A stretch of 64,000 bases of DNA from Treponema sp. (GTDB lineage: Bacteria > Spirochaetota > Spirochaetia > Treponematales > Treponemataceae): assembly GCA_016286365.1 (NCBI GenBank), contig JAEESN010000002.1, positions 186,001 to 250,000 on the forward strand. The letters are read 5' to 3'. A program made the translations under genes and the position numbers. Every line of letters begins with the position of its first letter. Positions within the stretch are counted from its first letter, which is position 1. Below the pieces are notes generated by a model that searched no databases, was not told the DNA's origin, and worked only from the letters and a program-made list of their open reading frames with translations. Positions 1 through 64,000 of this stretch are shown here, in pieces.

Positions 1-999
1 TACGTCAAACTTGTTTCCGTCGTAGTAGTACTGAGCCATCAAAGCAATTTCAGGATTTTTCCAGTAGTAAGAACCACCAACTGTAAACTTAAAGATGTTT
101 GATTTATCGCCCCAGTTGTTATTTTCAGCCCATTCACGGTCGCTTCCGTATGCATAAAGAAGTTCAGAGAAGACATTAACGTTTCCGATGTTTCCGCTTG
201 TTGTAAACATCATTTTTGGAGCATGATTGAGTTTGTAAATTCCACCAACACCAAATTCCCATGTGTTGATTACAAATTCATATTTTGCCGCAAGGGATGT
301 GTATTTTAAGGCAGTTGAAAATTCCATGCTGCTCACTGATTCAGAATCCGGTACCACATAAAGCCATAAAACATTCTGTGTACCAGGGAAGAGAATCTGT
401 GCCCTTAAGTTTAAGCATCCGTTTACGTCTTCGTTTGCGTTTTCCGGGTCGATTGATGAAGTATTGATTAAGTCAGAAACAGGGCTGTAAAAATATCCTG
501 TTCCCCATTTTACAGTGTGAATACCGAATCTGAAGAATGCTACGTCGTTGATTGAAAAATCAGTAAAGAGCTCTTTTACGCTGAAGTAATCTGCGATTGT
601 TGTTTCTACGGTTGCCGGAGAAGTAAGTTTACTCATCGCATTAGATTTGAACGGATAGTCAAAACCAAACTTTGTATAAATTCTGAGTGTCTGGCTTGGG
701 CGGGCGTCAAAAAAGAGTGTTGCACCAAGGCGTGGAGTGAGTTTTGATTCATCAAGATAATCAGAAAAGCCTTTTCCCGATTTGTCGTAGATGATTGTAG
801 AAGTTTCAAGTTCAGCTTTAAGCGAACCGCCGACTCTTACAGAACCGTCTTCGAATAAAATTCCTCTTGCAAGGTCGCTTTTAGCAGAAACATCATCCTG
901 GTAGTCAACGCCGTCACCAAAGAAGAGGTCATCATCATCTGCAAATGCGGCTGTTGTGAAAAATGCTAAAGCTAAAAAAATTAAAGCAGTCTTTTTCAT
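1..999 (-). CDS. Exported, probable outer-membrane beta-barrel protein (C-terminus outside window)
   Basis: The frame is open from an ATG at 999 to the window edge, so at least 333 residues are visible and the C-terminus is missing. The first ~21 residues form a signal peptide (MKK, hydrophobic core, AAFA end), followed by an acidic run (DDDD). The rest alternates aromatic and polar residues with many Gly/Tyr/Phe (for example FRFGIHTVKWGTGYFYSP), as in outer-membrane barrels. It starts 8 bp after the LolA-like gene and is the last visible gene of that operon, which suggests it receives or works with the cargo of the Lol-like system. No family name is claimed; the barrel assignment is inferred from composition and context. 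Confidence 0.7.
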   Translation of the reverse strand, partial: MKKTALIFLALAFFTTAAFADDDDLFFGDGVDYQDDVSAKSDLARGILFEDGSVRVGGSLKAELETSTIIYDKSGKGFSDYLDESKLTPRLGATLFFDARPSQTLRIYTKFGFDYPFKSNAMSKLTSPATVETTIADYFSVKELFTDFSINDVAFFRFGIHTVKWGTGYFYSPVSDLINTSSIDPENANEDVNGCLNLRAQILFPGTQNVLWLYVVPDSESVSSMEFSTALKYTSLAAKYEFVINTWEFGVGGIYKLNHAPKMMFTTSGNIGNVNVFSELLYAYGSDREWAENNNWGDKSNIFKFTVGGSYYWKNPEIALMAQYYYDGNKFDV

Positions 1000-1007
1000 A
1001 CGTTCTC

Positions 1008-1772
1008 CTAGTTGATGCTGTCGAGATATGCTTTTGTAAATACTTTATTAGGAAGCTTGTCGAATGTAAGGTCAGAAACAACCTGAGTTGTCTGTTCGCC
1101 CTTGTTCAATTCGTCGCGGATAATAAGCTGTACGGCAACCCAACCAGCAGGAACCTTTGAGTATTTTGGAATAAGGATCGTACGCATGAGTCTTCCTGAG
1201 CCAGAAAAATCTTCTTCTTTTAACATACGTGGATCTTTAGTTGTGATGTAGAATGTTGTCTTTTCGTAAGAAGGAGCATTTGTTGTAGCCTGAAGAGAGA
1301 TGATATAAACATCATACTGTCCGAGCTTTCCTGTTTTGAACTCTGTTACCTTGTAGTTGTCGCGCCAGTGAGTTTCGCTTTGATTAACGTCATCAATCTT
1401 TACGTCTGAATCACCAAGAGCTTCTTTTAAAGTTGTGTGAGTCATTTTACGGCTGATTGGATCATAGGACCAGAGGTTATCACCTTCGCGAAGATATCCG
1501 TTTCCTTTATCTGCTTCCGGTGCAAGCTGTACGATTGTCATTTTTTCTTCGTCAGGGCGTTCAAAAATCTTATATTTAAGACTTTCCTTTGGTTTACCCG
1601 GTTTTTCGATGAGTAAAGAAATTGTAGCAGAATAATCACCATGATATGCAAGGTTTTTATCTGTAGCTTCAAGAATTTTAAATGCCTTATCAGTATCATC
1701 TTTGCTTACCTGAGCAAAAACACTCGCAGTACATAAAATAAGTGCTGTGAATAAAGTAATTAATTTTTTCAT
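1008..1772 (-). CDS. LolA-like outer-membrane lipoprotein-sorting protein
   Basis: A 254-residue periplasmic protein with an N-terminal signal peptide (cleavage after the VFA at ~20). The middle carries the LolA-like pattern KGNGYLREGDNLWSYDP near residues 90-106 followed by the DSDVKIDDV region, typical of the family annotated as outer membrane lipoprotein-sorting protein. Such proteins are thought to shuttle a lipid or acylated cargo across the periplasm inside a half-open barrel. It lies between the second permease (24 bp gap) and the outer-membrane-type gene (8 bp gap), so it is probably the periplasmic carrier of this exporter. It belongs to the broad LolA_like group rather than classical enteric LolA; the cargo is unknown. 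Confidence 0.85.
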   Translation of the reverse strand: MKKLITLFTALILCTASVFAQVSKDDTDKAFKILEATDKNLAYHGDYSATISLLIEKPGKPKESLKYKIFERPDEEKMTIVQLAPEADKGNGYLREGDNLWSYDPISRKMTHTTLKEALGDSDVKIDDVNQSETHWRDNYKVTEFKTGKLGQYDVYIISLQATTNAPSYEKTTFYITTKDPRMLKEEDFSGSGRLMRTILIPKYSKVPAGWVAVQLIIRDELNKGEQTTQVVSDLTFDKLPNKVFTKAYLDSIN

Positions 1773-1796
1773 AAGTAAATCTCCTATAAGTAAGTT

Positions 1797-3134
1797 TTAT
1801 TTTACAGTCGAAAGTGCTTCGGCCGGACTCATTTTTGAAGCCTTTGATGCAACTCTTAGTACAGAAAGTCTTGTAAGTAAGATTAAAAGTGCATACTGAA
1901 GAATGATTGAGAATACAGAAACCTTGAAAGTAAAATGATTTTTGTAGAGGAAGAAAGAAAGAATTTCACTTTCAATCGTGATTTGTGAAACAGAATAACC
2001 AATGAAGAATGCCATAAGCATTCCAACAACAGCACCAATCAGACAGAGCAGGGTAGCTTCGTTTTTGAAGATGCGTTTTACATATTTTCTTTCTGTTCCA
2101 AGTGCCCTCATCGTTCCGATTTCTTTGATTCTTTCATACAAAACCATTTTGTAAGTATTTGCAATACCAACCATAACAATTAAAAGAATAACTAAGAGGA
2201 TAGTGAGGGTAATTGCGTGTACATAGAAGAACACATACGAAAGGAATGGAAGTTCATCGTAAATAGTTTCTATAGCGTATTTGATTCCATCCCACTGGAT
2301 TTCTTCCGGAGTAAGCTGTTTTTCGATTCCTTTTCCAATATTGGCAGGATTTGTTTCTACGGCAAGAGCTCTTTCTGTTACAGGGTTTCCGTCTTTTCTG
2401 ATTTCTTCTTCAATAAATTGGGCAAGTTTATACTGATCATTTTTATTTTCAAGATAAACTGTAAATGTAGTATAGCCACCTTCTGGAAGTTCAATCACTC
2501 TGTTCAGATCTTCGATGTTTGTATAGGCCATCAAAGTACTTAAAAAAGAATTTCCTTTATAGATACCGCGGACTATAAAATCCTCAACTGTATTCTGACC
2601 ATAAATTGTTGTTGTCTTAAAGATGATTGTATCGTTTATGTGGACGTTGAGTGCTTCTGCAGTTTTATCTGTGAGTATGATACTGTTTGGAAGAGTAAAT
2701 TCATCTTTGTTTCCTTCGATAATCTGTAAAGCATCAATAAGGTTTTTATCTGTTAAATCACGTCCGTAAACTACAGCATTGGAAGTATTACCTTCGAAAA
2801 TCATTGTTGCAGAGGTATTAGAATAATGATTTAAGTAACTGTATTTGATTTTACTTTTATCTACAATCTGCTGAAGGTATCCTTTGTCTTCCATAACGTT
2901 GATAAGAGAAGAATTTTTCTGTCCTGCTTCTGGAGGAAGTTTTTTCAATCCCTGTATTAAAACAGTACCACCAAACAATTGGGTAAACTGATTTTCAAAG
3001 TTAGAAACAACTCCCGAAACAAAGGTATCGAAAAGTGTAACAATCATAAATCCAAAGGCTATAGCAATGGCTAAAGTAGCGCTTCTTCTTTTTTGACGGG
3101 TAAGATTTTTAAGTGAAAGTTTTAATGTTTTCAT
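1797..3134 (-). CDS. FtsX/LolC-E-type ABC transporter permease, second subunit
   Basis: A 445-residue inner-membrane permease with one N-terminal membrane segment (~20-42), a large periplasmic domain (~45-300) and three C-terminal membrane segments. The coupling region ERIKEIGTMRALGTERKY after the second segment is the FtsX-family signature that contacts the ATPase. It begins 1 bp after the previous permease stops, so the two are translationally coupled and probably form a LolC/LolE-like heterodimer energised by the ATPase encoded at 4690-5526. Family members extract lipoproteins or other hydrophobic substrates from the outer face of the inner membrane. MacB-like export is the alternative; the LolA-like neighbour favours lipoprotein or lipid trafficking. 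Confidence 0.85.
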   Translation of the reverse strand: MKTLKLSLKNLTRQKRRSATLAIAIAFGFMIVTLFDTFVSGVVSNFENQFTQLFGGTVLIQGLKKLPPEAGQKNSSLINVMEDKGYLQQIVDKSKIKYSYLNHYSNTSATMIFEGNTSNAVVYGRDLTDKNLIDALQIIEGNKDEFTLPNSIILTDKTAEALNVHINDTIIFKTTTIYGQNTVEDFIVRGIYKGNSFLSTLMAYTNIEDLNRVIELPEGGYTTFTVYLENKNDQYKLAQFIEEEIRKDGNPVTERALAVETNPANIGKGIEKQLTPEEIQWDGIKYAIETIYDELPFLSYVFFYVHAITLTILLVILLIVMVGIANTYKMVLYERIKEIGTMRALGTERKYVKRIFKNEATLLCLIGAVVGMLMAFFIGYSVSQITIESEILSFFLYKNHFTFKVSVFSIILQYALLILLTRLSVLRVASKASKMSPAEALSTVK

Positions 3135-3135
3135 G

Positions 3136-4668
3136 TTATTCTCCGCTTGCTAAAGCTTTTGCCGGTGTAATCTTAAGTGCAGATTTTACAGGGTAAAGAG
3201 CGCTTAAAATACTTCCGATTAAGGCAATTATTACTGTGATTAAAATAATTGGTAATGTAGGGCTGAAGCTTAATAAACCGCCGCCAAGAATCATCTTTGC
3301 AATGCTGTTTTCAACTTCTATTTTTAATGCATTGAAGATGCCCATTCCGATGAATGAAACAATTATTCCAATAACGCTTGAAACAACGGAAATGATTAAT
3401 GCTTCGGAGAAGAATAAACCGCGTACAAAGTTTTTAGTAGAACCGATGGCGCGCATTGTACCAATTTCGCGTGTTCTTTCGAATACACTTACAACCATTG
3501 TGTTCATAATGATGATGAATACAACAACCGCAAGAACTGCAATCAGAATATTAAATATAAGACCAATTCCTGCAACAGAACCTGTATAAGAGTATGCAGC
3601 CTGTTCCCAGTCCATAACCTGAACTTCAAGGCCGGCATCTTTATAAGCTTGCTGTAATTCTTTTATAAGTTCCGGTGTTTTTGAAGGTTTTTCTGCACGT
3701 GCAATCAGGAAGTTCCATGCTCCGCTGTCTGTCTGATTTAATTTATCTCTTAAAGATGTGTCTCCAAGAATGTTATCAAAATCAACTTTAGAAGAAGAGA
3801 GAATATCTGAGCTTAAATCTTCATCAAAGAGGGTGTCGTCTCCGCCAAACAATTCATCTTCTGTGAGTGATGAAAGTGAAAGATCAACTGAATCAGGAAT
3901 ATCTTCCATGCTTAAAGCATAAGTTAATCTTGCAAAAGCTCTTGCTAAATCAGGACTACAGTAAATAATCTGGAACATAGCAGAGTGTTCATTTGCAGGT
4001 TTAAATATACCGCAGATGGTTGCTTCCCTAAGAGTTGTAAAATCTGTACCGGCTAAGAAAACTTTATCTCCTACATGAAGATCACGTTCGTAAAACTTTT
4101 CGTAAGCATTTTTAACGCGAGTATCAATAAGAATTTCTGTTGAATTCGGAGCCGGATAAGTTCCTTCTATAAAAACAACTTCTGTAAGTGTGTCCCAGTA
4201 ATTATCTCCGCCTGAAAATAAAAGTGAAACAGGATAATCCATTAAAGAGACATCATCTTTTTCTATGAACTTGGACATATCTGCTTCGTTATTTTCGTTG
4301 TATTCCATTACAAGAACCTGCGCAGAAATAAGTTTTGTTGTGCTTTTAAGTCCTTCCTGATTTTTAAGAACAGCTTCTGCCTTTTCTGCATCGGGAAGAG
4401 CAGGAAGAGCTGGAACTCCGTTTGAAATATCCATTGTATTTACACCAAAAATGTCAATGACGGCATTTTTTGGGTTTACCGGGGCAACTACGATATCGGC
4501 TGTGTAATTTGCCCTAAAATCTTTTTCGAGACCTTTATTTATTGCTTCAAGAAACGAATTTCCGGCAATAACGATTGCAATTCCAAAGATAAGGAACATA
4601 CAAAGGATTATTGTTTTTGACTTATGTTCTCGAAGGTTTCTGAAGGCCAGTTTAATTATATCTTTCAT
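3136..4668 (-). CDS. FtsX/LolC-E-type ABC transporter permease, first subunit
   Basis: A 510-residue permease with the same plan as its partner: membrane segment at ~18-40, large periplasmic domain to ~365 and a C-terminal three-segment FtsX domain. The signature ERTREIGTMRAIGSTKNF follows the second membrane segment. The periplasmic domain contains an acidic, low-complexity stretch (~265-300, rich in D/S/L) that the partner lacks. It lies 21 bp after the ATPase gene and 1 bp before the second permease, consistent with one operon. The two permeases differ throughout their periplasmic domains, which supports a heterodimer of LolC/LolE type rather than a recent duplication. Confidence 0.85.
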   Translation of the reverse strand: MKDIIKLAFRNLREHKSKTIILCMFLIFGIAIVIAGNSFLEAINKGLEKDFRANYTADIVVAPVNPKNAVIDIFGVNTMDISNGVPALPALPDAEKAEAVLKNQEGLKSTTKLISAQVLVMEYNENNEADMSKFIEKDDVSLMDYPVSLLFSGGDNYWDTLTEVVFIEGTYPAPNSTEILIDTRVKNAYEKFYERDLHVGDKVFLAGTDFTTLREATICGIFKPANEHSAMFQIIYCSPDLARAFARLTYALSMEDIPDSVDLSLSSLTEDELFGGDDTLFDEDLSSDILSSSKVDFDNILGDTSLRDKLNQTDSGAWNFLIARAEKPSKTPELIKELQQAYKDAGLEVQVMDWEQAAYSYTGSVAGIGLIFNILIAVLAVVVFIIIMNTMVVSVFERTREIGTMRAIGSTKNFVRGLFFSEALIISVVSSVIGIIVSFIGMGIFNALKIEVENSIAKMILGGGLLSFSPTLPIILITVIIALIGSILSALYPVKSALKITPAKALASGE

Positions 4669-4689
4669 AGCTTAAGTCTTCCTTTGTAG

Positions 4690-5526
4690 TTAAATCTTAT
4701 ATGTATCGTTTCCTACTTTGTGTTCATCCTGAGTAACACTTCCGTCAAGAAGGTGGATAACGTGATTACACATATCAACAATTCTTGAATCGTGTGTAGA
4801 GAACAGGAATGTAGTCTGAAGTTCAGGGTCGCGGTTTAAATCCTTCATAAGAGAAAGAATCTGTGCTGAGTTTTTAGAGTCGAGGTTTGCAGTAGGTTCA
4901 TCGGCAAGAATCAAAGGTGCTTTTGTAACAAGGGCACGTGCAATTGCAACACGCTGTCTCTGTCCGCCAGAAAGTTCAGTTGCCTTGTGATTTTTCCATT
5001 CTGTAAGACCAACCTTTTCGATTAAGAAATCAACCCATTCTTTTTTCTGTTTTGCAGTGAAATCATCTACAGGGCTGTGTGATGCAGGATTATTTGATTT
5101 AAGAAGAAGAGGGAATTCGATATTTTCGTAAACATTTAAAACCGGAATAAGGTTGAATGTCTGGAAGATAAATCCAAGCTGAGATCTTCTTAAGGCAGTG
5201 ATTTTTTTATCGAGTCTTTTTGGAATTGTAGTGCGGCGTTTTTTTCCTTTCTGTGGAGTAGAAGCCCAGCGGCTGTTATCAATTTCTACTCGTTCAAGAT
5301 TAAAACCTTTATAAACATTAATTCCACCAATATCAATTGTTCCAGATGAAGGAAGGTCAATTAATCCAATCATATTAAGGAGTGTGGATTTACCAGAACC
5401 ACTAGGGCCCGAGATAGCAGCAAATTCTCCTTTTTCAATTCTGAATGAAACACCTTTTACTGCTTCAACTTTTTCTTTTCCCATAGGGTACACTTTATGA
5501 ACATTATTTAAAGTAACAACAGACAC
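4690..5526 (-). CDS. LolD-type ABC transporter ATP-binding protein
   Basis: A 278-residue ATPase of the LolD/MacB group with Walker A GPSGSGKS (40-47), Q-loop region FIFQTFNL (119-126), signature LSGGQ (185-189), Walker B LILADEP (205-211) and H-loop STHD (243-246). The start is a GTG at 5526 with a strong AAGGAGG 6 nt upstream. The protein is ~45 residues longer than usual LolD because of an insert at ~72-108 (basic, KGKKRRTT) between the strand after Walker A and the Q-loop, plus a smaller insert at ~143-160. It is the first gene of the operon and energises the two downstream permeases. Confidence 0.88.
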
Positions 5527-5689
5527 GTTGATCCTCCTTAGTAATATATATAGTTAAAAATATACCGAATTTACAGTTAAAAGGGAAACCTTTGGGGAAT
5601 AAGAAAGTTCTTATTTTAAAAATGGGGATTTTGTGTATAAAATCAGTCAATTTGTGTAAAAGAGAAAATCCCGTAGGGGTATAAGTTGA
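5527..5689 (-). promoter_or_regulatory. Leader/promoter region of the Lol-like operon with several dyads
   Basis: This 163-bp gap lies between the end of rpoN and the GTG of the LolD gene. Directly visible are an AAGGAGG ribosome binding site at the LolD end, a perfect dyad AATAAGAA-AG-TTCTTATT at 5598-5615, an AAAGG-GAAA-CCTTT hairpin just before it, and distant 8-base arms GGGATTTT/AAAATCCC (about 5625-5672) that flank two near-copies of TTGTGTA. No convincing -35/-10 pair was found. The dyads may be operators or leader structure; their function is inference. Confidence 0.35.
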
Positions 5690-7111
5690 TTATCTTTTAT
5701 ATGAATTACCGATTCCAAGCTGACTGCGGTATTTTGCAACTGTGCGGCGCGAAATGTTTATGCCTTTTTGATTAAGGTACTTTGTGAGTTTTAAATCCGA
5801 TGTGTTCTGGTTTTCAGGAGTTTCCAGGTAGGATGCCATAATGGTTTTTATTTTTTCTGCAGAAGTTTTTTTACCGCCTGTGGAGGTGATTCCCGAAGAG
5901 AAAAAATAGTTTGCAGGGAAAGTACCCCACTGTGTCTGAATGTATTTACTGTTTTTCTTTGACGAAAAGCGCGAAACTGTAGAAGGATGGACGTTTATCT
6001 GGCCTGCGAGCTGCCTTCTTGTAAAAGGCTGAATGTTTCCGGGGCCCTTGGAAAAAAATGGCAGCTGATTTTTTACGATTGAACATCCCTGGAGGACAAT
6101 AGAATTTTCGCGGAACTGTAATTCCCAGAGGAAATCGCGTGCTTTGTTTAAAAGCTTTTTATTTGTAAAGCTTCCGCTGTAAAGACGGACTTCGGGGAGA
6201 ATGCCGGAAGCATATTTTACCTGAAAGTATTCTTTATCGGAGTATTTAATTTTCCCGGTCGAAAAATCATCTTCTAAAATTGCACCGTTCATTTTTTCTA
6301 TTTTTAAAACTACATCTGCCTGTTCTTCTTGAATGCTCTGATTATCCCATCCAAAATCTCCTGCCGGATGAGGGTTTAAGGTCCTTATGTAGCGGAGGGT
6401 GTTTTCAACAGAGTCCGGGGTTACATCACCTGTTTCTATAGGAAGCTCTTCTGCAAAAGCCTTGGATTTATACTGCCTGATATAATCATTTATATTTTTT
6501 ACAATCTCCTGTGTGGAATCAGCTTCTAGAAGCTCCAGGTGTCCGTCCAAAATAAAAAGCGTGAGATTGTCGGCATCACCTTTAATCTGTGCCTGGATTT
6601 TAAGGCTTTCGAAAACATCTTTACAGCAGGTTCCCGGTGGGTCTAAGTGCTGAACGGCAGAAAGGCATTTTTCCAGGAAATGTTCGTTCTGATTTGGCTT
6701 TGAAGGATCAAGAAAGCTTTTTGGCGCGAGCATGGAATTATAAAAGCCGTCTTTATCGAGGTTGTAAATCAGTTTTTTGCAGAGGGTAAATTCATCCTTT
6801 GTAAGATTTAAAAATTTTAACTGCTCAAAAAGATGATGCTGTAACGTTTCCGAAGAATCCGACACATTTTCTAAAAGCTTCTGATAGTCATCCGAATCTA
6901 ATGTGGAATTTTTATTCTGCGGGAGTGAGGTTTTAAGAGGATCTTTTACGATTTCTAAGGCCGGGTTTTCCTGAACAGTATTTAAAATCACATCGCGGAG
7001 GTCTTTGGAAGACATGGCAAGAAAATTGATTGCCTGAATCTGCTTTTGCGAGAGGTGCTGCTCCTGTCTTTGTTCACCGGTTTGTTTTAGAAACGGTTTT
7101 ATTTCATCCAT
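5690..7111 (-). CDS. rpoN: RNA polymerase sigma-54 factor
   Basis: A 473-residue sigma-54. The N-terminus has the Gln/Leu-rich activator-binding region (LKQTGEQRQEQHLSQKQIQ, then LSQ/DLRD), the middle is the core-binding domain, a helix-turn-helix lies around FTRRQLAGQINVHPSTVSRF, and the C-terminus carries the RpoN box SRRTVAKYR (454-462) that reads the -24 element. Sigma-54 directs transcription from -24/-12 promoters and needs an AAA+ activator; none is encoded here. It is divergent from the DUF1015 gene with only 20 bp between start codons, so the two promoters must overlap coding sequence. Length and domains are complete. Confidence 0.95.
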   Translation of the reverse strand: MDEIKPFLKQTGEQRQEQHLSQKQIQAINFLAMSSKDLRDVILNTVQENPALEIVKDPLKTSLPQNKNSTLDSDDYQKLLENVSDSSETLQHHLFEQLKFLNLTKDEFTLCKKLIYNLDKDGFYNSMLAPKSFLDPSKPNQNEHFLEKCLSAVQHLDPPGTCCKDVFESLKIQAQIKGDADNLTLFILDGHLELLEADSTQEIVKNINDYIRQYKSKAFAEELPIETGDVTPDSVENTLRYIRTLNPHPAGDFGWDNQSIQEEQADVVLKIEKMNGAILEDDFSTGKIKYSDKEYFQVKYASGILPEVRLYSGSFTNKKLLNKARDFLWELQFRENSIVLQGCSIVKNQLPFFSKGPGNIQPFTRRQLAGQINVHPSTVSRFSSKKNSKYIQTQWGTFPANYFFSSGITSTGGKKTSAEKIKTIMASYLETPENQNTSDLKLTKYLNQKGINISRRTVAKYRSQLGIGNSYKR

Positions 7112-7119
7112 TTTTTTAG

Positions 7120-7131
7120 TATAATCAAAAT
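7120..7131 (+). promoter_or_regulatory. -10 box abutting a start codon (leaderless promoter)
   Basis: A perfect TATAAT at 7120-7125 is followed by 6 nt and then the ATG at 7132, with no purine-rich ribosome binding site. Transcription would start at or next to the A of the ATG. No good -35 is visible. Confidence 0.5.
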
Positions 7132-8454
7132 ATGAAAAACATTGAAGAATTTGGAATCAGAGTACCAGAAATTTTATTACCACAGGATATGGATATTTCG
7201 TCGTGGTCAGTTATTGCCTGCGATCAGTATACACAGGATAAGGACTATTGGAAAAAAGCAGAAGAAAGCACAAAGGGAAGACCTTCCACTTTAAATCTTA
7301 TTCTCCCCGAAGTTTATTTAAACTCGCCTGATAAAAAAGAAAGAATCGAAAAAATCAGAAAGACTATGTCTTCTTATATAAATGACGGAGTTTTTGCATC
7401 TCCTAAAAAAGCTTTTGTCTATGTTGAACGAACAACTGCTTTTGGAAGAACACGCAAAGGTCTTGTTGCCCAGATAGATCTTGAAACTTATGAATGGAAA
7501 CCTTTTTCCAAGGCAAACATCCGTGCTACAGAAGCAACAATCGTAGACCGCATTCCTCCAAGAAAAGAAATCAGAAAGGGTGCACCACTCGAGCTTCCTC
7601 ACATCATGCTTCTGGTAAACGATAAAGAACGCCTTTTAATAGAAGAAACAGGAAATCTTGTTAAGGGAAAAACTCCTTTGTACCAGGGTGCACTCATGTG
7701 TAATGGTGGAAGCATTAAGGGCTGGGCTGTTGAATCTGAAGACGAAATCAAGGCTGTAGCCGGTGCAGTAAATAAGATTGCAGAAAAAAATACGGCAGCC
7801 GACGGATCTGTCTTTTTGTTTGCGGTTGGGGATGGAAACCATTCTCTAGCTACAGCCAAGGCCGTGTGGGATGAATATAAAACTGAGCTTGTAGAGAAGG
7901 GGGCGGGCGAGAAGGAGCTGGTAGAGTGTCCTGTACGCTATGCTTTAATAGAGATTGTAAATATTTATGATGAAGGTTTAACTTTTGAGCCGATTCACCG
8001 CGTAATCTTTAATATAAGAGCAAGAGATTTGATTAAGTTCCTTGGAGAAAAACTTGGCGGAACGGTACAGGAAGTTTCTTCTAAGGATGAACTTGAAGCA
8101 TGTGTAAAAAAATCATGGGCTGATTTTGGTTTTTCTTTTATGGAAGGCGGAAATCAGAAATACGTGCTTTTAAAAACTGATATTAAGGAACTGGCGGTTG
8201 CAAGACTTCAGCCGGTAATCGATGAATTCCTTAAAGATAAAGCCGGAAGCGAAATTGATTATATCCATGGAAGCGACGAAGTATTAAAGCTTGGTTCTAA
8301 GGAAAATGCTACAGGCGTTCTTCTTCCACCGATTGCAAAAGACAGCTTCTTTGAAACAATAAACAGCCGCGGACCTCTTCCAAGAAAGAGTTTTTCTATG
8401 GGCGAAGCGGACGAAAAGAGATTCTATCTTGAATGCAGAAGGTTGTTTCAGTAG
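7132..8454 (+). CDS. DUF1015 family protein
   Basis: A 440-residue cytoplasmic protein of the DUF1015 family, recognised from the N-terminal RVPEILLPQDMDISSWSVIA, the VYVERTT segment and the VGDGNHSLATAKAVWDE motif (~230-247) that is the most conserved block of the family. Its biochemical role is not established. There is no signal peptide or membrane segment. It is divergent from rpoN, and its start codon sits 6 nt after a TATAAT box without a ribosome binding site, which suggests leaderless translation. The debranching enzyme gene follows after 41 bp. Confidence 0.85.
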   Translation: MKNIEEFGIRVPEILLPQDMDISSWSVIACDQYTQDKDYWKKAEESTKGRPSTLNLILPEVYLNSPDKKERIEKIRKTMSSYINDGVFASPKKAFVYVERTTAFGRTRKGLVAQIDLETYEWKPFSKANIRATEATIVDRIPPRKEIRKGAPLELPHIMLLVNDKERLLIEETGNLVKGKTPLYQGALMCNGGSIKGWAVESEDEIKAVAGAVNKIAEKNTAADGSVFLFAVGDGNHSLATAKAVWDEYKTELVEKGAGEKELVECPVRYALIEIVNIYDEGLTFEPIHRVIFNIRARDLIKFLGEKLGGTVQEVSSKDELEACVKKSWADFGFSFMEGGNQKYVLLKTDIKELAVARLQPVIDEFLKDKAGSEIDYIHGSDEVLKLGSKENATGVLLPPIAKDSFFETINSRGPLPRKSFSMGEADEKRFYLECRRLFQ

Positions 8455-8495
8455 TATTTTCTAGGGTTTAAATAAGGTTTTAGTCGGGCAGAAAA

Positions 8496-10631
8496 ATGAT
8501 GGATTTTAGTGTTACAAATGGCGTACCTTTTCCTTTGGGAGCTTCTCTTACTTCTGGCGGAGTAAATTTTTCTATATATTCACGCGATGCAAAAAGCATA
8601 ACTCTTTATCTGTTTGATTCAGAGAGGGCAGAAAGGCCTTTTACATCTTTTGATTTTAATCCTGACTCTAATAAAACCGGGGACGTCTGGCACATGGAAA
8701 TCAAGGGTGCCGGAGAAGGAACCTTATATCTTTATAAAATTGACGGACCTTATGATCCAACAAAGGGATTAAGATTCAATAAACACAAATATATTTTTGA
8801 TCCTTATGCAAAGGCTTTTTCAAAAGGTTCTGTTTTTCTTTCCTATAATAATCTCCATAAAAAAGGATTTATTGATAACGAGGGCGGAGAAGTTTTAGAC
8901 TTATCTGATTTTCCAAAATGTGTTGTCGTAAATGATGATTTTGACTGGGAAGGCGATAAGCCATTAAATATTCCGCTTGAAAAATCTGTCATCTACGAAA
9001 CTCATCTTAAGGGATTTACCGCTTCTCCAAGTTCCGGTATAAACGACGGCTCACAGGGAACTTACAGAGGTTTTACAAAAAAGATTGATTATCTTAAAAA
9101 GCTTGGAATTACTGCCGTTGAACTTTTACCTGTTTTTGAATTTGACGAAAACGAAAACGGAAATATAAATCCGCGTACCGGCGAAAGGCTTGTAAACTAC
9201 TGGGGATATTCAACAATCGGATTTTTTGCCCCAAAAACAACTTATGCTTACGATAAAACTCCGGGCGCTTCTGTCCGCGAATTTAAAACAATGGTGAAAG
9301 AGCTTCATAAAGCCGGCATCGAAGTGATTCTGGATGTTGTTTATAATCACACGGCAGAAGGAAACGAACACGGATACACTTTCGGTTTCCGCGGTATTCA
9401 GAACGATGTGTACTATCATCTTCCACAGGGAGAATTGCAGTATTACATGAATTACAGCGGATGCGGAAATAGCGTAAACTGTAATCATCCTGTTGTGCAG
9501 AGTCTCATAATAGACAGCCTTCGTTACTGGGTTTTGGAAATGCATGTAGACGGCTTCCGTTTTGACTTAGCTTCCATATTAACACGCGCATCTAATGGTG
9601 CTCCTGTTCCATACGACATGCCTTCCGTAACTGCAATGATAAACTCTGACCCTGTTCTTTCTAAAACAAAAATAATTGCAGAACCCTGGGATTGTGCGGG
9701 GCTTTATCAGCTTGGAGGATTTCCTGCCGGAGATAAAAACCGATGGTCTGAATGGAACGGCCGTTTCCGTGACGATATGAGGAGATTTATCCGCGGGGAT
9801 GAAAATACTGCCACAGCTGCTGCAACAAGAATTGCCGGAAGCTCTGACTGCTATAATCACAGCGGAAGAAAACCGTCTGCTTCAATAAACTTTATTACGG
9901 CCCACGACGGCTTTACCTTAAACGATCTTGTAACTTACAACTATAAACACAACGAAGAAAACGGCGAAGAAAACCGAGACGGAAGCGACGATAACTTAAG
10001 CTATAATCACGGTTACGAAGGCGACTGTTCTAATCCAAAGATTCAGGCGCTCAGACTCAGAAAAATAAAGAATTTCCTTGTTTACCTTTTTGTTTCCCAG
10101 GGAGTTCCTCTTCTTTTAGGTGGAGACGAAATGAGGCGTACTCAGAACGGAAACAACAACGCCTACTGCCAGGACAACGAATTAAGCTGGATGGACTGGA
10201 AGCTTGCAGAAGAAAACGAAGGTCTTGTCCGCTTTACTTCACTTTTAATCAGCCTTAGAAAAAATCATAAGATTTTTACACGCACATGTTTCTTCTCTGA
10301 CTGTTACGAAAAGGGTTCAATTCCGGAAATTTCCTGGTACGACATGAATGCAAAAAATCCTGACTGGACTAAGCAGAAAAGATTCCTCGCATTCAAGCTT
10401 TCGGGTGCGGGAGTTCAGGATAATGATTTTTACATTGCCACAAACACAGATATATATGATTTAACAATCACTTTACCGGCATTACCACAGGATAAAAAAT
10501 GGTATCTTGTTGCAGACACCGCTATGCCATCCGGACAGGATATTTTTGAAGAAGGAAGAGAGGAGCTTTTGACGGAGCAGAGGCGTTACGTTCTTATAAG
10601 CGGTGCAAGTGTCGTTCTTATAGGAAAATAG
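8496..10631 (+). CDS. glgX: Glycogen debranching enzyme (isoamylase-type, GH13)
   Basis: A 711-residue GH13 enzyme of the GlgX/isoamylase type that hydrolyses alpha-1,6 branches of phosphorylase-limited glycogen. An N-terminal CBM48-like domain (~1-130) precedes the catalytic barrel. The four GH13 regions are visible: DVVYNHT (280-286), DGFRFD with nucleophile D357, AEPWD with acid/base E396, and TAHDG with D471. No signal peptide is seen, so it acts in the cytoplasm. An adjacent in-frame ATG at 8499 is an alternative start; the ribosome binding site is weak. It sits directly upstream of glycogen phosphorylase, its natural partner in glycogen breakdown. Confidence 0.93.
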   Translation: MMDFSVTNGVPFPLGASLTSGGVNFSIYSRDAKSITLYLFDSERAERPFTSFDFNPDSNKTGDVWHMEIKGAGEGTLYLYKIDGPYDPTKGLRFNKHKYIFDPYAKAFSKGSVFLSYNNLHKKGFIDNEGGEVLDLSDFPKCVVVNDDFDWEGDKPLNIPLEKSVIYETHLKGFTASPSSGINDGSQGTYRGFTKKIDYLKKLGITAVELLPVFEFDENENGNINPRTGERLVNYWGYSTIGFFAPKTTYAYDKTPGASVREFKTMVKELHKAGIEVILDVVYNHTAEGNEHGYTFGFRGIQNDVYYHLPQGELQYYMNYSGCGNSVNCNHPVVQSLIIDSLRYWVLEMHVDGFRFDLASILTRASNGAPVPYDMPSVTAMINSDPVLSKTKIIAEPWDCAGLYQLGGFPAGDKNRWSEWNGRFRDDMRRFIRGDENTATAAATRIAGSSDCYNHSGRKPSASINFITAHDGFTLNDLVTYNYKHNEENGEENRDGSDDNLSYNHGYEGDCSNPKIQALRLRKIKNFLVYLFVSQGVPLLLGGDEMRRTQNGNNNAYCQDNELSWMDWKLAEENEGLVRFTSLLISLRKNHKIFTRTCFFSDCYEKGSIPEISWYDMNAKNPDWTKQKRFLAFKLSGAGVQDNDFYIATNTDIYDLTITLPALPQDKKWYLVADTAMPSGQDIFEEGREELLTEQRRYVLISGASVVLIGK

Positions 10632-10725
10632 GGAAAACGGGGCTTTTAAATTCAAATTGAAAATACGTCCTTTTTGATGTAAAATTATTGAGTTAACATT
10701 TAAAAAATACTTTTATAGAGTTAAT

Positions 10726-10744
10726 TTCTGCATTTTTTGCAGAA
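10726..10744 (+). promoter_or_regulatory. Hairpin in the glgP leader
   Basis: A perfect 7-bp stem TTCTGCA/TGCAGAA encloses a TTTTT loop and ends a few bases before the AAAGGAG ribosome binding site of glgP. The 135-bp glgX-glgP gap also has AT-rich promoter-like sequence around 10690-10720 but no clear consensus pair. A role in mRNA stability or translation is inference. Confidence 0.4.
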
Positions 10745-10766
10745 CAAATAAAGGAGTCTTCTACAA

Positions 10767-13217
10767 ATGGAATTCGACAAGGAACAATTTAAACAGAACT
10801 TATCGGCACGTTTACGCCGTCAGTATGGAAAAGATATTTCACAGGCAAATAAACATGACCTTTTTGATGCAGTTTCCGCTTCGGCACTCGAACTGATTAT
10901 GCCTAAATGGATGGAAACAAGGGCAGAATACGATAAAAAACCGGTAAAACAGCTTTATTACTTATCTGCAGAATTCCTTATGGGACGCGCATTGAGCAAT
11001 AACCTTATAAACGCAGGAATCAAGGATTCGGTAAAAGAAGTCCTTAAAGAAATGAACATCGACTTTGACATGATCGAAGATGAAGAGCCTGATGCAGGAC
11101 TTGGAAACGGAGGTCTTGGACGACTTGCTGCCTGCTTCCTGGATTCTCTTGCAACTCTTGATTATCCGGGACATGGTTATGGTATCCGTTATGAATACGG
11201 TATGTTCGAACAGAGAATAGAAGACGGCTACCAGGTTGAATATCCTGATAACTGGCTTGCCCACCGTGACCCATGGGAAATGAAGAGAAGCGACCTTGCC
11301 GTAACAGTTAAATTTGGTGGAAACATCGCTTACGGAAAGACTCCGGACGGTCAGCCACGCTTTTATATAGAAAATGCAGAAGAAGTAACAGCAACTCCTT
11401 ACGATATGCCAATCATCGGTTATGGAACAAACACTGTAAACACATTGCGTCTCTGGCAGGCTTCTTCTCCAAACGGATTTGACCTTCAGCTTTTTAACAG
11501 CATGGATTATAACCGCGCCGTAGAAAGACAGAACAGCGCAGAAAACATCAGCCGCGTATTGTATCCAAACGACAACGGTCCAAGCGGAAAAGCATTGCGT
11601 CTTAAACAGCAGTATTTCTTCAGCTCGGCATCTCTTCAGGATTTAGTACGCCACTATGTTGCAGACCACGGAACAGATTTTTCTAAGTTTGCAGATCTCC
11701 ACGTTATCCAGTTGAACGATACTCACCCTGTAGTTGCAATTCCTGAACTCATGCGCATCTTAATCGATGATTACAATGTTGGCTGGGACGATGCATGGAA
11801 CGTTGTAACTCATACTTTTGCATATACTAATCATACAATTCTGGCAGAAGCTTTGGAAAAATGGCCTATTGCAATCTTCCAGGGACTTTTACCACGTGTT
11901 TATCAGATTGTAGAAGAAATTAACCGCCGTCTTGTAATTGAACTTAGAGCGCAGTTCCCTAACGATTACTATAAACATGAACACATGGCTATTATCCACA
12001 ACAACATGGTTTACATGGCATGGATGGCTATTCACGCATGTTTCTCTGTAAACGGTGTTGCAGAGCTTCATACAAAGCTTCTTAAGGAAGTTGAGCTTAA
12101 AGACTGGTACACAATGTATCCTCAGAAGTTCAATAATAAAACAAACGGTATTACTCAGCGCCGCTGGCTTTTGAATGCAAACCCACGCCTTTCAAAATTT
12201 ATTACAGACAGAATCGGTCACGGCTGGGAAAAGGATTTAACAAAACTCAAGGGGCTCGAAAAATTCCTTGATGATGATGCTTCCCTCGACGAAATCATCA
12301 AAATCAAGATGGAAAATAAACAGGCTCTTGCTGATTATCTTAAGCACGCACAGAATGAATTCCTTGATCCGGAAAGTATCTTTGATGTTCAGGTTAAGCG
12401 TCTTCATGAATATAAACGTCAGCTTTTGAATATTTTACACGTAATGTATCTTTATAACCGCCTGGTTGATGATCCTTCTTTCAACCCACCGGCAAGAACA
12501 TTTATTTTTGGCGCAAAGGCTGCTTCTGGATACCGTCGTGCAAAACAGATTATCAAACTTATAAATACAGTTGCAGAAAGAATCAATAACGACCGCCGTG
12601 TTCGCGGAAAGATTCGTGTTGTATTCGTAGAAAACTACCGCGTTTCTGTTGCAGAAAAGATTTTCCCTGCTGCTGATGTTTCGGAACAGATTTCTACTGC
12701 CGGACTCGAAGCTTCGGGTACATCAAACATGAAGTTCATGCTCAACGGTGCTCTCACATTGGGAACAATGGACGGTGCAAACATCGAAATCTTTGAAGAA
12801 GCCGGAAAAGAAAACGGATTTGTATTTGGTATGCTTACAGAAGAAATCAAGAAGATGGAAGCAGAACACTCTTACAATCCAATGAGCTATCTTGAAAGAA
12901 ATCCTGAGCTTGCAAGAGTTGTAGAACAGCTTGTTGACGGAACTTATGACCCTACACATCAGTTGTTCAAAGAGCTTCACGATTCTCTTGTTTACGGTGT
13001 AGAAGGGCAGCGTCCTGATGTTTACTATGTTCTTGCAGACTTTGATTCTTACTGTAAGGCTCAGGAAAGAGTTGCAGAAGCTTATCAGAATAAAAAAGAC
13101 TGGGCTAGAAAGACATTAAAGAATATCGCAAACTCCGGAAAGTTCTCTTCGGACAGAACAATCGAAGATTACGTTCGCGATATCTGGCATCTTAAAAAGC
13201 TTGAAATAAAGGGATAA
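10767..13217 (+). CDS. glgP: Glycogen/maltodextrin phosphorylase
   Basis: An 816-residue GT35 phosphorylase that releases glucose-1-phosphate from alpha-1,4-glucan ends using pyridoxal phosphate. Landmarks are the N-terminal YYLSAEFLMGRAL segment, GLGNGGLGRLAACFLDS (~112-128) and the cofactor site EASGTSNMKFMLNG with K656. Length is normal for the bacterial family. The ATG follows AAAGGAG with suitable spacing. ptsI starts only 11 bp after its stop, so the two are probably co-transcribed; in E. coli the PTS carrier HPr binds glycogen phosphorylase, which makes this pairing meaningful. No signal peptide; cytoplasmic. Confidence 0.96.
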   Translation: MEFDKEQFKQNLSARLRRQYGKDISQANKHDLFDAVSASALELIMPKWMETRAEYDKKPVKQLYYLSAEFLMGRALSNNLINAGIKDSVKEVLKEMNIDFDMIEDEEPDAGLGNGGLGRLAACFLDSLATLDYPGHGYGIRYEYGMFEQRIEDGYQVEYPDNWLAHRDPWEMKRSDLAVTVKFGGNIAYGKTPDGQPRFYIENAEEVTATPYDMPIIGYGTNTVNTLRLWQASSPNGFDLQLFNSMDYNRAVERQNSAENISRVLYPNDNGPSGKALRLKQQYFFSSASLQDLVRHYVADHGTDFSKFADLHVIQLNDTHPVVAIPELMRILIDDYNVGWDDAWNVVTHTFAYTNHTILAEALEKWPIAIFQGLLPRVYQIVEEINRRLVIELRAQFPNDYYKHEHMAIIHNNMVYMAWMAIHACFSVNGVAELHTKLLKEVELKDWYTMYPQKFNNKTNGITQRRWLLNANPRLSKFITDRIGHGWEKDLTKLKGLEKFLDDDASLDEIIKIKMENKQALADYLKHAQNEFLDPESIFDVQVKRLHEYKRQLLNILHVMYLYNRLVDDPSFNPPARTFIFGAKAASGYRRAKQIIKLINTVAERINNDRRVRGKIRVVFVENYRVSVAEKIFPAADVSEQISTAGLEASGTSNMKFMLNGALTLGTMDGANIEIFEEAGKENGFVFGMLTEEIKKMEAEHSYNPMSYLERNPELARVVEQLVDGTYDPTHQLFKELHDSLVYGVEGQRPDVYYVLADFDSYCKAQERVAEAYQNKKDWARKTLKNIANSGKFSSDRTIEDYVRDIWHLKKLEIKG

Positions 13218-13228
13218 ATTACGGCTCT

Positions 13229-14944
13229 ATGGAAGTAATCCTTGGTATACCTGCAGCAGACGGAACCGGAATTGGAACAGCGTTTGTAATTCCGGATCCT
13301 GTAAAAAGAGTTATTTCTCAGCATCACGTAAAGATTGATCAGGTGGAAAAAGGCTGGTCAAGATTTCTGGCAGCTAAGCAGTCTGTTACCTTAGAAATTT
13401 CTGAGCACCTTAATACTCTTTCCAAAACCGACGACAAGGACAAAATCCAGCGCGAAGTTTTTGAAACTTACATCCTCATGCTCGAAGATCCTGTTTTTCT
13501 TAAGGAAGTACAGGATTTTTATAAAACAGAATTATTTAATATTGAATATACAATCAACTTTAAGGCAGAAGAATATGCCGCAAGGTTAAGACAGTCCGGA
13601 AATGATTATCTTGCTGAGCGCGCCCACGACATCACCGATGTATTTGGCCGTGTCTTAGACGAAATGCTTGATATTCATCCTTTTGATATAAACAGGGTTC
13701 CGGACGGTTCTGTAATCGTTGCTTCTTCTTTGAGTTCTGCAGATACAATCATCCTTTCTAAAAGAAAAATTGCGGGGCTTGCACTTTCGGAAGGCGGTGT
13801 TTCGAGTCACGTTGTAATTCTTGCAAGAAACTATGGTATTCCGACTGTTGTAGGGCTCAATAAAATTACAAAAAGGATTATAAACGGCGAAACAATCATC
13901 ATCGACGGAAAGACTGCTGAAATCCTTATCAGCCCGGATAGAACTACAATAGAAGATTACAAATTAAAGATAAATAAAGAAAATCAGAGAAAGCTTGAAT
14001 TAAGGGCATTTTTAGATAAACCCGCTTTAACAAAAGACGGCGTGGAATTCAAGCTTTATGCGAACATCGGCACACCGGAAGAAGCAGAGCTTGCAAAGGC
14101 AGAAGGGGCTGATGGAATCGGGCTTTTCAGAACAGAATTTTTGTACATGGCAGAAAATGGAGCTTCTTTGAATGCGGCTGCACGTTCGTTCAGCGAAGAG
14201 ACTCAGTTTAATGCGTACAAGCAGGTTTTGGAAACAATGGATGGAAAGCCTGTTACAATCCGTACGCTCGATGCCGGTGGGGATAAATTAATCAACTCTG
14301 TAGATATTCCTCTTGTAGAAGAAAAAAATCCTCTTATGGGACTTCGTGCCGTTCGTTTGAGCCTTGATTTCCCGAATGTTTTAAAAACTCAGCTTCGTGC
14401 ACTTTACCGCGCAGGGCTTTATGGCAATTTAAGAATTATGTTCCCGCTTATTACGAGTGTGGATCAGGTAAAAAAATGCCGGGAAATAATCAAACAGGTA
14501 AAAGATGAATTGACTGCAGAAAAGATTCCTTTTAAGGATGATGTTCCTGTGGGAATCATGGTAGAAACTGCGGCTGCGGCAATTGTTTCTGACTGTCTTG
14601 CAAAGGTGAGCGACTTTTTTAGTCTTGGTACAAATGACTTAACACAGTATACACTCGCCGTAGACAGGGAAAATCATCACGTTGCACCGCTTTACGATGA
14701 ATTTAATCTTGCAGTTTTACGCCTTATCCAGATGACGGTGAATACTGCTGGCGAAAGAAATATTCCTGTTTCTGTATGCGGAGAGATGGCAGGCAGAAGC
14801 GACAGCGTTATGGTTTTAGCCGGAATGGGAATAAGGCACCTTAGTATGAGTCCTAAGATGATTTCGAGTACAAAGGAGCTTCTTTCCAGATTTACAATAA
14901 GTGAACTGGAAGCAATTTCAGCAAAACATCTTAACAACCTCTAA
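13229..14944 (+). CDS. ptsI: Phosphoenolpyruvate-protein phosphotransferase (PTS enzyme I)
   Basis: A 571-residue PTS enzyme I that transfers phosphate from phosphoenolpyruvate to HPr. The phosphohistidine site GGVSSHVVILAR has H194 in the expected place, and the PEP-binding TIM barrel shows RTLDAGGDK, GTNDLTQYTLAVDR and the C-terminal SVCGEMAGR with its active-site Cys. Length matches the family. It directly follows glgP. No HPr or sugar-specific EII gene is seen in the window, so the role may be regulatory, as proposed for spirochaetes with incomplete PTS sets; that is inference. Confidence 0.94.
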   Translation: MEVILGIPAADGTGIGTAFVIPDPVKRVISQHHVKIDQVEKGWSRFLAAKQSVTLEISEHLNTLSKTDDKDKIQREVFETYILMLEDPVFLKEVQDFYKTELFNIEYTINFKAEEYAARLRQSGNDYLAERAHDITDVFGRVLDEMLDIHPFDINRVPDGSVIVASSLSSADTIILSKRKIAGLALSEGGVSSHVVILARNYGIPTVVGLNKITKRIINGETIIIDGKTAEILISPDRTTIEDYKLKINKENQRKLELRAFLDKPALTKDGVEFKLYANIGTPEEAELAKAEGADGIGLFRTEFLYMAENGASLNAAARSFSEETQFNAYKQVLETMDGKPVTIRTLDAGGDKLINSVDIPLVEEKNPLMGLRAVRLSLDFPNVLKTQLRALYRAGLYGNLRIMFPLITSVDQVKKCREIIKQVKDELTAEKIPFKDDVPVGIMVETAAAAIVSDCLAKVSDFFSLGTNDLTQYTLAVDRENHHVAPLYDEFNLAVLRLIQMTVNTAGERNIPVSVCGEMAGRSDSVMVLAGMGIRHLSMSPKMISSTKELLSRFTISELEAISAKHLNNL

Positions 14945-14964
14945 TCAGGCTGTTTTGATATAAA

Positions 14965-14981
14965 ACGTTATTAAACAACGT
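14965..14981 (+). promoter_or_regulatory. Small dyad upstream of the NSS symporter gene
   Basis: ACGTT and AACGT arms are separated by 7 nt within the 51-bp gap after ptsI, just upstream of the ACAGGAG ribosome binding site. It could be an operator or a weak leader hairpin; no terminator T-run is present. Confidence 0.25.
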
Positions 14982-14995
14982 AACAGGAGTTTTTT

Positions 14996-16501
14996 ATGAG
15001 TGAAAAACGCGAAAACTTGGGTAGCAGACTTGGATTTTTGCTTTTGTCTGCTGGTTGTGCAATTGGTTTGGGAAACGTATGGCGCTTCCCTTATATTACA
15101 GGATTATACGGTGGAGCAGCATTTGTTCTTATCTATCTTCTCTTCCTTGTAATTCTTGGACTTCCTGTAATGGTTTGTGAATTTGCCGTTGGACGTGCTT
15201 CAAGAAAGAGTATGTCTGGTGCTTTCAACGATCTTGAACCTGCAGGTACAAAATGGCACTGGTATAATAAGTTTGCCGTAGCTGGAAATTATCTTTTGAT
15301 GATGTTCTACACAGTAGTTTCTGGCTGGTTCCTTAAATATTTCTTCCAGACAGCCGGCGGAAAATTCGTTGATATGAATTCTGATCAGGTAAGTGGAGTA
15401 TTTGGAGAAACTGTTGGTGCACCTGGTTCACTTATCCTCTGGATGATTATTGTAATCGTAATCGGATTTACAGCATGTTTCTTTGGACTTCAGAAGGGTG
15501 TTGAACGTGTTACAAAAATCATGATGAGTGTTCTTTTGATCATTATGATTGCCCTTGCAATTTATGTTGCATTCCTTCCTGGTGCTGGTGAAGGTTATAA
15601 ATTCTATCTTAAACCGGATTTTAAAGCTTTAGTTAGTGGTGAAGATGGACATGGTCGTCTCTGGGAAACAGTTTATGCCGCTATGGGACAGGCTTTTTTT
15701 ACACTTTCTTTAGGTATCGGTTCTATGGAAATCTTTGGTTCTTATATCGACAAGAAGCATTCATTAACTGGTGAAGCTGCACGCGTTATCGGTCTTGATA
15801 CATTCGTTGCAATCTGTGCCGGATTAATCATCTTCCCTGCATGTGCTGCATTCGATGTTGCTCCAACAGAAAAGGTTGGACTTGTATTCATGTCATTACC
15901 AAATGTATTCAACTTTATGGGACCAGTTGCAGGACGTATAATCGGTTCTTTCTTCTTCCTCTTTATGTCATTTGCAGCCCTTTCTACAGTAATCGCTGTA
16001 TTCGAAAACATCGTAGCATTCCCTATGGACAAATACGGATGGTCACGCAGAAAGTCAGTTCTTGTAAACTTTGTAGCAATCATCATCCTTTCTTTACCAG
16101 CTGCTCTTGGTATGAACGTATGGGAAAATGTGTTTAAGGGTACATTCTTAGGATCTATCGATGGTCTTGAAGACTTTATCGTAAGCCAGAACCTCCTCCC
16201 ACTTGGTTCTTTAATCTTCCTCTGCTTCTGTGTACATAAAGCCGGATGGGGTTGGGATAAGTTCATCGACGAAGCTGATGCAGGTGAAGGATTAAAATTC
16301 CCTAAGGGTAAGGTAATCAAGTTCTACCTTAAATGGATTGCTCCTGTAATCATCGTTTTAGTATTTGTTGCAGGATATCTTGATAAGTTTAAGGTTAATA
16401 TGCCATTTTACGGAATCCTTGGAATTACAGCTGCTGTAATCCTTGCGGGTGCTCTTGTTGGATTTATCATTAAAATGGTAAAAAACAAAGTAAGTAAATA
16501 A
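14996..16501 (+). CDS. Sodium-dependent transporter, NSS/SNF family
   Basis: A 501-residue inner-membrane protein with about 12 membrane segments. The N-terminus carries the family hallmark in the first segment, AGCAIGLGNVWRFPYI (~20-35), which lines the sodium and substrate sites in LeuT. The segment GQAFFTLSLGIGSMEIFGSY (~232-251) is the conserved sixth helix. Bacterial members import amino acids or related amines with sodium; the substrate cannot be read from sequence. ACAGGAG precedes the ATG. DUF456 follows after 17 bp. Confidence 0.93.
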   Translation: MSEKRENLGSRLGFLLLSAGCAIGLGNVWRFPYITGLYGGAAFVLIYLLFLVILGLPVMVCEFAVGRASRKSMSGAFNDLEPAGTKWHWYNKFAVAGNYLLMMFYTVVSGWFLKYFFQTAGGKFVDMNSDQVSGVFGETVGAPGSLILWMIIVIVIGFTACFFGLQKGVERVTKIMMSVLLIIMIALAIYVAFLPGAGEGYKFYLKPDFKALVSGEDGHGRLWETVYAAMGQAFFTLSLGIGSMEIFGSYIDKKHSLTGEAARVIGLDTFVAICAGLIIFPACAAFDVAPTEKVGLVFMSLPNVFNFMGPVAGRIIGSFFFLFMSFAALSTVIAVFENIVAFPMDKYGWSRRKSVLVNFVAIIILSLPAALGMNVWENVFKGTFLGSIDGLEDFIVSQNLLPLGSLIFLCFCVHKAGWGWDKFIDEADAGEGLKFPKGKVIKFYLKWIAPVIIVLVFVAGYLDKFKVNMPFYGILGITAAVILAGALVGFIIKMVKNKVSK

Positions 16502-16518
16502 ATTATTCTGGAGTAACA

Positions 16519-17001
16519 ATGACTGCTAGTCTTTTATTTTCTATTGGAGCCGGATTATTACTGCTCATTGGTCTTATAGGCGCCTTTGTTCCTGTTTTAC
16601 CGGGACCACCTTTAGCCTGGGCCGGTTTATTATTGAGTTTCTTTTCAAAATATAATCAGATTTCTATAGCATGCCTGATTATTACGGGTGCTGTGGCAAT
16701 CATTGTTACTATTATGGATAATGTTTTTCCGGTTTTAATGACCAAAAAAAACGGAGGAAGCAAAACTGCCACAACGGGTTCTACAATCGGACTCATTGTG
16801 GGGCTCTTTTTAGGTCCTGTCGGAATAATCCTCGGGCCTTTCCTTGGAGCACTTTTAGGTGAACTCATTCATACTCACGGAGATATGGATGTTTCCTTTA
16901 AGTCTGCATGGGGTGCTTTCCTCGGTTTTTTGTGCGGAACCGGTTCTAAATTAATTGTAGTCCTGATTTATATCTGGATTTACGTCGCTTCCTTTTTTTA
17001 A
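16519..17001 (+). CDS. DUF456 family membrane protein
   Basis: A 160-residue protein made almost entirely of hydrophobic helices, with the DUF456 landmarks FVPVLPGPPLAWAG (~23-36) and a glycine-rich repeat GLIVGLFLGPVGIILGPFLG (~90-110). Function is unknown. GGAG lies just upstream of the ATG. It is packed between the NSS symporter (17 bp) and trmJ (11 bp), so the group is probably one transcript. Confidence 0.85.
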   Translation: MTASLLFSIGAGLLLLIGLIGAFVPVLPGPPLAWAGLLLSFFSKYNQISIACLIITGAVAIIVTIMDNVFPVLMTKKNGGSKTATTGSTIGLIVGLFLGPVGIILGPFLGALLGELIHTHGDMDVSFKSAWGAFLGFLCGTGSKLIVVLIYIWIYVASFF

Positions 17002-17012
17002 TAAGGCAAAAA

Positions 17013-17747
17013 ATGAATTTAAAAAACGTCGTAATTGTTTTAGTACACCCCGACGAAAGCCGCAACATTGGAGCTGCATGCAGAGCCATGGCGAATAACG
17101 ATATTTCTGAATTAAGAATTGTCGGTAACAAGGGTGATTATGATATTGAACATATCCACGTACTTGCCATTCATGCGGCAGGAATTTTCGATAAAGCAGT
17201 TTTTTATCCATCCATCAAAGAAGCAACAAGCGACTGTGTTTTATGTGCAGGAACAACAAGGCGCGCGGGTAAAAAAAGAGGGAAACTGCTTCTTCCCGAA
17301 GAATTTGCACAAAAAATCAATGACATAAACGGTAAAGTAGCCGTAATTTTTGGAAACGAACGCACAGGATTAACCGACGAAGAGCTTGATGAATGTAACG
17401 CTGGTGTCACAATTCCTTCGAGCAAGGGCTTTGGAAGTTTAAATCTTTCACACGCAGTTCAAATTCTGTGTTATCATATATACAGAGAATTTTTGCGGGA
17501 GCAGAATAAAGCGGTGGCAGGGGTAACTCCGGTTACTCTTGAACGCCTTGATTCAACCGTAAAGACAATCAGCAATAATCTGGAAAAGGTCGGTTTTTTT
17601 AAGATGCCTGGCCGCGAAGATATGGAAAGCTTCTGGCGGAACATACTCTCACGTGCAGCGCTCACAGAAGGCGAAGCAAAGTATCTTGAAAAAACTTTCG
17701 ATAAGATTTCCGGATTAGCAAGAAAAAATTCAGAACAGAAAAAGTGA
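17013..17747 (+). CDS. trmJ: tRNA 2'-O-methyltransferase TrmJ (SPOUT family)
   Basis: A 244-residue SPOUT methyltransferase that uses SAM to 2'-O-methylate tRNA, typically at position 32. The three family motifs are clear: NIGAACRAM (motif 1, ~18-26), IFGNERTGLTDEEL (motif 2, ~110-123) and IPSSKGFGSLNLSHAVQI (motif 3, ~132-149), which forms the trefoil knot that holds SAM. The C-terminal helical extension fits TrmJ rather than TrmL. AAGG precedes the ATG, and the next gene starts 7 bp after the stop. The exact target nucleotide is not deducible here. Confidence 0.9.
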   Translation: MNLKNVVIVLVHPDESRNIGAACRAMANNDISELRIVGNKGDYDIEHIHVLAIHAAGIFDKAVFYPSIKEATSDCVLCAGTTRRAGKKRGKLLLPEEFAQKINDINGKVAVIFGNERTGLTDEELDECNAGVTIPSSKGFGSLNLSHAVQILCYHIYREFLREQNKAVAGVTPVTLERLDSTVKTISNNLEKVGFFKMPGREDMESFWRNILSRAALTEGEAKYLEKTFDKISGLARKNSEQKK

Positions 17748-17754
17748 GGAAAAA

Positions 17755-18798
17755 ATGAGGGCTTTTGGACAATTTATTATTTATCTTTTTATCATCTTAA
17801 ACGCATCTCGTGTATTCTTTTCTAAACATATTAAAAAAGATTCCCTAGTGATTCTTGCACCTTTAAGCCTCATTCTTTCGGTTGCAAACATTTTTGCATA
17901 CGGGATTCACGGTATTACCCTTCAGCTTTTTGTTCTTTCCTGCCTGAGTGTAATCATAAATATTCATGCAATTTTACGCTATTCAGAAAAATTGTTCATA
18001 GACAGATTCAGCATTGTGATGAAGGGCGCTTGTATCCTTATCGATATTTTCTGTCTGATATCTTATATCTTCCTTCTTGTAAATAATCCTATAGAAATAA
18101 ATAAAAAATCGTTGAATGTAGTAGAAACAAAAGTTTATTACGAGGGAAGCTTTAGAAACGGATTTACCGAGGCAGAAGTTTTCTCGAAAAAATCAGTTTA
18201 TCTTACTGAATATAAAAAACGAGGTATGGTCGATAAGCCTAAAAATGTAATCGTTTTTGTTCCGGATAAGAGAGGTGATTCTTTTTCTTACAAACCATTT
18301 TTACAGCTTCTTTCGAATAAGGGTTTTATGGTTGTTTCCTGTGATTTTTATACTGATGATGCAGAGTGGCCTGTACAGCACAACGAAAAAATCTGGAGAT
18401 CTTATGAACTTACCCAGAAGAGTTTAAAAAACGGCTCACCTTACTCAGATAATATTCAGAAATATGAATATAACATCTCTGTAGAATGCAATGCACTTAT
18501 TACAATTCTTGATGAACGCTACGGAAAAGAGTGCCGCTACTTCTTTATAACAGACGGAATTGCAGACAGACCTGTTACAAAATTTATAAATTCTGAGCTT
18601 GTAACAGAAAAAGTAAGCGGAAGTTTTGCACTTGATTCAATTCCTGAATATGCAACTCCGGGTTACGGCTGTATAGAAATGACTAATCCGTTCATTGCAA
18701 GAAAACTTGATGTTAAAAAAGATAAAACTGCATTCATTCCAAAATATCTTGCTAAAAAAGCTTCCGAAAAGATTTACGAAGCATGGAGCGCACAATGA
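17755..18798 (+). CDS. Membrane protein with a C-terminal alpha/beta-hydrolase-like domain, unknown function
   Basis: A 347-residue protein I do not recognise. About four membrane segments occupy ~5-112. The rest looks like an alpha/beta-hydrolase core: NVIVFVPDKRGDSFSYKPFL, then KGFMVVSCDF, then YFFITDGIAD at the place where the nucleophile elbow G-x-S-x-G would be. The elbow serine is absent (TDGIAD), so catalysis may be lost. TGAGG precedes the ATG. Its stop overlaps the start of the Nif3-like gene as ATGA, so the two are translationally coupled. Confidence 0.6.
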   Translation: MRAFGQFIIYLFIILNASRVFFSKHIKKDSLVILAPLSLILSVANIFAYGIHGITLQLFVLSCLSVIINIHAILRYSEKLFIDRFSIVMKGACILIDIFCLISYIFLLVNNPIEINKKSLNVVETKVYYEGSFRNGFTEAEVFSKKSVYLTEYKKRGMVDKPKNVIVFVPDKRGDSFSYKPFLQLLSNKGFMVVSCDFYTDDAEWPVQHNEKIWRSYELTQKSLKNGSPYSDNIQKYEYNISVECNALITILDERYGKECRYFFITDGIADRPVTKFINSELVTEKVSGSFALDSIPEYATPGYGCIEMTNPFIARKLDVKKDKTAFIPKYLAKKASEKIYEAWSAQ

Positions 18799-19559
18799 CA
18801 CTCACAGAATTCGATAAATACATAAATTCTTTTTTAAAAAAAGAAGATTATGCCGCAGATATTTCTTTAAACGGAATACAGATTCAAAACTCTGCCCCGG
18901 ATTCAAAAGAGATTAAAAAAATTGCCTTTGCGGTAGATGCCTGTAAAGAGACAGCCGAGCTTGCCGTAAAAGAAGGCGCAGATGTCTTATTTGTTCATCA
19001 CGGATTATTCTGGGGAAGATGCCAGACTGTAACCGGAAGCCTTTACGAGCGACTTTCTTCTTTTATAAAAAACGATCTTGCTTTGTGTGCTTATCATATC
19101 CCGCTTGATGCTAATAACCCTTACGGAAATAACTATGGTCTTGCAAAAAGAATAAATCTTGAAAACTGTACGGAATTCGGACTGTGGCGCGGAATGAAAA
19201 TCGGTGTAAAAGGAGAACTTCCTTCCGAAATGACCGTTGAAGAGCTTGCAAAAAAAATACTCAGACCGGAAAGCCTTCCACGCATCCTTAAATTCGGAAA
19301 AGAAAAAATCCGTACGGTCGGAATTATTTCGGGTGGGGCGAGCGAAGAAGTAAAGGATGCAATCGACGAAGGTCTTGACTGCTATATCACAGGTGAATTT
19401 GAACATGCTGACTTTCACGTTGCTAAAGAAATGGGAATAAATGTAATTTCGGGCGGACACTACGAGACGGAAACTGTAGGAGTTTCACTTGTTATGGAAA
19501 AGGTTCAAAAAGAGCTTGGTCTTGAGTGTACTTTCCTTGAAGTTCCAACTAATCTTTAG
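18795..19559 (+). CDS. Nif3-like dinuclear metal-centre protein (YbgI family)
   Basis: A 254-residue member of the Nif3/YbgI family, whose hexamers bind two metal ions per subunit. Metal ligands are expected in VHHGLFW (~67-73), in the CAYHIPLDAN segment and in the C-terminal SGGHYETE, all present. An upstream in-frame ATG at 18783 would add four residues, but the ATG at 18795 has GGAG 6 nt upstream and overlaps the previous stop as ATGA, so it is preferred. The family is often annotated as GTP cyclohydrolase I type 2, but the true function is unsettled. Confidence 0.88.
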   Translation: MTLTEFDKYINSFLKKEDYAADISLNGIQIQNSAPDSKEIKKIAFAVDACKETAELAVKEGADVLFVHHGLFWGRCQTVTGSLYERLSSFIKNDLALCAYHIPLDANNPYGNNYGLAKRINLENCTEFGLWRGMKIGVKGELPSEMTVEELAKKILRPESLPRILKFGKEKIRTVGIISGGASEEVKDAIDEGLDCYITGEFEHADFHVAKEMGINVISGGHYETETVGVSLVMEKVQKELGLECTFLEVPTNL

Positions 19560-19571
19560 TATATTTAATAT
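19537..19571 (+). promoter_or_regulatory. lspA promoter, leaderless type
   Basis: TTGAAG (19537-19542), a 17-bp spacer and TATATT (19560-19565) lie inside the end of the Nif3-like gene. The -10 box is followed by 6 nt and the lspA ATG at 19572, and no ribosome binding site is visible. Confidence 0.55.
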
Positions 19572-20141
19572 ATGAAAAGTTTAGACGCAAATTTGAAATC
19601 AAAATTACTTCCGATTGTACTTACTCTTGTTGTAATCATCGTAGATCAGATTACTAAAATGCTTATAGTACGATACCTTCCTCTTAAGCCGGGACTATAT
19701 ATGGCATTTGGTCCTCAGTTTTTAGGGGATTTTTTACGAATTGTTCATGTAAGGAATATGGGCGCTGCATTCAGTTTTGGAGCAAACTGGTCAGCAGGGG
19801 CAAGAAGAGTATTTTTCTCTGTAGTTCCTACAATCATCCTTATTGGTGTTTTAATTGTATATTTCAGAACTAATGATTTTACAAAATTACAGAGATGGAC
19901 AATTGCCGGAATTGTAGGTGGTGGTTTTGGAAATATAATCGACAGAATCTTCAGAGCTGATGGCGTAGTTGATTTTATTGATGTTAAATTCTTTGGTCTA
20001 TTTGGGTACGAAAGATGGCCAACATTTAATTTTGCAGATTCCGTTGTAGTTGTGTGTGGATTAATCCTTCTTGTTTCTGTTATAAGTGGAATGATAAAAG
20101 AAGAAAAAGAACACCGCAAAAATAAGGCAAAAGGGGAATAA
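19572..20141 (+). CDS. lspA: Lipoprotein signal peptidase (signal peptidase II)
   Basis: A 189-residue inner-membrane aspartyl protease with four membrane segments that cleaves prolipoproteins before the lipidated Cys. Both catalytic aspartates are in their motifs: GGFGNIIDRIF (D124) and TFNFADSVVV (D156). The conserved VRNMGAAFSF stretch (~60-69) is also present. The C-terminus is a charged tail (KEEKEHRKNK). It serves the many lipoproteins of this genome, including the alpha-2-macroglobulin and the Lol-like system in this window. It probably has its own leaderless promoter despite lying 12 bp after the Nif3-like gene. Confidence 0.95.
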   Translation: MKSLDANLKSKLLPIVLTLVVIIVDQITKMLIVRYLPLKPGLYMAFGPQFLGDFLRIVHVRNMGAAFSFGANWSAGARRVFFSVVPTIILIGVLIVYFRTNDFTKLQRWTIAGIVGGGFGNIIDRIFRADGVVDFIDVKFFGLFGYERWPTFNFADSVVVVCGLILLVSVISGMIKEEKEHRKNKAKGE

Positions 20142-20147
20142 ATACGA

Positions 20148-20170
20148 GTGGTTTCGACAGGCTCAACCAC
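20148..20170 (+). repeat. Short REP-like inverted repeat between lspA and the next gene
   Basis: GTGGTT and AACCAC arms flank an 11-base loop containing TCGACAGGCTC. Short intergenic palindromes with a TTCGACAGGCTCA core occur in many unrelated bacterial genomes (recalled, not searched). The GC-richer sequence stands out from its AT-rich surroundings. It ends about 10 bases before the ribosome binding site of the next gene. Confidence 0.45.
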
Positions 20171-20196
20171 CGCAAAAAAAATGAGGTAAAACTAAT

Positions 20197-20592
20197 ATGG
20201 GAAAATTTGACGAAGAAATAACACAAGAATCAGAAGAGAAAAAAAAGGCAAAAATAGAAGCACAGAGAAAAAAGACAACAACTAATATCTTTTTATTTTT
20301 TGCATGCTGTTGGCATATAATCGAAACCCTTTCTATTATGATTGCAATGTTCATTCTTTATATTATTATCACATACAGAGTACTTCAGGTTCCGGGAAAT
20401 TCACAGGCTGCTGGAATTGCTTCGGCCATTATGTTTGTAGTTATTCTTGTAGGTGGAATGATTCTTGGATTCAGGGTTTATGTTCTTTCTATAAGATGGT
20501 TTATTAAAAAATATCATTACGAAAATAAACTCACAAAAGAAGTTCTTGACCGATATACTAAAATGGCCGGTGAAAAAGAAGAAAAAAAATAA
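20197..20592 (+). CDS. Small membrane protein, unknown function
   Basis: A 131-residue protein with a highly charged N-terminal tail (~1-28, E/K-rich), two membrane segments (~30-62 and ~72-96) and a basic/acidic C-terminal tail. I do not recognise a family. TGAGG lies 10 nt before the ATG. It sits between lspA and mtnN (14 bp gap to mtnN), so it may be co-transcribed with mtnN. Confidence 0.7.
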   Translation: MGKFDEEITQESEEKKKAKIEAQRKKTTTNIFLFFACCWHIIETLSIMIAMFILYIIITYRVLQVPGNSQAAGIASAIMFVVILVGGMILGFRVYVLSIRWFIKKYHYENKLTKEVLDRYTKMAGEKEEKK

Positions 20593-20606
20593 ATTCCGGA
20601 GTTTTT

Positions 20607-21302
20607 ATGACTGGTATAATTGGAGCAATGGAAGCCGAAGTTCAGTCGTTGTGTGATTCTTTAGAAGGACGTACACAGATTGAAGAAGGCGGATATGTTT
20701 TTAATAAAGGAAAACTCTTTAATAAAGACGTTGTTGTAGTAAAAAGCGGAATCGGTAAAGTAAATTCTGCTTTGTGCGCCCAGCTTCTTATTTTAAAATT
20801 CGGAGTAAATCAGGTAATAAACACAGGAATTGCAGGAGCAACGGGCGGAAATCTTGGTATTTTTGATTTTGTTGTTTCAAGCAAAGCACTCTATCACGAT
20901 TTTGATACAACCGCTTTTGGATATAAGCCAGGTCAGGTTCCGGGAATGGATCCGGAGTTTATTGCCGACGAAAAACTTTCAGATTCAGTTATAAAAGCTT
21001 TTTCACAGATGGATTTTTCTAAGGAACACAAGATTGTTAAAGGTCTTGTTGCAAGCGGTGATCAGTTTATCTCTGCCGGTGAGCATAAAGATTACATCAA
21101 AAAAACATTTAATCCGCTTTGTGTAGAAATGGAAGGCGCATCCATTGCACATGCGTGTACAATCAATAAAGTACCGTTTGTAATTGTACGCTGTATGTCC
21201 GATATGGCAGATGAATCTGTAAAATCAACTTACAGCTTTAACGAAGAAACCTGTGCAAACATGTGCGCAAGTCTTGTAAAAAAAATCATCGAAACATTAT
21301 AA
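20607..21302 (+). CDS. mtnN: 5'-methylthioadenosine/S-adenosylhomocysteine nucleosidase
   Basis: A 231-residue nucleosidase that hydrolyses MTA and SAH to adenine and a thioribose or ribosylhomocysteine, clearing by-products of SAM use. The N-terminus GIIGAMEAEV carries the active-site Glu (E11, equivalent to E12 of E. coli), VEMEGASIAH holds the ribose-binding Glu (E176), and RCMSDMAD holds the catalytic Asp (D199). NTGIAGATG is the purine-binding segment. GGAG precedes the ATG. It complements metK and the methionine-synthase reactivation protein elsewhere in the window. Confidence 0.95.
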   Translation: MTGIIGAMEAEVQSLCDSLEGRTQIEEGGYVFNKGKLFNKDVVVVKSGIGKVNSALCAQLLILKFGVNQVINTGIAGATGGNLGIFDFVVSSKALYHDFDTTAFGYKPGQVPGMDPEFIADEKLSDSVIKAFSQMDFSKEHKIVKGLVASGDQFISAGEHKDYIKKTFNPLCVEMEGASIAHACTINKVPFVIVRCMSDMADESVKSTYSFNEETCANMCASLVKKIIETL

Positions 21303-21306
21303 AAGA

Positions 21307-21338
21307 ATAAAAAAACACGCTGAAAATTAATCAGCGTG
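21307..21338 (-). terminator. Rho-independent terminator for the exported-protein gene
   Basis: A perfect 8-bp stem CACGCTGA/TCAGCGTG (21316-21323 and 21331-21338) is followed on the minus strand by a run of T, so it ends transcription of the minus gene at 21390-21923. On the plus strand the hairpin is followed by CTTTCC only, so it may act weakly after mtnN. Confidence 0.8.
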
Positions 21339-21389
21339 CTTTCCTGAATATTAAACTCCATCAATTAACAGAGTTTTTAAGTTGTCCGA

Positions 21390-21923
21390 TTAGAACGGAA
21401 CAAACCAGGTTACACCAACATAAACGTGAATCATGTTGAAAACGGAAAGTAAACCGCCGACAAATGCACCTGCAGGGTCACCTTCGTCAATAACAGACCA
21501 GAGCATTGTAGGAGTAAAGTCACATCCAATATCGATATTTCCTTTTCCAGGACCCCAGTCAAAATCTCCAAAGATAACTCCGGTTTTAACGAATGGAAGA
21601 ACACCGTCTGCACTCATTAAACCACTGGAAATTGTAATACCACCAGCAAGATAATAATTATTTAAATCGAGCTGTAAGTATGGACTTGCATATAAAAATT
21701 TTAAATCTTTTGGGAAGAGAAGATCTTCTGTAATGCGTGCACCTACAGAGAAACCAAAGCCTTCATCAGAAGCAAATTTATATGCAACTTCTTCGTAGAG
21801 AAATGGCATACCAAGACAACTTACTTCAACACCACCATCAAGGCGAATTCCCTGTTCATAAGCAGAAAGTGGAGCAGCAAAAAGGCCTAATACTAATAAT
21901 GTAAGACAAAATCTTTTTTTCAT
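21390..21923 (-). CDS. Exported protein, possibly a small beta-barrel, unknown function
   Basis: A 177-residue protein with a clear signal peptide (MKKRFCLTLLVLGLFAAPLSA) and a mature part rich in Gly, Phe, Tyr and alternating hydrophobics, ending in VYVGVTWFVPF with a terminal aromatic residue, as in outer-membrane barrels. I do not recognise a family. AAGGAGG precedes the ATG. It is a single minus-strand gene between plus-strand blocks with its own terminator, so it is likely monocistronic. Confidence 0.7.
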   Translation of the reverse strand: MKKRFCLTLLVLGLFAAPLSAYEQGIRLDGGVEVSCLGMPFLYEEVAYKFASDEGFGFSVGARITEDLLFPKDLKFLYASPYLQLDLNNYYLAGGITISSGLMSADGVLPFVKTGVIFGDFDWGPGKGNIDIGCDFTPTMLWSVIDEGDPAGAFVGGLLSVFNMIHVYVGVTWFVPF

Positions 21924-22040
21924 AAAAACCTCCTTAGTAGTAACTACCTTCTTATATTATTTTAGCAGATATTTATAAAAAGGAAACAAATTTATTATAA
22001 GAAATCTATTAGAAAAAAAGATTAATTTTTTTTAAATTTA

Positions 22041-22055
22041 TGCTATATTTTTTGT
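22041..22055 (+). promoter_or_regulatory. Extended -10 promoter abutting the DUF1538 start
   Basis: TGC-TATATT (TG at 22041-22042, box 22044-22049) forms an extended -10, followed by 6 nt and the ATG at 22056. No ribosome binding site is visible, so a leaderless transcript is likely. Confidence 0.5.
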
Positions 22056-23510
22056 ATGAATGTGCTTAATAAACTCAAGGAAACACTGATTTCTGTACTC
22101 CCAATTGTGCTCATCGTTCTTATTCTGGGCGTAACAGTGGTTCCATTGGAAAAAGAGCTTTTATTAAGATTCATTCCATCCTCATTACTTTTGATTGCGG
22201 GTCTTACAGTATTTCTTCTTGGAGCCGATATTGCAATCCAGCCGATGGGAGAAAGAACCGGAGCCGAGCTTACAAAAAAGAGGAAACTCTGGCTTATCCT
22301 TCTAACTGCTTTTTTAATCGGATTCATTGTTACTGTAGCAGAGCCCGATATCCAGGTTTTTGCAAATCAGGTACAGAATATCTATCCTTCAATAAATAAA
22401 CTCTTTGTAAGCCTTGTGATTGGTCTTGGAGTTGGTTTTTTTCTGATGGCTGGGCTTCTGCGTTCGGTATTAAATCTTTCTGTAAAAGTTGTTTTATTCA
22501 TTGCCTATCTTATTTTATTTTTTGTGAGCATATTTACTCCTGATTCTTTTTTTGCAGTTGCCTTTGATTCAGGTGGAGCTACAACAGGCCCCATGACAGT
22601 TCCTTTTATAATGGCTCTTGGTATTGGTGTTTCAAACGTCCGTTCAGATAATAAAAACAGCTTTGGACTTACAGGTATTGCCTCTGTTGGCCCTGTCCTT
22701 GCGATTATGCTTTATTCTATTTTTATGAATAAGGCGGGGCTTTTAAATTCTCTTGGTGCAAGTGATGTCATTAGCACCAATTCTTCGTTTACCGCTCTTT
22801 CTGTAATCTTAAAAGAAGTGATTATTTCGATTTCGCCGGTGTTTGTGCTTTTTATAATCTTTCAGTTAACACTTTTAAAACTTACAAAACGCCAGCTTTT
22901 TAAAATCATAATCGGTTTTGCTTACTGTTTTACAGGGCTCACTTTATTTCTGTTCGGAGTAAACAATGGTTTTATGCAGGCCGGCCTTGCTCTTGGTAAA
23001 AAGCTTGGTGAGCTTGTAAACGTAAATGGAGGAGCCTGGTATATTCTTTTATTGATTACGGGTCTTGTGTTTGGAGCAATTATTGTCTGTGCGGAACCTG
23101 CTGTATGGTGTTTGAGTGAACAGGTGGAACAGGTTTCGGGCGGTACAATCAGAAGAAAGATGCTTTTAATCTTCCTTGCCGGAGGAACTTCTTTAGCAAT
23201 AGGTCTTTCTTTGTGGCGGGCTGTTTCGGGCTTTAATTTAAAATATATTCTGATTCCGGGTTATTTAATCGCCTTTATCCTTATGATTTTTAGTCCCGAT
23301 ATGTTTTCGGGCATAGCATTTGATTCTGGCGGTGTTGCTTCGGGGCCACTTACTTCGACCTTCGTTCTTTCGTTTACGATTGGAGCTTCGAGTGGGGCTG
23401 CCGGTAATTCAGATTCTTTTGGTGTAATCGCCCTTGTAGCGATGATGCCTTTAATTGCGGTTCAACTTATGGGAATTATTTATAAATTTAAAACGAGAGG
23501 TACCAGATGA
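22056..23510 (+). CDS. DUF1538 family membrane protein with internal duplication
   Basis: A 484-residue polytopic membrane protein, 12 or more helices, of the DUF1538 family. The sequence is an internal tandem repeat. The first half has VTVAEPDIQVFANQV and SPDSFFAVAFDSGGATTGPM, and the second half has IIVCAEPAVWCLSEQVEQV and SPDMFSGIAFDSGGVASGPL. The repeated FDSGG-(A/V)-T/S-GP loop probably lines a pore or substrate site, one per repeat in inverted or parallel arrangement. Substrate is unknown. The stop overlaps the PII-like gene by 4 nt (ATGA), which predicts a regulated transporter. Confidence 0.82.
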   Translation: MNVLNKLKETLISVLPIVLIVLILGVTVVPLEKELLLRFIPSSLLLIAGLTVFLLGADIAIQPMGERTGAELTKKRKLWLILLTAFLIGFIVTVAEPDIQVFANQVQNIYPSINKLFVSLVIGLGVGFFLMAGLLRSVLNLSVKVVLFIAYLILFFVSIFTPDSFFAVAFDSGGATTGPMTVPFIMALGIGVSNVRSDNKNSFGLTGIASVGPVLAIMLYSIFMNKAGLLNSLGASDVISTNSSFTALSVILKEVIISISPVFVLFIIFQLTLLKLTKRQLFKIIIGFAYCFTGLTLFLFGVNNGFMQAGLALGKKLGELVNVNGGAWYILLLITGLVFGAIIVCAEPAVWCLSEQVEQVSGGTIRRKMLLIFLAGGTSLAIGLSLWRAVSGFNLKYILIPGYLIAFILMIFSPDMFSGIAFDSGGVASGPLTSTFVLSFTIGASSGAAGNSDSFGVIALVAMMPLIAVQLMGIIYKFKTRGTR

Positions 23511-24157
23511 AATATAAAATCATAGTTTCTATTGTTCCTCATAACAGCGGTCAACTGATTATTGATGCATCAAGAAATGCCGGTGCTACCGGGGCTACAG
23601 TTTTGATGGGAAAAGGTACGGCGGCAAATTCAGTTTTGCAGATGCTTGGTTTTGGTGATTCATCAAAGGACGTTGTTTTAATCATCATAGAAGAAGAAAA
23701 AGAGAAGGATGTTTTTTCCGAAATTTTAAAAGTAACCGAAAATAAAAAGAAGCGGTTCGGAATCATTTTTACACTCGATGCGGGAAGTTTTATAAAGGCC
23801 GGAAAAAAACAGAAGGATAATGAAGGAGAAAAATATATGGATAAAGAAAATGACTATCAGATGATAAATATAATCGTAAACAAGGGGCTTGCAGAAGAAG
23901 CGATGGCTGCGGCAAGAAAAGCGGGTGCTGGCGGTGGAACTATAATCGGTGCGCGTGGAACAGCAAAAGAGGGTGATGCAAAATTCTTTGGAATGGAAAT
24001 TGTTCCCGAAAAAGAAATGCTCATGATTTTAGTTCCTACAGCTAAAAAAGATGATGTTATAAAAGCAGTAACAGAGCTTTCATGTTTTTCTAAGGCAGGA
24101 AGCGGAATTGTATTTTGTAACGGCGCCCAGAATTTTACAATGCTTGGAAATGAATAA
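23507..24157 (+). CDS. Tandem PII-like regulatory protein (two domains)
   Basis: A 216-residue protein made of two PII-like domains (~1-100 and ~117-216). Each has the beta-alpha-beta start and a Gly-rich turn: GATGATVLMGKGTA in the first, GAGGGTIIGARGTAKEGD in the second. The classical T-loop with its uridylylated Tyr is not evident, so this is a PII-like rather than a GlnB/GlnK protein. It is coupled by ATGA overlap to the DUF1538 protein and probably gates it in response to a nucleotide or other metabolite. An in-frame ATG at 23837 with AAGGAG 8 nt upstream could separately produce the second domain. Confidence 0.8.
   Translation: MKYKIIVSIVPHNSGQLIIDASRNAGATGATVLMGKGTAANSVLQMLGFGDSSKDVVLIIIEEEKEKDVFSEILKVTENKKKRFGIIFTLDAGSFIKAGKKQKDNEGEKYMDKENDYQMINIIVNKGLAEEAMAAARKAGAGGGTIIGARGTAKEGDAKFFGMEIVPEKEMLMILVPTAKKDDVIKAVTELSCFSKAGSGIVFCNGAQNFTMLGNE
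23823..23839 (+). promoter_or_regulatory. Strong internal ribosome binding site and ATG inside the tandem PII gene
   Basis: AAGGAG at 23823-23828 is 8 nt from an in-frame ATG at 23837 (residue 111), exactly at the linker before the second PII domain. The second domain, about 106 residues and the length of a normal PII protein, could be translated on its own. Confidence 0.5.
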
Positions 24158-24198
24158 TCAGGACACTGAATACAGAAAGGCAGATACAGGATTTTTAT

Positions 24199-25026
24199 AT
24201 GGAAAACGAATTAAAAGAAAGATTTATAAATCTTGAAGAAGTTGATTCAACAAATACATATGCATTAAAACTCATAGACACTTACGAAATGCAGAAAAAG
24301 ACAGAGCTTCTTCCAAAAATCACAGTGATTGCAGGAAAACAGACTGGTGGAAGGGGCCGGATGAACAGAAAGTTTTATTCACCCGAATTTGCGGGACTTT
24401 ACATGTCTACAATTTACTTTCCAAAAGAAAGAATTCTTACTCCTGCTTTGATTACTCCTCTTGCGGCAGTAGCTGTTTCAAGGGCTTTGTATAAAAAATC
24501 TGGAATAGAAACTCAGATTAAATGGGTGAATGATATTTACATCGGAACAAAAAAAGTTTGCGGAATTCTTGCAGAGGGACACATCGATACAAAAAAGGGA
24601 ATGGTTGATTCAGTTGTAATCGGTTTTGGATTAAATCTTTTTAACAGGGCATTCCCCGAAAGCATAAAAAATAAGGCAGGTTCAGTTTTTTCCGATAAGG
24701 ATTTTACAAGCGACGAAAAAGCAATCTATAAACAGGAAATTGCAGAATTAATACTCGAAGAATTATATGCCCTGCTTGATAATCAGAAAGAAGTGTGCAG
24801 CGGCGAAAGCGGTTCTAACGAAGTTCTAAAACAGGCTATGAATGAATACCGCGAAAGGTCGAATGTAATTGGTAAAACGGTTGAACTATTTCCTGTTATA
24901 AACAATACAAGAAGCTATAAGGCTTTGATTCTCGATATTACGGAAAAGGCACAACTTAAAATTCAGAAAGAAGACGGCTCGATCCACTTTATAGACACCG
25001 GCGAAATCTCGATGAGTATGGATTAA
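24199..25026 (+). CDS. birA: Biotin-[acetyl-CoA-carboxylase] ligase
   Basis: A 275-residue class I biotin protein ligase without the N-terminal DNA-binding domain of E. coli BirA. It adenylates biotin and attaches it to the carrier protein of biotin-dependent carboxylases. Landmarks are LEEVDSTNTYA (~12-22), the biotin/ATP loop TGGRGRMNRKF (~51-61) and KWVNDIYIGTKKVCGILAE (~110-128), which includes the catalytic Lys. The ribosome binding site is weak (AGG). It starts 41 bp after the PII gene and converges on pbpC. Without a helix-turn-helix it cannot repress biotin genes itself. Confidence 0.92.
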   Translation: MENELKERFINLEEVDSTNTYALKLIDTYEMQKKTELLPKITVIAGKQTGGRGRMNRKFYSPEFAGLYMSTIYFPKERILTPALITPLAAVAVSRALYKKSGIETQIKWVNDIYIGTKKVCGILAEGHIDTKKGMVDSVVIGFGLNLFNRAFPESIKNKAGSVFSDKDFTSDEKAIYKQEIAELILEELYALLDNQKEVCSGESGSNEVLKQAMNEYRERSNVIGKTVELFPVINNTRSYKALILDITEKAQLKIQKEDGSIHFIDTGEISMSMD

Positions 25027-25058
25027 GCGTGCGCATTTTGGAGTCGGGGGATATACGT

Positions 25059-25126
25059 GCATTCCCGGGGCCCCGGATTTTGCCATGCATTTGTGGGCAC
25101 GAGAAAGATGTATTTCCGGGGCCCCT
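25059..25126. repeat. Two GC-rich CCGGGGCCCC palindromic repeats between convergent genes
   Basis: CCGGGGCCCC occurs at 25065-25074 and again at 25116-25125, 51 bp apart, each preceded by a related G(C/T)ATT(C/T) lead-in. The whole 113-bp birA-pbpC gap is much richer in G+C than the surrounding sequence and contains no T-run, gene or tRNA that I can see. Function is unknown. Confidence 0.6.
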
Positions 25127-25139
25127 GCAGATTGTATCC

Positions 25140-27506
25140 CTACTTTACTTCAAATGAAAGCTCAGCGCTCTCATTTCCGCATTTTACCGTAATCTTGTGA
25201 TTTCCTTTATTTACCGGAAGATAAAAATAAAACGGCCGGTCCAGCGTTGTATAATATTTTCCATCGTATTCAACTGTTGCCCTGTCTTGTTGACCACCTA
25301 TAATTTCGAAGTTGATGGCCTGCCTTTCTTTATATAAACTTGTTTCGTAAAAAACAGCATTATTGTTCGGTGTTAAAAACGAAAGTTTTGCTGCATGATA
25401 GTCCAGGATTCCTTTTTCTCCGTACAGGCGGAACCACTGCTGGTATTCAGGCGGATAATAAGTTTTTGAGATATGATTTTCTGTTCTGTGCCAGTCGCAT
25501 TTTCCCGGGTTTAAATTTTCAGGAATGTATTCGATGAGCGCTGCAGGACATTCAGGGGTTGCAAGCTTACCCGAAAGAGAGCAGATTCTTTTCTGGACGT
25601 AATGTTCAGGTTTTTTGAATTCTTCAAAAGAAGAATGGTTTTTTGAGTAATGCAGCACAAGTAAATCCAAAACGTTTCGTGCAACCCACGCTGGAAGTGA
25701 GCTACCTGTTTTTCCGATTACAGTTTCTCCGGAAAAGTTTCCCATCCACACTCCGATTGTGTAATCAGGTGTTGCTCCAAGTGCGATGATGTTCTGGTAT
25801 TGATTTGCAGTTCCAGTTTTAAAGATGGAAGGGTAATCTGTCTGGAATGTCTGAGTATAACCAAAACCAAGCGACCTTGAAGCTTTGTCGGAGAGAATGG
25901 AACAGATTACTCTTGCAGTGTCCGGTTCAAAAACCTGTTTTCCACGGCGGGTTATTTTCTGGATTTGGGCGGGGGCGTTTTTCCGGTACGAGAGGGGGAG
26001 GGAGAGGCCGTCGCGGGGAAAAACGCTGAATGCACGGACTAAATCTTTAAGAGGGACTTCCTGGACGCCAAGGGCAATTCCAAGGTCTCCGGTTATAGCT
26101 CCGTGCGAAACATCAATGCCAAGCTCAAAAAGCTTATTTACATATGCATCCACAGATATTTCCGAAAGGGTATCTACAGCCGGAACATTCAGACTGGAAG
26201 CAAGAGCAACCCTCATCCTGATTGGACCGTTATAGCGGTTATTAAAGTTTGCAGGAATGTATACTGCCTGTTCGCCATATTCTTTTGGTATATCTGCGAG
26301 TATCCTTGAAGGATACATTAATGGATTTCCATCTTTATCTTTTGTTTCCATGGCTGTAGCATATAAAAAAGGCTTCATGGAACTTCCCGGCTGATTAGGA
26401 ACTAAAACACCGTCAATCTGGCCGTTATGATTTGTGTCAAAAAAGTCTCCGCTTCCAACCCAGGCTATAACAGAATTATCTTTATTGTTTATTACAAGAA
26501 TAGCACCGTTTGTAATTCGTGCATTGGCAGACTGTTCAAGCGCTTCGTGTAAATAATTTTCTGCACAGAACTGGACATTCAAATCGGCTGCAAGCTGGAT
26601 TTCGTATGGAGGTTTTTCATCGGAAGAAGCCCATAAGTTTTGAAGATAGTTTATGTAGTGAGGCATGTAAAAAGGGTATTTATATTTTTCTGCCTTTTTT
26701 GACGCCGCTAAAAGATTTTCCATGATATTTTCATCAGAAAGCTTTGTTGAAAATGCATTTTTATAGATTAGCAGGGCTTTTTGGGCACAGTTATCGGGAT
26801 GATTAATCGGGTTATAAAGGGACGGGCTTCTTGGAATGACTGCAAGGAGGCAGGCTTCTTCGTCCGTTATGTCTTCTATTTCTTTTCCGAAAAATGTCCT
26901 GGCTGCCGAAGTAATTCCTTCCGAATTCATACCGAATGGAACAGTGTTTAAATAAAGTTCAAGAATCTGGTTTTTAGAAAGCTTTGCTTCGATTTTAAAA
27001 GCGTTTAATACATCCGAAAGTTTTTTTGAAAGTGTTTTTTCCTGAGATGGAGTAATGATTTTAGAAAGCTGCATTGTGATTGTAGAAGCACCACGAACAG
27101 TTCTTCCGGTAGAAGAATTCTGTCTTAAAGCGTTGAGCACAGCAATAAAATCAACTCCTGTATGAAAGAAAAATCTTTTGTCTTCTGCTTCCAGAAATGC
27201 TTTTTTTACATTGGCTGGAATTTTTTTATAAGGAATCCATTCACGGCGTAATCCGTCTTCCAGAGAAGTTACCTGAATAAGATATCCGTTCTGATCATAG
27301 ATTCTTGTGCTGTATGGTTTTTCGCGGAGAGTTTTAAGCTCTTTGTACGGAATGATTTTTAAAACTATAAGAGTTGTATAATTGATTCCCAGAAGAATCA
27401 GGATGATGAGTGAAAGAATTTTGTGTTTATGATAAAAATCTGAAAAAAAAGAGCCAAAAAGCTTTGGATTAAAAGATTTTATTTTGTTTATTAAATTGTG
27501 TTTCAT
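25140..27506 (-). CDS. pbpC: Penicillin-binding protein 1C (bifunctional glycosyltransferase/transpeptidase)
   Basis: A 788-residue class A PBP of the 1C type. A short cytoplasmic tail and a membrane segment (~29-52) precede the GT51 glycosyltransferase domain with EAEDKRFFFHTGVD (catalytic E108) and the GASTITMQL motif. The transpeptidase domain shows PGSSMKPF (S375, K378), SLN (ASSLNVPAVD) and KTGTA, and a BiPBP_C-like beta domain ends the protein. It builds peptidoglycan at the periplasmic face. It is downstream of the alpha-2-macroglobulin gene, a conserved pairing in many bacteria. No ribosome binding site is seen before its ATG because a terminator fills the gap. Confidence 0.94.
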   Translation of the reverse strand: MKHNLINKIKSFNPKLFGSFFSDFYHKHKILSLIILILLGINYTTLIVLKIIPYKELKTLREKPYSTRIYDQNGYLIQVTSLEDGLRREWIPYKKIPANVKKAFLEAEDKRFFFHTGVDFIAVLNALRQNSSTGRTVRGASTITMQLSKIITPSQEKTLSKKLSDVLNAFKIEAKLSKNQILELYLNTVPFGMNSEGITSAARTFFGKEIEDITDEEACLLAVIPRSPSLYNPINHPDNCAQKALLIYKNAFSTKLSDENIMENLLAASKKAEKYKYPFYMPHYINYLQNLWASSDEKPPYEIQLAADLNVQFCAENYLHEALEQSANARITNGAILVINNKDNSVIAWVGSGDFFDTNHNGQIDGVLVPNQPGSSMKPFLYATAMETKDKDGNPLMYPSRILADIPKEYGEQAVYIPANFNNRYNGPIRMRVALASSLNVPAVDTLSEISVDAYVNKLFELGIDVSHGAITGDLGIALGVQEVPLKDLVRAFSVFPRDGLSLPLSYRKNAPAQIQKITRRGKQVFEPDTARVICSILSDKASRSLGFGYTQTFQTDYPSIFKTGTANQYQNIIALGATPDYTIGVWMGNFSGETVIGKTGSSLPAWVARNVLDLLVLHYSKNHSSFEEFKKPEHYVQKRICSLSGKLATPECPAALIEYIPENLNPGKCDWHRTENHISKTYYPPEYQQWFRLYGEKGILDYHAAKLSFLTPNNNAVFYETSLYKERQAINFEIIGGQQDRATVEYDGKYYTTLDRPFYFYLPVNKGNHKITVKCGNESAELSFEVK

Positions 27507-27510
27507 AATA

Positions 27511-27557
27511 AAAAAAAGTTGCCTTAGAAACAGTATATACTATTTCTAAGACAACTT
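27511..27557 (-). terminator. Terminator/attenuator between alpha-2-macroglobulin and pbpC
   Basis: Arms AAGTTG-C-CTTAGAAA (27516-27530) and TTTCTAAG-A-CAACTT (27543-27557) pair over 14 of 15 positions around a 12-base loop. On the minus strand the hairpin is followed by a run of seven T, and the pbpC ATG begins 4 bases after it. This is a strong rho-independent terminator placed directly against a start codon, so pbpC expression would need read-through. Confidence 0.85.
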
Positions 27558-27570
27558 TAATAGCGATTAA

Positions 27571-30500
27571 CTATTTAATCTGAACTAAATATCCGTCGCT
27601 TCGTCCGAATACTTCCGGTTCGTACATACATTCAGACTGAACAGGAGGTGTTGGATAAACACCGCGTCTTGTTGCCCTGAATGTGAACGAAACAGTCTTT
27701 GAGCCTGAATAGAAGCTGTCCCAGAAGAACTGAACTTCGTTATCAAGAATAGTCTGATTACTGTAGTTTACGTATGAATAATAATCATCGTAGTAATAGC
27801 TTTCAGAATCGTAGTAATCTTCCGGAGATCTTGATGGAAGTGTTACAAACTTCTTATCGAGGATTTCGGCACCAGATGGAACCGGACATCTTAAAGCAAC
27901 GTAGTATCTGTCTCGTTTAGAAGACAGGCGGATTGTTGCCTTATATGTTCTTCCGTCTTCAAGAGTGATTACAGAATTTCTTCCGTTTTCTTTGTTGATT
28001 ATTTCACCTGTATAGTAATCAGTAATTGTGTAATCAACTGTAAGACCTTCATCCCTCTTATTCTGCATTTCATCAGGTAATGCATAGTTCATTAAAAGAG
28101 TATAGAAGAGATATCCTGTACCATCTTTTGCAAATGTAACTGGGATAATCTTATCTTTTGGAAGATTCTTTACAAGTTCATCTTCGAATGGAAGCTTGAG
28201 TACCTTAGGTTTTGCATTTACACCCTTGAAGGATTCTTTTACGGCTTCTTTTCCGTTAAGAGAAACTGTAGCAGTATAGTTTGTATTATCCAGGTTACGA
28301 GCCTTGATGTATGAGTAGATAGAATCGAGTACGTGTGCTGTAGTTGTTGTACTCTGCCAGTATCCTGCTTTCTGTTCCATAAGGAGAGTATAGAGGAGTC
28401 TGTCTACCATCTTGTCGTTTGGATTAATCTGAGCATAAAGCTGTAAGAGTAATGCAAGTTCCTGAGTCTTGTCGTTATACCAGTACCAGTTTCTGTTTTT
28501 CTGTTTATGAGAAACTGTAACAGAGCGTTCAACCGGCTGGAGATATGCTCTTAAATGATCTGCAATTTCTTTTCCAATCTTTTTAGAGCTTGAAGCTTTA
28601 CCAAAGTTATATGCAAGACCGACTAATGCTTCTTCCGAAATTGTGAGAGAGTTTCTTGTTTTGTTCAACTTAGAAAGAAGAAGTTCACAAGAGTCGTCTC
28701 CGAGCATCTTGAGTACAAAGCAGTAGTAAGCCTGCATGTATGTATCTCCTTCCTGCTTGTCGATATTTGCCTTAAGATATTTTACAAGCTTATTGATATC
28801 GTAACCGAGTTCATTGTCTGTATAGCCTCTCTGTTTTGCAGCCGCATAGATGTAAGCAAGTCTTAAAGAAACATAGAAGTTTTCTTTTATTGAATCATCC
28901 GGCCAGTAAGGGAATCCACCATTTCCATGCTGTACATCACCCCATTTCTGTGTGAATGATGTTACACACTTCTTAACGTTAGAAATCTTACTGTCCATTG
29001 TCATGTTGAATACATCTATGTAATCTCCAAAGAGAACTAAAGGAAGAACTCTAGAAGACTGCTGTTCCATACATCCGTAAGGATATCCAAAGAGGTAATT
29101 TACAGAAGAACTTAAGATTCCAAGACGTGTTGCATCGAGTGTGAATGTAAGATCACCTCTTCCATCTTTAGCAAAGCCAGGGATTGCAAGTTCTTCTACA
29201 ACCTTAGTTTTTGGAGCATCTGTTGTCTGGCCAAAGAGTGCAACAGTATCGTAAACATAAGTTTTTTCGATTACGATTGGTGTAACAAGTTTTTCGTTCA
29301 GTACATCAGATTTAATTGTATAAACAAGTTCTACAGTTCCTGCCTTTTCTGCAGCTACATCAAAGTAAACCACAGAAGAATCTCCGGCACCTACATAAAC
29401 CTTGTGTTTTGCAGGACCATCAACAAATGCTTTTCCAGGAACAGTCTTTCTTCCTTCCTGAATATCCTGGAATGTATCTTTTACAGGAGTATTTGCTTCC
29501 ATAGAAACAGTTACTGTAATCGGCTTGTCCTGAAGGTTAGTGATAAGAACACCACATTCTGCAGTATCGCGTTCACGCATTCTTCTTGGTTGTACCTGCT
29601 GAACATTTACAGGATTCTGTGCCTGGATTTCTTTTTCCTGGAGGGCAAAAAGATCGTCTTTAACACCGAATGCTGTTACACGGTAAGTAGTAAGGTTGTC
29701 CGGCATCTTGAATGTACATGTAACCTTACCGTTCTTATCTGTGATGAGGGCCGGTTCAAAGAATGCAGTTGGTCTAAAGTCTTTTCTTTCCTGATCCTTA
29801 GTTCCTTCTGCATCACCACCCTGGAGGTTTTTAATACTGTAAGTTACAGGATCCATGATATTAGCTCGAGAATCACCACCGGTTACAGAAAGAGGGAAGT
29901 TATATCTTGAGTAGAAGTAAGAGATAGGATCTGGAACGTGGTAATCGATCAAATCAAGAACACCGCGGTCTACAGCCATAGCAGTTAATTCTGCGCCTTC
30001 AAGAGGTTTTCCGTTCTTTGTTGCAGTAAGGGTGATTTTTGCAGTTTCACCAGGTTTATAAATATTTTTGTCCGATTCTACTTTTACAGAGAATGCACGT
30101 ACATAAGGGTTTACGAAAATCGGAGCAACACCATAGTATCCCTTAGGTTTGTCTAAGTCGGTTTCGCCATATTCGTGAGTAGGTTTTCCTGAACGTACTG
30201 AGTATGAAGAAACAGATACATAAATTACAGGAACGTAGTTAGAAGCAATCTTTACGTCGATTACGTTAGAAGGAGAATCAAAGTGTCTTACTTCTTCTGT
30301 AAAGATACCTTCGCGTTCAACTGTAATAAGATAATCACCACTTGGGAGTGAGCTTTCGAGGAGGAGCTGAGCAGTTTCTCCAGGATTATATTCATTCTTG
30401 TCCGGAGTGATGTTTATAGACTGACTGTTATAGCGGTCGTACCAGTAAGAAGTTCCACCGGTTGCATAGAATTCGTAGAGTGTTTTAACTTCTTTTCTGT

Positions 30501-33500
30501 TTTCGTCGTAACCTGTGATGTAAACAGAGTACCATCCGCATTTTTTTGGAGTAAAGCTGAACTGATTTAATTTAGTATCAAGCTCTCCTTCCTGAACATT
30601 TTCTTCAACTTCTTCGTAGCGTGTATAAACGGTGTCATCAACACTCTGTTCGTGTACGACTCTCCATGTGTGGAGGTTGATTGAGTATTCAAGATTAGAA
30701 ACCTGATCCTTAATCTGTTTTGCGTTGAGTTTGTTTCCGTCTGTATCTACAAGAACGTAATCAAAAGTAACCTTTGTATTAATCTTTGGATATCCGCCTG
30801 CTTTTCCTGCTCGTCTAAGACCTGCATAATAAGTTGCCGGATGAACGAGGAATGAGCTTGAAGTATAAATCCTCTGATTAGAAACATCTGTTACGCTTGC
30901 TTCTGCACGGTAAATATAAGGATCTCCACCCTGCTGTGGTTTTGTAGAGCATGAAACATTTGCATTTCCGCTTGAATCAAGATTGCCGTATGAATCAGAC
31001 CAGTATTCTCTGTCGCCGTACCAGCGTCTTGAACCGAATGTAAAGTCCTTTGTTTCTGGAGTTCTTGGATTGAATCTTGTCTGCTGGATGTACCAGTTCA
31101 AAGAGTAAGAAGCATTGCTTAAAGCTCCACCTGCAAGATAGCTTGCATTGAGTTTTGCTGCAATGGTGTCGTTGGCAAAGAATTTATCTGAACCGGCTGT
31201 AATAGAAGCCTGAGAACGAACTTTTTCGAAGTATGCAACAGTGAAAGAAGTTGTAAAGTAATCTTTATAGCCATCTCTGTAGTATTTAATTATATAAGTT
31301 CCAGGTTCAGTACCGTCTGGAATCTTAAATGAACCGTAGAAACCACCGTTTTCGGAAGTTGTTCCATACATCGGGCTGATGATTTCTGAGCTGTCGTACC
31401 ATGAACCTTCACATCTGATTGTGTAATTCATGCCATCCACAGTTTTTAAAGTTCCAAGAGCCTGATTGCGGTCAATTCCACGGAAGGTAACAGTTTCGCC
31501 AGGTTTATAAAGACCACGGTCTGTGAACATGAAAGTTCTCTGTTCAACATTGTTTACATAAGAAACAGAAGAAGTAGAAACACCTTCGCGCCATGAGCTG
31601 TGAGAATATGGGCTGAAGATAACCTTATCGTTTCCGCTTTCTACATAAACATAAGTATTTACATAGTAGCCGTTTCTGTTCTTAAGTTTAGAAATATAAT
31701 CAGCTACCTGACTTGATGAATAGTTGAGGACACAAAGACCGTTTTTATCTGTAGTTCCCGAGGCAAATGCGTTAGATTTATAATCACTATAAGGTAATGA
31801 AGTGTTCTGCGATAAGTGAAGATAAACTTTTGCATTTGGAACAGGTTTACCGGTAGAAAGTTTTGTTACAAGTAAAACAGATTTATTGATTGCGTTTCGT
31901 GCTGTAACACCAAGGTCTGTAACCTGAACAGTCATGTGATTAGTATTTGTAGAACGACCGTCATTATAGCTGTAGTATGAATCATAAGTACCGGTAGCAT
32001 AGAAGCGGACAAATCCGTATCCGTCTTTAGAAAGATAAGGATTCAAATCAACTTCTTCAAAATTTCTGCGGTTTCTTACGTTTGTTTCAAAGTAAGTCTT
32101 TTTAATACCGTAATCTCTGCCCTCTACAAAGAAAGATTCTTCATCATTTCTCCAGTTGTAGCTTGTATCAAGAGGATTCAAAGTATTAGAAAGTGTGTAA
32201 TGACCGTCTGCATTCATGTATTCAAAAAGGAGTTTATGAGGGAACTGAGCTTCGAGAATACGTGAGCCTGAATCAAGATATCTTACATAACCCGAAATAG
32301 GTCTGATTTTGAATGAATGTCTTGCAGCAACAGAATTTTCTGTGTCTATAAGTGACTGACCATAAATATCTTTAATCTTCTCGCTAAAGCTGATTGTGTA
32401 ATTTTCATCGAGGGTTAATGGAAGACCCTTGATTGTAAGATATGTGCCCGAAAGAACAAGGTTTTCGTCCTTAAGCCTAAAACCCGGAATGCTGATTTTA
32501 ATATTATTTAAAAGTGTGTTGCGGTTAGGAAGTTGAGAGAAAGAAACTTCAAGAGAATAGCGTCCTTCCTTATCTGGATAACCAGCCCACTGAGAGATAT
32601 TATTGATTTTGAATGGTTTTAAAGTGTAGTAAGTATGTTTGTCCGAATAATATCCGTCTTTTAAGTTAACTTCTACATATGCATCGTGAGGAACAGGGTC
32701 TCGGATAGTAATGCTGAATGTATTTGTTTTTCCAAGTTCCTTATTTGCAACGTGAGTGTAATCCCAGCGGAAATATTCTTCGTAAACCGGAGTAATCTGG
32801 AATCTTACTTTTTTATTGTTAACCCTTACTATAAGATTATCCCTTACCTTAGAAGAAGAAACCTGATAGTTAAAGCGGATGAGCATTTTATTTTCGTTAG
32901 GAGGAGTAACACCTACGTACTGGTTGTAAGAATAGTTTTCGTTCTTTGTAAATCCAGGCCATACTCGTTTGAGGCTTAAAGGTTCAGCTTTTGTTGTAAA
33001 TGTTGTCTGACCCTGAATTTTATCACCGGAATTTGATTTTAAGTTTGGATCGATTGTGATTGTATATTCGATTGAAGGATCTGCTGCTTCCGAAGCTTCA
33101 AAACTTAAATGCTGTGTACCGTACCAGATGAAAGTACCTTTTAATGGAGGTGTGATTTTCATTACTTTCGAAGTGGTAGAAGGACTCTGATCAAGCGAAG
33201 TTAATGCTTTTACAGGTTTAGAGAAAACAACATAGAAAGTAGGGAAGCGGTTTTCAGAAACTACTGTAGAAAGAGGACCCCAGTCTTCGATGTAGAATGA
33301 GTGATCCGGAATTTCTTCGCCTTCTTCGTTTGTAGTGGTAGAAGTAAATTCAGGAGAAACAACCCTTTCTGTAGCCTTTGGGACATCCTGACGTTCTGTT
33401 TTATAAACAGTTTTATAATCCTTTAAGTCTCTTAAGCCCGGTATAACAGATTCAGTCTTCTGATTATTTTCTGCAGAAGAAGTGTTTTTAATCTTTTCCG

Positions 33501-33747
33501 GATTAGCATTGATTTCGTCCGGAGTTTCTGTTATATAAACAGGTTTTAAGTACTTAACGATTTCCGAGGCCGGAACTGTGGCATAAGTACTATCTACATC
33601 TATTTCTTTATAGCCGGCGCGTGGTGCACCAGAGTTATCAAGAGCGCGTTTTTTAAAAGAAGCTTCCGAAGGATCTTTTGCACAGTTTGATAAAAGAAAT
33701 ACACATAAAATAGAGCATAAACTTAAGGTGAATTTTTTAAATTTCAT
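27571..33747 (-). CDS. Bacterial alpha-2-macroglobulin lipoprotein (thioester protease trap)
   Basis: A 2058-residue lipoprotein with signal peptide and lipobox (LLSNC, lipidated C22). It has many macroglobulin (MG) beta domains, an alpha-2-macroglobulin core with a bait-like region (~1400), and a thioester motif CMEQ with C1559 and Q1562 followed by an all-helical domain (~1560-1870) and receptor-like C-terminal domains. Such proteins trap attacking proteases covalently in the periplasm. They pair with PBP1C, which repairs damaged peptidoglycan. The intact thioester places it with the YfhM-type rather than the thioester-less group. A Tyr/Ser-rich segment (YYDSESYYYDDYYSY) near the C-terminus is unusual. 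Confidence 0.93.
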   Translation of the reverse strand: MKFKKFTLSLCSILCVFLLSNCAKDPSEASFKKRALDNSGAPRAGYKEIDVDSTYATVPASEIVKYLKPVYITETPDEINANPEKIKNTSSAENNQKTESVIPGLRDLKDYKTVYKTERQDVPKATERVVSPEFTSTTTNEEGEEIPDHSFYIEDWGPLSTVVSENRFPTFYVVFSKPVKALTSLDQSPSTTSKVMKITPPLKGTFIWYGTQHLSFEASEAADPSIEYTITIDPNLKSNSGDKIQGQTTFTTKAEPLSLKRVWPGFTKNENYSYNQYVGVTPPNENKMLIRFNYQVSSSKVRDNLIVRVNNKKVRFQITPVYEEYFRWDYTHVANKELGKTNTFSITIRDPVPHDAYVEVNLKDGYYSDKHTYYTLKPFKINNISQWAGYPDKEGRYSLEVSFSQLPNRNTLLNNIKISIPGFRLKDENLVLSGTYLTIKGLPLTLDENYTISFSEKIKDIYGQSLIDTENSVAARHSFKIRPISGYVRYLDSGSRILEAQFPHKLLFEYMNADGHYTLSNTLNPLDTSYNWRNDEESFFVEGRDYGIKKTYFETNVRNRRNFEEVDLNPYLSKDGYGFVRFYATGTYDSYYSYNDGRSTNTNHMTVQVTDLGVTARNAINKSVLLVTKLSTGKPVPNAKVYLHLSQNTSLPYSDYKSNAFASGTTDKNGLCVLNYSSSQVADYISKLKNRNGYYVNTYVYVESGNDKVIFSPYSHSSWREGVSTSSVSYVNNVEQRTFMFTDRGLYKPGETVTFRGIDRNQALGTLKTVDGMNYTIRCEGSWYDSSEIISPMYGTTSENGGFYGSFKIPDGTEPGTYIIKYYRDGYKDYFTTSFTVAYFEKVRSQASITAGSDKFFANDTIAAKLNASYLAGGALSNASYSLNWYIQQTRFNPRTPETKDFTFGSRRWYGDREYWSDSYGNLDSSGNANVSCSTKPQQGGDPYIYRAEASVTDVSNQRIYTSSSFLVHPATYYAGLRRAGKAGGYPKINTKVTFDYVLVDTDGNKLNAKQIKDQVSNLEYSINLHTWRVVHEQSVDDTVYTRYEEVEENVQEGELDTKLNQFSFTPKKCGWYSVYITGYDENRKEVKTLYEFYATGGTSYWYDRYNSQSINITPDKNEYNPGETAQLLLESSLPSGDYLITVEREGIFTEEVRHFDSPSNVIDVKIASNYVPVIYVSVSSYSVRSGKPTHEYGETDLDKPKGYYGVAPIFVNPYVRAFSVKVESDKNIYKPGETAKITLTATKNGKPLEGAELTAMAVDRGVLDLIDYHVPDPISYFYSRYNFPLSVTGGDSRANIMDPVTYSIKNLQGGDAEGTKDQERKDFRPTAFFEPALITDKNGKVTCTFKMPDNLTTYRVTAFGVKDDLFALQEKEIQAQNPVNVQQVQPRRMRERDTAECGVLITNLQDKPITVTVSMEANTPVKDTFQDIQEGRKTVPGKAFVDGPAKHKVYVGAGDSSVVYFDVAAEKAGTVELVYTIKSDVLNEKLVTPIVIEKTYVYDTVALFGQTTDAPKTKVVEELAIPGFAKDGRGDLTFTLDATRLGILSSSVNYLFGYPYGCMEQQSSRVLPLVLFGDYIDVFNMTMDSKISNVKKCVTSFTQKWGDVQHGNGGFPYWPDDSIKENFYVSLRLAYIYAAAKQRGYTDNELGYDINKLVKYLKANIDKQEGDTYMQAYYCFVLKMLGDDSCELLLSKLNKTRNSLTISEEALVGLAYNFGKASSSKKIGKEIADHLRAYLQPVERSVTVSHKQKNRNWYWYNDKTQELALLLQLYAQINPNDKMVDRLLYTLLMEQKAGYWQSTTTTAHVLDSIYSYIKARNLDNTNYTATVSLNGKEAVKESFKGVNAKPKVLKLPFEDELVKNLPKDKIIPVTFAKDGTGYLFYTLLMNYALPDEMQNKRDEGLTVDYTITDYYTGEIINKENGRNSVITLEDGRTYKATIRLSSKRDRYYVALRCPVPSGAEILDKKFVTLPSRSPEDYYDSESYYYDDYYSYVNYSNQTILDNEVQFFWDSFYSGSKTVSFTFRATRRGVYPTPPVQSECMYEPEVFGRSDGYLVQIK

Positions 33748-33778
33748 ATAAACCTCTTTCTTTGGTGATTTGGTTTTA

Positions 33779-33784
33779 ATTATA
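33779..33784 (-). promoter_or_regulatory. Probable -10 box of the alpha-2-macroglobulin gene
   Basis: A perfect TATAAT on the minus strand lies ~30 bases before the ATG at 33747, with an AGAGG ribosome binding site in between. No good -35 is visible. The rest of the 156-bp gap (33748-33903) is AT-rich, with near-repeats of TTGATTTAT at its far end. Confidence 0.4.
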
Positions 33785-33903
33785 CTATGAGTACTTTTAT
33801 TTTCCTATATAAATAAGCGTAAATAAGAAAACACTTATAAATTTTTCTTGCTGATTATGATTCTGGAAGGGAATTTAGGGTGATTTATATTGATTTATGT
33901 TGA

Positions 33904-34434
33904 TTATTGAAGGATTCCCCGGCGTGCCCAGTTTAATACTTCCGTGGTGATTTTTACCTGTGTGGAATTCAAAAGGATGTAGTTTTTTTCTTTGTCTGTT
34001 TCTATCATTATTGCAGAATTTGAAACTTCTTTTACCCCTTTTATGTCTTTTAAACTGATTTCGTAATTCTGTGTGATGTTTTTATTTATGCAGCGCTGGC
34101 TTGTGATTAAAAAAACACCTTCGTTATTTTTCTGGCTTGTTTCTGTGGCAAAATAAAGAATTTCATCAGTCTGAGGTTTAAAGGTCGGATAATTTATAGG
34201 CGGAAGTTTTGATTTTTCTGTGAGCGGAAGCTTATAAAGATTTGTATCGACATAAGGATTTTTGTAGCCGTTTACGGGGCTTTGTGTAAATTTTGTAAGC
34301 TGAAAAAACGAGATGATTGTAAAAGCGATGAGTAAAAAAAGGATAGCATAGAAAAACCTTGGCCCAAGAGGAAGAAAGAGAAGACCTCCAAGAATAGTAA
34401 TTACGATGCATGAAAAGATTTTGTATTTTCGCAT
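33904..34434 (-). CDS. Membrane protein with C-terminal PH-like domain, unknown function
   Basis: A 176-residue protein with two membrane segments (~5-22 and ~27-46) and a soluble C-terminal half. The sequence GVFLITSQRCINKN followed by YEISLKDIKGVKEVSNSAIMIET resembles bacterial PH-like domains, which are often membrane anchored; this is a tentative match. Its start lies inside the end of the ABC ATPase gene (34-base overlap), so it is translationally linked to it. No function in transport is claimed. Confidence 0.6.
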   Translation of the reverse strand: MRKYKIFSCIVITILGGLLFLPLGPRFFYAILFLLIAFTIISFFQLTKFTQSPVNGYKNPYVDTNLYKLPLTEKSKLPPINYPTFKPQTDEILYFATETSQKNNEGVFLITSQRCINKNITQNYEISLKDIKGVKEVSNSAIMIETDKEKNYILLNSTQVKITTEVLNWARRGILQ

Positions 34435-35174
34435 TTAAAATCAACTCCAAAAGTAGTTTTAAGATTTTCCAGAGACATAACTTTTTCTTTTTCCCCTGTG
34501 ATGATATTTTTTCCAGGCGGAAGAAGCATTATCCTGTCGGCATACCGGTTAGCAAGATTTATGTTATGAATAGTCGTAATGATTCCAATATCATTTTTAT
34601 GTGCAGTCTCTTTTAAAAATTCCAGGAGGTGCGGCTCATAAACGTAATCAAGAGAGGAAGAAGGTTCATCAAGGAGCATAAAAAGAGGTTTCTGGGCAAG
34701 ACAGCGTGCAATCCTGACCTTCTGAAACTCTCCGCCCGAAAGATTGTGTATTTTTCTTTCCGCAAAATCAGTAAGCTCGAGTTCAGAAAGAACTTCATCA
34801 GTGATTTTATAATCTTCTTTTGACCAGATTCCATTTTTAGAAAAAGCGTATCGCCCCTGAAGAACAAAATCATGCACTGTAAAATTCCACTCTGAAAATT
34901 CTGACTGCTGTAAATACGCTATGAGCCTTGCACATTCTTTTCTTTTTAAGCTGGTAATTGTCTGTCCGTTTACCTGAGGCAAAGAGTCTGCCTTTGTGAT
35001 TCTTAATCCGTCGTAAGGAAGACCCGCAAGAAGCGAAAGCAGGGTTGATTTTCCGGATCCGTTTGGTCCGCAAAGACAGATAAACTCACCTGAAGAAGCG
35101 TTTAGAGAAATATTGTTTAAAATGAGTTTATCTTTGTAAGAAGCCGTAAGATTTTTTACAACAAGCGTATTCAC
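34401..35174 (-). CDS. ABC importer ATPase, FecE/BtuD type (iron-chelate or cobalamin)
   Basis: An ATPase of about 257 residues of the iron-siderophore/heme/cobalamin importer group: Walker A GPNGSGKS, Q-loop region AYLQQSEF, signature LSGGE, Walker B FMLLDEP followed by SSLD, and H-loop TIHN. The start is chosen as GTG at 35174, because the domain begins right there (NTLVVKNL) and a TATAAT box ends 7 nt upstream; an ATG at 35183 lies inside that box. The matching permease is at 38005-39087 and a binding protein at 41272-42126, so the importer genes are split by tldD/pmbA and others. The ligand is not certain. Confidence 0.85.
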   Translation of the reverse strand: MNTLVVKNLTASYKDKLILNNISLNASSGEFICLCGPNGSGKSTLLSLLAGLPYDGLRITKADSLPQVNGQTITSLKRKECARLIAYLQQSEFSEWNFTVHDFVLQGRYAFSKNGIWSKEDYKITDEVLSELELTDFAERKIHNLSGGEFQKVRIARCLAQKPLFMLLDEPSSSLDYVYEPHLLEFLKETAHKNDIGIITTIHNINLANRYADRIMLLPPGKNIITGEKEKVMSLENLKTTFGVDFKCENTKSFHAS

Positions 35175-35187
35175 AAAAATCATTATA
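35175..35187 (-). promoter_or_regulatory. -10 box abutting the ABC ATPase GTG (leaderless type)
   Basis: TATAAT at 35187-35182 (minus) is followed by 7 nt and the GTG at 35174, without a ribosome binding site. A clear -35 is not visible. Confidence 0.4.
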
Positions 35188-35197
35188 TCATAATTTT

Positions 35198-36430
35198 TTA
35201 ATTCTGCACTGCCGATGAAAGCTCTTCGGCCTTCATTTTTACGAGCATACATTTGTCGTTTAAGATTTTGTTGTGTTTTGCAACTCCTATAAAATCTTTT
35301 CCAAACATATCGAACATGCTGCTGCTCATTGTAAACGGAGGTACGCGACCAAGGATTTTTTCTCCATCGGTTAAAAATGCGACATGAACAGGCATCTTAT
35401 ATTCACCTTCTTCTTTAAATCCGCCACCCGAGTATAAAACAGGAATGATTGCAAGCTTTCCGCCTAAAAGTTCCTTAGCAGATTTTTTTCCGATTTTTAA
35501 TGAAAGGCTAACCCTTCCGTTCCAAGGAATGTCGGCATAATCAAAGTGGGCTGAGCCTGTAGCACGAACCCTGTATTTTTTTGCAGTTTTTTTATCAGCA
35601 TAGCCACGGAGGATTTTTCCGTTTTTGATGAAGAAAACTTTATCACCCTTGTTTACAACGCCTTCTCCATCCCAGAATGGGTCCATCCACGAATCTTTGT
35701 CGGTAACGTTGTGTAAAACAGTTAAATCATCAGAGAAAATTTTCTGTCCGACTTTACCACTTAAAAGTGAAGTTCCAAGCTTGAGTTTTTCTGCATCAAG
35801 GGAAGTTCGAAGCATGTTTGTAAAATCATAATAAGTTTTCATGATGATGCATTCTTTAGGGAGCGGAACCTGCTTCTGGTAATTTTCGAGGTAATTATCT
35901 GCCATCTTATAAAAAGTCCTGATTTTAAACTTTCTTAAGCTGGTAGTAAAATATCCGTCCATAAGCTCCTTACTGTCTTTGTGCTTGTATTCAATCGAAA
36001 TTGTGTTGTAGCCGTCCTTTGCATAGTAATCCAGCGCTTTGGAATTGGTCATTGAATATTCACTTGTTATGCTTGCCGCATGTCCTGAATAGATAAAATC
36101 AGGATATTTTCTTTTTAAGTATGAAAGGGCTTTTTTTGTTACAGAAAGAAGCTCTGCATCGGTAAGGATTTCTTCTGTCAGATCGCGGCTTCTTTTTCCT
36201 GTTTCAAGGTCGAATTCGTACGGGCGTTCTAATTCAAGGTTTTCTTCTGCCTTTTTAAAACCTTCTTCGTCGCTCACATTTCCATACTGAAAGTAAATGC
36301 CAGCAAATCCATCCTTATAAACTCTGAACGAGTTGGATCTTTTGTCGTATTTATTGAACGAGACAATTTTACTCTCTTCGATTTTTACTTCTGAATAAAG
36401 TGTGTATGACTGTATCTTCTCTTTTAACAT
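35198..36430 (-). CDS. pmbA: TldE/PmbA-family protein
   Basis: A 410-residue protein of the PmbA/TldE family, the non-catalytic partner of the TldD metalloprotease. The C-terminal domain shows SGKVGQKIFSDDLTVLHN and the PFWDGEGV turn typical of the family; there is no HExxxH. TldD/TldE complexes cleave peptides, for example leader peptides of modified peptides such as microcin B17. It lies 67 bp after tldD with GGAG before its ATG, so both are likely co-expressed. Divergence from enteric PmbA is considerable. Confidence 0.85.
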   Translation of the reverse strand: MLKEKIQSYTLYSEVKIEESKIVSFNKYDKRSNSFRVYKDGFAGIYFQYGNVSDEEGFKKAEENLELERPYEFDLETGKRSRDLTEEILTDAELLSVTKKALSYLKRKYPDFIYSGHAASITSEYSMTNSKALDYYAKDGYNTISIEYKHKDSKELMDGYFTTSLRKFKIRTFYKMADNYLENYQKQVPLPKECIIMKTYYDFTNMLRTSLDAEKLKLGTSLLSGKVGQKIFSDDLTVLHNVTDKDSWMDPFWDGEGVVNKGDKVFFIKNGKILRGYADKKTAKKYRVRATGSAHFDYADIPWNGRVSLSLKIGKKSAKELLGGKLAIIPVLYSGGGFKEEGEYKMPVHVAFLTDGEKILGRVPPFTMSSSMFDMFGKDFIGVAKHNKILNDKCMLVKMKAEELSSAVQN

Positions 36431-36497
36431 TTTTTACTCCTGTCTAAATTTTGATTTTGATGTGTCTGTACCCTTTGATAAGTCTGTTCCCATAGCC

Positions 36498-37835
36498 TTA
36501 GTTAATCATGAGTTTCTTTACACGGATTGTTGGTCCGCCTGTAGCTGTAGGCATGGATTGTCCGTTTTTACCGCAGGTTCCGCTAAAGAATTTTAAGTCA
36601 GAGCCAACCGCATCAATATCAAAAAGAGTCTGGAAAACGCTTCCGGTAACGACATTTACCTTTACAGGGCCCTGGATTTTTCCGTCCTTGATTTTATAGC
36701 ACTTTCGAGGCTGAATTGTAAAAGTTGACTGTCCGGTTCCGTAGTTCCAGTCGTAAACATAAATACCATCTTTTACACCTTTGATGATTTCTTCCGGATC
36801 GTCTGTTCCCGCATCCATAAAGGTGTTTGTCATTCGTACCATCGGTGTGTTGTCGGAATCCTGTGCACGGGCATTTCCGGTTGGTTTTTCTTTTAATACC
36901 GAAGCTGATTTTGCATCGTGAAGGCGGCCCGTAAGAATACCGTCTTTAATCAAAAATACTTTCAGCTTTTTATTTCCTTCGTCGTCGTAAGGGCAGTAAC
37001 CGTGATATAATCCGTCTCCCTCGTCGATGATGGTAACTTTTTCGTTTGCAACCTTTTTGCCAAGCTTCCATTCATCCTGGAGTTTTTTATCGCTGAGCAT
37101 AAAGTCTGATTCACTTTTGTGACCAAAGCTTTCGTGTGTGAATACAGAAGTAACTGATGGAGAAAGCACGCAGGTATATTCTCCGGGAACAACAGGTACA
37201 CCATTTTTTGCATAATCAATTGTGCGCTCTCGTTCTTCTAAGACTTCTTTTTCATGACCGTATAGTTCACTAAAGTCAAAACCATGGAACTGATTAAAAG
37301 CCGTATAAGTAACGTTATTAAAAACAAGATTAATTGCAACGTGGATTTTACAACGCTGATAGTCCTGCTCGATTTCTGTTCCCTTGCTGTTGTAATAATA
37401 TTTTATTGTACTTGTTGTAGTAACGTTTATGTGGCTTTCCTTGAGCTCTTTGATTTTTTTATCTACACAAGCCTTGTAATATTGGTCTGCAAGTCTGGCA
37501 CGTTCTTCTCTTGAAATCTTACGTAAATCATTTTCACCGTTAAAGCGGCGGATGGTTTCTTTGTTTACAGAAAAGTTTCTGATGATTTTATTTTTTAAGA
37601 TTGCGGGATTTGGTTTTGCAAGAACCGCAAGTTCATCAATTTTCTTTTGGATTGAATCAAGGTCGTTTGTTTCTGCAGAATACCACATCTTTCCGTCGAA
37701 AATGCGGATCATAGCACCGATTATTGTTACTTCCGAGTTTCCTTCAGGTTCCCCGTTTTTAAGATAGTAGTTTGTGTGTCTGGAATCTTCTATGCGGACA
37801 TCGCAGAAAAGATTTTCAGGAAATTTGTACTTCAC
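36498..37835 (-). CDS. tldD: TldD metalloprotease
   Basis: A 445-residue TldD protein with the zinc-binding motif HESFGH (H234, E235, H239; HExxxH) and the conserved C-terminal Cys region SGTCGKNGQSMPTATGGP, which supplies another ligand. With PmbA/TldE it forms a heterodimeric peptidase acting on unfolded or modified peptides in the cytoplasm. GGAGG (from TTTTGTCCTCC read in reverse) precedes the ATG. It stands 169 bp downstream of the FecCD-type permease, in a region with a possible TATAAT box near 37955. Confidence 0.92.
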   Translation of the reverse strand: MKYKFPENLFCDVRIEDSRHTNYYLKNGEPEGNSEVTIIGAMIRIFDGKMWYSAETNDLDSIQKKIDELAVLAKPNPAILKNKIIRNFSVNKETIRRFNGENDLRKISREERARLADQYYKACVDKKIKELKESHINVTTTSTIKYYYNSKGTEIEQDYQRCKIHVAINLVFNNVTYTAFNQFHGFDFSELYGHEKEVLEERERTIDYAKNGVPVVPGEYTCVLSPSVTSVFTHESFGHKSESDFMLSDKKLQDEWKLGKKVANEKVTIIDEGDGLYHGYCPYDDEGNKKLKVFLIKDGILTGRLHDAKSASVLKEKPTGNARAQDSDNTPMVRMTNTFMDAGTDDPEEIIKGVKDGIYVYDWNYGTGQSTFTIQPRKCYKIKDGKIQGPVKVNVVTGSVFQTLFDIDAVGSDLKFFSGTCGKNGQSMPTATGGPTIRVKKLMIN

Positions 37836-38004
37836 TTTTTGTCCTCCAGTATTTGACCAGACAGGAAAGAATCGTGTGATTTTCTTAAAAAATGATTTTC
37901 TCGAAAAATGATTCTTTTGTTCCAGCCAGCTTTTTTTATAATGCTTAAATTATATCTTAACAAAAGGTTTTTTGGGAAAAATTTTAGAGGATTTTCGACT
38001 TTTT

Positions 38005-39087
38005 TTAATCTTTTTTTCCAAGGCAGAGGAAGAGGAAGAAAGGGACTCCAAGAATTGCCGTGATGATTCCAGAAGGAAGTTCTCCCGGTGCAATGCAGAT
38101 TCTTGCAAAGGTGTCGGAAATTAACAAAAGTGCTGCGCCTAAAATCATGCTGAACGGCAAAAGTGTTTTTGCCTTTGGGCCAAAGAGTTTTCGCGTGATG
38201 TGTGGTGCAATTAATCCCACAAAACTGATTGTTCCTCCCGCACATACTGCCGCACTTACCGCAAGCGAGCCGGAGATTAAAACAAGGGTTCTTAATTTGT
38301 CCACTTCTACACCAAGGCTTTTTGCGGAAGTCTCCCCGCCCGAAAGAAGGTCTAGTGGAGGGACGGCTGTGAACATAAGGATTACCGAAAGGATAGAGAC
38401 GGGCAGGATAAAGATTAATTCATTCCATCCGCGGCCGTTGAAGCTTCCTAAAATCCATGTATAGATGGAATGGAGTTCTTTGTCGCTCGAAAGAAGGATG
38501 ATGGAACTTACAGAAGAGTAAAGGGTTCCAAGGGCAGTTCCGCATAAAAGAAGCATAATCGAAGCCGATTTTCCCTTTCTTGAAAAAGCGAGGAAGGTGA
38601 CTAAAAGCCCTGAACAAAGCGCTCCTATGAATGCAAAGATGTTTACAGGAGAAATGAATTTAAAAACTGTAGCAGAAAAGAGTTTTGAAAACCCTGCGGC
38701 AGTCATACTCACACTTGCGATTACCGCTCCAAGCGTTGCCCCAGAGCTCATTCCCATAATCCCCGGTTCTGCAAGCGGGTTTCTGAAAAACATCTGAAAA
38801 ACTGCACCGCTTCCTCCAAGAAGGATTCCTGTTATAAGAACTAAAAGAGTTCGTGGAAGCCTTAGGTTCCAGAGGATGATATTTTCAAAATAGTCTCCGT
38901 TTCCGCTTAAAACTTTAAGGCTGATTTTTTCGGGACCAAGAAGAAGGGAAACAAAAACAGAGAGTATGAGAATAACGGGGAGTATAATTTCGAAAGTCAG
39001 CTTTTTCCCTGATGAGGCTCCGGCGGACTTGTTTTTATCTGAGTTGGTTATTTCGGCACCGGCTTTTGCAGTTTTCTTATCATCCAT
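38005..39087 (-). CDS. ABC importer permease, FecCD/BtuC type
   Basis: A ~360-residue permease with about ten membrane segments after a hydrophilic N-terminus (~1-30, rich in Lys/Ser/Ala). Family landmarks are LRLPRTLLVLITGILLGGSG, FRNPLAEPGIMG and the C-terminal GLIAPHITRKLFGP that couples to the ATPase. Family members import iron-siderophores, heme or vitamin B12. The ATG at 39087 is preferred over a TTG at 39114, because AGGAGA stands upstream and the longer form would overlap the preceding gene. It follows the FAD protein gene by 13 bp. Confidence 0.9.
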   Translation of the reverse strand: MDDKKTAKAGAEITNSDKNKSAGASSGKKLTFEIILPVILILSVFVSLLLGPEKISLKVLSGNGDYFENIILWNLRLPRTLLVLITGILLGGSGAVFQMFFRNPLAEPGIMGMSSGATLGAVIASVSMTAAGFSKLFSATVFKFISPVNIFAFIGALCSGLLVTFLAFSRKGKSASIMLLLCGTALGTLYSSVSSIILLSSDKELHSIYTWILGSFNGRGWNELIFILPVSILSVILMFTAVPPLDLLSGGETSAKSLGVEVDKLRTLVLISGSLAVSAAVCAGGTISFVGLIAPHITRKLFGPKAKTLLPFSMILGAALLLISDTFARICIAPGELPSGIITAILGVPFFLFLCLGKKD

Positions 39088-39100
39088 TCTTGAGTCTCTC

Positions 39101-40738
39101 CTAAACCTCTCCAAAGAATTTCCGGATTATTTTTTTACAGGCGTTCTGACCGTCCATTGCGCTCGAAACAATTCCGCCTGAGTATCCGCTTCCTTCACCA
39201 CAAGGGTAAAGGTTTTTAAGACCCGTGCATTCAAAGCTTTCTTTATCGCGCACGATTCTTACCGGTGTACTGGTTCTTGTTTCCGGGGCAATAAGGATTG
39301 CTGAATCAGAGATAAAGCCGTGCATGTTTTTGTCTATGTTTTTAAAACCTTCTTTAAGGCGTTTTGATATGTGTTCCGGGAGCCAGGTATTCAAATCTGA
39401 AGAAACTGTTCCCGGTGTATAGCTTGAAGGGATGAGCGAAGCTGATTTTTTTCCTGCAATAAAATCCTTTATCATCTGGGAAGGTGCTGCCTGGCCGTCT
39501 CCATTTTCTTTTGCTTTTTTTTCTATAAAAGTTCTGAATAAAAGTCCTGCAAGGGCCGGGCATTTTTTTTCTTCTGCCTGTTTTACAAAAACTTCCGGTA
39601 TATCTTCCGGTCTTATTTCTACGACAATTGCGGCATTCGACCATTTGGAGTTTCGGGACGCCGTAGACATTCCGTTTACGACAATTTCGTTGGGTCCGCT
39701 CGCAGACGGCACAACAAAACCTCCCGGACACATACAGAAAGAGTAAACACCGCGCCCGTCGACCTGCGTAGTAACCCTGTATTCAGCGGCCCCGAGTCCC
39801 GCATCCTTTTTCCCGTGGAACTGAATCGCATCTATGAGTTCCCGCGGATGTTCTACCCGTACGCCTGCGGCAAAGGTTTTAGCTTCGAGCGCATCCGGTG
39901 CTGCTTCTGCCACAATTTCGTAAACATCCGAAGCGGAGTGCCCCGTGCACAAAAGAACTGCATCTGCATAAAAATCCTTTTTTTCGCCCGAAGCTGTTTC
40001 CTCGGTGTGGATCCCGCGGATGGTTTTTGCTGCAACGCCCGAAACACTGTCTCCTGTTATAAACCCGGTCATCTTTGTGTCAAAATGGATTTCGCCGCCA
40101 AGCTCTATGATTTTTTCGCGCATGGCATTTATGACTTTTGGAAGGCGGTCTGTCCCGATGTGCGGGTGAGCATCTGTAAGGATTTTTTTATCGGCTCCAA
40201 AGTGTGCAAAGATTCTTAAAACTTCGCCTATATCACCGCGCTTGTTCGATCTTGTATAAAGCTTTCCGTCAGAAAATGTTCCGGCCCCGCCTTCGCCAAA
40301 GCAGTAATTTGAATTTTCATTCACCTGGTTTTTTGTGCTTATGAGGGCAATGTCTTTTCTTCTCTGTGCAGTATCCGAACCGCGCTCAATGATTACAGGT
40401 TTAATTCCCTTTTCCAAAAGAGTGAGTGCGCCGAATAATCCCGCAGGTCCTGAGCCGATTATCAAAACTGATTTTTTTCCGTCGGCATTTTTCCATTCAG
40501 GTATTTTACCTTGTGTTTCTTCCGGATTTTCGTTTATGTAGATTTTATATCTTAAGTGGATTTTTACCTGACCGTGTCGTGCGTCAATTGATTTTTTTAT
40601 GAATACAGACAAAAGCTTATCACAAGGAGAGACATTTATTCCCTTTTGGATTTTAATTTCCCTGCGGATGATTTTCTGGATTAAGGCTTCGTTTTTTTCT
40701 TCTTCCGGTTTTACTGTGATGGAGATTTCTGTATTCAT
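39101..40738 (-). CDS. FAD-dependent oxidoreductase of the COG2509 type
   Basis: A 545-residue NAD(FAD)-utilising dehydrogenase-like protein. A ~90-residue N-terminal domain precedes the FAD-binding GSGPAGLFGALTLLEKGIKP and VIIERG; FGEGGAGTFSDGKLYTRS (~146-163) and the C-terminal NLYPCGEGSGYSGGIVSSA complete the family pattern. Substrate is unknown. A TATACT box ends 6 nt before its ATG, and the purines before the ATG (AAAGGA) directly touch it, so translation is probably leaderless. It sits between the unknown 131-residue gene and the permease. Confidence 0.88.
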   Translation of the reverse strand: MNTEISITVKPEEEKNEALIQKIIRREIKIQKGINVSPCDKLLSVFIKKSIDARHGQVKIHLRYKIYINENPEETQGKIPEWKNADGKKSVLIIGSGPAGLFGALTLLEKGIKPVIIERGSDTAQRRKDIALISTKNQVNENSNYCFGEGGAGTFSDGKLYTRSNKRGDIGEVLRIFAHFGADKKILTDAHPHIGTDRLPKVINAMREKIIELGGEIHFDTKMTGFITGDSVSGVAAKTIRGIHTEETASGEKKDFYADAVLLCTGHSASDVYEIVAEAAPDALEAKTFAAGVRVEHPRELIDAIQFHGKKDAGLGAAEYRVTTQVDGRGVYSFCMCPGGFVVPSASGPNEIVVNGMSTASRNSKWSNAAIVVEIRPEDIPEVFVKQAEEKKCPALAGLLFRTFIEKKAKENGDGQAAPSQMIKDFIAGKKSASLIPSSYTPGTVSSDLNTWLPEHISKRLKEGFKNIDKNMHGFISDSAILIAPETRTSTPVRIVRDKESFECTGLKNLYPCGEGSGYSGGIVSSAMDGQNACKKIIRKFFGEV

Positions 40739-40773
40739 TCCTTTAGTATAAAGCTATAAGAGCTTCATGTCGA
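40739..40773 (-). promoter_or_regulatory. Promoter of the FAD-dependent gene, leaderless type
   Basis: TCGACA (40773-40768), a 17-bp spacer and TATACT (40750-40745) precede the ATG at 40738 by 6 nt. The promoter lies in the end of the upstream coding sequence. Confidence 0.5.
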
Positions 40774-41149
40774 GGAAGGCAGTACTCCAGTTATCGGTTC
40801 GTTTAAGAAGTTCTACCGTTTCTGAAGAAAGAAAGTTTACGAGGTTTGAAGGAACAAAAAAGACAAAGAAATTTTTGTTCAGGCGTTCACAGAAAGTGGA
40901 AAGATAAACCGGGAGGGTACTTTCTTCGCGCTCACAATTTATTTCTATATTATTTTCTTTTAAGAAATCTACAATTGTGGTTTTAAGTTCTTCGAGGGAA
41001 GTAGGATAAAAAAGAGTAAAAGTTTCTGTGATTTCTTCACCCTCTGAATGAATGAGTGCCTGGAAAAAATTCAGGAGGTTTGGAAAAAAGGTTTCCTCTG
41101 TTCCCATAACTTTTAAAAAACTGATATTCGATTTTTTTTCGTTTTCCAT
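40754..41149 (-). CDS. Hypothetical 131-residue soluble protein
   Basis: I do not recognise this protein. It is soluble, acidic, rich in Phe, Leu and Glu, with a single Cys pair spaced far apart (C75 and C90 regions) and no signal peptide or membrane segment. GGGAGG stands 9 nt before the ATG, so this is a well-formed gene. Its promoter (41206-41236) has a 19-bp spacer filled by a dyad, which suggests control by a MerR-family activator. The neighbouring genes encode a FAD oxidoreductase and an importer permease, so a metal or redox response is possible. Confidence 0.7.
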   Translation of the reverse strand: MENEKKSNISFLKVMGTEETFFPNLLNFFQALIHSEGEEITETFTLFYPTSLEELKTTIVDFLKENNIEINCEREESTLPVYLSTFCERLNKNFFVFFVPSNLVNFLSSETVELLKRTDNWSTAFLDMKLL

Positions 41150-41205
41150 CTGTATTATCCTCCCGTAAAAAAATCCTGTAAAAACTTTCGAAGTGGTCCG
41201 AAAGA

Positions 41206-41236
41206 ATTATACACTCTGACATCCACAGGGTGTCAA
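41206..41236 (-). promoter_or_regulatory. MerR-type promoter with 19-bp spacer and dyad operator
   Basis: On the minus strand TTGACA (41236-41231) and TATAAT (41211-41206) are both perfect but separated by 19 bp rather than 17. The spacer is occupied by an 8-base inverted repeat, ACACCCTG and CAGAGTGT, matching at 7 of 8 positions around a 7-base centre. This geometry is the hallmark of promoters activated by MerR-family proteins. A second dyad, CTTTCG/CGAAAG (41185-41204), covers the expected transcription start. Confidence 0.65.
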
Positions 41237-41271
41237 GTTTGAAAAATGTATTTTGAAAACTTTATTTAATT

Positions 41272-42126
41272 TTATTTTATCAGTTCAGAAAGCTCTGTAA
41301 GAGTCTGTGTGATTCTTGGTCCGGATCTTGTGTAAAGATTATCGTTTATGATAAATACTTTATTATTTTTTACTGCCGGAAGAGAATCCCATCCCTTTCT
41401 TGATTTTACGTCTTCTACTGTTAATCCGCTTGTCATTGGAATAAAAATATAATCAGGCTGGCGTGCAAGAATTGTTTCTTCACTCACAACAGGGTAGCCG
41501 TCATCAATGTCATCAAAAATATTTTTAAGGTTCACTGTATTAAAAATATCGTTTAAAAAAGATTTTGAACCGATGGACATAAAAGGCGAATTCCATACTT
41601 CATAATAAACTGTCTGAACAGCATCAGCTTTTTTGCTTTTTACTTCGAGAACTTTTTTCCGGATTTCTGATACAACCTTTTCTGCCTGTTTTTCGTGGCC
41701 TGTGATTTTCCCGATATCAAGGATTTCCTGTTCTACCGCTTTGATTGAATCAGCTTTAGAAAGATAATATTTTATTCCGTAGCCTTCGAGCTGTTCTATT
41801 AAAAAGTTATGCATTCCGTCTGTAAGATAAACAAGGTCCGGTTTAAAAGAAAGGATTGTTTCCATGCTCAATGTTTTTCCGTCAAAACCGCCGGCCTTTG
41901 GTTTACTTAAAGCTTCCGGAGGATAATCAGTCAAATCGCTTATTGCTGCAACCTGATCTTCTGCTCCAACTGCAAATAAGATTTCTGTTGCTACAGGAGA
42001 AAGCGCTACAATTCTCTGTGGAACTCCCTCTTTGGCCTCTTTTTTAGCGCATGAATTAAAACTTAATAAAACTAATACTAAAAGGAAAAATATTTTGTAA
42101 GATTTTCTAAAAGCTGATTTTAACAT
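41272..42126 (-). CDS. ABC importer substrate-binding lipoprotein, BtuF/FecB type
   Basis: A 284-residue lipoprotein (lipobox LLSFNSC, lipidated C26) with the two-lobed periplasmic binding fold of iron/cobalamin importers. The start of the mature domain, RIVALSPVATEILFAVGAEDQV, is characteristic. No obvious siderophore-specific residues can be read. It starts 3 bp after pyrE and is probably read from the pyrE promoter; a dedicated promoter is not visible. It is the likely partner of the permease at 38005-39087 and ATPase at 34401-35174. A cobalamin ligand is suggested by the nearby methionine-synthase reactivation gene but remains inference. Confidence 0.87.
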   Translation of the reverse strand: MLKSAFRKSYKIFFLLVLVLLSFNSCAKKEAKEGVPQRIVALSPVATEILFAVGAEDQVAAISDLTDYPPEALSKPKAGGFDGKTLSMETILSFKPDLVYLTDGMHNFLIEQLEGYGIKYYLSKADSIKAVEQEILDIGKITGHEKQAEKVVSEIRKKVLEVKSKKADAVQTVYYEVWNSPFMSIGSKSFLNDIFNTVNLKNIFDDIDDGYPVVSEETILARQPDYIFIPMTSGLTVEDVKSRKGWDSLPAVKNNKVFIINDNLYTRSGPRITQTLTELSELIK

Positions 42127-42129
42127 GGA

Positions 42130-42816
42130 TTATTTTGCACCCCACTGCTCATAGTATTTATCGAGTTCTTTTTTGATTTCTTCGGTGATTACTTTTTTGT
42201 CGCCGTTTGTGTAAAGAACATCCATAACCTCGTCCATTGTTACGATTGCGTGTGTTTTAAATCCGTATTTTTCAGAAATCACTTCGAGTGCAGATTTTTC
42301 TGAATCAGGGGCTTTTTCCCTTCTGTCAAGGCTTACGATTTCTCCAAGTATTTTGATTCCGCCCGGTGTTGATTCCTGCGCACGGATTTTCGGATAAACT
42401 TCTTCAATTGATTTTCCAGATGTTGTTACGTCTTCGATGATTACAACCTTGTCGCCATCTTTAAGATTGTATCCAAGTATTCCGCCCTTATCGGCACCGT
42501 GGTCTTTTAATTCTTTTCTGTCCGAGCAGTATTTGATTTCTTTCCCGTAAAGCTCTGAATAAGCGATAGCTGCGGAAACTGCAAGAGGAATTCCCTTGTA
42601 TGCCGGCCCGAAGAACGCATCGATGTCGTCTCCAAAAGTTTCGTGGATGGCTTTTGCATAATATTCACCAAGCCTTTTAAGCTGGGAGCCTGAAATATAA
42701 GCGCCTGCGTTCATGAAGAAAGGTGACTGGCGGCCGCTTTTTAAAGTGAATGAACCAAATTTTAAAACCTGGCATTCAATCATAAAATTAATAAAATCTG
42801 TTTTGTACTGTTCCAT
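42130..42816 (-). CDS. pyrE: Orotate phosphoribosyltransferase
   Basis: A 228-residue enzyme converting orotate and PRPP to OMP in pyrimidine synthesis. The PRPP-binding motif VVIIEDVTTSGKS (~124-136), the flexible loop with KELKDHGADKG (~100-110) and FFGPAYKGIPLA (~64-75) are all in place. The length matches the family. It has a TATTAT box 7 nt before its ATG and no ribosome binding site, and is divergent from the reactivation gene at 42889. The binding-protein gene follows after only 3 bp. Confidence 0.95.
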   Translation of the reverse strand: MEQYKTDFINFMIECQVLKFGSFTLKSGRQSPFFMNAGAYISGSQLKRLGEYYAKAIHETFGDDIDAFFGPAYKGIPLAVSAAIAYSELYGKEIKYCSDRKELKDHGADKGGILGYNLKDGDKVVIIEDVTTSGKSIEEVYPKIRAQESTPGGIKILGEIVSLDRREKAPDSEKSALEVISEKYGFKTHAIVTMDEVMDVLYTNGDKKVITEEIKKELDKYYEQWGAK

Positions 42817-42852
42817 AAAATCTATAATAATGATTTTCCCCCGCTTTTACAA
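42817..42852 (-). promoter_or_regulatory. pyrE: pyrE promoter, leaderless type
   Basis: TTGTAA (42852-42847), a 17-bp spacer and TATTAT (42829-42824) lie upstream of the ATG at 42816, with 7 nt between box and ATG. It abuts the oppositely oriented promoter at 42853. Confidence 0.5.
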
Positions 42853-42888
42853 TTGACGCATTATTTCACCGTTTAATATAATCAGATT
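42853..42888 (+). promoter_or_regulatory. Promoter of the methionine-synthase reactivation gene, leaderless type
   Basis: TTGACG (42853-42858), an 18-bp spacer and a perfect TATAAT (42877-42882) are followed by 6 nt and the ATG at 42889. There is no ribosome binding site. This is the clearest example of the leaderless pattern in the window. Confidence 0.7.
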
Positions 42889-43503
42889 ATGCCGGTTTTC
42901 ATAGAAGAAGAAAAATCAGTTTTTGAGCCTCGTAATGATGATTATCTTGAAGCGGCAAGATATCTTGGGTATTCAAAAATTTCTGTTCCCGAAGAAGATG
43001 TTTTTAATCTTATAAAAGAATGCTGTACCGAGCTTTATGATTATATTTCTCCAAAAGCGGTATACGAAATTTTCCCCTTAAAAAATGACGGGGAGCATAT
43101 TGAGTTTGCAGATGTTTGTCTTGTTTCAAAAAATCTTGGTGTAAATCTTCGTGACTGTTCGGAAGTCTGCATCCTTGCTTCTACAATAGGCCCAAAAACA
43201 GATGCCCTTATAAGAAAATATGTAATGACAGATACAGTTCGTGCCGGAATCTTACAGGCGTGCGGGGCAATGTATATAGAAAAATTTGTTGATTACGTAA
43301 ACGAAAAAATAAAAAAAGAAGCAGAGCTTTCTGGTAAAACCACAAAACCTCGATACAGCCCGGGCTTTGGAGATGTGAGCCTGGAAGTTCAAAAGGATTT
43401 TTTCAGGCTTCTTCCGTGTACGCGCATAGGATTAACCCTTATGGACACACTGATTATGTCTCCGGAAAAATCTGTCACTGCATTTATAGGGATAAAGAAT
43501 TAA
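42889..43503 (+). CDS. Stand-alone methionine-synthase (MetH) reactivation domain protein
   Basis: A 204-residue protein corresponding to the C-terminal SAM-binding activation domain of cobalamin-dependent methionine synthase. The SAM motif RYSPGFGD (R155-D162) matches the R-x-S-x-G-(Y/F)-G pattern, followed by LTLMDTLIMSPEKSVTAFIG, which is the end of this domain. In organisms whose MetH lacks the domain, a separate protein such as the Thermotoga one does the reductive methylation of the cobalt. MetH itself is not in the window. The stop overlaps the yhbY stop on the other strand. Confidence 0.85.
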   Translation: MPVFIEEEKSVFEPRNDDYLEAARYLGYSKISVPEEDVFNLIKECCTELYDYISPKAVYEIFPLKNDGEHIEFADVCLVSKNLGVNLRDCSEVCILASTIGPKTDALIRKYVMTDTVRAGILQACGAMYIEKFVDYVNEKIKKEAELSGKTTKPRYSPGFGDVSLEVQKDFFRLLPCTRIGLTLMDTLIMSPEKSVTAFIGIKN

Positions 43504-43796
43504 ATCTTATATTTCTGGTCTTCTTCTTTTTCTGCCGGACGGTAGAGAATCACAACATTTCCGATTATTCTTACCAAAGTTGCATCGTTTTTAGAGCAGA
43601 TTTCCTGTGTAAGCTCAGTTTTTTCATCTTTATATTCGTTGAATTTTACTTTTATGAGCTCGTGTGCACTAAGGGAGCTGTCTATCATATTCTGGACACC
43701 GTCTGTAAGTCCTGCTCCACCGATTATTACTACCGGCTGAAAGTCATGAGCTGCTTTTTCCAAAAATTTTCTCTGTTTACTGTTTAATTCAATCAT
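43500..43796 (-). CDS. yhbY: YhbY/CRM-domain RNA-binding protein
   Basis: A 98-residue CRS1-YhbY domain protein that binds RNA and is linked to 50S ribosome assembly in bacteria. The family pattern LNSKQRKFLEKAAHDFQPVV, the GxxG-type loop IIGGAGLTDGV and LIKVKF is present. The start is taken as ATG at 43796 rather than the TTG at 43799; it overlaps the end of the HD gene by 8 bases. It is the last gene of the minus-strand run and ends in a 4-base overlap with the convergent reactivation gene, leaving no room for a terminator. Confidence 0.92.
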   Translation of the reverse strand: MIELNSKQRKFLEKAAHDFQPVVIIGGAGLTDGVQNMIDSSLSAHELIKVKFNEYKDEKTELTQEICSKNDATLVRIIGNVVILYRPAEKEEDQKYKI

Positions 43797-44907
43797 CAAT
43801 TAACTCCACACAGCCATAAGCTGTATCTTTAAATGCAAGAAAGTCATCTATATATTTTTTTGCCTGCTTGGAAATTGTATCCAGGCGGACTGCTTTTGTA
43901 TCTGTAAGAACAAGAGGGTTTATGTATCGCTGTTTTACATCCAGGCTTACGCAAAAATATTTTTCCGGATCGAGCGGTTCATCCGTATGTTCAATCTTCT
44001 TCATCTTCCTGAACGTTCTATAAAGCCGGTACACCCCGCCGTCGTCATAAACGTTCCCAAACTCTCTGTGGTACGCTTCTATTTTTTCAAAAATCTCCCT
44101 TTCAGAGAGTTTCATAAAATCCTTTTCCTGCAGAATCGTCTTCTGAAGGGCAAGATTCAATATGTGTCCTAAAAGCTGGAGCGTCAGTTTGTTTTCGTTC
44201 AGCTGAAGGATGTGTCCCGTAAGGCAGAAACGCCGGCAGTATTCCTCTGCAATTTCGTAAGTCTGAAAAGCCATCTCGGTAGAATCAAACTCGTTCTGGG
44301 CAATTACAAGGTCATTATAGCAGACTTTAATTGAATGTAAATCCCAGCTTCCGTCTAAAGCCATTCCCGAAGGAAACATGTATTCAAGGCGGTCTGCACT
44401 AAGCTGTGGAATTTCGTTATCTGCAATCGGGTAAAGGTGATAGTTGTTAACCTGTTCAACAGTAAGTCCGTCTTCCTTAAGGCATTCCAAAAGCTTTTCA
44501 TCAGCTTCTATGAGGTTTGCGTTTAATGCTTCTGTTGCAGTCTGAGTAAGGGCATCACCAAGGCGAAAATCTGCAACATGGCTGAAAACCGGAGTTGAAA
44601 CATCGTGGAGGAGTCCCGCAATTGTCTGAGCCTTGTTGTGTGTAAAATGCCAGATGATGAGAGCAACTCCAAGACTGTGCTGATACCTTGAATAATAAAA
44701 GCGGTTATTGTAAAGCGAAGTCCAGTCAGTGCCGCACAAAAGACCTATTCCCTTAAGGCGTGTTAGGATTGGAAGTTCAAGATATTTATCTAAAAAATAC
44801 GGAAGCTCTGCGGACAAAAGACGATGATACTCTCTGATATCATAATCAGAAGGTTTGTGGAGGCTCATCATTTTGTTCCAGTCAAAGCTTGTAAAATAGT
44901 TATCCAT
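43789..44907 (-). CDS. HD-domain phosphohydrolase
   Basis: A 372-residue HD-superfamily metal-dependent phosphohydrolase related to the dGTPase-like COG1078 group. The metal ligands appear as H77 (YSRYQHSLGV), H101-D102 (AGLLHDVSTPVFSH) and a later Asp in LSADRLEYMF (~170). Substrate is unknown; nucleotide or nucleic-acid phosphates are likely. No ribosome binding site is evident 11 bp after the mscS stop, so translation is probably coupled. Confidence 0.85.
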   Translation of the reverse strand: MDNYFTSFDWNKMMSLHKPSDYDIREYHRLLSAELPYFLDKYLELPILTRLKGIGLLCGTDWTSLYNNRFYYSRYQHSLGVALIIWHFTHNKAQTIAGLLHDVSTPVFSHVADFRLGDALTQTATEALNANLIEADEKLLECLKEDGLTVEQVNNYHLYPIADNEIPQLSADRLEYMFPSGMALDGSWDLHSIKVCYNDLVIAQNEFDSTEMAFQTYEIAEEYCRRFCLTGHILQLNENKLTLQLLGHILNLALQKTILQEKDFMKLSEREIFEKIEAYHREFGNVYDDGGVYRLYRTFRKMKKIEHTDEPLDPEKYFCVSLDVKQRYINPLVLTDTKAVRLDTISKQAKKYIDDFLAFKDTAYGCVELIDD

Positions 44908-44918
44908 TTTTAGTAATC

Positions 44919-45929
44919 TTATTTTTTAGTTTTAACAGTCTGTTTAGTTTTGGCAACTTGCTTAGTTATAACAGGTTTTGATTTTTCCTCTTTTAACATA
45001 GAAACATCCATGCGTGGGAACGGAGGTTCAATTTTCTGTTTTTTAAGTTCTTTTAAAAGAGTGATATGTACATCAGTTTTTGTCTGAATTAAATCTTTTG
45101 GTTTAAACCATGCAGCCACTGTAAGTCCGATTCCGCAGTCTTTAAATCCGTCTACCCAGGCACTTGCCGGAGGGTTTTGTAAAACTGTAGGACAGAGATT
45201 TGCAGCATTCACACAGATTTCGAGCGCTTTTTCCAGGTCTGTTCCGTATGGCACATCAATATTTATCGTGATTCTTCGTTTTGAATGATAGCTGTTGTTT
45301 GTAAGGTTATTGTTGATGATAGTAGCATTCGGTATTCGGATCATCTGATTGTCGTAAGTGTGAACACGGGTAGAAAGAAGGGTAACTGCATCTACAATTC
45401 CTGTTATTCCGTCTACACTGATTGTATCTCCCGTATGAACCGAACCTTCTGTAAGAATAAACAATCCGCTTATGATATTACTTAAAGAAGTCTGTGCTGC
45501 AAAACCGATTGCAACACCGGTAATTCCTGCCGCACCCCAGATTGCGCTGAGCTTAATTCCAAAGAGGCTTAAAACATACATCGCAATGCAGAAGTAAAAA
45601 AGATACTTAAAAATACGGCGGAGTAAATCAAAGCGTGTCTGCGGCAGTTTTTCAGAAGGAATCTTTTTTAAAAGCCGGATGATTACCTTATAGATAATCC
45701 AGAAGATGAGGATGATAAGAAGACCGCCAATCAGTTTAAAAATGTTTTCCGGACTGAACCAGCCTTTAATTGTATTTATAAAAGAGGAGGTTTGCTTGAT
45801 AAAGGTTTCGTCTGCCGCTTTAGAAATTGCTTCTGTAATAGTAGAACTCTGTGCAGCTTCTTCTGCCACTTCCTGAATGGCTTCTACTGTCTGTGCTGTT
45901 TCTGCTGCGTTTATGATTTCTTCTTCCAT
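44919..45929 (-). CDS. MscS-family mechanosensitive ion channel
   Basis: A 336-residue inner-membrane channel. An acidic/Ala-rich N-terminal region (~1-50) precedes three membrane segments (~62-84, ~103-125 and ~128-160); the pore helix shows the Gly/Ala pattern ITGVAIGFAAQTSLSNIISG, and the cytoplasmic beta domain follows (GDTISVDGITGIV). The C-terminus is Lys/Thr-rich (KTKQTVKTKK). It relieves turgor on hypo-osmotic shock. GGAG lies 7 nt before the ATG. It is 51 bp after nth. Confidence 0.92.
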   Translation of the reverse strand: MEEEIINAAETAQTVEAIQEVAEEAAQSSTITEAISKAADETFIKQTSSFINTIKGWFSPENIFKLIGGLLIILIFWIIYKVIIRLLKKIPSEKLPQTRFDLLRRIFKYLFYFCIAMYVLSLFGIKLSAIWGAAGITGVAIGFAAQTSLSNIISGLFILTEGSVHTGDTISVDGITGIVDAVTLLSTRVHTYDNQMIRIPNATIINNNLTNNSYHSKRRITINIDVPYGTDLEKALEICVNAANLCPTVLQNPPASAWVDGFKDCGIGLTVAAWFKPKDLIQTKTDVHITLLKELKKQKIEPPFPRMDVSMLKEEKSKPVITKQVAKTKQTVKTKK

Positions 45930-45980
45930 ATGAATCTCCGTATAAATCCCCGTGAATTTATATCTGCGTTTTTTATCTGA

Positions 45981-46616
45981 TTATTTTTCGTTGTGTCTGC
46001 ATAAATCCTTTATGATGCATTCAGTGCATTTTGGATTTTTTGCAGTGCAGACATATCTACCATGTAATAATATCCAATGATGAGCATTTTTTAAATACTT
46101 TTGCGGGATTCTTTTTAAAAGCGATTCTTCGATTTCTTCGGGCGTTTTTCCCTCTGCAAGACCGGTTTTAGGGCATACGCGTAAAAGATGAGTGTCTACC
46201 GGCATAGTTGGCTTTCCAAAATATACGTTTAAAACAACGTTTGCAGTTTTTCGACCGACCCCCGGAAGTGTCATAAGCTCTTCCCGTGAATCAGGAACTT
46301 TTGAATCAAAATCGCTGATTAGTTTTTTACAAAGCTCAATTATATTTTTTGATTTATTTTTATAAAGTCCCACAGGTTTTATATATTCAATCAGTTTTTC
46401 CTGTCCAAGTTCAAGCATTTTTTCCGGGCTGTCTGCAATTTTAAAAAGGTCTTTTGTTGCAAGGTTTACGCTTTTGTCTGTTGCCTGTGCAGAAAGAACT
46501 ACAGCAACCAGAAGTGTAAATGCGTTTGTAAAAGAAAGCTCAGGCTTCGGGTCCGGATTTTGTTTTTTCCATCGAGAAAGGCATTCTTCAATTTCTAGGG
46601 GAGTAAGGAGATTCAT
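45981..46616 (-). CDS. nth: Endonuclease III (DNA glycosylase/AP lyase)
   Basis: A 211-residue base-excision repair enzyme for oxidised pyrimidines. The helix-hairpin-helix LPGVGRKTANVVL carries catalytic K123, and MPVDTHLLRV carries catalytic D141. The iron-sulfur cluster ligands C190-x6-C197-x2-C200-x5-C206 are perfect. The ATG at 46616 overlaps the preceding stop as TAATG and is preferred; an ATG at 46628 would add four residues. It is translated together with the SGNH hydrolase upstream. Confidence 0.95.
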   Translation of the reverse strand: MNLLTPLEIEECLSRWKKQNPDPKPELSFTNAFTLLVAVVLSAQATDKSVNLATKDLFKIADSPEKMLELGQEKLIEYIKPVGLYKNKSKNIIELCKKLISDFDSKVPDSREELMTLPGVGRKTANVVLNVYFGKPTMPVDTHLLRVCPKTGLAEGKTPEEIEESLLKRIPQKYLKNAHHWILLHGRYVCTAKNPKCTECIIKDLCRHNEK

Positions 46617-47749
46617 TAAGCCTGCCATTTAAAAAGAGATAAATCGGTAAAGGCTTTAGCCATCTGTTCATATCCTTTTGCGCTTGGATGAAGGCCGTCT
46701 CCGCAGTCAAACTCTTTTTTAAGACAATCAGGATTAAGAGGGTCTTTCATATAGCTTTCAAAATCTATATAAGCGTCAAAGCCATCAGTTTTTCCCGCAT
46801 TGTCTTTTATCCAGGCATTAACCTTTTTACGGATGATTTCCCTTTCCAAAGTGTAGTCACCAAAATTCTTAAAAGGAAGAATTGTAGCTCCATAGATTTT
46901 CAGATTATTCCTGTGAGCTTCTACAATCATGTTTTTATAGCATTCAATTATCTTTGAATCGTCTGCATTAAGATAAATTATGTCATTTACCCCGTATAAA
47001 AGCACGATAAATGCGGCTCCCTTCTGCTCAAGGACATCGCGTTTAAATCGTTCAACACCCTGAATCAAAACGCAGGTTCCGCCGATTCCCTGATTAATTA
47101 CGGCAGGCTTGTTTTCTAAAGAATCGCTTTTCTGGATTATTCTGAAAAGATTGTCTGTCCAGCGGTTTTGTAAATCGTCCGTAGAGCCGCGTCCGTCTGT
47201 AATGGAATCTCCGAAACAGATGATGGCCTTGTTTTCTTTGATCGAACAAACTTCGATTCCGGCAAGAACATACCAGTGGGCTGTTTTATAAAAACGGGTA
47301 ATTGATTTTTTACAGGTTTTATTTCCTCTTGTCGGGAAAGAAAAGGTTCTTGAACCGGGATGTCCCGTAAGCTTTGAAGGAACCTTCCCGAAATGTATTG
47401 TTACAGAAAGTTCGGTAAGCGGCGGGAAAGAAAAATCTAAAGGATCAGAATAAACTTCTTCCCCGGGTTTTATAGTTACACTTTCAGTATTACCAAAGGT
47501 TAAAACCTTATCTGTGTCTTTAATAATTTTTCCACTTCCCTGGCTTTCAGAAACGGCGATATCAGCTTTTTTAATTGTAAGCTCGGAATCCCCGACTCTG
47601 TTCGAAAATCTTACCCGGATTTTATCTCCTCCGATTGAGGTGTGGACAATTTGCCTTAAGCTTTTATTGGAAAGGTTAAGGCGCGGCATATTAAAGTCTT
47701 CTGTAAGATACTGGGAGCTTGCCCAGGTTGCACAATAGTTTTCTTTCAT
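46616..47749 (-). CDS. SGNH/GDSL hydrolase with N-terminal beta domain
   Basis: A 377-residue esterase-like protein without a signal peptide. A beta-rich N-terminal domain (~1-170) precedes the SGNH domain: block I FGDSITDG with nucleophile S182, block II around GIGGTC, block III YGVNDI and block V DGLHPS with the catalytic Asp/His. Members deacetylate or de-esterify carbohydrates or lipids; the substrate is unknown, and a cytoplasmic acyl-oligosaccharide is plausible beside the GH9 enzyme. It follows metK by 10 bp. Confidence 0.88.
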   Translation of the reverse strand: MKENYCATWASSQYLTEDFNMPRLNLSNKSLRQIVHTSIGGDKIRVRFSNRVGDSELTIKKADIAVSESQGSGKIIKDTDKVLTFGNTESVTIKPGEEVYSDPLDFSFPPLTELSVTIHFGKVPSKLTGHPGSRTFSFPTRGNKTCKKSITRFYKTAHWYVLAGIEVCSIKENKAIICFGDSITDGRGSTDDLQNRWTDNLFRIIQKSDSLENKPAVINQGIGGTCVLIQGVERFKRDVLEQKGAAFIVLLYGVNDIIYLNADDSKIIECYKNMIVEAHRNNLKIYGATILPFKNFGDYTLEREIIRKKVNAWIKDNAGKTDGFDAYIDFESYMKDPLNPDCLKKEFDCGDGLHPSAKGYEQMAKAFTDLSLFKWQA

Positions 47750-47759
47750 ATCTTTGTGA

Positions 47760-48992
47760 TTAAATATTTTTCTTTAATTCTTCAACCTTGTCTGTTTTTT
47801 CCCAAGGGAATTCTTCGCGGCCAAAGTGACCATAAGAAGCGCTCTTACGGTAAATAGGCTGCTTAAGATTTAAAGTTTTGATTATTCCCGATGGTGAGCA
47901 GTCAAAAACTTTTTCCACCGCTGCTTCGATTTTTTCTTTAGCAACAGTTTCCGTTCCGAATGTCTCTACCATGATAGAAACAGGTTCTGGTACACCGATT
48001 GCGTATGCAAGTTCAACTTCGGCTCTTTGTGCAAGCCCCGCTTTTACAACGTTTTTTGCGATGTAGCGTGCCATATATGCAGCCGAGCGGTCTACCTTAG
48101 AAGGATCCTTTCCGGAGAATGCACCACCTCCATGGCGGCCCATTCCACCGTAAGTATCTACGATTATTTTTCTACCGGTTAAACCTGCATCTCCATCCGG
48201 GCCGCCAGTTACAAAGCGTCCAGTAGGATTAATATAGAATTTTGTATCCTTGTCTAAAAGTCCTGTAGGCTCTAAAACAGGTTTGATTATTTCGTTTATG
48301 ATTGCTTCTTTTAAAAGCTCGTGGTCTTTTTTGTCATCTTTGTCAAAGTGGTTCGGTTCATGCTGATGAGAAAGAACTACGGCATTGATTCTGCAAGGCT
48401 TGTGGTTTTCGTCATATTCAACTGTTACCTGAGATTTTGCATCAGGGCGGAGCCACGAAAGCTTTCCTGAATGACGAAGTTCGTGTGCCTTAAGAAGAAG
48501 CTGGTGTGCATAGTAAACAGGGGCCGGCATAAGGCTTGGAGTTTCGTTACATGCAAAACCGAACATCATTCCCTGGTCTCCTGCACCCTGTTTTCCTTCG
48601 TATTCATCAAGGCCTTTTCCGACTACACCCTGGTTTATATCTGCAGACTGAGCGTGAAGGCGATTTTCGAAAATACAGGTGTTTCCGTCCAGTCCGATTT
48701 CCGGTGCGTTATATCCGATCTGGAGTGCAACTGAACGAGCAATTTTTTCTACTTCTGCGTTGAATTTTTTTGTAAATGCATCATCAATCTTTATGCTCTG
48801 AAAGCCTATTTCTCCACCGACTAAAATAAAGTTTGTTGTGGAAAAAGTTTCGCATGCTACGTGTGCTTCCGGATCTAAAGAAAGACAGTAATCAAGGATT
48901 GAATCTGAAATCTGGTCACAAAGCTTATCGGGGTGACCTTCCCCTACAGATTCAGATGTAAATAAAGTGTGATTTTTTGTTAAGACAGACAT
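47760..48992 (-). CDS. metK: S-adenosylmethionine synthetase
   Basis: A 410-residue enzyme making SAM from methionine and [21 protein letters not shown] (H20 at the active site), [12 protein letters not shown] and [20 protein letters not shown] are the family signatures. The frame is open up to 49130, but the ATG at 48992 is the true start: it has AGGAG 6 nt upstream, and the extra stretch contains the promoter and riboswitch. It begins a minus-strand run (SGNH, nth, mscS, HD, yhbY). The leader matches a SAM-II riboswitch, so the product would repress its own translation. Confidence 0.96.
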
Positions 48993-48997
48993 ATAAG

Positions 48998-49068
48998 TCT
49001 CCTGTTTAGCAAGATTTATCGGTTCATACAAACCGATCCCGTTCGCAATTTTGGATAAATCAACGGGG
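48998..49068 (-). ncRNA. SAM-II-like riboswitch of metK, with an inserted hairpin
   Basis: Read on the minus strand, a 6-bp stem CCCGTT/AACGGG (49067-49062 and 49043-49038) encloses GATTTATCC..AATTGC. Loop bases GATTTATC (49061-49054) are fully complementary to GATAAATC (49020-49013), forming a pseudoknot, and TTGCTAAA then runs into the AGGAG ribosome binding site (49003-48999). GATTTA-CC..ATTGC, GATAAAT and GCTAAA are the conserved SAM-II strings. Between the stem and the second pseudoknot strand a further hairpin, CGGTT/AACCG, is inserted. Confidence 0.85.
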
Positions 49069-49094
49069 TCTGGAAAACCAGTTATTCTATCTGT

Positions 49095-49123
49095 AATATA
49101 ATACAAATGCGTCTTACTTGCAA
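49095..49123 (-). promoter_or_regulatory. metK: metK promoter
   Basis: TTGCAA (49123-49118), a 17-bp spacer and TATATT (49100-49095) on the minus strand predict a transcript starting near 49088, with a ~95-nt leader that contains the riboswitch. The TTGCAA is palindromic and may also serve the divergent gene: on the plus strand it is followed after 17 bp by TATTCT (49141-49146). Confidence 0.6.
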
Positions 49124-49207
49124 GAAACAAAAAAATGGATTATTCTGTTAATAGTATCAAAAACAGTAAAAAATTGTATGTTGGGTAAATGAGGGAAAGG
49201 AGTTTTA

Positions 49208-49525
49208 ATGTCATTAAAAAAATCTTTTTCAAAAGATAAGACAAAATGTACAGTTACATTTACAGTATCACCGGAAGCAGCGCAGGGAGCAAAAACAGTA
49301 AACATTGCTGGTGATTTTAACAGCTGGAGCAGCACAGATACACCCTTAAAACCAGGAAAAGACGGTGCATTCTCCGTAAAAATCGATCTTGATGTAAATA
49401 AAGAATATCAGTTCAGATATTTACTCGACGGTTGCAGATGGGAAAACGACTGGAAGGCAGATAAATACATTCCGGCTCCATACAGCAACGCAGATAATTC
49501 TGTTGTCTGCACTTATGTAAAATAA
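49208..49525 (+). CDS. Stand-alone CBM48/AMPK-beta-like glycogen-binding protein
   Basis: A 105-residue protein that consists of a single CBM48-type beta-sandwich domain. VNIAGDFNSWSS (~32-43), the LKPGKDGAFSVKIDL strand and EYQFRYLLDGCRWENDW (with the Trp and Tyr used for alpha-glucan binding) match the glycogen-binding domain of AMPK-beta and branching/debranching enzymes. No catalytic domain is attached, and there is no signal peptide. AAAGGAG precedes the ATG. It may tether other proteins to glycogen, linking to glgX and glgP; that is inference. Confidence 0.85.
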   Translation: MSLKKSFSKDKTKCTVTFTVSPEAAQGAKTVNIAGDFNSWSSTDTPLKPGKDGAFSVKIDLDVNKEYQFRYLLDGCRWENDWKADKYIPAPYSNADNSVVCTYVK

Positions 49526-49590
49526 TCAGAGAAAATAATCAGAAAGAAAATAAAATCTGGCGAAGGTCAGAAGAATTCAGATAAGACAAA

Positions 49591-49626
49591 AAAAACGATT
49601 AAAGCCACAGCTTTAATCGTTTTTTT
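49591..49626. terminator. Bidirectional rho-independent terminator
   Basis: An 11-bp perfect stem ACGATTAAAGC/GCTTTAATCGT (49595-49605 and 49610-49620) has a four-base loop, a T-run on the plus side and an A-run on the other. It lies between the convergent CBM48 and acyl-CoA synthetase genes and can serve both. Confidence 0.9.
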
Positions 49627-49685
49627 ATTCAATTTAAGATGCTCAGGCAATCATCCTGCCGCACATTCATATAATCAAATCAAAA

Positions 49686-51473
49686 TCAGCTTTTCTTAAT
49701 GTTTTCGTAAATCTTTGGAATAAAGTTTCTCTTTACTTTGTTAGAAGGAGTTAATTCCAGAGGTTCCTTAAGAATAGTGATTTTTGTAATCTGTTCGTAA
49801 GACTGAAGGCTCTTGTTTACCTTACTTACTTCGGATTTGATTGTGTCGAAAACTTCATCCTGAACAAATTCGTTGTTTCTTTCGCAGCCAAGGCGTTTGT
49901 ATAAATCATCGCTTGGGTAGATAAGAACTTCAATTTCTTCCGAAGTTTCGTCTCCGTCCTTGTAGTATCCGCGGCATGTAATCTGGGCAATATCGTCGCA
50001 AAGCTGGAATGCGTCTTCGATTTCTTCCGGATATACGTTTTTACCACCGCTTGTAACAATAAGGTTCTTTGCACGTCCGCAGAGCATAACGTAGTGTTCT
50101 TTATCCATCCAGCCAAGGTCACCTGTTTTAAGGAAGCCGTCCGGAGTGAACATTGCTTTTGTTTCTTCCGGCATGTTGTAGTAGCCCTGCATAACCATTG
50201 GACCTTTAACACAGATTTCACCAACTTCGCCTGTTTTAAGTGTTTTAGTATCATCCTCGCGGTCTACAACTTTCATTTCTTCATAAGGAGAAAAGTCGCG
50301 GCCAACACTCTGAATCTTAAAGTGTTCCATAGGATTCAATGTGATGATTGGAGAAGTTTCTGTAAGTCCGTATCCCTGGATAAAGTCGATACCCATTGCC
50401 TGATACTGTTTGAATACACCTTTTGCAAGAGGTCCGCCACCACAGATTGCAACGCGGAGAGTATAGATATTTGCCTGCTGTAAAACAGGTTTAAAGAGTT
50501 TTTTACCAATATTGATTCCGGTAATTGTTTTAGAAAGGAACGAAATACCTCTTAAAACAGCCATAACAAAGGAAACAATTGCACCCTTAGATTTAATTCC
50601 CTTTCTGATACCTGCTAAAAGCTTATTGTATAAGAGAGGAACACCAAGCATGATAGTGATTTTTCCTTCTTTTAATTCCTTCATAAGGCGGCTAACAGCC
50701 ATTGTCTTTCCAAATACAATTTCTGCTCCTACTTCGAGAGGACAGATGAAAGCAGCCTGCATTGTGTATGCATGGTGAATTGGTAAAAGTGCATAGAAAA
50801 CATCTTCTTTAAGGATGAGGAGGTTTGTCTGTGCGATGTAACCGTCTGCAATCATATTTTTGTGAGAAAGCATTACACCCTTTGGAGTTCCTGTTGTTCC
50901 CGAAGTAAAGAGGATGAGAGCAGTATCTGTTTCTACAGGAGGTTCGTTAGGTTTTACCTTTTTATCTGTTTTAAGATTGTAAACATAGAGATTTTTGTTT
51001 TCTCTGTTTAATGAATAAATCTTAAGCTTCTTAAAATTCTTTTCAAGATAAGGAATTTTTACGTCGTCAACAAAAGCGAATTTTGGTTCAGATGCTTTGA
51101 TGATGTTTCCTGTTTCCGGGTCATGAAGTGAATCTGCGATTGGAATTACAATACCGCTCGCATCCAAAACTGCAAGATAAGTAATTGCCCATTCCGGAGA
51201 GTTTTTACCTGCAACTGCTACGTGATCTCCTTTTTTAAGTCCGTTAGCAATAAACCAGTCGCTTAACTGTTTGATTTTTTTGTACACCTGTGAATAGGTG
51301 AGTGTGTTTTTAGAATCTTTAGGTCCGTCAAATGCTGTAAAACAAGGTCTGTCTGCAAAACGCTGAGCCTGAATTTTCATCAGTTCCGGGAATGTTGGCC
51401 ACTGTCCCGAAAAATCCTTTCCCCGATATTCATCAAGATAGGTCCATGAAATATTCTGTTTTAACTTTGCCAT
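49686..51473 (-). CDS. fadD: Long-chain acyl-CoA synthetase / AMP-binding ligase
   Basis: A 595-residue ANL-superfamily ligase that activates fatty acids with ATP and CoA. The AMP-binding P-loop LFTSGTTGTPKGVMLSH (~190-206), GYGLTETSP, and the C-terminal KTGDLGWMDKEHY and GRAKNLIVTSGGKNVYPEE are present. The family is broad; the exact acyl chain is not deducible. AGGAG precedes the ATG, and a promoter lies upstream. With the acyl-ACP thioesterase nearby it suggests that free fatty acids are made and reactivated. Confidence 0.9.
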   Translation of the reverse strand: MAKLKQNISWTYLDEYRGKDFSGQWPTFPELMKIQAQRFADRPCFTAFDGPKDSKNTLTYSQVYKKIKQLSDWFIANGLKKGDHVAVAGKNSPEWAITYLAVLDASGIVIPIADSLHDPETGNIIKASEPKFAFVDDVKIPYLEKNFKKLKIYSLNRENKNLYVYNLKTDKKVKPNEPPVETDTALILFTSGTTGTPKGVMLSHKNMIADGYIAQTNLLILKEDVFYALLPIHHAYTMQAAFICPLEVGAEIVFGKTMAVSRLMKELKEGKITIMLGVPLLYNKLLAGIRKGIKSKGAIVSFVMAVLRGISFLSKTITGINIGKKLFKPVLQQANIYTLRVAICGGGPLAKGVFKQYQAMGIDFIQGYGLTETSPIITLNPMEHFKIQSVGRDFSPYEEMKVVDREDDTKTLKTGEVGEICVKGPMVMQGYYNMPEETKAMFTPDGFLKTGDLGWMDKEHYVMLCGRAKNLIVTSGGKNVYPEEIEDAFQLCDDIAQITCRGYYKDGDETSEEIEVLIYPSDDLYKRLGCERNNEFVQDEVFDTIKSEVSKVNKSLQSYEQITKITILKEPLELTPSNKVKRNFIPKIYENIKKS

Positions 51474-51529
51474 TGCTGGTCTCCTGTTAGTTTCTCTTTG
51501 ACAAAACGTGTGATAATGTCATTTTTTTT

Positions 51530-51557
51530 ATGATAACATACCGTATTCATTTGTCAA
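51530..51557 (-). promoter_or_regulatory. fadD: fadD promoter
   Basis: On the minus strand a perfect TTGACA (51557-51552), a 16-bp spacer and TATCAT (51535-51530) with an extended TG (TGT before the box) form a good sigma-70 type promoter. Downstream, TGACA and TGTCA arms ~14 bases apart may be an operator. Confidence 0.6.
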
Positions 51558-51622
51558 TAATATAAGAATTTATTTAGTTTATTTATAGCATTTATTTAAT
51601 TTAAAAATCTGAAAAACGTGCC

Positions 51623-51635
51623 TATAATTAAAGAT
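51623..51635 (+). promoter_or_regulatory. -10 box abutting the NlpC gene start (leaderless type)
   Basis: A perfect TATAAT (51623-51628) is followed by 7 nt and the ATG at 51636. An in-frame GTG at 51618 lies upstream of the box, so it cannot be the start of this transcript. Confidence 0.5.
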
Positions 51636-52481
51636 ATGAGAAACATTTTTATGAACATTTCGAAAGACAAAAAATACGCCATTCTCTTTATTCTTTTTTT
51701 CTCACTGGCATGTTTAAAACTCTGTGCTTCTCCAAAAAAGATGACTCCGGAAGAAGCAAGAGACGCGAGGGAGAAAATCATAGAAGAATCAAAGGAACAT
51801 GTTGGAAAACCTTATGCTTATGCTAAAGCAGGACCATCATCTTTTGACTGCTCGGGTTTTGTTTATTATGTTTTCCGCGAGACTGTGAAGATTCAGCTTC
51901 CAAGAACTGCAGATGGAATTTATAAATACTGTACACCGATAAAAGATGCGGAGCTCGAAGCAGGTGACCTTGTATTCTTTGAAACAACTTCGAGTAAGAG
52001 GATTTCGCATGTAGGAATTTATCTTGGAAACGGGGATTTTATTTCTGCAATAAGCGACGGTGGAAATACAGGAGTTCAGATCCGCACTCTTTTAAACGGA
52101 TACTGGAAAAATGCATATTATGGGGCTGCAAGGCTAATCCCTTCGGGAATAATCGAATCGGACAAAGCTAAATCCGGCAAAGATAATTCTGGCGGTAATG
52201 ATGGTTCAACAGAAGAAAGACGAGTAGAGCCAAGGAGTGCAGATGATGAGCCGGCAGGCAGCGTTGATGAGCAGGCGAAAAATTCTTCTAAAAAAGGAAA
52301 TAAAACCGTAACGGTTGAGCCTGCCGGAAAAGACGGAAAAGCTGCCAAAGATAAGGGTGTAAAAACCGTTGAACCTTCCAGAAGGGTTGAATCAGCTAAG
52401 ACTGTAAAAAAGCGAAGTTACTGTTCCGATTTTGTTCTTGACGGGTGTACCTGCAACGGCTGCTGTTCTTCGTTACTTTAG
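51636..52481 (+). CDS. NlpC/P60-family exported peptidase with Cys-rich tail
   Basis: A 281-residue exported protein. A signal peptide (~10-32) precedes an NlpC/P60 domain with FDCSGFVYYVF (nucleophile C72) and ISHVGIYLG (H125). The third catalytic residue, usually His in the F-I-H-A position, is Ser here (S137 in FISAISDGG), so activity may be altered. A low-complexity linker rich in Ser, Glu, Lys and Asp (~172-258) leads to a short Cys-rich end, CSDFVLDGCTCNGCCSSLL. NlpC domains usually cleave peptidoglycan stem peptides. Start is the leaderless ATG. Confidence 0.85.
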   Translation: MRNIFMNISKDKKYAILFILFFSLACLKLCASPKKMTPEEARDAREKIIEESKEHVGKPYAYAKAGPSSFDCSGFVYYVFRETVKIQLPRTADGIYKYCTPIKDAELEAGDLVFFETTSSKRISHVGIYLGNGDFISAISDGGNTGVQIRTLLNGYWKNAYYGAARLIPSGIIESDKAKSGKDNSGGNDGSTEERRVEPRSADDEPAGSVDEQAKNSSKKGNKTVTVEPAGKDGKAAKDKGVKTVEPSRRVESAKTVKKRSYCSDFVLDGCTCNGCCSSLL

Positions 52482-52501
52482 GTTGTCTTAACGGTTTAAG
52501 T

Positions 52502-52542
52502 GTTATATAACTGATTAGCAAAAATAATCATCACGGATTATT
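52502..52542 (+). promoter_or_regulatory. Palindrome and hairpin upstream of the lipoprotein gene
   Basis: A perfect palindrome GTTATATAAC (52502-52511) and a 7-bp hairpin AATAATC/GATTATT (52523-52542) lie in the 90-bp gap before the lipoprotein gene. There is no T-run, so a terminator is unlikely; an operator or promoter element is possible. Confidence 0.3.
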
Positions 52543-52571
52543 ATGCTTAAGATTACTGCGAGGTTTTGACT

Positions 52572-53204
52572 ATGAAAAAACTGATGATTTTATTATCGCT
52601 TGCGGCTTGCTTTTTCTTTTTGAACAGCTGCACTTCGGAAATATCACTTACACTGAATAAAAATGGTTCTGTAAGCGTGGGATATTATGGCGCTGCCGGA
52701 AAAGGATTTATGGGACTTTTAAAAAATTCTGCCGGTGCAAAAAACGACGACGTAATGTTCGATGCAAAAGCCATAACAAAAGAACTTGAAAAGAGCGGAT
52801 TTAAGGATGTAAATGTCATCTGTAAAAATAAAAACGATATTTCGGTTCAGATGACAGATACACAGAAAAAATCAGAATATTTTACTTCAGGACTTGTAAA
52901 GGTTACTAACAATAAATTAAAAATCACCTTATCTCCTGCGGGCTTAAAAAAATTCTATGAATCAACTGATTCGCAGACAGCCGCTTATCTTGATATGCTT
53001 TTATCCCCGGTTTTTAATGATGATTCAATGACAGAAACAGAATACCTTGATCTTGTTTCATCGTTCTACGGAAAAGAAGTTTCGGACGAAATCAAAAACA
53101 CAGAGATTCTTTTAACAATCACAAATCCGGACGGAAAGAAATCAAAACACACCGTCAAAATGATAAAATTATTAACACTTAATGAATCTTTGCAATTAGA
53201 ATAG
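52572..53204 (+). CDS. Putative lipoprotein, unknown function
   Basis: A 210-residue lipoprotein with lipobox LNSC (lipidated C20). The mature part has strong beta-strand propensity (ISLTLNKNGSVSVGYYG) and ends with charged residues; I do not recognise a family. The ATG at 52572 is preferred over a TTG at 52566, with GAGG 8 nt upstream. It stands between the NlpC gene and the GH9 gene on the same strand, with a possible separate promoter for GH9. Confidence 0.75.
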   Translation: MKKLMILLSLAACFFFLNSCTSEISLTLNKNGSVSVGYYGAAGKGFMGLLKNSAGAKNDDVMFDAKAITKELEKSGFKDVNVICKNKNDISVQMTDTQKKSEYFTSGLVKVTNNKLKITLSPAGLKKFYESTDSQTAAYLDMLLSPVFNDDSMTETEYLDLVSSFYGKEVSDEIKNTEILLTITNPDGKKSKHTVKMIKLLTLNESLQLE

Positions 53205-53235
53205 ATATTTATTCAATTGTAGGGGATTTATCTGA

Positions 53236-53249
53236 TATATAGTTTGATT
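53236..53249 (+). promoter_or_regulatory. -10-like box abutting the GH9 start
   Basis: TATAGT (53238-53243), or TATATA with an upstream TG two bases earlier, precedes the ATG at 53250 by 6-8 nt. No ribosome binding site is seen. The in-frame TTG at 53244 is rejected as a start. Confidence 0.35.
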
Positions 53250-54800
53250 ATGAAAAACTCAATTTTTGTAAATCAGACAGGATACCTCTTAAACAGACAG
53301 AAATTAGCTTTTATTGATGCCGGAAAAAATGACTCAAACAACTTTTCCCTCTGTACCGAAGGAGGAAAGGTTGTTTTTTCATCTGATTTAAGTGAGCCCG
53401 TAAAGGATACAGTTTCGGGACAGACAATAAGAGCCGCTGATTTTTCTTCATTTACAAAAAAAGGAAGTTATTATATATCGGCCGGAGAAGACAAAAGTTT
53501 TGTTTTCCAGATTGGCGATAAGGTTTACGATGAGTTTTTAAAAAGCATATTAACATATTTTACATATTCAAGATGCGGGCAGGAAGTAAAGGCCGGAAAG
53601 TGGAGCCATCCTGCGTGTCATACAAAAACAGCAGAAATCTACGGAAGCACAGAAAAAAAGCAGGTTCTTGGTGGCTGGCACGATGCCGGGGATTACGGAC
53701 GTTATGTTGTTGCCGGAACCAAAGCAGTGATGGATCTTCTTTTAGCTTACGACTGCATTAAAGATTTTTACAAAGGCTTTGATATTCTTGAGGAAGTCCG
53801 TTTTGAGCTTGAATGGCTTTTGCAGATGCAGAGGGAAGACGGAGCTGTATATCATAAAATCTCGTGTTACAATTTCTGTCGCTTTATTTCTCCCGAAAAA
53901 GAAAAGGATGCAATCGTTCTTTCTCCGGTTTCTACTGCGGCCACAGCTGATTTTGCAGGCTGTCTTTCTTTTGCATACAGGTTTTTCCGCGAAAAAGATG
54001 CAGACTTTGCACACAAGCTCCTTGATGCAGCAGTAAAAGCCCAGAAATATCTGGACAAGCACAGCGATGAGTTTTATAAAAATCCACCGGAAATAACTAC
54101 AGGCGGATACGGAGATCACAACGTAAAGGACGAAAGATATTTTGCATTGTGCGGTCTTTATTCTGCTACCGGGGAACAGAAATATCTTAAGGATGCATTA
54201 AAGCTCAGAAAGAAAAAGCTTATGGAATCATATTTCTGGGGCTGCGTTACTTCTTACGGAACAGAAATCCTTCTTCGCTATACAGACTTGGGCGGAAAAG
54301 AAAAATACAGAAAGGACCTGGAAAAAGCAATCATTCAGAGGGCAGATAAAATTTATGAGCTTACAGAAGCTTCTTCTTACAAAACAGCCCTCACAAAGGT
54401 TCACTGGGGAAGCAACGGCTTTGTCTGCGACGAAGCACACCTCCTTTTACTTGCATATAAACTTTCTGGAAAAGAAAAATATTACAATGCCGGCTTAAAT
54501 CAGATAAATTATGTTCTTGGATGTAATCCTTTTAATTTAAGTTATGTTACAAAAACAGGTTCTTCAAGTGTAAAAAGACCTCATCACAGGCCATCCGGGG
54601 CAGTAAAAGAAGTAATGCCGGGAATGCTTGCCGGTGGACCTTCGGAAGGATTACAGGACGAGGTTGCAAAACAAAAGCTTTCGGGTAAATCACCGCTTTT
54701 ATGTTATATAGATGATGAATGCAGCTTCAGCACAAACGAGGTAGCAATTTACTGGAACTCTGCCTTAGTCTGTGTCTTAGCTATGGTTATGGCTTATTAA
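53250..54800 (+). CDS. Glycoside hydrolase family 9 enzyme (cellulase/cellodextrinase-like)
   Basis: A 516-residue GH9 enzyme: an N-terminal Ig-like domain (~1-90) with FVNQTGYLLNRQKLAF precedes the (alpha/alpha)6 barrel. Catalytic base region GGWHDAGDYGRYV (D145, D148), RPHHRPSGA and the acid region FSTNEVAIYWNSAL (E497) are all present. There is no signal peptide, so it should work in the cytoplasm on imported cello-oligosaccharides or related glucosides, unlike secreted cellulases. No sugar transporter is next to it. Substrate is inferred from the family. Confidence 0.92.
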   Translation: MKNSIFVNQTGYLLNRQKLAFIDAGKNDSNNFSLCTEGGKVVFSSDLSEPVKDTVSGQTIRAADFSSFTKKGSYYISAGEDKSFVFQIGDKVYDEFLKSILTYFTYSRCGQEVKAGKWSHPACHTKTAEIYGSTEKKQVLGGWHDAGDYGRYVVAGTKAVMDLLLAYDCIKDFYKGFDILEEVRFELEWLLQMQREDGAVYHKISCYNFCRFISPEKEKDAIVLSPVSTAATADFAGCLSFAYRFFREKDADFAHKLLDAAVKAQKYLDKHSDEFYKNPPEITTGGYGDHNVKDERYFALCGLYSATGEQKYLKDALKLRKKKLMESYFWGCVTSYGTEILLRYTDLGGKEKYRKDLEKAIIQRADKIYELTEASSYKTALTKVHWGSNGFVCDEAHLLLLAYKLSGKEKYYNAGLNQINYVLGCNPFNLSYVTKTGSSSVKRPHHRPSGAVKEVMPGMLAGGPSEGLQDEVAKQKLSGKSPLLCYIDDECSFSTNEVAIYWNSALVCVLAMVMAY

Positions 54801-54839
54801 AACGCGACGAGGTTTTATTCACCAAAAGGCGTATCAGAA

Positions 54840-55559
54840 TTAAGCAAATTCAATCTGAGTTTTTAATTCACCCTTATCGTTAAAGATGTTTACAAGATGT
54901 TTTCCGTCTGCAAAAGCATATTTAGCGATGATTTTTTCTCCGGGGAAAATTGCCATTTTGTAAGTGATGTGGATGTGTTTAAAATCCCTCTTGTTGTAAA
55001 CTTCTTCGGGAAGAACTTCCATTGCATAGTTGATGTAGTTCAGATTGTGAACGTGACCATTGTAATCAATATCTGTTCTTCTAAGCTGGATTTCTTTTTC
55101 TATGGAATAAGCTTCTGGCATTGCGATTCGAGGAAGTTTTGTTTCTGCAAATACAAGTTTATCTTCCGGTTCATACTGCGAAATAAGTGAATCATCAATT
55201 CTTAACGGGCGTCCTGAATTTATGTCGAGGATAACCCATCTTGATGTAGCTTTTCCGAATATTTTTCCGTTTGAATAAAGTTCATAATCCCTTCCGACAA
55301 TAAAAGTCTGGCTCAATTTTTCCGACCAGGTGATTACTTTTACATCATCTTTTTCTTTTGGATAAGATTCGAACTCTGCATACCAGTCTGTAAGAACCCA
55401 TGCGCGGCCATTGTTTGTGCTCTGGATTACGTTGTCGTTTGCCTTATCTGAATGCTGGCTTCCTGCGTTTTCGAGCATTTTAAAAAGTGAATATAATTCG
55501 TACTGACCTTTTCCGTCTAAATCTTCGAGTGTCGGAGTGTATTTTAATTCAACAAACAT
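54840..55559 (-). CDS. Acyl-ACP thioesterase (FatA/FatB-like)
   Basis: A 239-residue double hot-dog-fold thioesterase. The motif LRRTDIDYNGHVHNLNYINYA (split ~167-187) carries the catalytic Asn/His of the family, and the first half contains WVLTDWYAEFESYP. It releases free fatty acids from acyl-ACP, a common trait of bacteria that need particular chain lengths. AAGGAAGG precedes the ATG. It converges on the GH9 gene with a 39-bp gap that holds only a weak TAAAAC/GTTTTA hairpin. Confidence 0.9.
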   Translation of the reverse strand: MFVELKYTPTLEDLDGKGQYELYSLFKMLENAGSQHSDKANDNVIQSTNNGRAWVLTDWYAEFESYPKEKDDVKVITWSEKLSQTFIVGRDYELYSNGKIFGKATSRWVILDINSGRPLRIDDSLISQYEPEDKLVFAETKLPRIAMPEAYSIEKEIQLRRTDIDYNGHVHNLNYINYAMEVLPEEVYNKRDFKHIHITYKMAIFPGEKIIAKYAFADGKHLVNIFNDKGELKTQIEFA

Positions 55560-55610
55560 TTTTCCTTCCTTATAATCTGTTACCTATGTTTATTATTTTT
55601 TTTATTATTG

Positions 55611-55616
55611 TATAAT
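55611..55616 (+). promoter_or_regulatory. Possible -10 box of the ABC exporter operon
   Basis: A perfect TATAAT lies in the ATTATT-GTAT-AATAAT dyad in the middle of the 129-bp divergent gap. A ~65-base leader with near-repeats of ATTCATC follows before GGAG and the ATG at 55689. No clear -35 is seen. Confidence 0.4.
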
Positions 55617-55688
55617 AATGATTAATAAATGATGTTTCAATGATTCATCGGATTATTCATCATCTAAAAAAAATTTTACGGAGTTCTT

Positions 55689-56441
55689 ATGTTCGAAATC
55701 AAAAACGTATCAAAAACTTACACAGGAAAAAAGAAAGACAACAAAACAGTAAAAGCTGTAAATAATCTTTCGCTTACAGTCAACAATGGAGAAATTTTCG
55801 GATTTCTTGGACCAAACGGAGCCGGAAAGACAACTTCCATCAGAATGCTTACAGGTATTCTTGAACCGGATGAAGGCGAACTTTTGCTTGATGGAATCTC
55901 TATAAGAAAAGAACCACTTCTTGCAAAAAGACAGTTCTCTTTTGTACCCGATAATCCTGAAACTTTTTCACGCTTAAAAGCAATTGAATATCTTACATTT
56001 ATCTGTGATGTTTATAAAATATCTGATGAAGACAGGGTTGAACGCATAGAAAAATATTGCGAACGCTTTGGATTAAAGAGCGTTTTAAATAATAAGATTT
56101 CTTCTTATAGTCACGGTATGAAGCAGAAGCTCTTCCTTGTTGCTAGCCTTATTACAGACCCACAGAACTGGATTCTGGATGAACCTATGGTTGGACTTGA
56201 TCCGGAAGCAGCTTTTATTGCAAAAGAAATCATGAAGGAAAGAGCACAGAGCGGAAAAACTGTATTCTTTTCTACACACGTTATGGAAGTTGCAGAAAAA
56301 CTTTGCGACAGAATCGGAATCATTAAAAAAGGTGAACTCGTATTTACCGGAACCATCGAAGAATTAAAGAAACAGCATGGTTCTTCCGGGGCTTCTCTTG
56401 AAGATATCTTCCTTAAGCTTGTTCAGAATTCGGGAGAGTAA
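55689..56441 (+). CDS. ABC exporter ATP-binding protein
   Basis: A 250-residue ATPase with Walker A GPNGAGKT (41-48), a signature of the form YSHGMKQK, Walker B NWILDEP followed by VGLDPEA, and H-loop STHV. This set is typical of exporter ATPases of the antibiotic/lipid exporter type. GGAG precedes the ATG. Its stop overlaps the permease start as TAATG, so the two are made together. Substrate is unknown. Confidence 0.92.
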   Translation: MFEIKNVSKTYTGKKKDNKTVKAVNNLSLTVNNGEIFGFLGPNGAGKTTSIRMLTGILEPDEGELLLDGISIRKEPLLAKRQFSFVPDNPETFSRLKAIEYLTFICDVYKISDEDRVERIEKYCERFGLKSVLNNKISSYSHGMKQKLFLVASLITDPQNWILDEPMVGLDPEAAFIAKEIMKERAQSGKTVFFSTHVMEVAEKLCDRIGIIKKGELVFTGTIEELKKQHGSSGASLEDIFLKLVQNSGE

Positions 56442-58153
56442 TGATGATCTGGAAATTATTTAAACTTTTAAGTGCCAATCTTTATAATTTTGGCGTTGTA
56501 AAAGAGGGATTTAAAAAAGGTCCAAAGGGAATTGCAAAGAGTATAGGAATCATACTGCTTGTAATCCTTGTTCTTGTTGAATTCTTCTTCCTTTTTGGAA
56601 CCATGGTAATAGGAATTTATACAAATCTTAAGGCAGCAGGCTCTCAGGAATACACACCAGTAGTCGTAATGCTCATGGCTTTGATAATCTCATTCTTCTT
56701 TGGATTTTTATCTACTTCGGTTTCTTATTATACAGGCTCTGGAGAAGAACAGCTTATGGCACTTCCTCTTACACCACGTCAGATTTTGAGTGCAAAGTTT
56801 CTTCTTTCTGTTTTATCTGAACTTCCGTTCGGTTCCTGTCTTATCTGTATAGGAACCTGTGTTTACGGATACATGGAAGGCTTACTTACAAATCCGGGTA
56901 TTTATGTTGGAATGATTGTTACTTCGATTATCAGCTGTATGGTAATCATTGCGCTTATTTATCTGATTTTTGTTCTTCTTCTTACAATTTGTCCGGCGCT
57001 CAGAAAAAAGAGTGTATTACAGGGGATTGCGACAGTATTTCTTCTTGTAATTGCAATGGCTTTTGGTTTTATAAACGGTGCTTCTACAAACGACATTGGT
57101 GCAAAATTGAATCAGTCTATTGCGGGCTCTCCACTCATAGACGCAGGCTCTTTCCCGATTATTAAATTCTTTGCTTCTTCGCTCACCGGAAACTGGCTGT
57201 CTATTTTGAGTCTTCTTGCAATAGGTGCTGTACTTCTTTTTGGATTCATGCCTCTTTTAGGAAAGCTTTATTTAAGGACTTTAAACGGATTCAGCGATAT
57301 AAAATCAAAGAAGATTAATAACGCACAGGCAGAAAAATTGATTCACGAGGATGCAAAAAGAAATTCTGTATTTAAAGCTCTTTATTTAAGAGATATAAAA
57401 ACAGTTTTCCGCGAGCCGGTTTTCTTTTCGAACGGGCCTCTTTCTGTATTTTTAATACCGTTAATCTTTGTTGTTACTATTGTTGCTACAACATCCATGA
57501 GCGACAAGACTCTTTTTTCGGGGCTTTTACAAATCGGTACTTATTTACAGAATCTTGATCAGGCAACACTGATGACAATCATTTATTGTACGGCAATCGG
57601 TGCAGCAGCATTTTCGAGTTTTATGGCTTCTATGAGTAATATTGCAGCTACATCATTTTCGCGCGAAGGAAAAGCTATCCACGATATTCAGGCAATGCCG
57701 ATTGAACCACAGACTTTTGTCCTTGTAAAAATCTGGCATTCTATGACATATACTCTGATTTCAAACATCATCACAACGCTTATAATTGTTGTTGCATCAG
57801 TATTTTTACAGCTTGATTTCTTTATTTCGGAAATCGGGATGATTATTGTTCTTCAGTTTGTTTTATCGTTCTTCCTTTCGTTACTGCTTGTGAGCATAGA
57901 TATGTTCTTCGATACGATTAATCCAAAGCTTAACTGGGAAAATCCTATGGCCGCAATAAAACAGAATTTAAATGCGTTTTTCTCCATGTTCACAAATATG
58001 ATTCTGATTGCGCTTTTAAGTTTACTCTTTTTTATTGTTCTTCCAAAAAACATTCTGGGATTTATTATTGCTGCTGCAGTTTTAATCATTCTTTCGGTTC
58101 CACTTGCTGCCCTTTATTTTAAGTTTGCAGTAAAGAAATTCCCAAAGATGTAA
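56441..58153 (+). CDS. ABC exporter permease
   Basis: A 570-residue polytopic membrane protein with around 12 predicted membrane segments in two groups separated by a cytoplasmic stretch (KSKKINNAQAEKLIHEDAKRN split near ~285-310). It resembles large bacterial ABC exporter permeases of the YtrF/Ywb-like type but carries no diagnostic motif I can name. An ATGATG start overlaps the ATPase stop. The metallopeptidase gene follows after 14 bp, so this exporter might handle the same pathway, although that is only inferred. Confidence 0.8.
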   Translation: MMIWKLFKLLSANLYNFGVVKEGFKKGPKGIAKSIGIILLVILVLVEFFFLFGTMVIGIYTNLKAAGSQEYTPVVVMLMALIISFFFGFLSTSVSYYTGSGEEQLMALPLTPRQILSAKFLLSVLSELPFGSCLICIGTCVYGYMEGLLTNPGIYVGMIVTSIISCMVIIALIYLIFVLLLTICPALRKKSVLQGIATVFLLVIAMAFGFINGASTNDIGAKLNQSIAGSPLIDAGSFPIIKFFASSLTGNWLSILSLLAIGAVLLFGFMPLLGKLYLRTLNGFSDIKSKKINNAQAEKLIHEDAKRNSVFKALYLRDIKTVFREPVFFSNGPLSVFLIPLIFVVTIVATTSMSDKTLFSGLLQIGTYLQNLDQATLMTIIYCTAIGAAAFSSFMASMSNIAATSFSREGKAIHDIQAMPIEPQTFVLVKIWHSMTYTLISNIITTLIIVVASVFLQLDFFISEIGMIIVLQFVLSFFLSLLLVSIDMFFDTINPKLNWENPMAAIKQNLNAFFSMFTNMILIALLSLLFFIVLPKNILGFIIAAAVLIILSVPLAALYFKFAVKKFPKM

Positions 58154-58167
58154 TTTAAGAGGATGAT

Positions 58168-61100
58168 ATGAAAAAGCCGTATGTAAAATCTTTTGCTGTT
58201 CTTTTAGTTTTTCTGCTTTGTTCAAAAGCTTTTGCATACGGTGGAGTTTTATCGGACCAGAAAGAGCTTAAAGTAAATGTGACAGACTGGTTCGATATCA
58301 TCTATCCGCCTGAGTGCGAAAAATCAGCAGAAATTTTAACCCAAAACGCAGACAGGATTTATGCAGAAATAACGGCAGAATACGGCCTTGTTCCTTCGTT
58401 CAGGCTTCCCGTTGTTTTAACTCCCGACTGCGAAGTTTTTAATGCCTATCATGCAAATTATCCATATAACAGGATTGTCATCTACGACACGCTCAGCATA
58501 GAAGAACTTGATGTTAATACAGAGGGAATTCTATCTGTTTTTACCCACGAATTAACTCACGCCGTGACTTTTAATATAACCTCGAAATTCATGCTTAAGG
58601 TCCAGAAGATTTTTGGTGATGCTTATTCGCTTTCTTTCTGGCTTACATCCCGGGGAATGGGCGAAGGTGCTGCGGTAGCAATGGAAAGTCTTAAGGGAGA
58701 AGGAAGACTCAACAGCGAATATGTTACCTTTATGGTAAAGCAGGCTAAGCTCGAAGAAGTTTTTCCTGATTATTATGATATTCAGTGTTCCGAAGATGTT
58801 TACCCGTACGAAGATATTTATTTTTTTAACGGAATGTTCAACGCGTGGCTTCAGAAAAAATACGGGATGGAAAAATATTCAAAGCTCTGGTATTCGTGTA
58901 TAAACATGCAGGCTATGGATTTTGCAGGCGCTTTTGAAGATGTCTACGGAACTACAATTTTTGATGAATGGGATGATTTTAAAAATCAGATACAAGTTCC
59001 TTCAGGCGTTGCTTCTTCTCCGCTTAAGGATGGAACTTCCAGAGACTTTTTTGTTCGTGAGGCGGCTGACTGGTCAATCCAGAATGATTCTGGAAGATAT
59101 TATGATTCACTTGTTTACGGGAAAAAAGGAATTGCATATGTAGACAGGGAAAGCCGCGCAGTATTTTTTGTTTCTAACGAAAAGCTTGGAAAAGCCCTGA
59201 GCGGTGAATTAAAAGAAATAAAACCCGAAAAACTTTTTACGCTCAGTAATATTCAGAAAATAAGATTTTCTGTAGACGGAAATTTTATTATAGCTGATTA
59301 TGTAAATATAAATGGAAAGAATTATTCTAAGGCAGAAAAAATCTACAGTCTTTTTTCCGGAAGTATGTACAGTGCTAAAACAAAGAGTGCTCAGGACGGA
59401 ATCTTAATAGAAGAAAACGGAAAAACATATTTTGTATATAAAACCTTTACTTCGCAGTATAACAGTATAAAAATCGAAGAAGTAGAGCTTTCAAAAGACA
59501 AAAAAAAGATTGTAAGAATAGGGGGGAAGGCTGGAGTTGCAACTGGCGATGCAAATACCGATGGTAGTACAATTGTGACCGGCGCAGGTAATTCTATCGA
59601 TGGCAGTGCAGGTACAATCCGCTTCCCATACGACGTCAATCCATACGCCCTGACCCCGCTTTCCAACGGCAGATTCGCCTTTATCGTAAAAGACGGCCTT
59701 AGTTTCGCAGTCTGCGTTTCCGATACAACCGGAAAAATCATAAAAACCTTCTCGCAGCCTGCCCCAGACTTTATCCCGCGTTATCTTTCTTCCGACGAAA
59801 ACCCGGATATCATAAATTTCACATGGACAAAAAATAACACTTTCCCTCGTTACGGAAACCTGAATATAAAAACAGGGGAATGCAGGCTTCAGACAAAAGA
59901 TATTTCCGGCGGAGTTTATAATCCTGTCCGCGTAAGTGGAAAGCTTATTTATATCGGAAACTTTTTTACCCAGCCGCGACTTCTTGTAATGGAAAAAGAA
60001 GGTGAGTTTCAGAAGATTAAATTGAGCGAAGGCAGCGTGAGAACCGGCGTGGGAGCGGGAGCCGTGGCGGGCGTAAATAGCAATGAGAGTACGGGTAGCC
60101 AAGCCGCAGCACGCAGCAATACATCGCGTGGAAGCAATGAGCGTACGGGTAGCACAAACGCCCCGACCAGCAATTCTACTCACCCCTATAACCCCTTTGA
60201 TTATTACAGGCGTGGTGTTTTAATCCCGTTTTCTACAATTACTTCTGTTTCGCATTCAAAGGATTCTACAGCCTCTGCAACACTTCCTGTGGGACTTTCA
60301 TACACTTCTTCGAACCCGTGGGGCGACAAAGAGTTTACAGGCACATTTGCATATGGACCTCAGACTAATTCAATCGGACTGGACCTTCGTCTTACAGGCG
60401 GAAGCGACACAGGTGTTTTTAAATACGCAATCGGAACATTTTTTGAATTCGATCAGAACGGCTTTAAACAGACTTATGCGGATTTAGATTTATCTTCTTT
60501 ATTCAGAGTGGGAAATCATTCTTCGTTAGGATTTGGTTTAATTTCTAACGTCTGGACGGGCCATTCAAATTACTCAGTTCCAGGAAACAGTTTTTTTGGG
60601 ACACTTGGTACAGACGGCACACAGATAGATTTTTATGCTTCAGAAATTTTTTATCTTACATATAAAAGCATCATAAAAACGGGACCTGGACGAAATTCTT
60701 ATGCGGGATTCAGCCTGACTACGCTTTTAAAAAATGCAGATAATTTTAATCTAACCGGAGATGACTGGAGCAGGCGTTATACCGAGCTTGGATTTTTATC
60801 TTCCATATATTTACCAAATCTGATTCCGATTGAATGTAAACGCGGCCTCATATATAACCTTCCGTTAAGACTTGATTTTAATCTTTTTACGGACAGCACA
60901 AAAGTGAGCGACAATATCGTTTCTGATTTACTTTCGGGCTTTGAATATTTTTATGAACCTGTTTTCTCTTTAGCCGGAGTAAAGGCAGAACTGATGGTTT
61001 TTGGAGCCGATATTCAGCATGCAATCCCTGCAAAATCATTTTTGTGGATTTATCTTCACGATTTCCATGTTTCTTTCTTATATTCTGGTGGTTATGATTA

Positions 61101-61329
61101 CGAAGAATCCCAGGGAACAAGGTTTTTTACCATTAAAAATACCCCTGATTATATAGATTCAATTAAAAACGGTAATATTTCTTATGAGCAGTATTTTGGA
61201 GTAAGGATATACACCGGACTTTCCTTCAACTTTGGTTTGAGCACCAAAACCTCTTTAGTCTTTGATTTTTACCCAGTGAACACAAAAAACAAGGTTTTCA
61301 TGGCAATATCCTTTGGAACTGAATTTTAA
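58168..61329 (+). CDS. Exported HExxH metallopeptidase fused to a C-terminal barrel-like region
   Basis: A 1053-residue exported protein. A signal peptide (~1-24) is followed by a gluzincin-like peptidase domain with THELTHAV (H127, E128, H131) and a downstream GMGEGAAVAMES (E166) as third ligand. The middle (~290-620) has repeated short strands like a beta-propeller. The last third (~710-1053) alternates aromatic and polar residues and ends in an aromatic-rich FGTEF, as in outer-membrane barrels. Two Gly/Ser/Thr-rich linkers (~450-482 and ~625-670) contain DNA repeats. A surface-displayed protease is the working model. Confidence 0.78.
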   Translation: MKKPYVKSFAVLLVFLLCSKAFAYGGVLSDQKELKVNVTDWFDIIYPPECEKSAEILTQNADRIYAEITAEYGLVPSFRLPVVLTPDCEVFNAYHANYPYNRIVIYDTLSIEELDVNTEGILSVFTHELTHAVTFNITSKFMLKVQKIFGDAYSLSFWLTSRGMGEGAAVAMESLKGEGRLNSEYVTFMVKQAKLEEVFPDYYDIQCSEDVYPYEDIYFFNGMFNAWLQKKYGMEKYSKLWYSCINMQAMDFAGAFEDVYGTTIFDEWDDFKNQIQVPSGVASSPLKDGTSRDFFVREAADWSIQNDSGRYYDSLVYGKKGIAYVDRESRAVFFVSNEKLGKALSGELKEIKPEKLFTLSNIQKIRFSVDGNFIIADYVNINGKNYSKAEKIYSLFSGSMYSAKTKSAQDGILIEENGKTYFVYKTFTSQYNSIKIEEVELSKDKKKIVRIGGKAGVATGDANTDGSTIVTGAGNSIDGSAGTIRFPYDVNPYALTPLSNGRFAFIVKDGLSFAVCVSDTTGKIIKTFSQPAPDFIPRYLSSDENPDIINFTWTKNNTFPRYGNLNIKTGECRLQTKDISGGVYNPVRVSGKLIYIGNFFTQPRLLVMEKEGEFQKIKLSEGSVRTGVGAGAVAGVNSNESTGSQAAARSNTSRGSNERTGSTNAPTSNSTHPYNPFDYYRRGVLIPFSTITSVSHSKDSTASATLPVGLSYTSSNPWGDKEFTGTFAYGPQTNSIGLDLRLTGGSDTGVFKYAIGTFFEFDQNGFKQTYADLDLSSLFRVGNHSSLGFGLISNVWTGHSNYSVPGNSFFGTLGTDGTQIDFYASEIFYLTYKSIIKTGPGRNSYAGFSLTTLLKNADNFNLTGDDWSRRYTELGFLSSIYLPNLIPIECKRGLIYNLPLRLDFNLFTDSTKVSDNIVSDLLSGFEYFYEPVFSLAGVKAELMVFGADIQHAIPAKSFLWIYLHDFHVSFLYSGGYDYEESQGTRFFTIKNTPDYIDSIKNGNISYEQYFGVRIYTGLSFNFGLSTKTSLVFDFYPVNTKNKVFMAISFGTEF
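60079..60153 (+). repeat. In-frame 54-nt repeat in the linker of the metallopeptidase
   Basis: AGCAATGAGAGTACGGGTAG and its near copy at 60133-60153 match at 20 of 21 bases, 54 nt (18 codons) apart. They lie in a Ser/Asn/Thr/Gly linker of higher G+C content than the rest of the gene. The unit length is a multiple of three, so copy-number changes would keep the frame. Confidence 0.55.
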
Positions 61330-61336
61330 AAAACAA

Positions 61337-61366
61337 TTGACAAATCAATGATAGGGATAGGATAAT
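61337..61366 (+). promoter_or_regulatory. Promoter of the large lipoprotein gene
   Basis: A perfect TTGACA (61337-61342), an 18-bp spacer and GATAAT (61361-61366) lie right after the metallopeptidase stop, 41 bases before the ATG. AAAAAAAGGAG provides the ribosome binding site. Confidence 0.65.
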
Positions 61367-61407
61367 TATAGAAGAAAAAGTTTATAAAAAAAAGGAGAAT
61401 GTAAAAA

Positions 61408-63093
61408 ATGAAAAGTAAGAAAATCTTTTTTTATCTGGCAGGACTTTTTCTGGTCCTGATGTTGTCAGCTTGTGGCTTAAGCAATAAAAGTAAGCTTGTC
61501 GATTACAAGGTTAAGATTTCAAATTTTCCTTATGGCTCTGAAAATCTCAGAATTATTGCACGTGCTACGATTGGATATCAGACCCGTGATTATGAAATTG
61601 GAACTATTACCAGTTCAGCAAAAGATGCAGTTATAGAAAAAGTCGTAAACCTTCCTCAAACCTATGATCTGTTGACTCTCTATTGTCTTGATAATCAGAA
61701 TGAAGAAATTTATTATACCGATGTAAAAGACACAGCATATAATAGAACAACAGGTGCTTACGAAGTAGACGGATACTGGTATTTTTGTAATTATTATGAA
61801 TCTTCCAAAGCTCCTTATGCTGCCTGTGCAGAAAAATTTATAGAAACTCTTAAGTTTGATGAGGAATATGATTTTGATAGTTCAACAAAACCATATCTGC
61901 TTTTTGAGCTTAAAGGATATAAGAATAAGGAAATCGGTTTCTATTTTACCGGTTCAAGCAATAATGTTGATATTTATGCTTCTGAAAATAAAGCGGACAT
62001 TATGACTTATAATGCCACAAAATTAACAAACCCTAGAACATACCTTTGTGAATCCGACGAAGTATATTTTTTGTTCAGACCGGAATACTACAGCAAAAAA
62101 ACAGTAACGCAATTAAGTTTTACTGACATTACTTTTGCGAAAGAAAATGGAATAAAAATTAGAAGAGCTGTGTTAGCTCCTGATGGCAATATTTATGCTA
62201 CTGATAATACAGGTACATATGATACACGAAAGAGCTTATGGTGTATTAATCCGAAAACTAAAATTAAAACCCTTGTAAAAGAATTTGAAGATCCGATTGA
62301 CTGTCTTGAAGAATTAGAGCCGGGAATTATATATGTTTCTCATGGTAATAATATAAGCAAACTTGATATACAAAGTGGAACGGTTTCTCAGTTTGTAACG
62401 GGATTAACAAATCATGCAGAAGCCATGGTAAATTACAAAAATAATAAAATTGTTACTACAGGCAGTAAGGGTGGAATTAGTATGGATGGAGCGGTAAATG
62501 TTATAGATAAGACAACAGGTTCATTCACGAAACTTACACAACCAGATGCTTTTTCAAATACATTTATACATATTTCAACTACGCTTTTATATTTTGCAGA
62601 CGAAGATATCTTTGTTGGTTTAACATATCATGGAACGCCTAACAGACCATGTTATATGAAAATAAATGACGACGGGACAAGTTATAGTACAAAAGATTTT
62701 GAATATGATATTGATTCTGCCTTTCTGTTAAAAAGAAGCCCAATTCAGATTATTTCAACAGATGGAAAGGTATATACAGTAAGTAAAAATGAGAGTGAAT
62801 GGGTAATTAACTATGAAGACAGATTAGTAAAATCATTTAAAGACTGTTATATAAAGGATTCATATATTTATTTTATCAGATATGACAGTTCAAAGCAGAT
62901 AACAACAGTAGAAAAATGCGCGGTTTCTAATCTTCAAACTGTTTTGAAAAAAGAAGAGTTTAATAAAGAGGAAGGAATAAAATTTGTAATAAAAGATAAT
63001 AAGTTGTATTTGCTGGCCAACTCTTCATCACAGGTTTTTGGTGCTTCAAGCCAAAACGCTTACACTGTTTATCTGCACGAAATCACTTTTTGA
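61408..63093 (+). CDS. Large lipoprotein with possible beta-propeller, unknown function
   Basis: A 561-residue lipoprotein (lipobox LSAC, lipidated C22). After an N-terminal beta region, ~250-560 shows repeated four-strand blocks with sequences such as RRAVLAPDGNIYATDNTG and IYVSHGNNISKLDIQSG, typical of beta-propellers. I do not recognise a family. Codon use looks more AT-rich than in neighbouring genes. It has its own promoter and is followed by a 52-base gap before the convergent hipA; no terminator is visible there. Confidence 0.7.
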   Translation: MKSKKIFFYLAGLFLVLMLSACGLSNKSKLVDYKVKISNFPYGSENLRIIARATIGYQTRDYEIGTITSSAKDAVIEKVVNLPQTYDLLTLYCLDNQNEEIYYTDVKDTAYNRTTGAYEVDGYWYFCNYYESSKAPYAACAEKFIETLKFDEEYDFDSSTKPYLLFELKGYKNKEIGFYFTGSSNNVDIYASENKADIMTYNATKLTNPRTYLCESDEVYFLFRPEYYSKKTVTQLSFTDITFAKENGIKIRRAVLAPDGNIYATDNTGTYDTRKSLWCINPKTKIKTLVKEFEDPIDCLEELEPGIIYVSHGNNISKLDIQSGTVSQFVTGLTNHAEAMVNYKNNKIVTTGSKGGISMDGAVNVIDKTTGSFTKLTQPDAFSNTFIHISTTLLYFADEDIFVGLTYHGTPNRPCYMKINDDGTSYSTKDFEYDIDSAFLLKRSPIQIISTDGKVYTVSKNESEWVINYEDRLVKSFKDCYIKDSYIYFIRYDSSKQITTVEKCAVSNLQTVLKKEEFNKEEGIKFVIKDNKLYLLANSSSQVFGASSQNAYTVYLHEITF

Positions 63094-63145
63094 TAATTTC
63101 AGGTAAATTCAGCATAATGTACGGCAGAGGTATAAATAATTACTG

Positions 63146-64000
63146 TTAAAACCTAAAGCAATTTTCCACACGCAACATATCGGAACGAGAAATCCCGAAT
63201 TTTTCTGCTACTGCTTTCCATTGCTTTACATTCTGCTTTATAGCATCTGCAATTTTTACTGCTTCATCTTTTTTTATATCAAAAAATTTTGCTGCCTCAA
63301 TTGCTACATCAAAATTCAAGGAATTATCCATATCATCAATGTTCAAAGACAATCCAACACCATCAGGATTTGGATTTACATCATACATCGGGGAAAGTCT
63401 AAGACCCTTTTGATCAAACAAAAAGCCGTGGTTCCTCAAATGATCATCTGTATTTGTAACTGTAATGTTGAACACAATTCTTTTCCACAGTTCAAGAAGG
63501 TCTTCTTTTGGTTTTGAACCCTGCTGCTGTATGCACTGAACTATATCCAGATAGCTTGTCCCATCCTGAGCATTATTTCCGTCTATTTTACCAAGAGCAG
63601 TCATTGCAGAAATAAAATGAATGCGCTTATTTTTCGGAGTGCGGTCAAATCTTTTAACAAGAAAAGTGCTCCCATTTTTAGAAAATCTTTCACATTTAGC
63701 TTCAGGAACATTCAAGCCACACAAGACTGCTAATTCATGTGTTATCATTTCCCAGGCACCACAATCAAACTCATCATGTCTGGAAGGAAATTTTGCAATC
63801 CACAAACTGCCATCAAGGGCCTGCACAGTAGCTTTCGGTCGAGCACCACCTAAAGAAGAACCTGGTTGAATCAGCATTTGTATTTTTTTCTTTTCTTCTT
63901 CAAGGCTAATATCTTCTTTTTCCAAAAGATATGAAGCCTGTTCAAGTTCACGTATTGAAGTCCATATTGGAATTGAGTTTTTAGAAGCCTCTGCTAAAAA
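63146..64000 (-). CDS. hipA: HipA-like serine/threonine kinase toxin (5' end outside window)
   Basis: The frame is open to the window edge, giving 284 visible residues without the N-terminus. The HipA core is clear: GSSLGGARPKATV (ATP/peptide loop), VKRFDRTP, the catalytic NTDDHLRNHGF and the Mg-binding SPMYDVNP. HipA toxins phosphorylate targets such as glutamyl-tRNA synthetase and are neutralised by HipB, which would lie upstream off the window. A TTG at 63925 is a possible internal start but is rejected because conserved sequence continues upstream. Confidence 0.88.
   Translation of the reverse strand, partial: FLAEASKNSIPIWTSIRELEQASYLLEKEDISLEEEKKKIQMLIQPGSSLGGARPKATVQALDGSLWIAKFPSRHDEFDCGAWEMITHELAVLCGLNVPEAKCERFSKNGSTFLVKRFDRTPKNKRIHFISAMTALGKIDGNNAQDGTSYLDIVQCIQQQGSKPKEDLLELWKRIVFNITVTNTDDHLRNHGFLFDQKGLRLSPMYDVNPNPDGVGLSLNIDDMDNSLNFDVAIEAAKFFDIKKDEAVKIADAIKQNVKQWKAVAEKFGISRSDMLRVENCFRF

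Follow-up and report, generated by a model that had tools for sequence, protein, structure and literature searches.

A DUF1538 membrane protein and a tandem PII-like protein encoded as a recurrent bacterial gene pair: a putative PII-regulated transporter module

The gene pair and the proteins it encodes

Within the window, the 64,000-nucleotide stretch of Treponema sp. DNA analysed here, two genes on the + strand encode a fused membrane protein with two DUF1538 copies (484 aa; 22056-23510) and a tandem PII-like protein (216 aa; 23507-24157), both recognised with Pfam and AlphaFold2. The reading frames share the 4 nt ATGA (23507-23510, +), in which the transporter stop codon overlaps the PII start codon, and the preliminary description of this DNA gave the coordinates and the overlap correctly. 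Of 146 distinct fused units, 44 end their DUF1538 gene with ATGA and 13 more with GTGA. The host genome measures 2.68 Mb and its closest named relatives are Treponema from rumen and gut. A 177-aa secreted-looking protein with no Pfam match is encoded between the nucleosidase and DUF1538 genes (21390-21923, - strand), and at 25140-33747 a penicillin-binding protein 1C adjoins a 2058-aa lipoprotein-like protein, probably as the usual pbpC/alpha-2-macroglobulin pair.

The 484-aa protein matches DUF1538 (PF07556) over two stretches with an E-value of 2.8e-123 and 409.5 bits (curated cut-off 22.6 bits), and the proposed duplication is genuine, as the alignment of half 1 with half 2 gave an E-value of 1.3e-39 at 30% identity over 227 columns (hhalign). 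Repeat 1 (approximately residues 1-225; 22056-22730, +) carries AEPD at residues 95-98 and FDSGGATTGP at 170-179, and repeat 2 (approximately residues 244-484; 22785-23507, +) carries AEPA at 346-349 and FDSGGVASGP at 422-431. Both AEP-(D/A) elements described earlier are thus present; of the two FDSGG..TGP copies claimed with them, FDSGG does occur twice and TGP in the first, but the second reads SGP. The acids E96 and D171 of repeat 1 and E347 and D423 of repeat 2 are invariant across alignments of 18 and 78 relatives, and in the AlphaFold2 model (pLDDT 93.7, pTM 0.91) they are located at breaks between predicted half-helices. In long DUF1538 forms WDCGG or WDSAG replaces FDSGG and the four acids are still present, and these acids together with both motif pairs are conserved from the long forms to the window protein. 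Judged from the sequence, conserved acids at helix breaks that are kept in the long forms would suit a cation/proton exchanger. A known transporter fold was sought for the model and not found: Foldseek returned no match to solved folds below an E-value of 0.03, the best VIA alignment had a Z of 5.1 over 58 residues, with weak rows to NaCT and EAAT that speak neither for nor against a relationship, and a sequence search for solved relatives of DUF1538 found none. A more fitting view of the two halves is that they are the inverted repeats of a single transporter, encoded in other bacteria by separate umpA and umpB genes.

The partner protein matches P-II (PF00543) over two stretches with an E-value of 5e-12 and 46.5 bits (cut-off 25); per domain, in a genome-scale search with the same cut-off of 25, the C-terminal domain scored 30.0 bits and the N-terminal domain 22.9. 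That it contains two PII-like domains, as had been proposed, is borne out by the hhalign comparison of domain N with domain C (E 7.3e-26, 27% identity). Domain N (residues 1-98; 23507-23800, +) has a shortened T-loop, GTAANSVLQMLGFG, and a B-loop down to FGIIF, and domain C (residues 113-216; 23843-24154, +) has the T-loop GTAKEGDAKFFGMEIV, followed by PEKE, and the B-loop GSGIVF. In the AlphaFold2 model of the single chain (pLDDT 86.6, pTM 0.81) domain C aligns with the best PII structures, GlnK, GlnB and SbtB, at Z values of about 9-10 over 84-98 residues (VIA), with an rmsd to most of them of 1.5-2.5 Å, so that the predicted fold of this domain is clearly that of PII (ferredoxin-like), with a T-loop. 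Domain N was assigned to PII by its profile homology to domain C. A search for viral relatives of the tandem protein found none.

For the ligand residues, the tandem protein was aligned to the classical PII linked to AmtB in the same genome, where a 566-aa frame encodes AmtB and then a classical PII domain in frame (G000:C31:281042-282664; L194, L198). We take the ATP/2-oxoglutarate contacts of classical PII to be K58, D88, K90, R101 and R103, and tyrosine 51 of the T-loop to be the uridylylation site. Compared with the AmtB-fused PII, domain C keeps GGT, its T-loop region is shorter by some six to eight residues, PKVK is changed to PEKE and GDGKIF to GSGIVF, and the C-terminal arginines are absent. 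At the tyrosine position domain C has F (KFFG against KYRG) and domain N a residue other than Y, and the uridylylation tyrosine is therefore absent from both domains. Since in this alignment the classical contacts are mostly replaced, a sensor of ATP and 2-oxoglutarate is unlikely and the ligand probably differs from that classical pair. Another nucleotide is possible; the host genome contains one c-di-AMP synthase gene.

Recurrence, copy number and surroundings of the pair

With profiles derived from the window pair and close relatives we scanned a sample in which, once duplicates were removed, 168 distinct DUF1538 units remained; they come from Spirochaetota, Bacillota, alphaproteobacterial plasmids and the phylum of Desulfovibrio. 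Loci were taken by best DUF1538 score, at most 30 per phylum search plus 80 from the genome collection. PII domains were found immediately 3' on the same strand in 162 of the 167 informative units, a fraction that is not a census, because sampling by best score over-represents close relatives. This count joins 160 units called by script with L129 and L131, which lay beyond the script's distance limit or ran into a contig end, and it leaves aside L068, whose unit ends at the contig end. The median gap from the DUF1538 stop to the PII domain is 15 nt. Among the five remaining units, one (L024/L144) has a PII domain joined in frame to the DUF1538 C-terminus, with a tandem PII gene also upstream (L024), and at L021 a second DUF1538 unit stands just behind a DUF1538-PII pair. 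Only L007, L015 and L142 truly lack PII; L015 and L142 share a genome, and the motifs of L142 are altered. The coupling put forward in the preliminary description thus holds up, with the in-frame fusion adding to the count; pairing is common, which excludes that the two genes are rarely adjacent, and the pairing itself is close to certain. Among the genomes sampled, DUF1538 genes occurred in 84 of 249 from one Bacillota phylum and in 83 of 296 from the window's phylum, and many of the named relatives come from animal guts and rumens.

The number of PII domains is far less constant than the pairing. In the units surveyed the DUF1538 halves are always two, in a single fused gene or in two genes. 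Fused DUF1538 is followed by a tandem PII gene in 119 units and by two PII genes in 2, and split DUF1538 by a tandem PII in 11 units, by two PII genes in 5 and by one PII gene in 6. Another fused form is longer, at about 630-750 aa, and its PII partner measures about 370-415 aa; this partner showed three PII domains in 7 units, and one or two in the remaining units of this form. As the third domain gives a weak match, in most cases under the Pfam cut-off, 'triple' here rests on custom profiles together with protein length. The idea of two gates and two sensors matched in number does not survive these counts, since PII is present as 1, 1+1, 2 or about 3 domains, and strict 2:2 matching of transporter halves and PII domains is rejected by the single and triple forms. 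Where two PII genes occur, the profiles identify the second more clearly as C-type; in L062/L148 and L060/L172, the examples with a fused unit, the first is plainly N-type, and PII genes that stand alone fit the C-type profile best. Because relatives carry separate N-type and C-type genes, the tandem protein looks, from its profiles, like a fusion of two specialised paralogues. One contig carries two divergent long DUF1538 units with PII after each (L117:635-6501).

The genes next outward served as an internal control. Their strands are mixed (15 + and 18 - upstream, 19 + and 13 - downstream) and no family occurs in more than 4 of 56; by strand and family of the outer neighbours no conserved wider operon was found in Clostridia, and the linkage is therefore specific to PII. 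In the Treponema family the pair is placed between an MTA/SAH nucleosidase gene, often with LuxS, and the biotin ligase gene birA, which recur there without an obvious functional link to it. Two genomes of this family (G290, G086) have the tandem PII gene at the same locus and no DUF1538 gene found in the genome; the PII genes are intact and occupy the interval from the nucleosidase (or LuxS) to the biotin ligase (L211:3804-4448, L212:3953-4564). These two genomes have lost DUF1538 and retained the tandem PII, which is the main fact against a purely transporter-bound role of the PII protein.

For the long-form branch we surveyed 34 neighbouring proteins from 15 loci. Cyclic-nucleotide-gated channel genes are next to 4 of the 15, L119 included, and KUP K+ transporter genes next to 2 (L117, L118), the second of which combines two KUP genes, DUF1538, a multi-domain PII protein and a CitMHS-family permease (L118:840-6109). 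The long forms at these K+-gene loci are of a different subfamily, with WDCGG instead of FDSGG. At L119:3152-7943 a long DUF1538 and a multi-domain PII stand with the cyclic-nucleotide-gated channel, and a cyclase gene is also near. Riboswitch control upstream of the pair was considered and not found: near 15 loci, at gathering thresholds, there was no Na+, Li+ or other riboswitch, only unrelated T-box and tRNA, and in the window (18000-28000, by E-value) no riboswitch or relevant RNA family appeared beyond one chance match.

Proposed transport function and control by PII

The substrate was called unknown in the preliminary description, which is outdated, as UmpA and UmpB, the DUF1538 proteins of Halomonas zhaodongensis, form a heterodimer that works as a pH-dependent Na+(Li+,K+)/H+ antiporter with a pH optimum of 9 (PMC5484666). 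UmpAB was active in E. coli in the absence of any cognate PII, and PII is therefore dispensable for transport; this is the one biochemical study that we found, UmpAB was expressed there without a PII partner, and PII is absent from its text (PMC5484666). Papers on cable bacteria use UmpAB as a marker of salt adaptation. The window protein scored 152.6 bits to UmpA and 158.2 bits to UmpB, far below both equivalog cut-offs (490 and 500 bits; NF041627, NF041628), and it therefore falls outside the UmpAB equivalogs and its transported ion could differ. Its first half is the best match to UmpA and its second half to UmpB. Split units with 316-360 bits to UmpA/UmpB have a single PII gene directly 3', and with them the pairing comes near the branch that has been characterised; in the plasmid searches no Halomonas plasmid matched. 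Cation/proton exchange by the window protein is plausible.

We propose, at a probability of roughly 0.6, that the two genes form a module in which a PII protein binds the cytoplasmic face of a UmpAB-type monovalent-cation/proton antiporter and gates it according to a ligand. The module would pair a UmpAB-family (DUF1538) secondary transporter, in which the inverted repeats are fused, with a dedicated PII-type regulator. Antiport of protons against a monovalent cation, Na+ or K+, would run through membrane acids, presumably the conserved ones that each repeat carries at its two broken-helix elements, and the PII protein would form trimeric PII rings on the cytoplasmic face. Insertion or withdrawal of the T-loops could then hold the transporter in one state, as in GlnK/AmtB and SbtB/SbtA, and a small cytoplasmic ligand, probably other than the classical ATP/2-oxoglutarate pair, would set the switch. 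What the proposal builds on was observed by computation: the family assignment of each protein and the duplication within it, the PII fold, a gene pairing that is nearly universal, and the loss of the classical ligand residues. Antiport activity would carry over from a distant family member, and the manner of control from what the literature says of GlnK and SbtB. Regulation of the DUF1538 transporter by PII is likely; physical binding, inhibition, the ligand and the transported ion in this Treponema are what we infer.

The most serious alternative, which we consider rather unlikely, accepts the regulation by PII and changes the cargo to an organic or inorganic anion, ammonium or, through a channel, K+, with Na+/H+ exchange confined to the Halomonas UmpAB branch. 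The low equivalog scores and a fold that matched no solved antiporter are compatible with it, as are the Clostridia neighbours, which have no ion theme, and PII partners elsewhere control transporters of NH4+ and HCO3- (PMC10710835). However, the long forms and the window protein alike retain the four membrane acids and both motif pairs, DUF1538 is among the gene features listed for the prediction of optimal growth pH (PMC13255231), and the long-form branch has KUP and cation-channel genes as neighbours.

A role of the PII-like protein purely in structure or assembly, with ligand sensing lost and the PII fold retained as no more than a trimeric scaffold, is improbable. Both domains carry replacements of the classical ligand residues, domain N is more degenerate than C, and the copy number varies freely, as such a scaffold would allow; yet the T-loop regions and the GGT / RGT / PEKE signature are strongly conserved in C-type domains, as for a working site, and UmpAB is active in E. 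coli without a partner. That the genes are merely co-transcribed and the PII protein has another target is very improbable: it would explain why G290 and G086 keep PII without DUF1538 at the same locus, but the pairing spans four phyla while every other neighbour changes, and the fusion in L144 joins the two in one frame.

The pair of PII protein and transporter, for which a PII-gated monovalent-cation/proton antiporter is the preferred reading, is real, widespread and apparently undescribed. Both parts are already annotated separately, and in NCBI plasmid records the downstream gene is even labelled 'P-II family nitrogen regulator'; the link between them is what appears to be new. No paper containing both 'P-II family' and 'DUF1538' was found in the searchable open-licence literature, nor was any description of the link found there searching from either family. 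If each such antiporter has its own PII, this would be a common system of ion and pH homeostasis under metabolite control, and the one-, two- and three-domain PII forms offer natural material for studying the conversion of a trimeric signalling protein into a single chain. According to a 2023 review, PII regulation seems confined to transporters able to be trimers (PMC10710835). More tentatively, and with doubt outweighing confidence, the observations might be read jointly: DUF1538 would be an unsolved transporter fold, and its PII partners would form a gradation, from one chain through two chains and a tandem to about three domains in a single chain, along which the ring is progressively tied into fewer chains and has a new ligand specificity. 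The whole would then be one more class of transporter under PII control, coupling a cellular signal to the homeostasis of pH and monovalent cations, and may break the trimeric-transporter rule.

Comparison with known systems

UmpAB belongs to the same Pfam family as the window protein and likewise has the UmpA-like half before the UmpB-like half; it consists of two proteins, whereas the window protein is a single fused chain that scores far under the equivalog thresholds and has a PII gene behind it. As in GlnK-AmtB, the gene of a PII-fold regulator adjoins that of a membrane transporter, which a T-loop is expected to enter, although here the PII protein has two domains per chain, lacks the classical ATP/2-oxoglutarate and uridylylation residues, and is paired with an unrelated transporter family. 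The AmtB-PII fusion of the same genome likewise joins PII to a transporter and therefore gives the unit a precedent there; it differs in its classical PII sequence and its ammonium transporter. The family of PG0541, a transporter-associated PII-like protein (NF045581), is weakly similar to domain C, at 17.9 bits under a 45-bit cut-off. The R-loop of SbtB carries a CGPxGC motif (PMC13249358), which is absent from the 216-aa sequence. SbtB-SbtA resembles the pair in combining a PII-like protein outside the classical GlnB/GlnK group with a secondary transporter, and differs in that most relatives of the window PII have two to three PII domains per chain and that the transporters are unrelated.

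Follow-up and report, generated by a model that had tools for sequence, protein, structure and literature searches.

Does metK, the S-adenosylmethionine synthetase gene of this Treponema sp., carry a SAM riboswitch in its leader, and if so, of which class? An initial annotation of the window, meaning the whole stretch of 64,000 nucleotides analyzed here, had proposed a SAM-II-like riboswitch with an inserted hairpin that hides the ribosome binding site of metK. The strings that it named, a TTGCAA-17-TATATT promoter, CCCGTT/AACGGG, GCTAAA and AGGAG, are all correct in the sequence, as are their positions. The SAM-II-type element occupies window 48999-49067 on the minus strand, and its 3' end is the metK Shine-Dalgarno (SD) site. 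Read along the minus strand, the promoter is followed by CCCGTT GATTTATCC AAAATTGCG AACGGG ATCGGTTTGTATGAACCGAT AAATCTT GCTAAA C AGGAG, with these parts:

49118-49123, minus strand: -35 box TTGCAA (sequence, and promoter core in relatives)
49095-49100, minus strand: -10 box TATATT (17-nt spacer to the -35 box)
49062-49067, minus strand: P1 5' strand CCCGTT (covariation)
49056-49061, minus strand: L1 triplex strand GAUUUA, SAM-II positions 8-13 (identity with SAM-II conserved residues, PMC3764141)
49053-49055, minus strand: putative P2a 5' strand UCC (complementary to the SD in 98.3% of alignment cells)
49045-49048, minus strand: predicted P2 (pseudoknot) 5' strand UUGC, SAM-II 20-23 (sequence and alignment complementarity)
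49038-49043, minus strand: P1 3' strand AACGGG (covariation)
49018-49037, minus strand: P3, inserted hairpin ATCGGTTT-GTAT-GAACCGAT (arm-swap test, covariation and fold)
49011-49017, minus strand: rest of L3, AAAUCUU (from the SAM-II and SAM-V analogy, expected to run along P1 as an A-minor strand)
49005-49010, minus strand: predicted P2 3' strand and SAM pocket GCUAAA, SAM-II 42-47 (sequence, SAM-II pocket residues)
48999-49003, minus strand: SD AGGAG, with GGA 49002-49000 as the putative P2a 3' strand (sequence, alignment complementarity)
47760-48992, minus strand: metK, S-adenosylmethionine synthetase, ATG 48992-48990 (Pfam S-AdoMet_synt N/M/C)

In 98 of 108 leaders from relatives, the promoter core TTG-N-TAnnnT lies ahead of the element, compared with 13% of shuffles.

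Rfam 15 gave no match at gathering scores and, at E 10, none of relevance in the metK leader, RF00521 (SAM-II) and RF01826 (SAM-V) included; the window element did not reach the RF00521 gathering score of 36 bits. Over the whole host genome, RF00521 and RF01726 (SAM-II long loops, at E 10) yielded scattered weak matches, none of them at metK, and the best RF00521 match (18.4 bits, L001) was rejected because on reading it lacked the core strings. A covariance model of our own, trained on 20 same-genus metK leaders with the window left out, gave window 48997-49068 a score of 70.9 bits (E 3.4e-15), compared with 10.2 bits for the runner-up in the 64 kb, and had a single match in the host genome. 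The covariance search on which the initial annotation had hung its proposal thus came out negative with Rfam but decisively positive with the relatives' model. Because that model finds the element and compensatory changes abound, the missing Rfam match reflects the Rfam models themselves. Essentially, the element is real and the SAM-II class call is right.

RNAalifold, applied de novo to 20 leaders, recovered both P1 and P3. Among 20 relatives the covariation score of the two helices together was 0.541, compared with 0.215 for shuffled and 0.10-0.13 for slid controls, and two-sided changes were present in 9 of the 12 P1 and P3 pairs. A structure-fitted alignment of 55 sequences scored 0.699 versus 0.190 for shuffled controls, and all 12 pairs had two-sided changes. 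Compensatory changes in the P1 stem, sought among relatives, were found abundantly, and the proposed CCCGTT/AACGGG pairing (49067-49062 with 49043-49038) is borne out by strong covariation. A separate collection of 77 distinct leaders, in which P1 pairs occur as C-G, U-A, U-G, A-U and G-C, served as the sample for the arm-swap test. P3 starts 0-2 nt past P1 in 68 of the 77 and ends 6-8 nt short of GCTAAA in 62. The hairpin averages -8.3 kcal/mol, as against -3.1 +/- 0.2 with arms exchanged between species. When the window itself is folded without pseudoknots, P1 and P3 abut (z -2.7). Because of the covariation, the spacing and the arm-exchange energies, we conclude that P3 is a real helix. The inserted CGGTT/AACCG hairpin is accordingly present and covarying, but in the window it has 8 bp (ATCGGTTT/GAACCGAT, loop GTAT, 49037-49018) rather than the 5 bp first described. 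The loop C(GUAU)G (window 49029-49026) recurs in 42 of the 77 distinct leaders on a freely varying stem, an indication that the loop has a function or favors a particular fold.

The 8-base pseudoknot of the initial annotation, GATTTATC (49061-49054) with GATAAATC (49020-49013), did not survive comparison: despite full complementarity in the window it is not conserved. We rejected it because it is fully complementary in only 2 of 49 sequences, shows zero compensatory changes and has a pair that is disrupted in 13 of 20 relatives. It would also compete with P3, which takes up the 5' GAT of GATAAATC, three bases of the pseudoknot. In crystals of SAM-II, GAUUUA supplies the third strand of a triplex (U11-A45-U21, U12-A46-U20, G8-G42-C23; PMC3764141). 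From SAM-II crystallography, the pseudoknot is expected to join UUGC (49048-49045) to GC(U)AA (49010-49006), and would be continued by P2a, in which UCC (49055-49053) is expected to pair with the SD GGA (49002-49000). This prediction follows from identity with the SAM-II pocket, since every listed invariant residue (U10-12, U20, U21, G22, C23, G42, C43, U44 and A45-47; PMC3764141) is present in the window. P2 and P2a are complementary in 99.3% of the cells of the relatives' alignment (P2 UUGC/GC(U)AA 100%, P2a UCC/GGA 98.3%) and are nearly invariant in the clade, so that covariation neither proves nor disproves the predicted pairing. U10 of the pocket, reported as fully conserved in SAM-II (PMC3764141), is a G (GAGTT) in five relatives (L019, L020, L043, L122 and L131). 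The pseudoknot-free minimum-energy fold places an alternative hairpin, UCUUG/CAGGA (window 48999-49014), over the SD; this hairpin, which is not kept in all families, may possibly be part of switching.

With SAM-II (RF00521; structure 2QWY) the element shares P1, the L1 GAUUUA, a UUGC/GCUAAA pseudoknot of equal length (predicted here), all pocket nucleotides, a promoter just upstream and a SAM gene downstream, and with the SAM-II metX RNA from the Sargasso Sea it also shares an apparently translational design with the SD in a short P2a. It differs from SAM-II in its 8-bp P3 between P1 and L3, a hairpin that is not known from that class, in the silence of the Rfam model and in its spirochaete hosts. 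The single-stranded L3 of SAM-II, free of P3, is absent from the window and found in the short relatives L083, L119, L127 and L130; since P3 is present and covaries, we file the element as a SAM-II variant and not as a standard member. SAM-V (RF01826) likewise has P3 right after P1, followed by A residues that lie in the P1 minor groove (PMC6061858), and in the window P3 is followed by AAAUCUU; P2a over the SD and the translational type would be further common features. SAM-V differs in its 3-bp P3, which is longer here, in its P2 consensus UUGUGC/GCAC, the P2 here being the shorter UUGC/GCUAA, in its L1, which is of the SAM-II type here, and in its host phylum. The long-loop SAM-II forms invoked in the initial annotation are indeed a published family (RF01726; Weinberg 2010, PMC2864571), but the element is not of that form. 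It resembles them as a SAM-II relative with an enlarged loop and a GCUAAA strand; RF01726, however, was rejected because it has no match at metK and its consensus is single-stranded after P1, with no helix there, and the family is known from Bacteroidetes and marine samples (PMC2864571). We therefore class the element, by its core and P2 length, as a new structural variant of SAM-II inside a SAM-II/SAM-V superfamily, with P3 and the short P2a over the SD as its SAM-V traits. The SAM-II claim thus holds for the core and the extra hairpin, but not for the pseudoknot first named. The SMK box (SAM-III) and SAM-VI, in which SAM binding masks the SD and so controls metK translation, have folds unrelated to that of the SAM-II-type element.

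We consider it highly likely that the element acts on metK as a translational OFF riboswitch, built from a SAM-II core and an added P3. In the translational SAM-II metX RNA and in SAM-V, SAM binding closes P2a over the SD (PMC6061858). The layout here is the same: the SD is the aptamer's 3' end, P2a is short, and there is no space for a terminator ahead of the start codon. Because of this layout, repression of metK translation by SAM is the most likely outcome, and control through the ribosome binding site, as first proposed, gains support as likely. Transcription of the leader would start shortly past the -10 box, and P1 would form. Folding of P2 around SAM would close the short P2a (UCC with GGA); the closed P2a would cover the SD AGGAG, and metK translation would fall at abundant SAM. 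P3 would extend P1 at its base, probably through stacking, and lead into the A-rich end of L3, most likely serving as a structural brace outside the pocket. By analogy with these RNAs, the element very probably shuts off metK when SAM is plentiful; the anatomy, the P1 and P3 covariation, a conserved pocket and the location at metK are shown directly, and SAM as the ligand, the direction of control and the stacking of P3 are what we infer.

Alternatively, the element could be a SAM-V riboswitch with the same pocket and mechanism and a homologous P3, as the SAM-V position of P3 and the SD in a short P2a would allow. We regard this as improbable, given the different P2, the lack of an RF01826 match in the leader, and the P3-less relatives in the order, which best match RF00521 and not RF01826. 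Decidedly improbable is a correct fold that binds something other than just SAM, such as SAH or both compounds: several relatives have ahcY directly downstream, but only metK follows in the window, and U11 and U21, whose O4 atoms read the SAM sulfonium charge in SAM-II (PMC3764141), are kept. A conserved protein-binding or coding element is hardly credible. In the window the frame stays open upstream of the ATG, from TTG 49130 on and across the element, but the leader lengths of 128 relatives fall into all three frames (29/48/51), with the in-frame leader open in only 41, so that a coding extension of MetK was rejected; moreover, the pattern of conservation is that of the SAM-II pocket.

All 30 metK loci fetched (that of the window plus 29 others of its genus) have the same arrangement directly ahead of the gene. 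A strict pattern scan of 84,980 species, which looser forms outside spirochaetes could escape, returned 103 exact matches, and all 103 are in spirochaetes, in keeping with the host proposed at the outset. The matching records are titled Treponema, Spirochaetaceae, Spirochaetales or similar, are mostly from rumen and gut, and include T. bryantii, T. berlinense, T. ruminis and T. zioleckii; metK is directly downstream in 79 of the first 80 and in nearly all of the other 23. Model matches were found at E 0.1 in 58 of 393 genomes of a phylum-wide sample, and in 29 of the 49 same-genus genomes listed (~60%). Among the weak matches of the phylum search that were read (L133-L145, E ~0.002 and above), those other than known metK leaders were put down to chance.

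Related families of the order have a short form without P3, which RF00521 places correctly at 19-30 bits, below its threshold of 36; at the metK or ahcY-metK leaders of such order relatives the scores were 30.0, 27.4, 24.5 and 24.5 bits. The P3 form occurs in related families too. Some copies of the element in these families lie ahead of ahcY and then metK. On a MetK tree the states P3 (41), short (11) and none (37; counts corrected, with L275, L280 and L284 as short) are interspersed across the order, and short forms occur even inside the window's genus (L056/L303, L265). The simplest reading would be that a single core has gained or lost P3 repeatedly. The sampled metK leaders of one family (f5) are without the element, and those scanned had no other Rfam match.

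It is conceivable, if rather doubtful, that these RNAs form a subclass of their own that bridges SAM-II and SAM-V. P3 with its recurrent C(GUAU)G loop would then be a second functional module, such as a protein or tertiary contact site tuning the switch, gained and lost repeatedly on one SAM-binding core. Under the preferred reading, a SAM-II variant controlling metK, SAM-II-type riboswitches can now be assigned to metK of Treponema and relatives, for which Rfam reports none; we found no report of SAM-II in spirochaetes in the open-access literature. Here a SAM-II core has the hairpin that separates SAM-V from SAM-II, and a single order includes forms with and without it. This argues for one superfamily that embraces SAM-II and SAM-V and has its insertion site after P1. 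With about 100 natural P3 variants and P3-less relatives at hand, the role of P3 is directly testable.

A second metK, divergent and sharing 54-57% identity with that of the window, is present in several genomes of the genus (L068-L074); the leaders of these copies are without the element, and those scanned had no other Rfam match. In Spirochaetes ADurb.Bin215 (L223, 1493-1554), a P3-form element precedes a gene (MELCVNWSKAIPRF...) for which Pfam gave no match to the first 60 residues. In Spirochaetales RH-23may17-786 (L123/L242), two tandem hairpins replace P3, and directly downstream of the element, in the place of metK, lies a gene for an AAA-type ATPase, which one would not expect a SAM switch to control.
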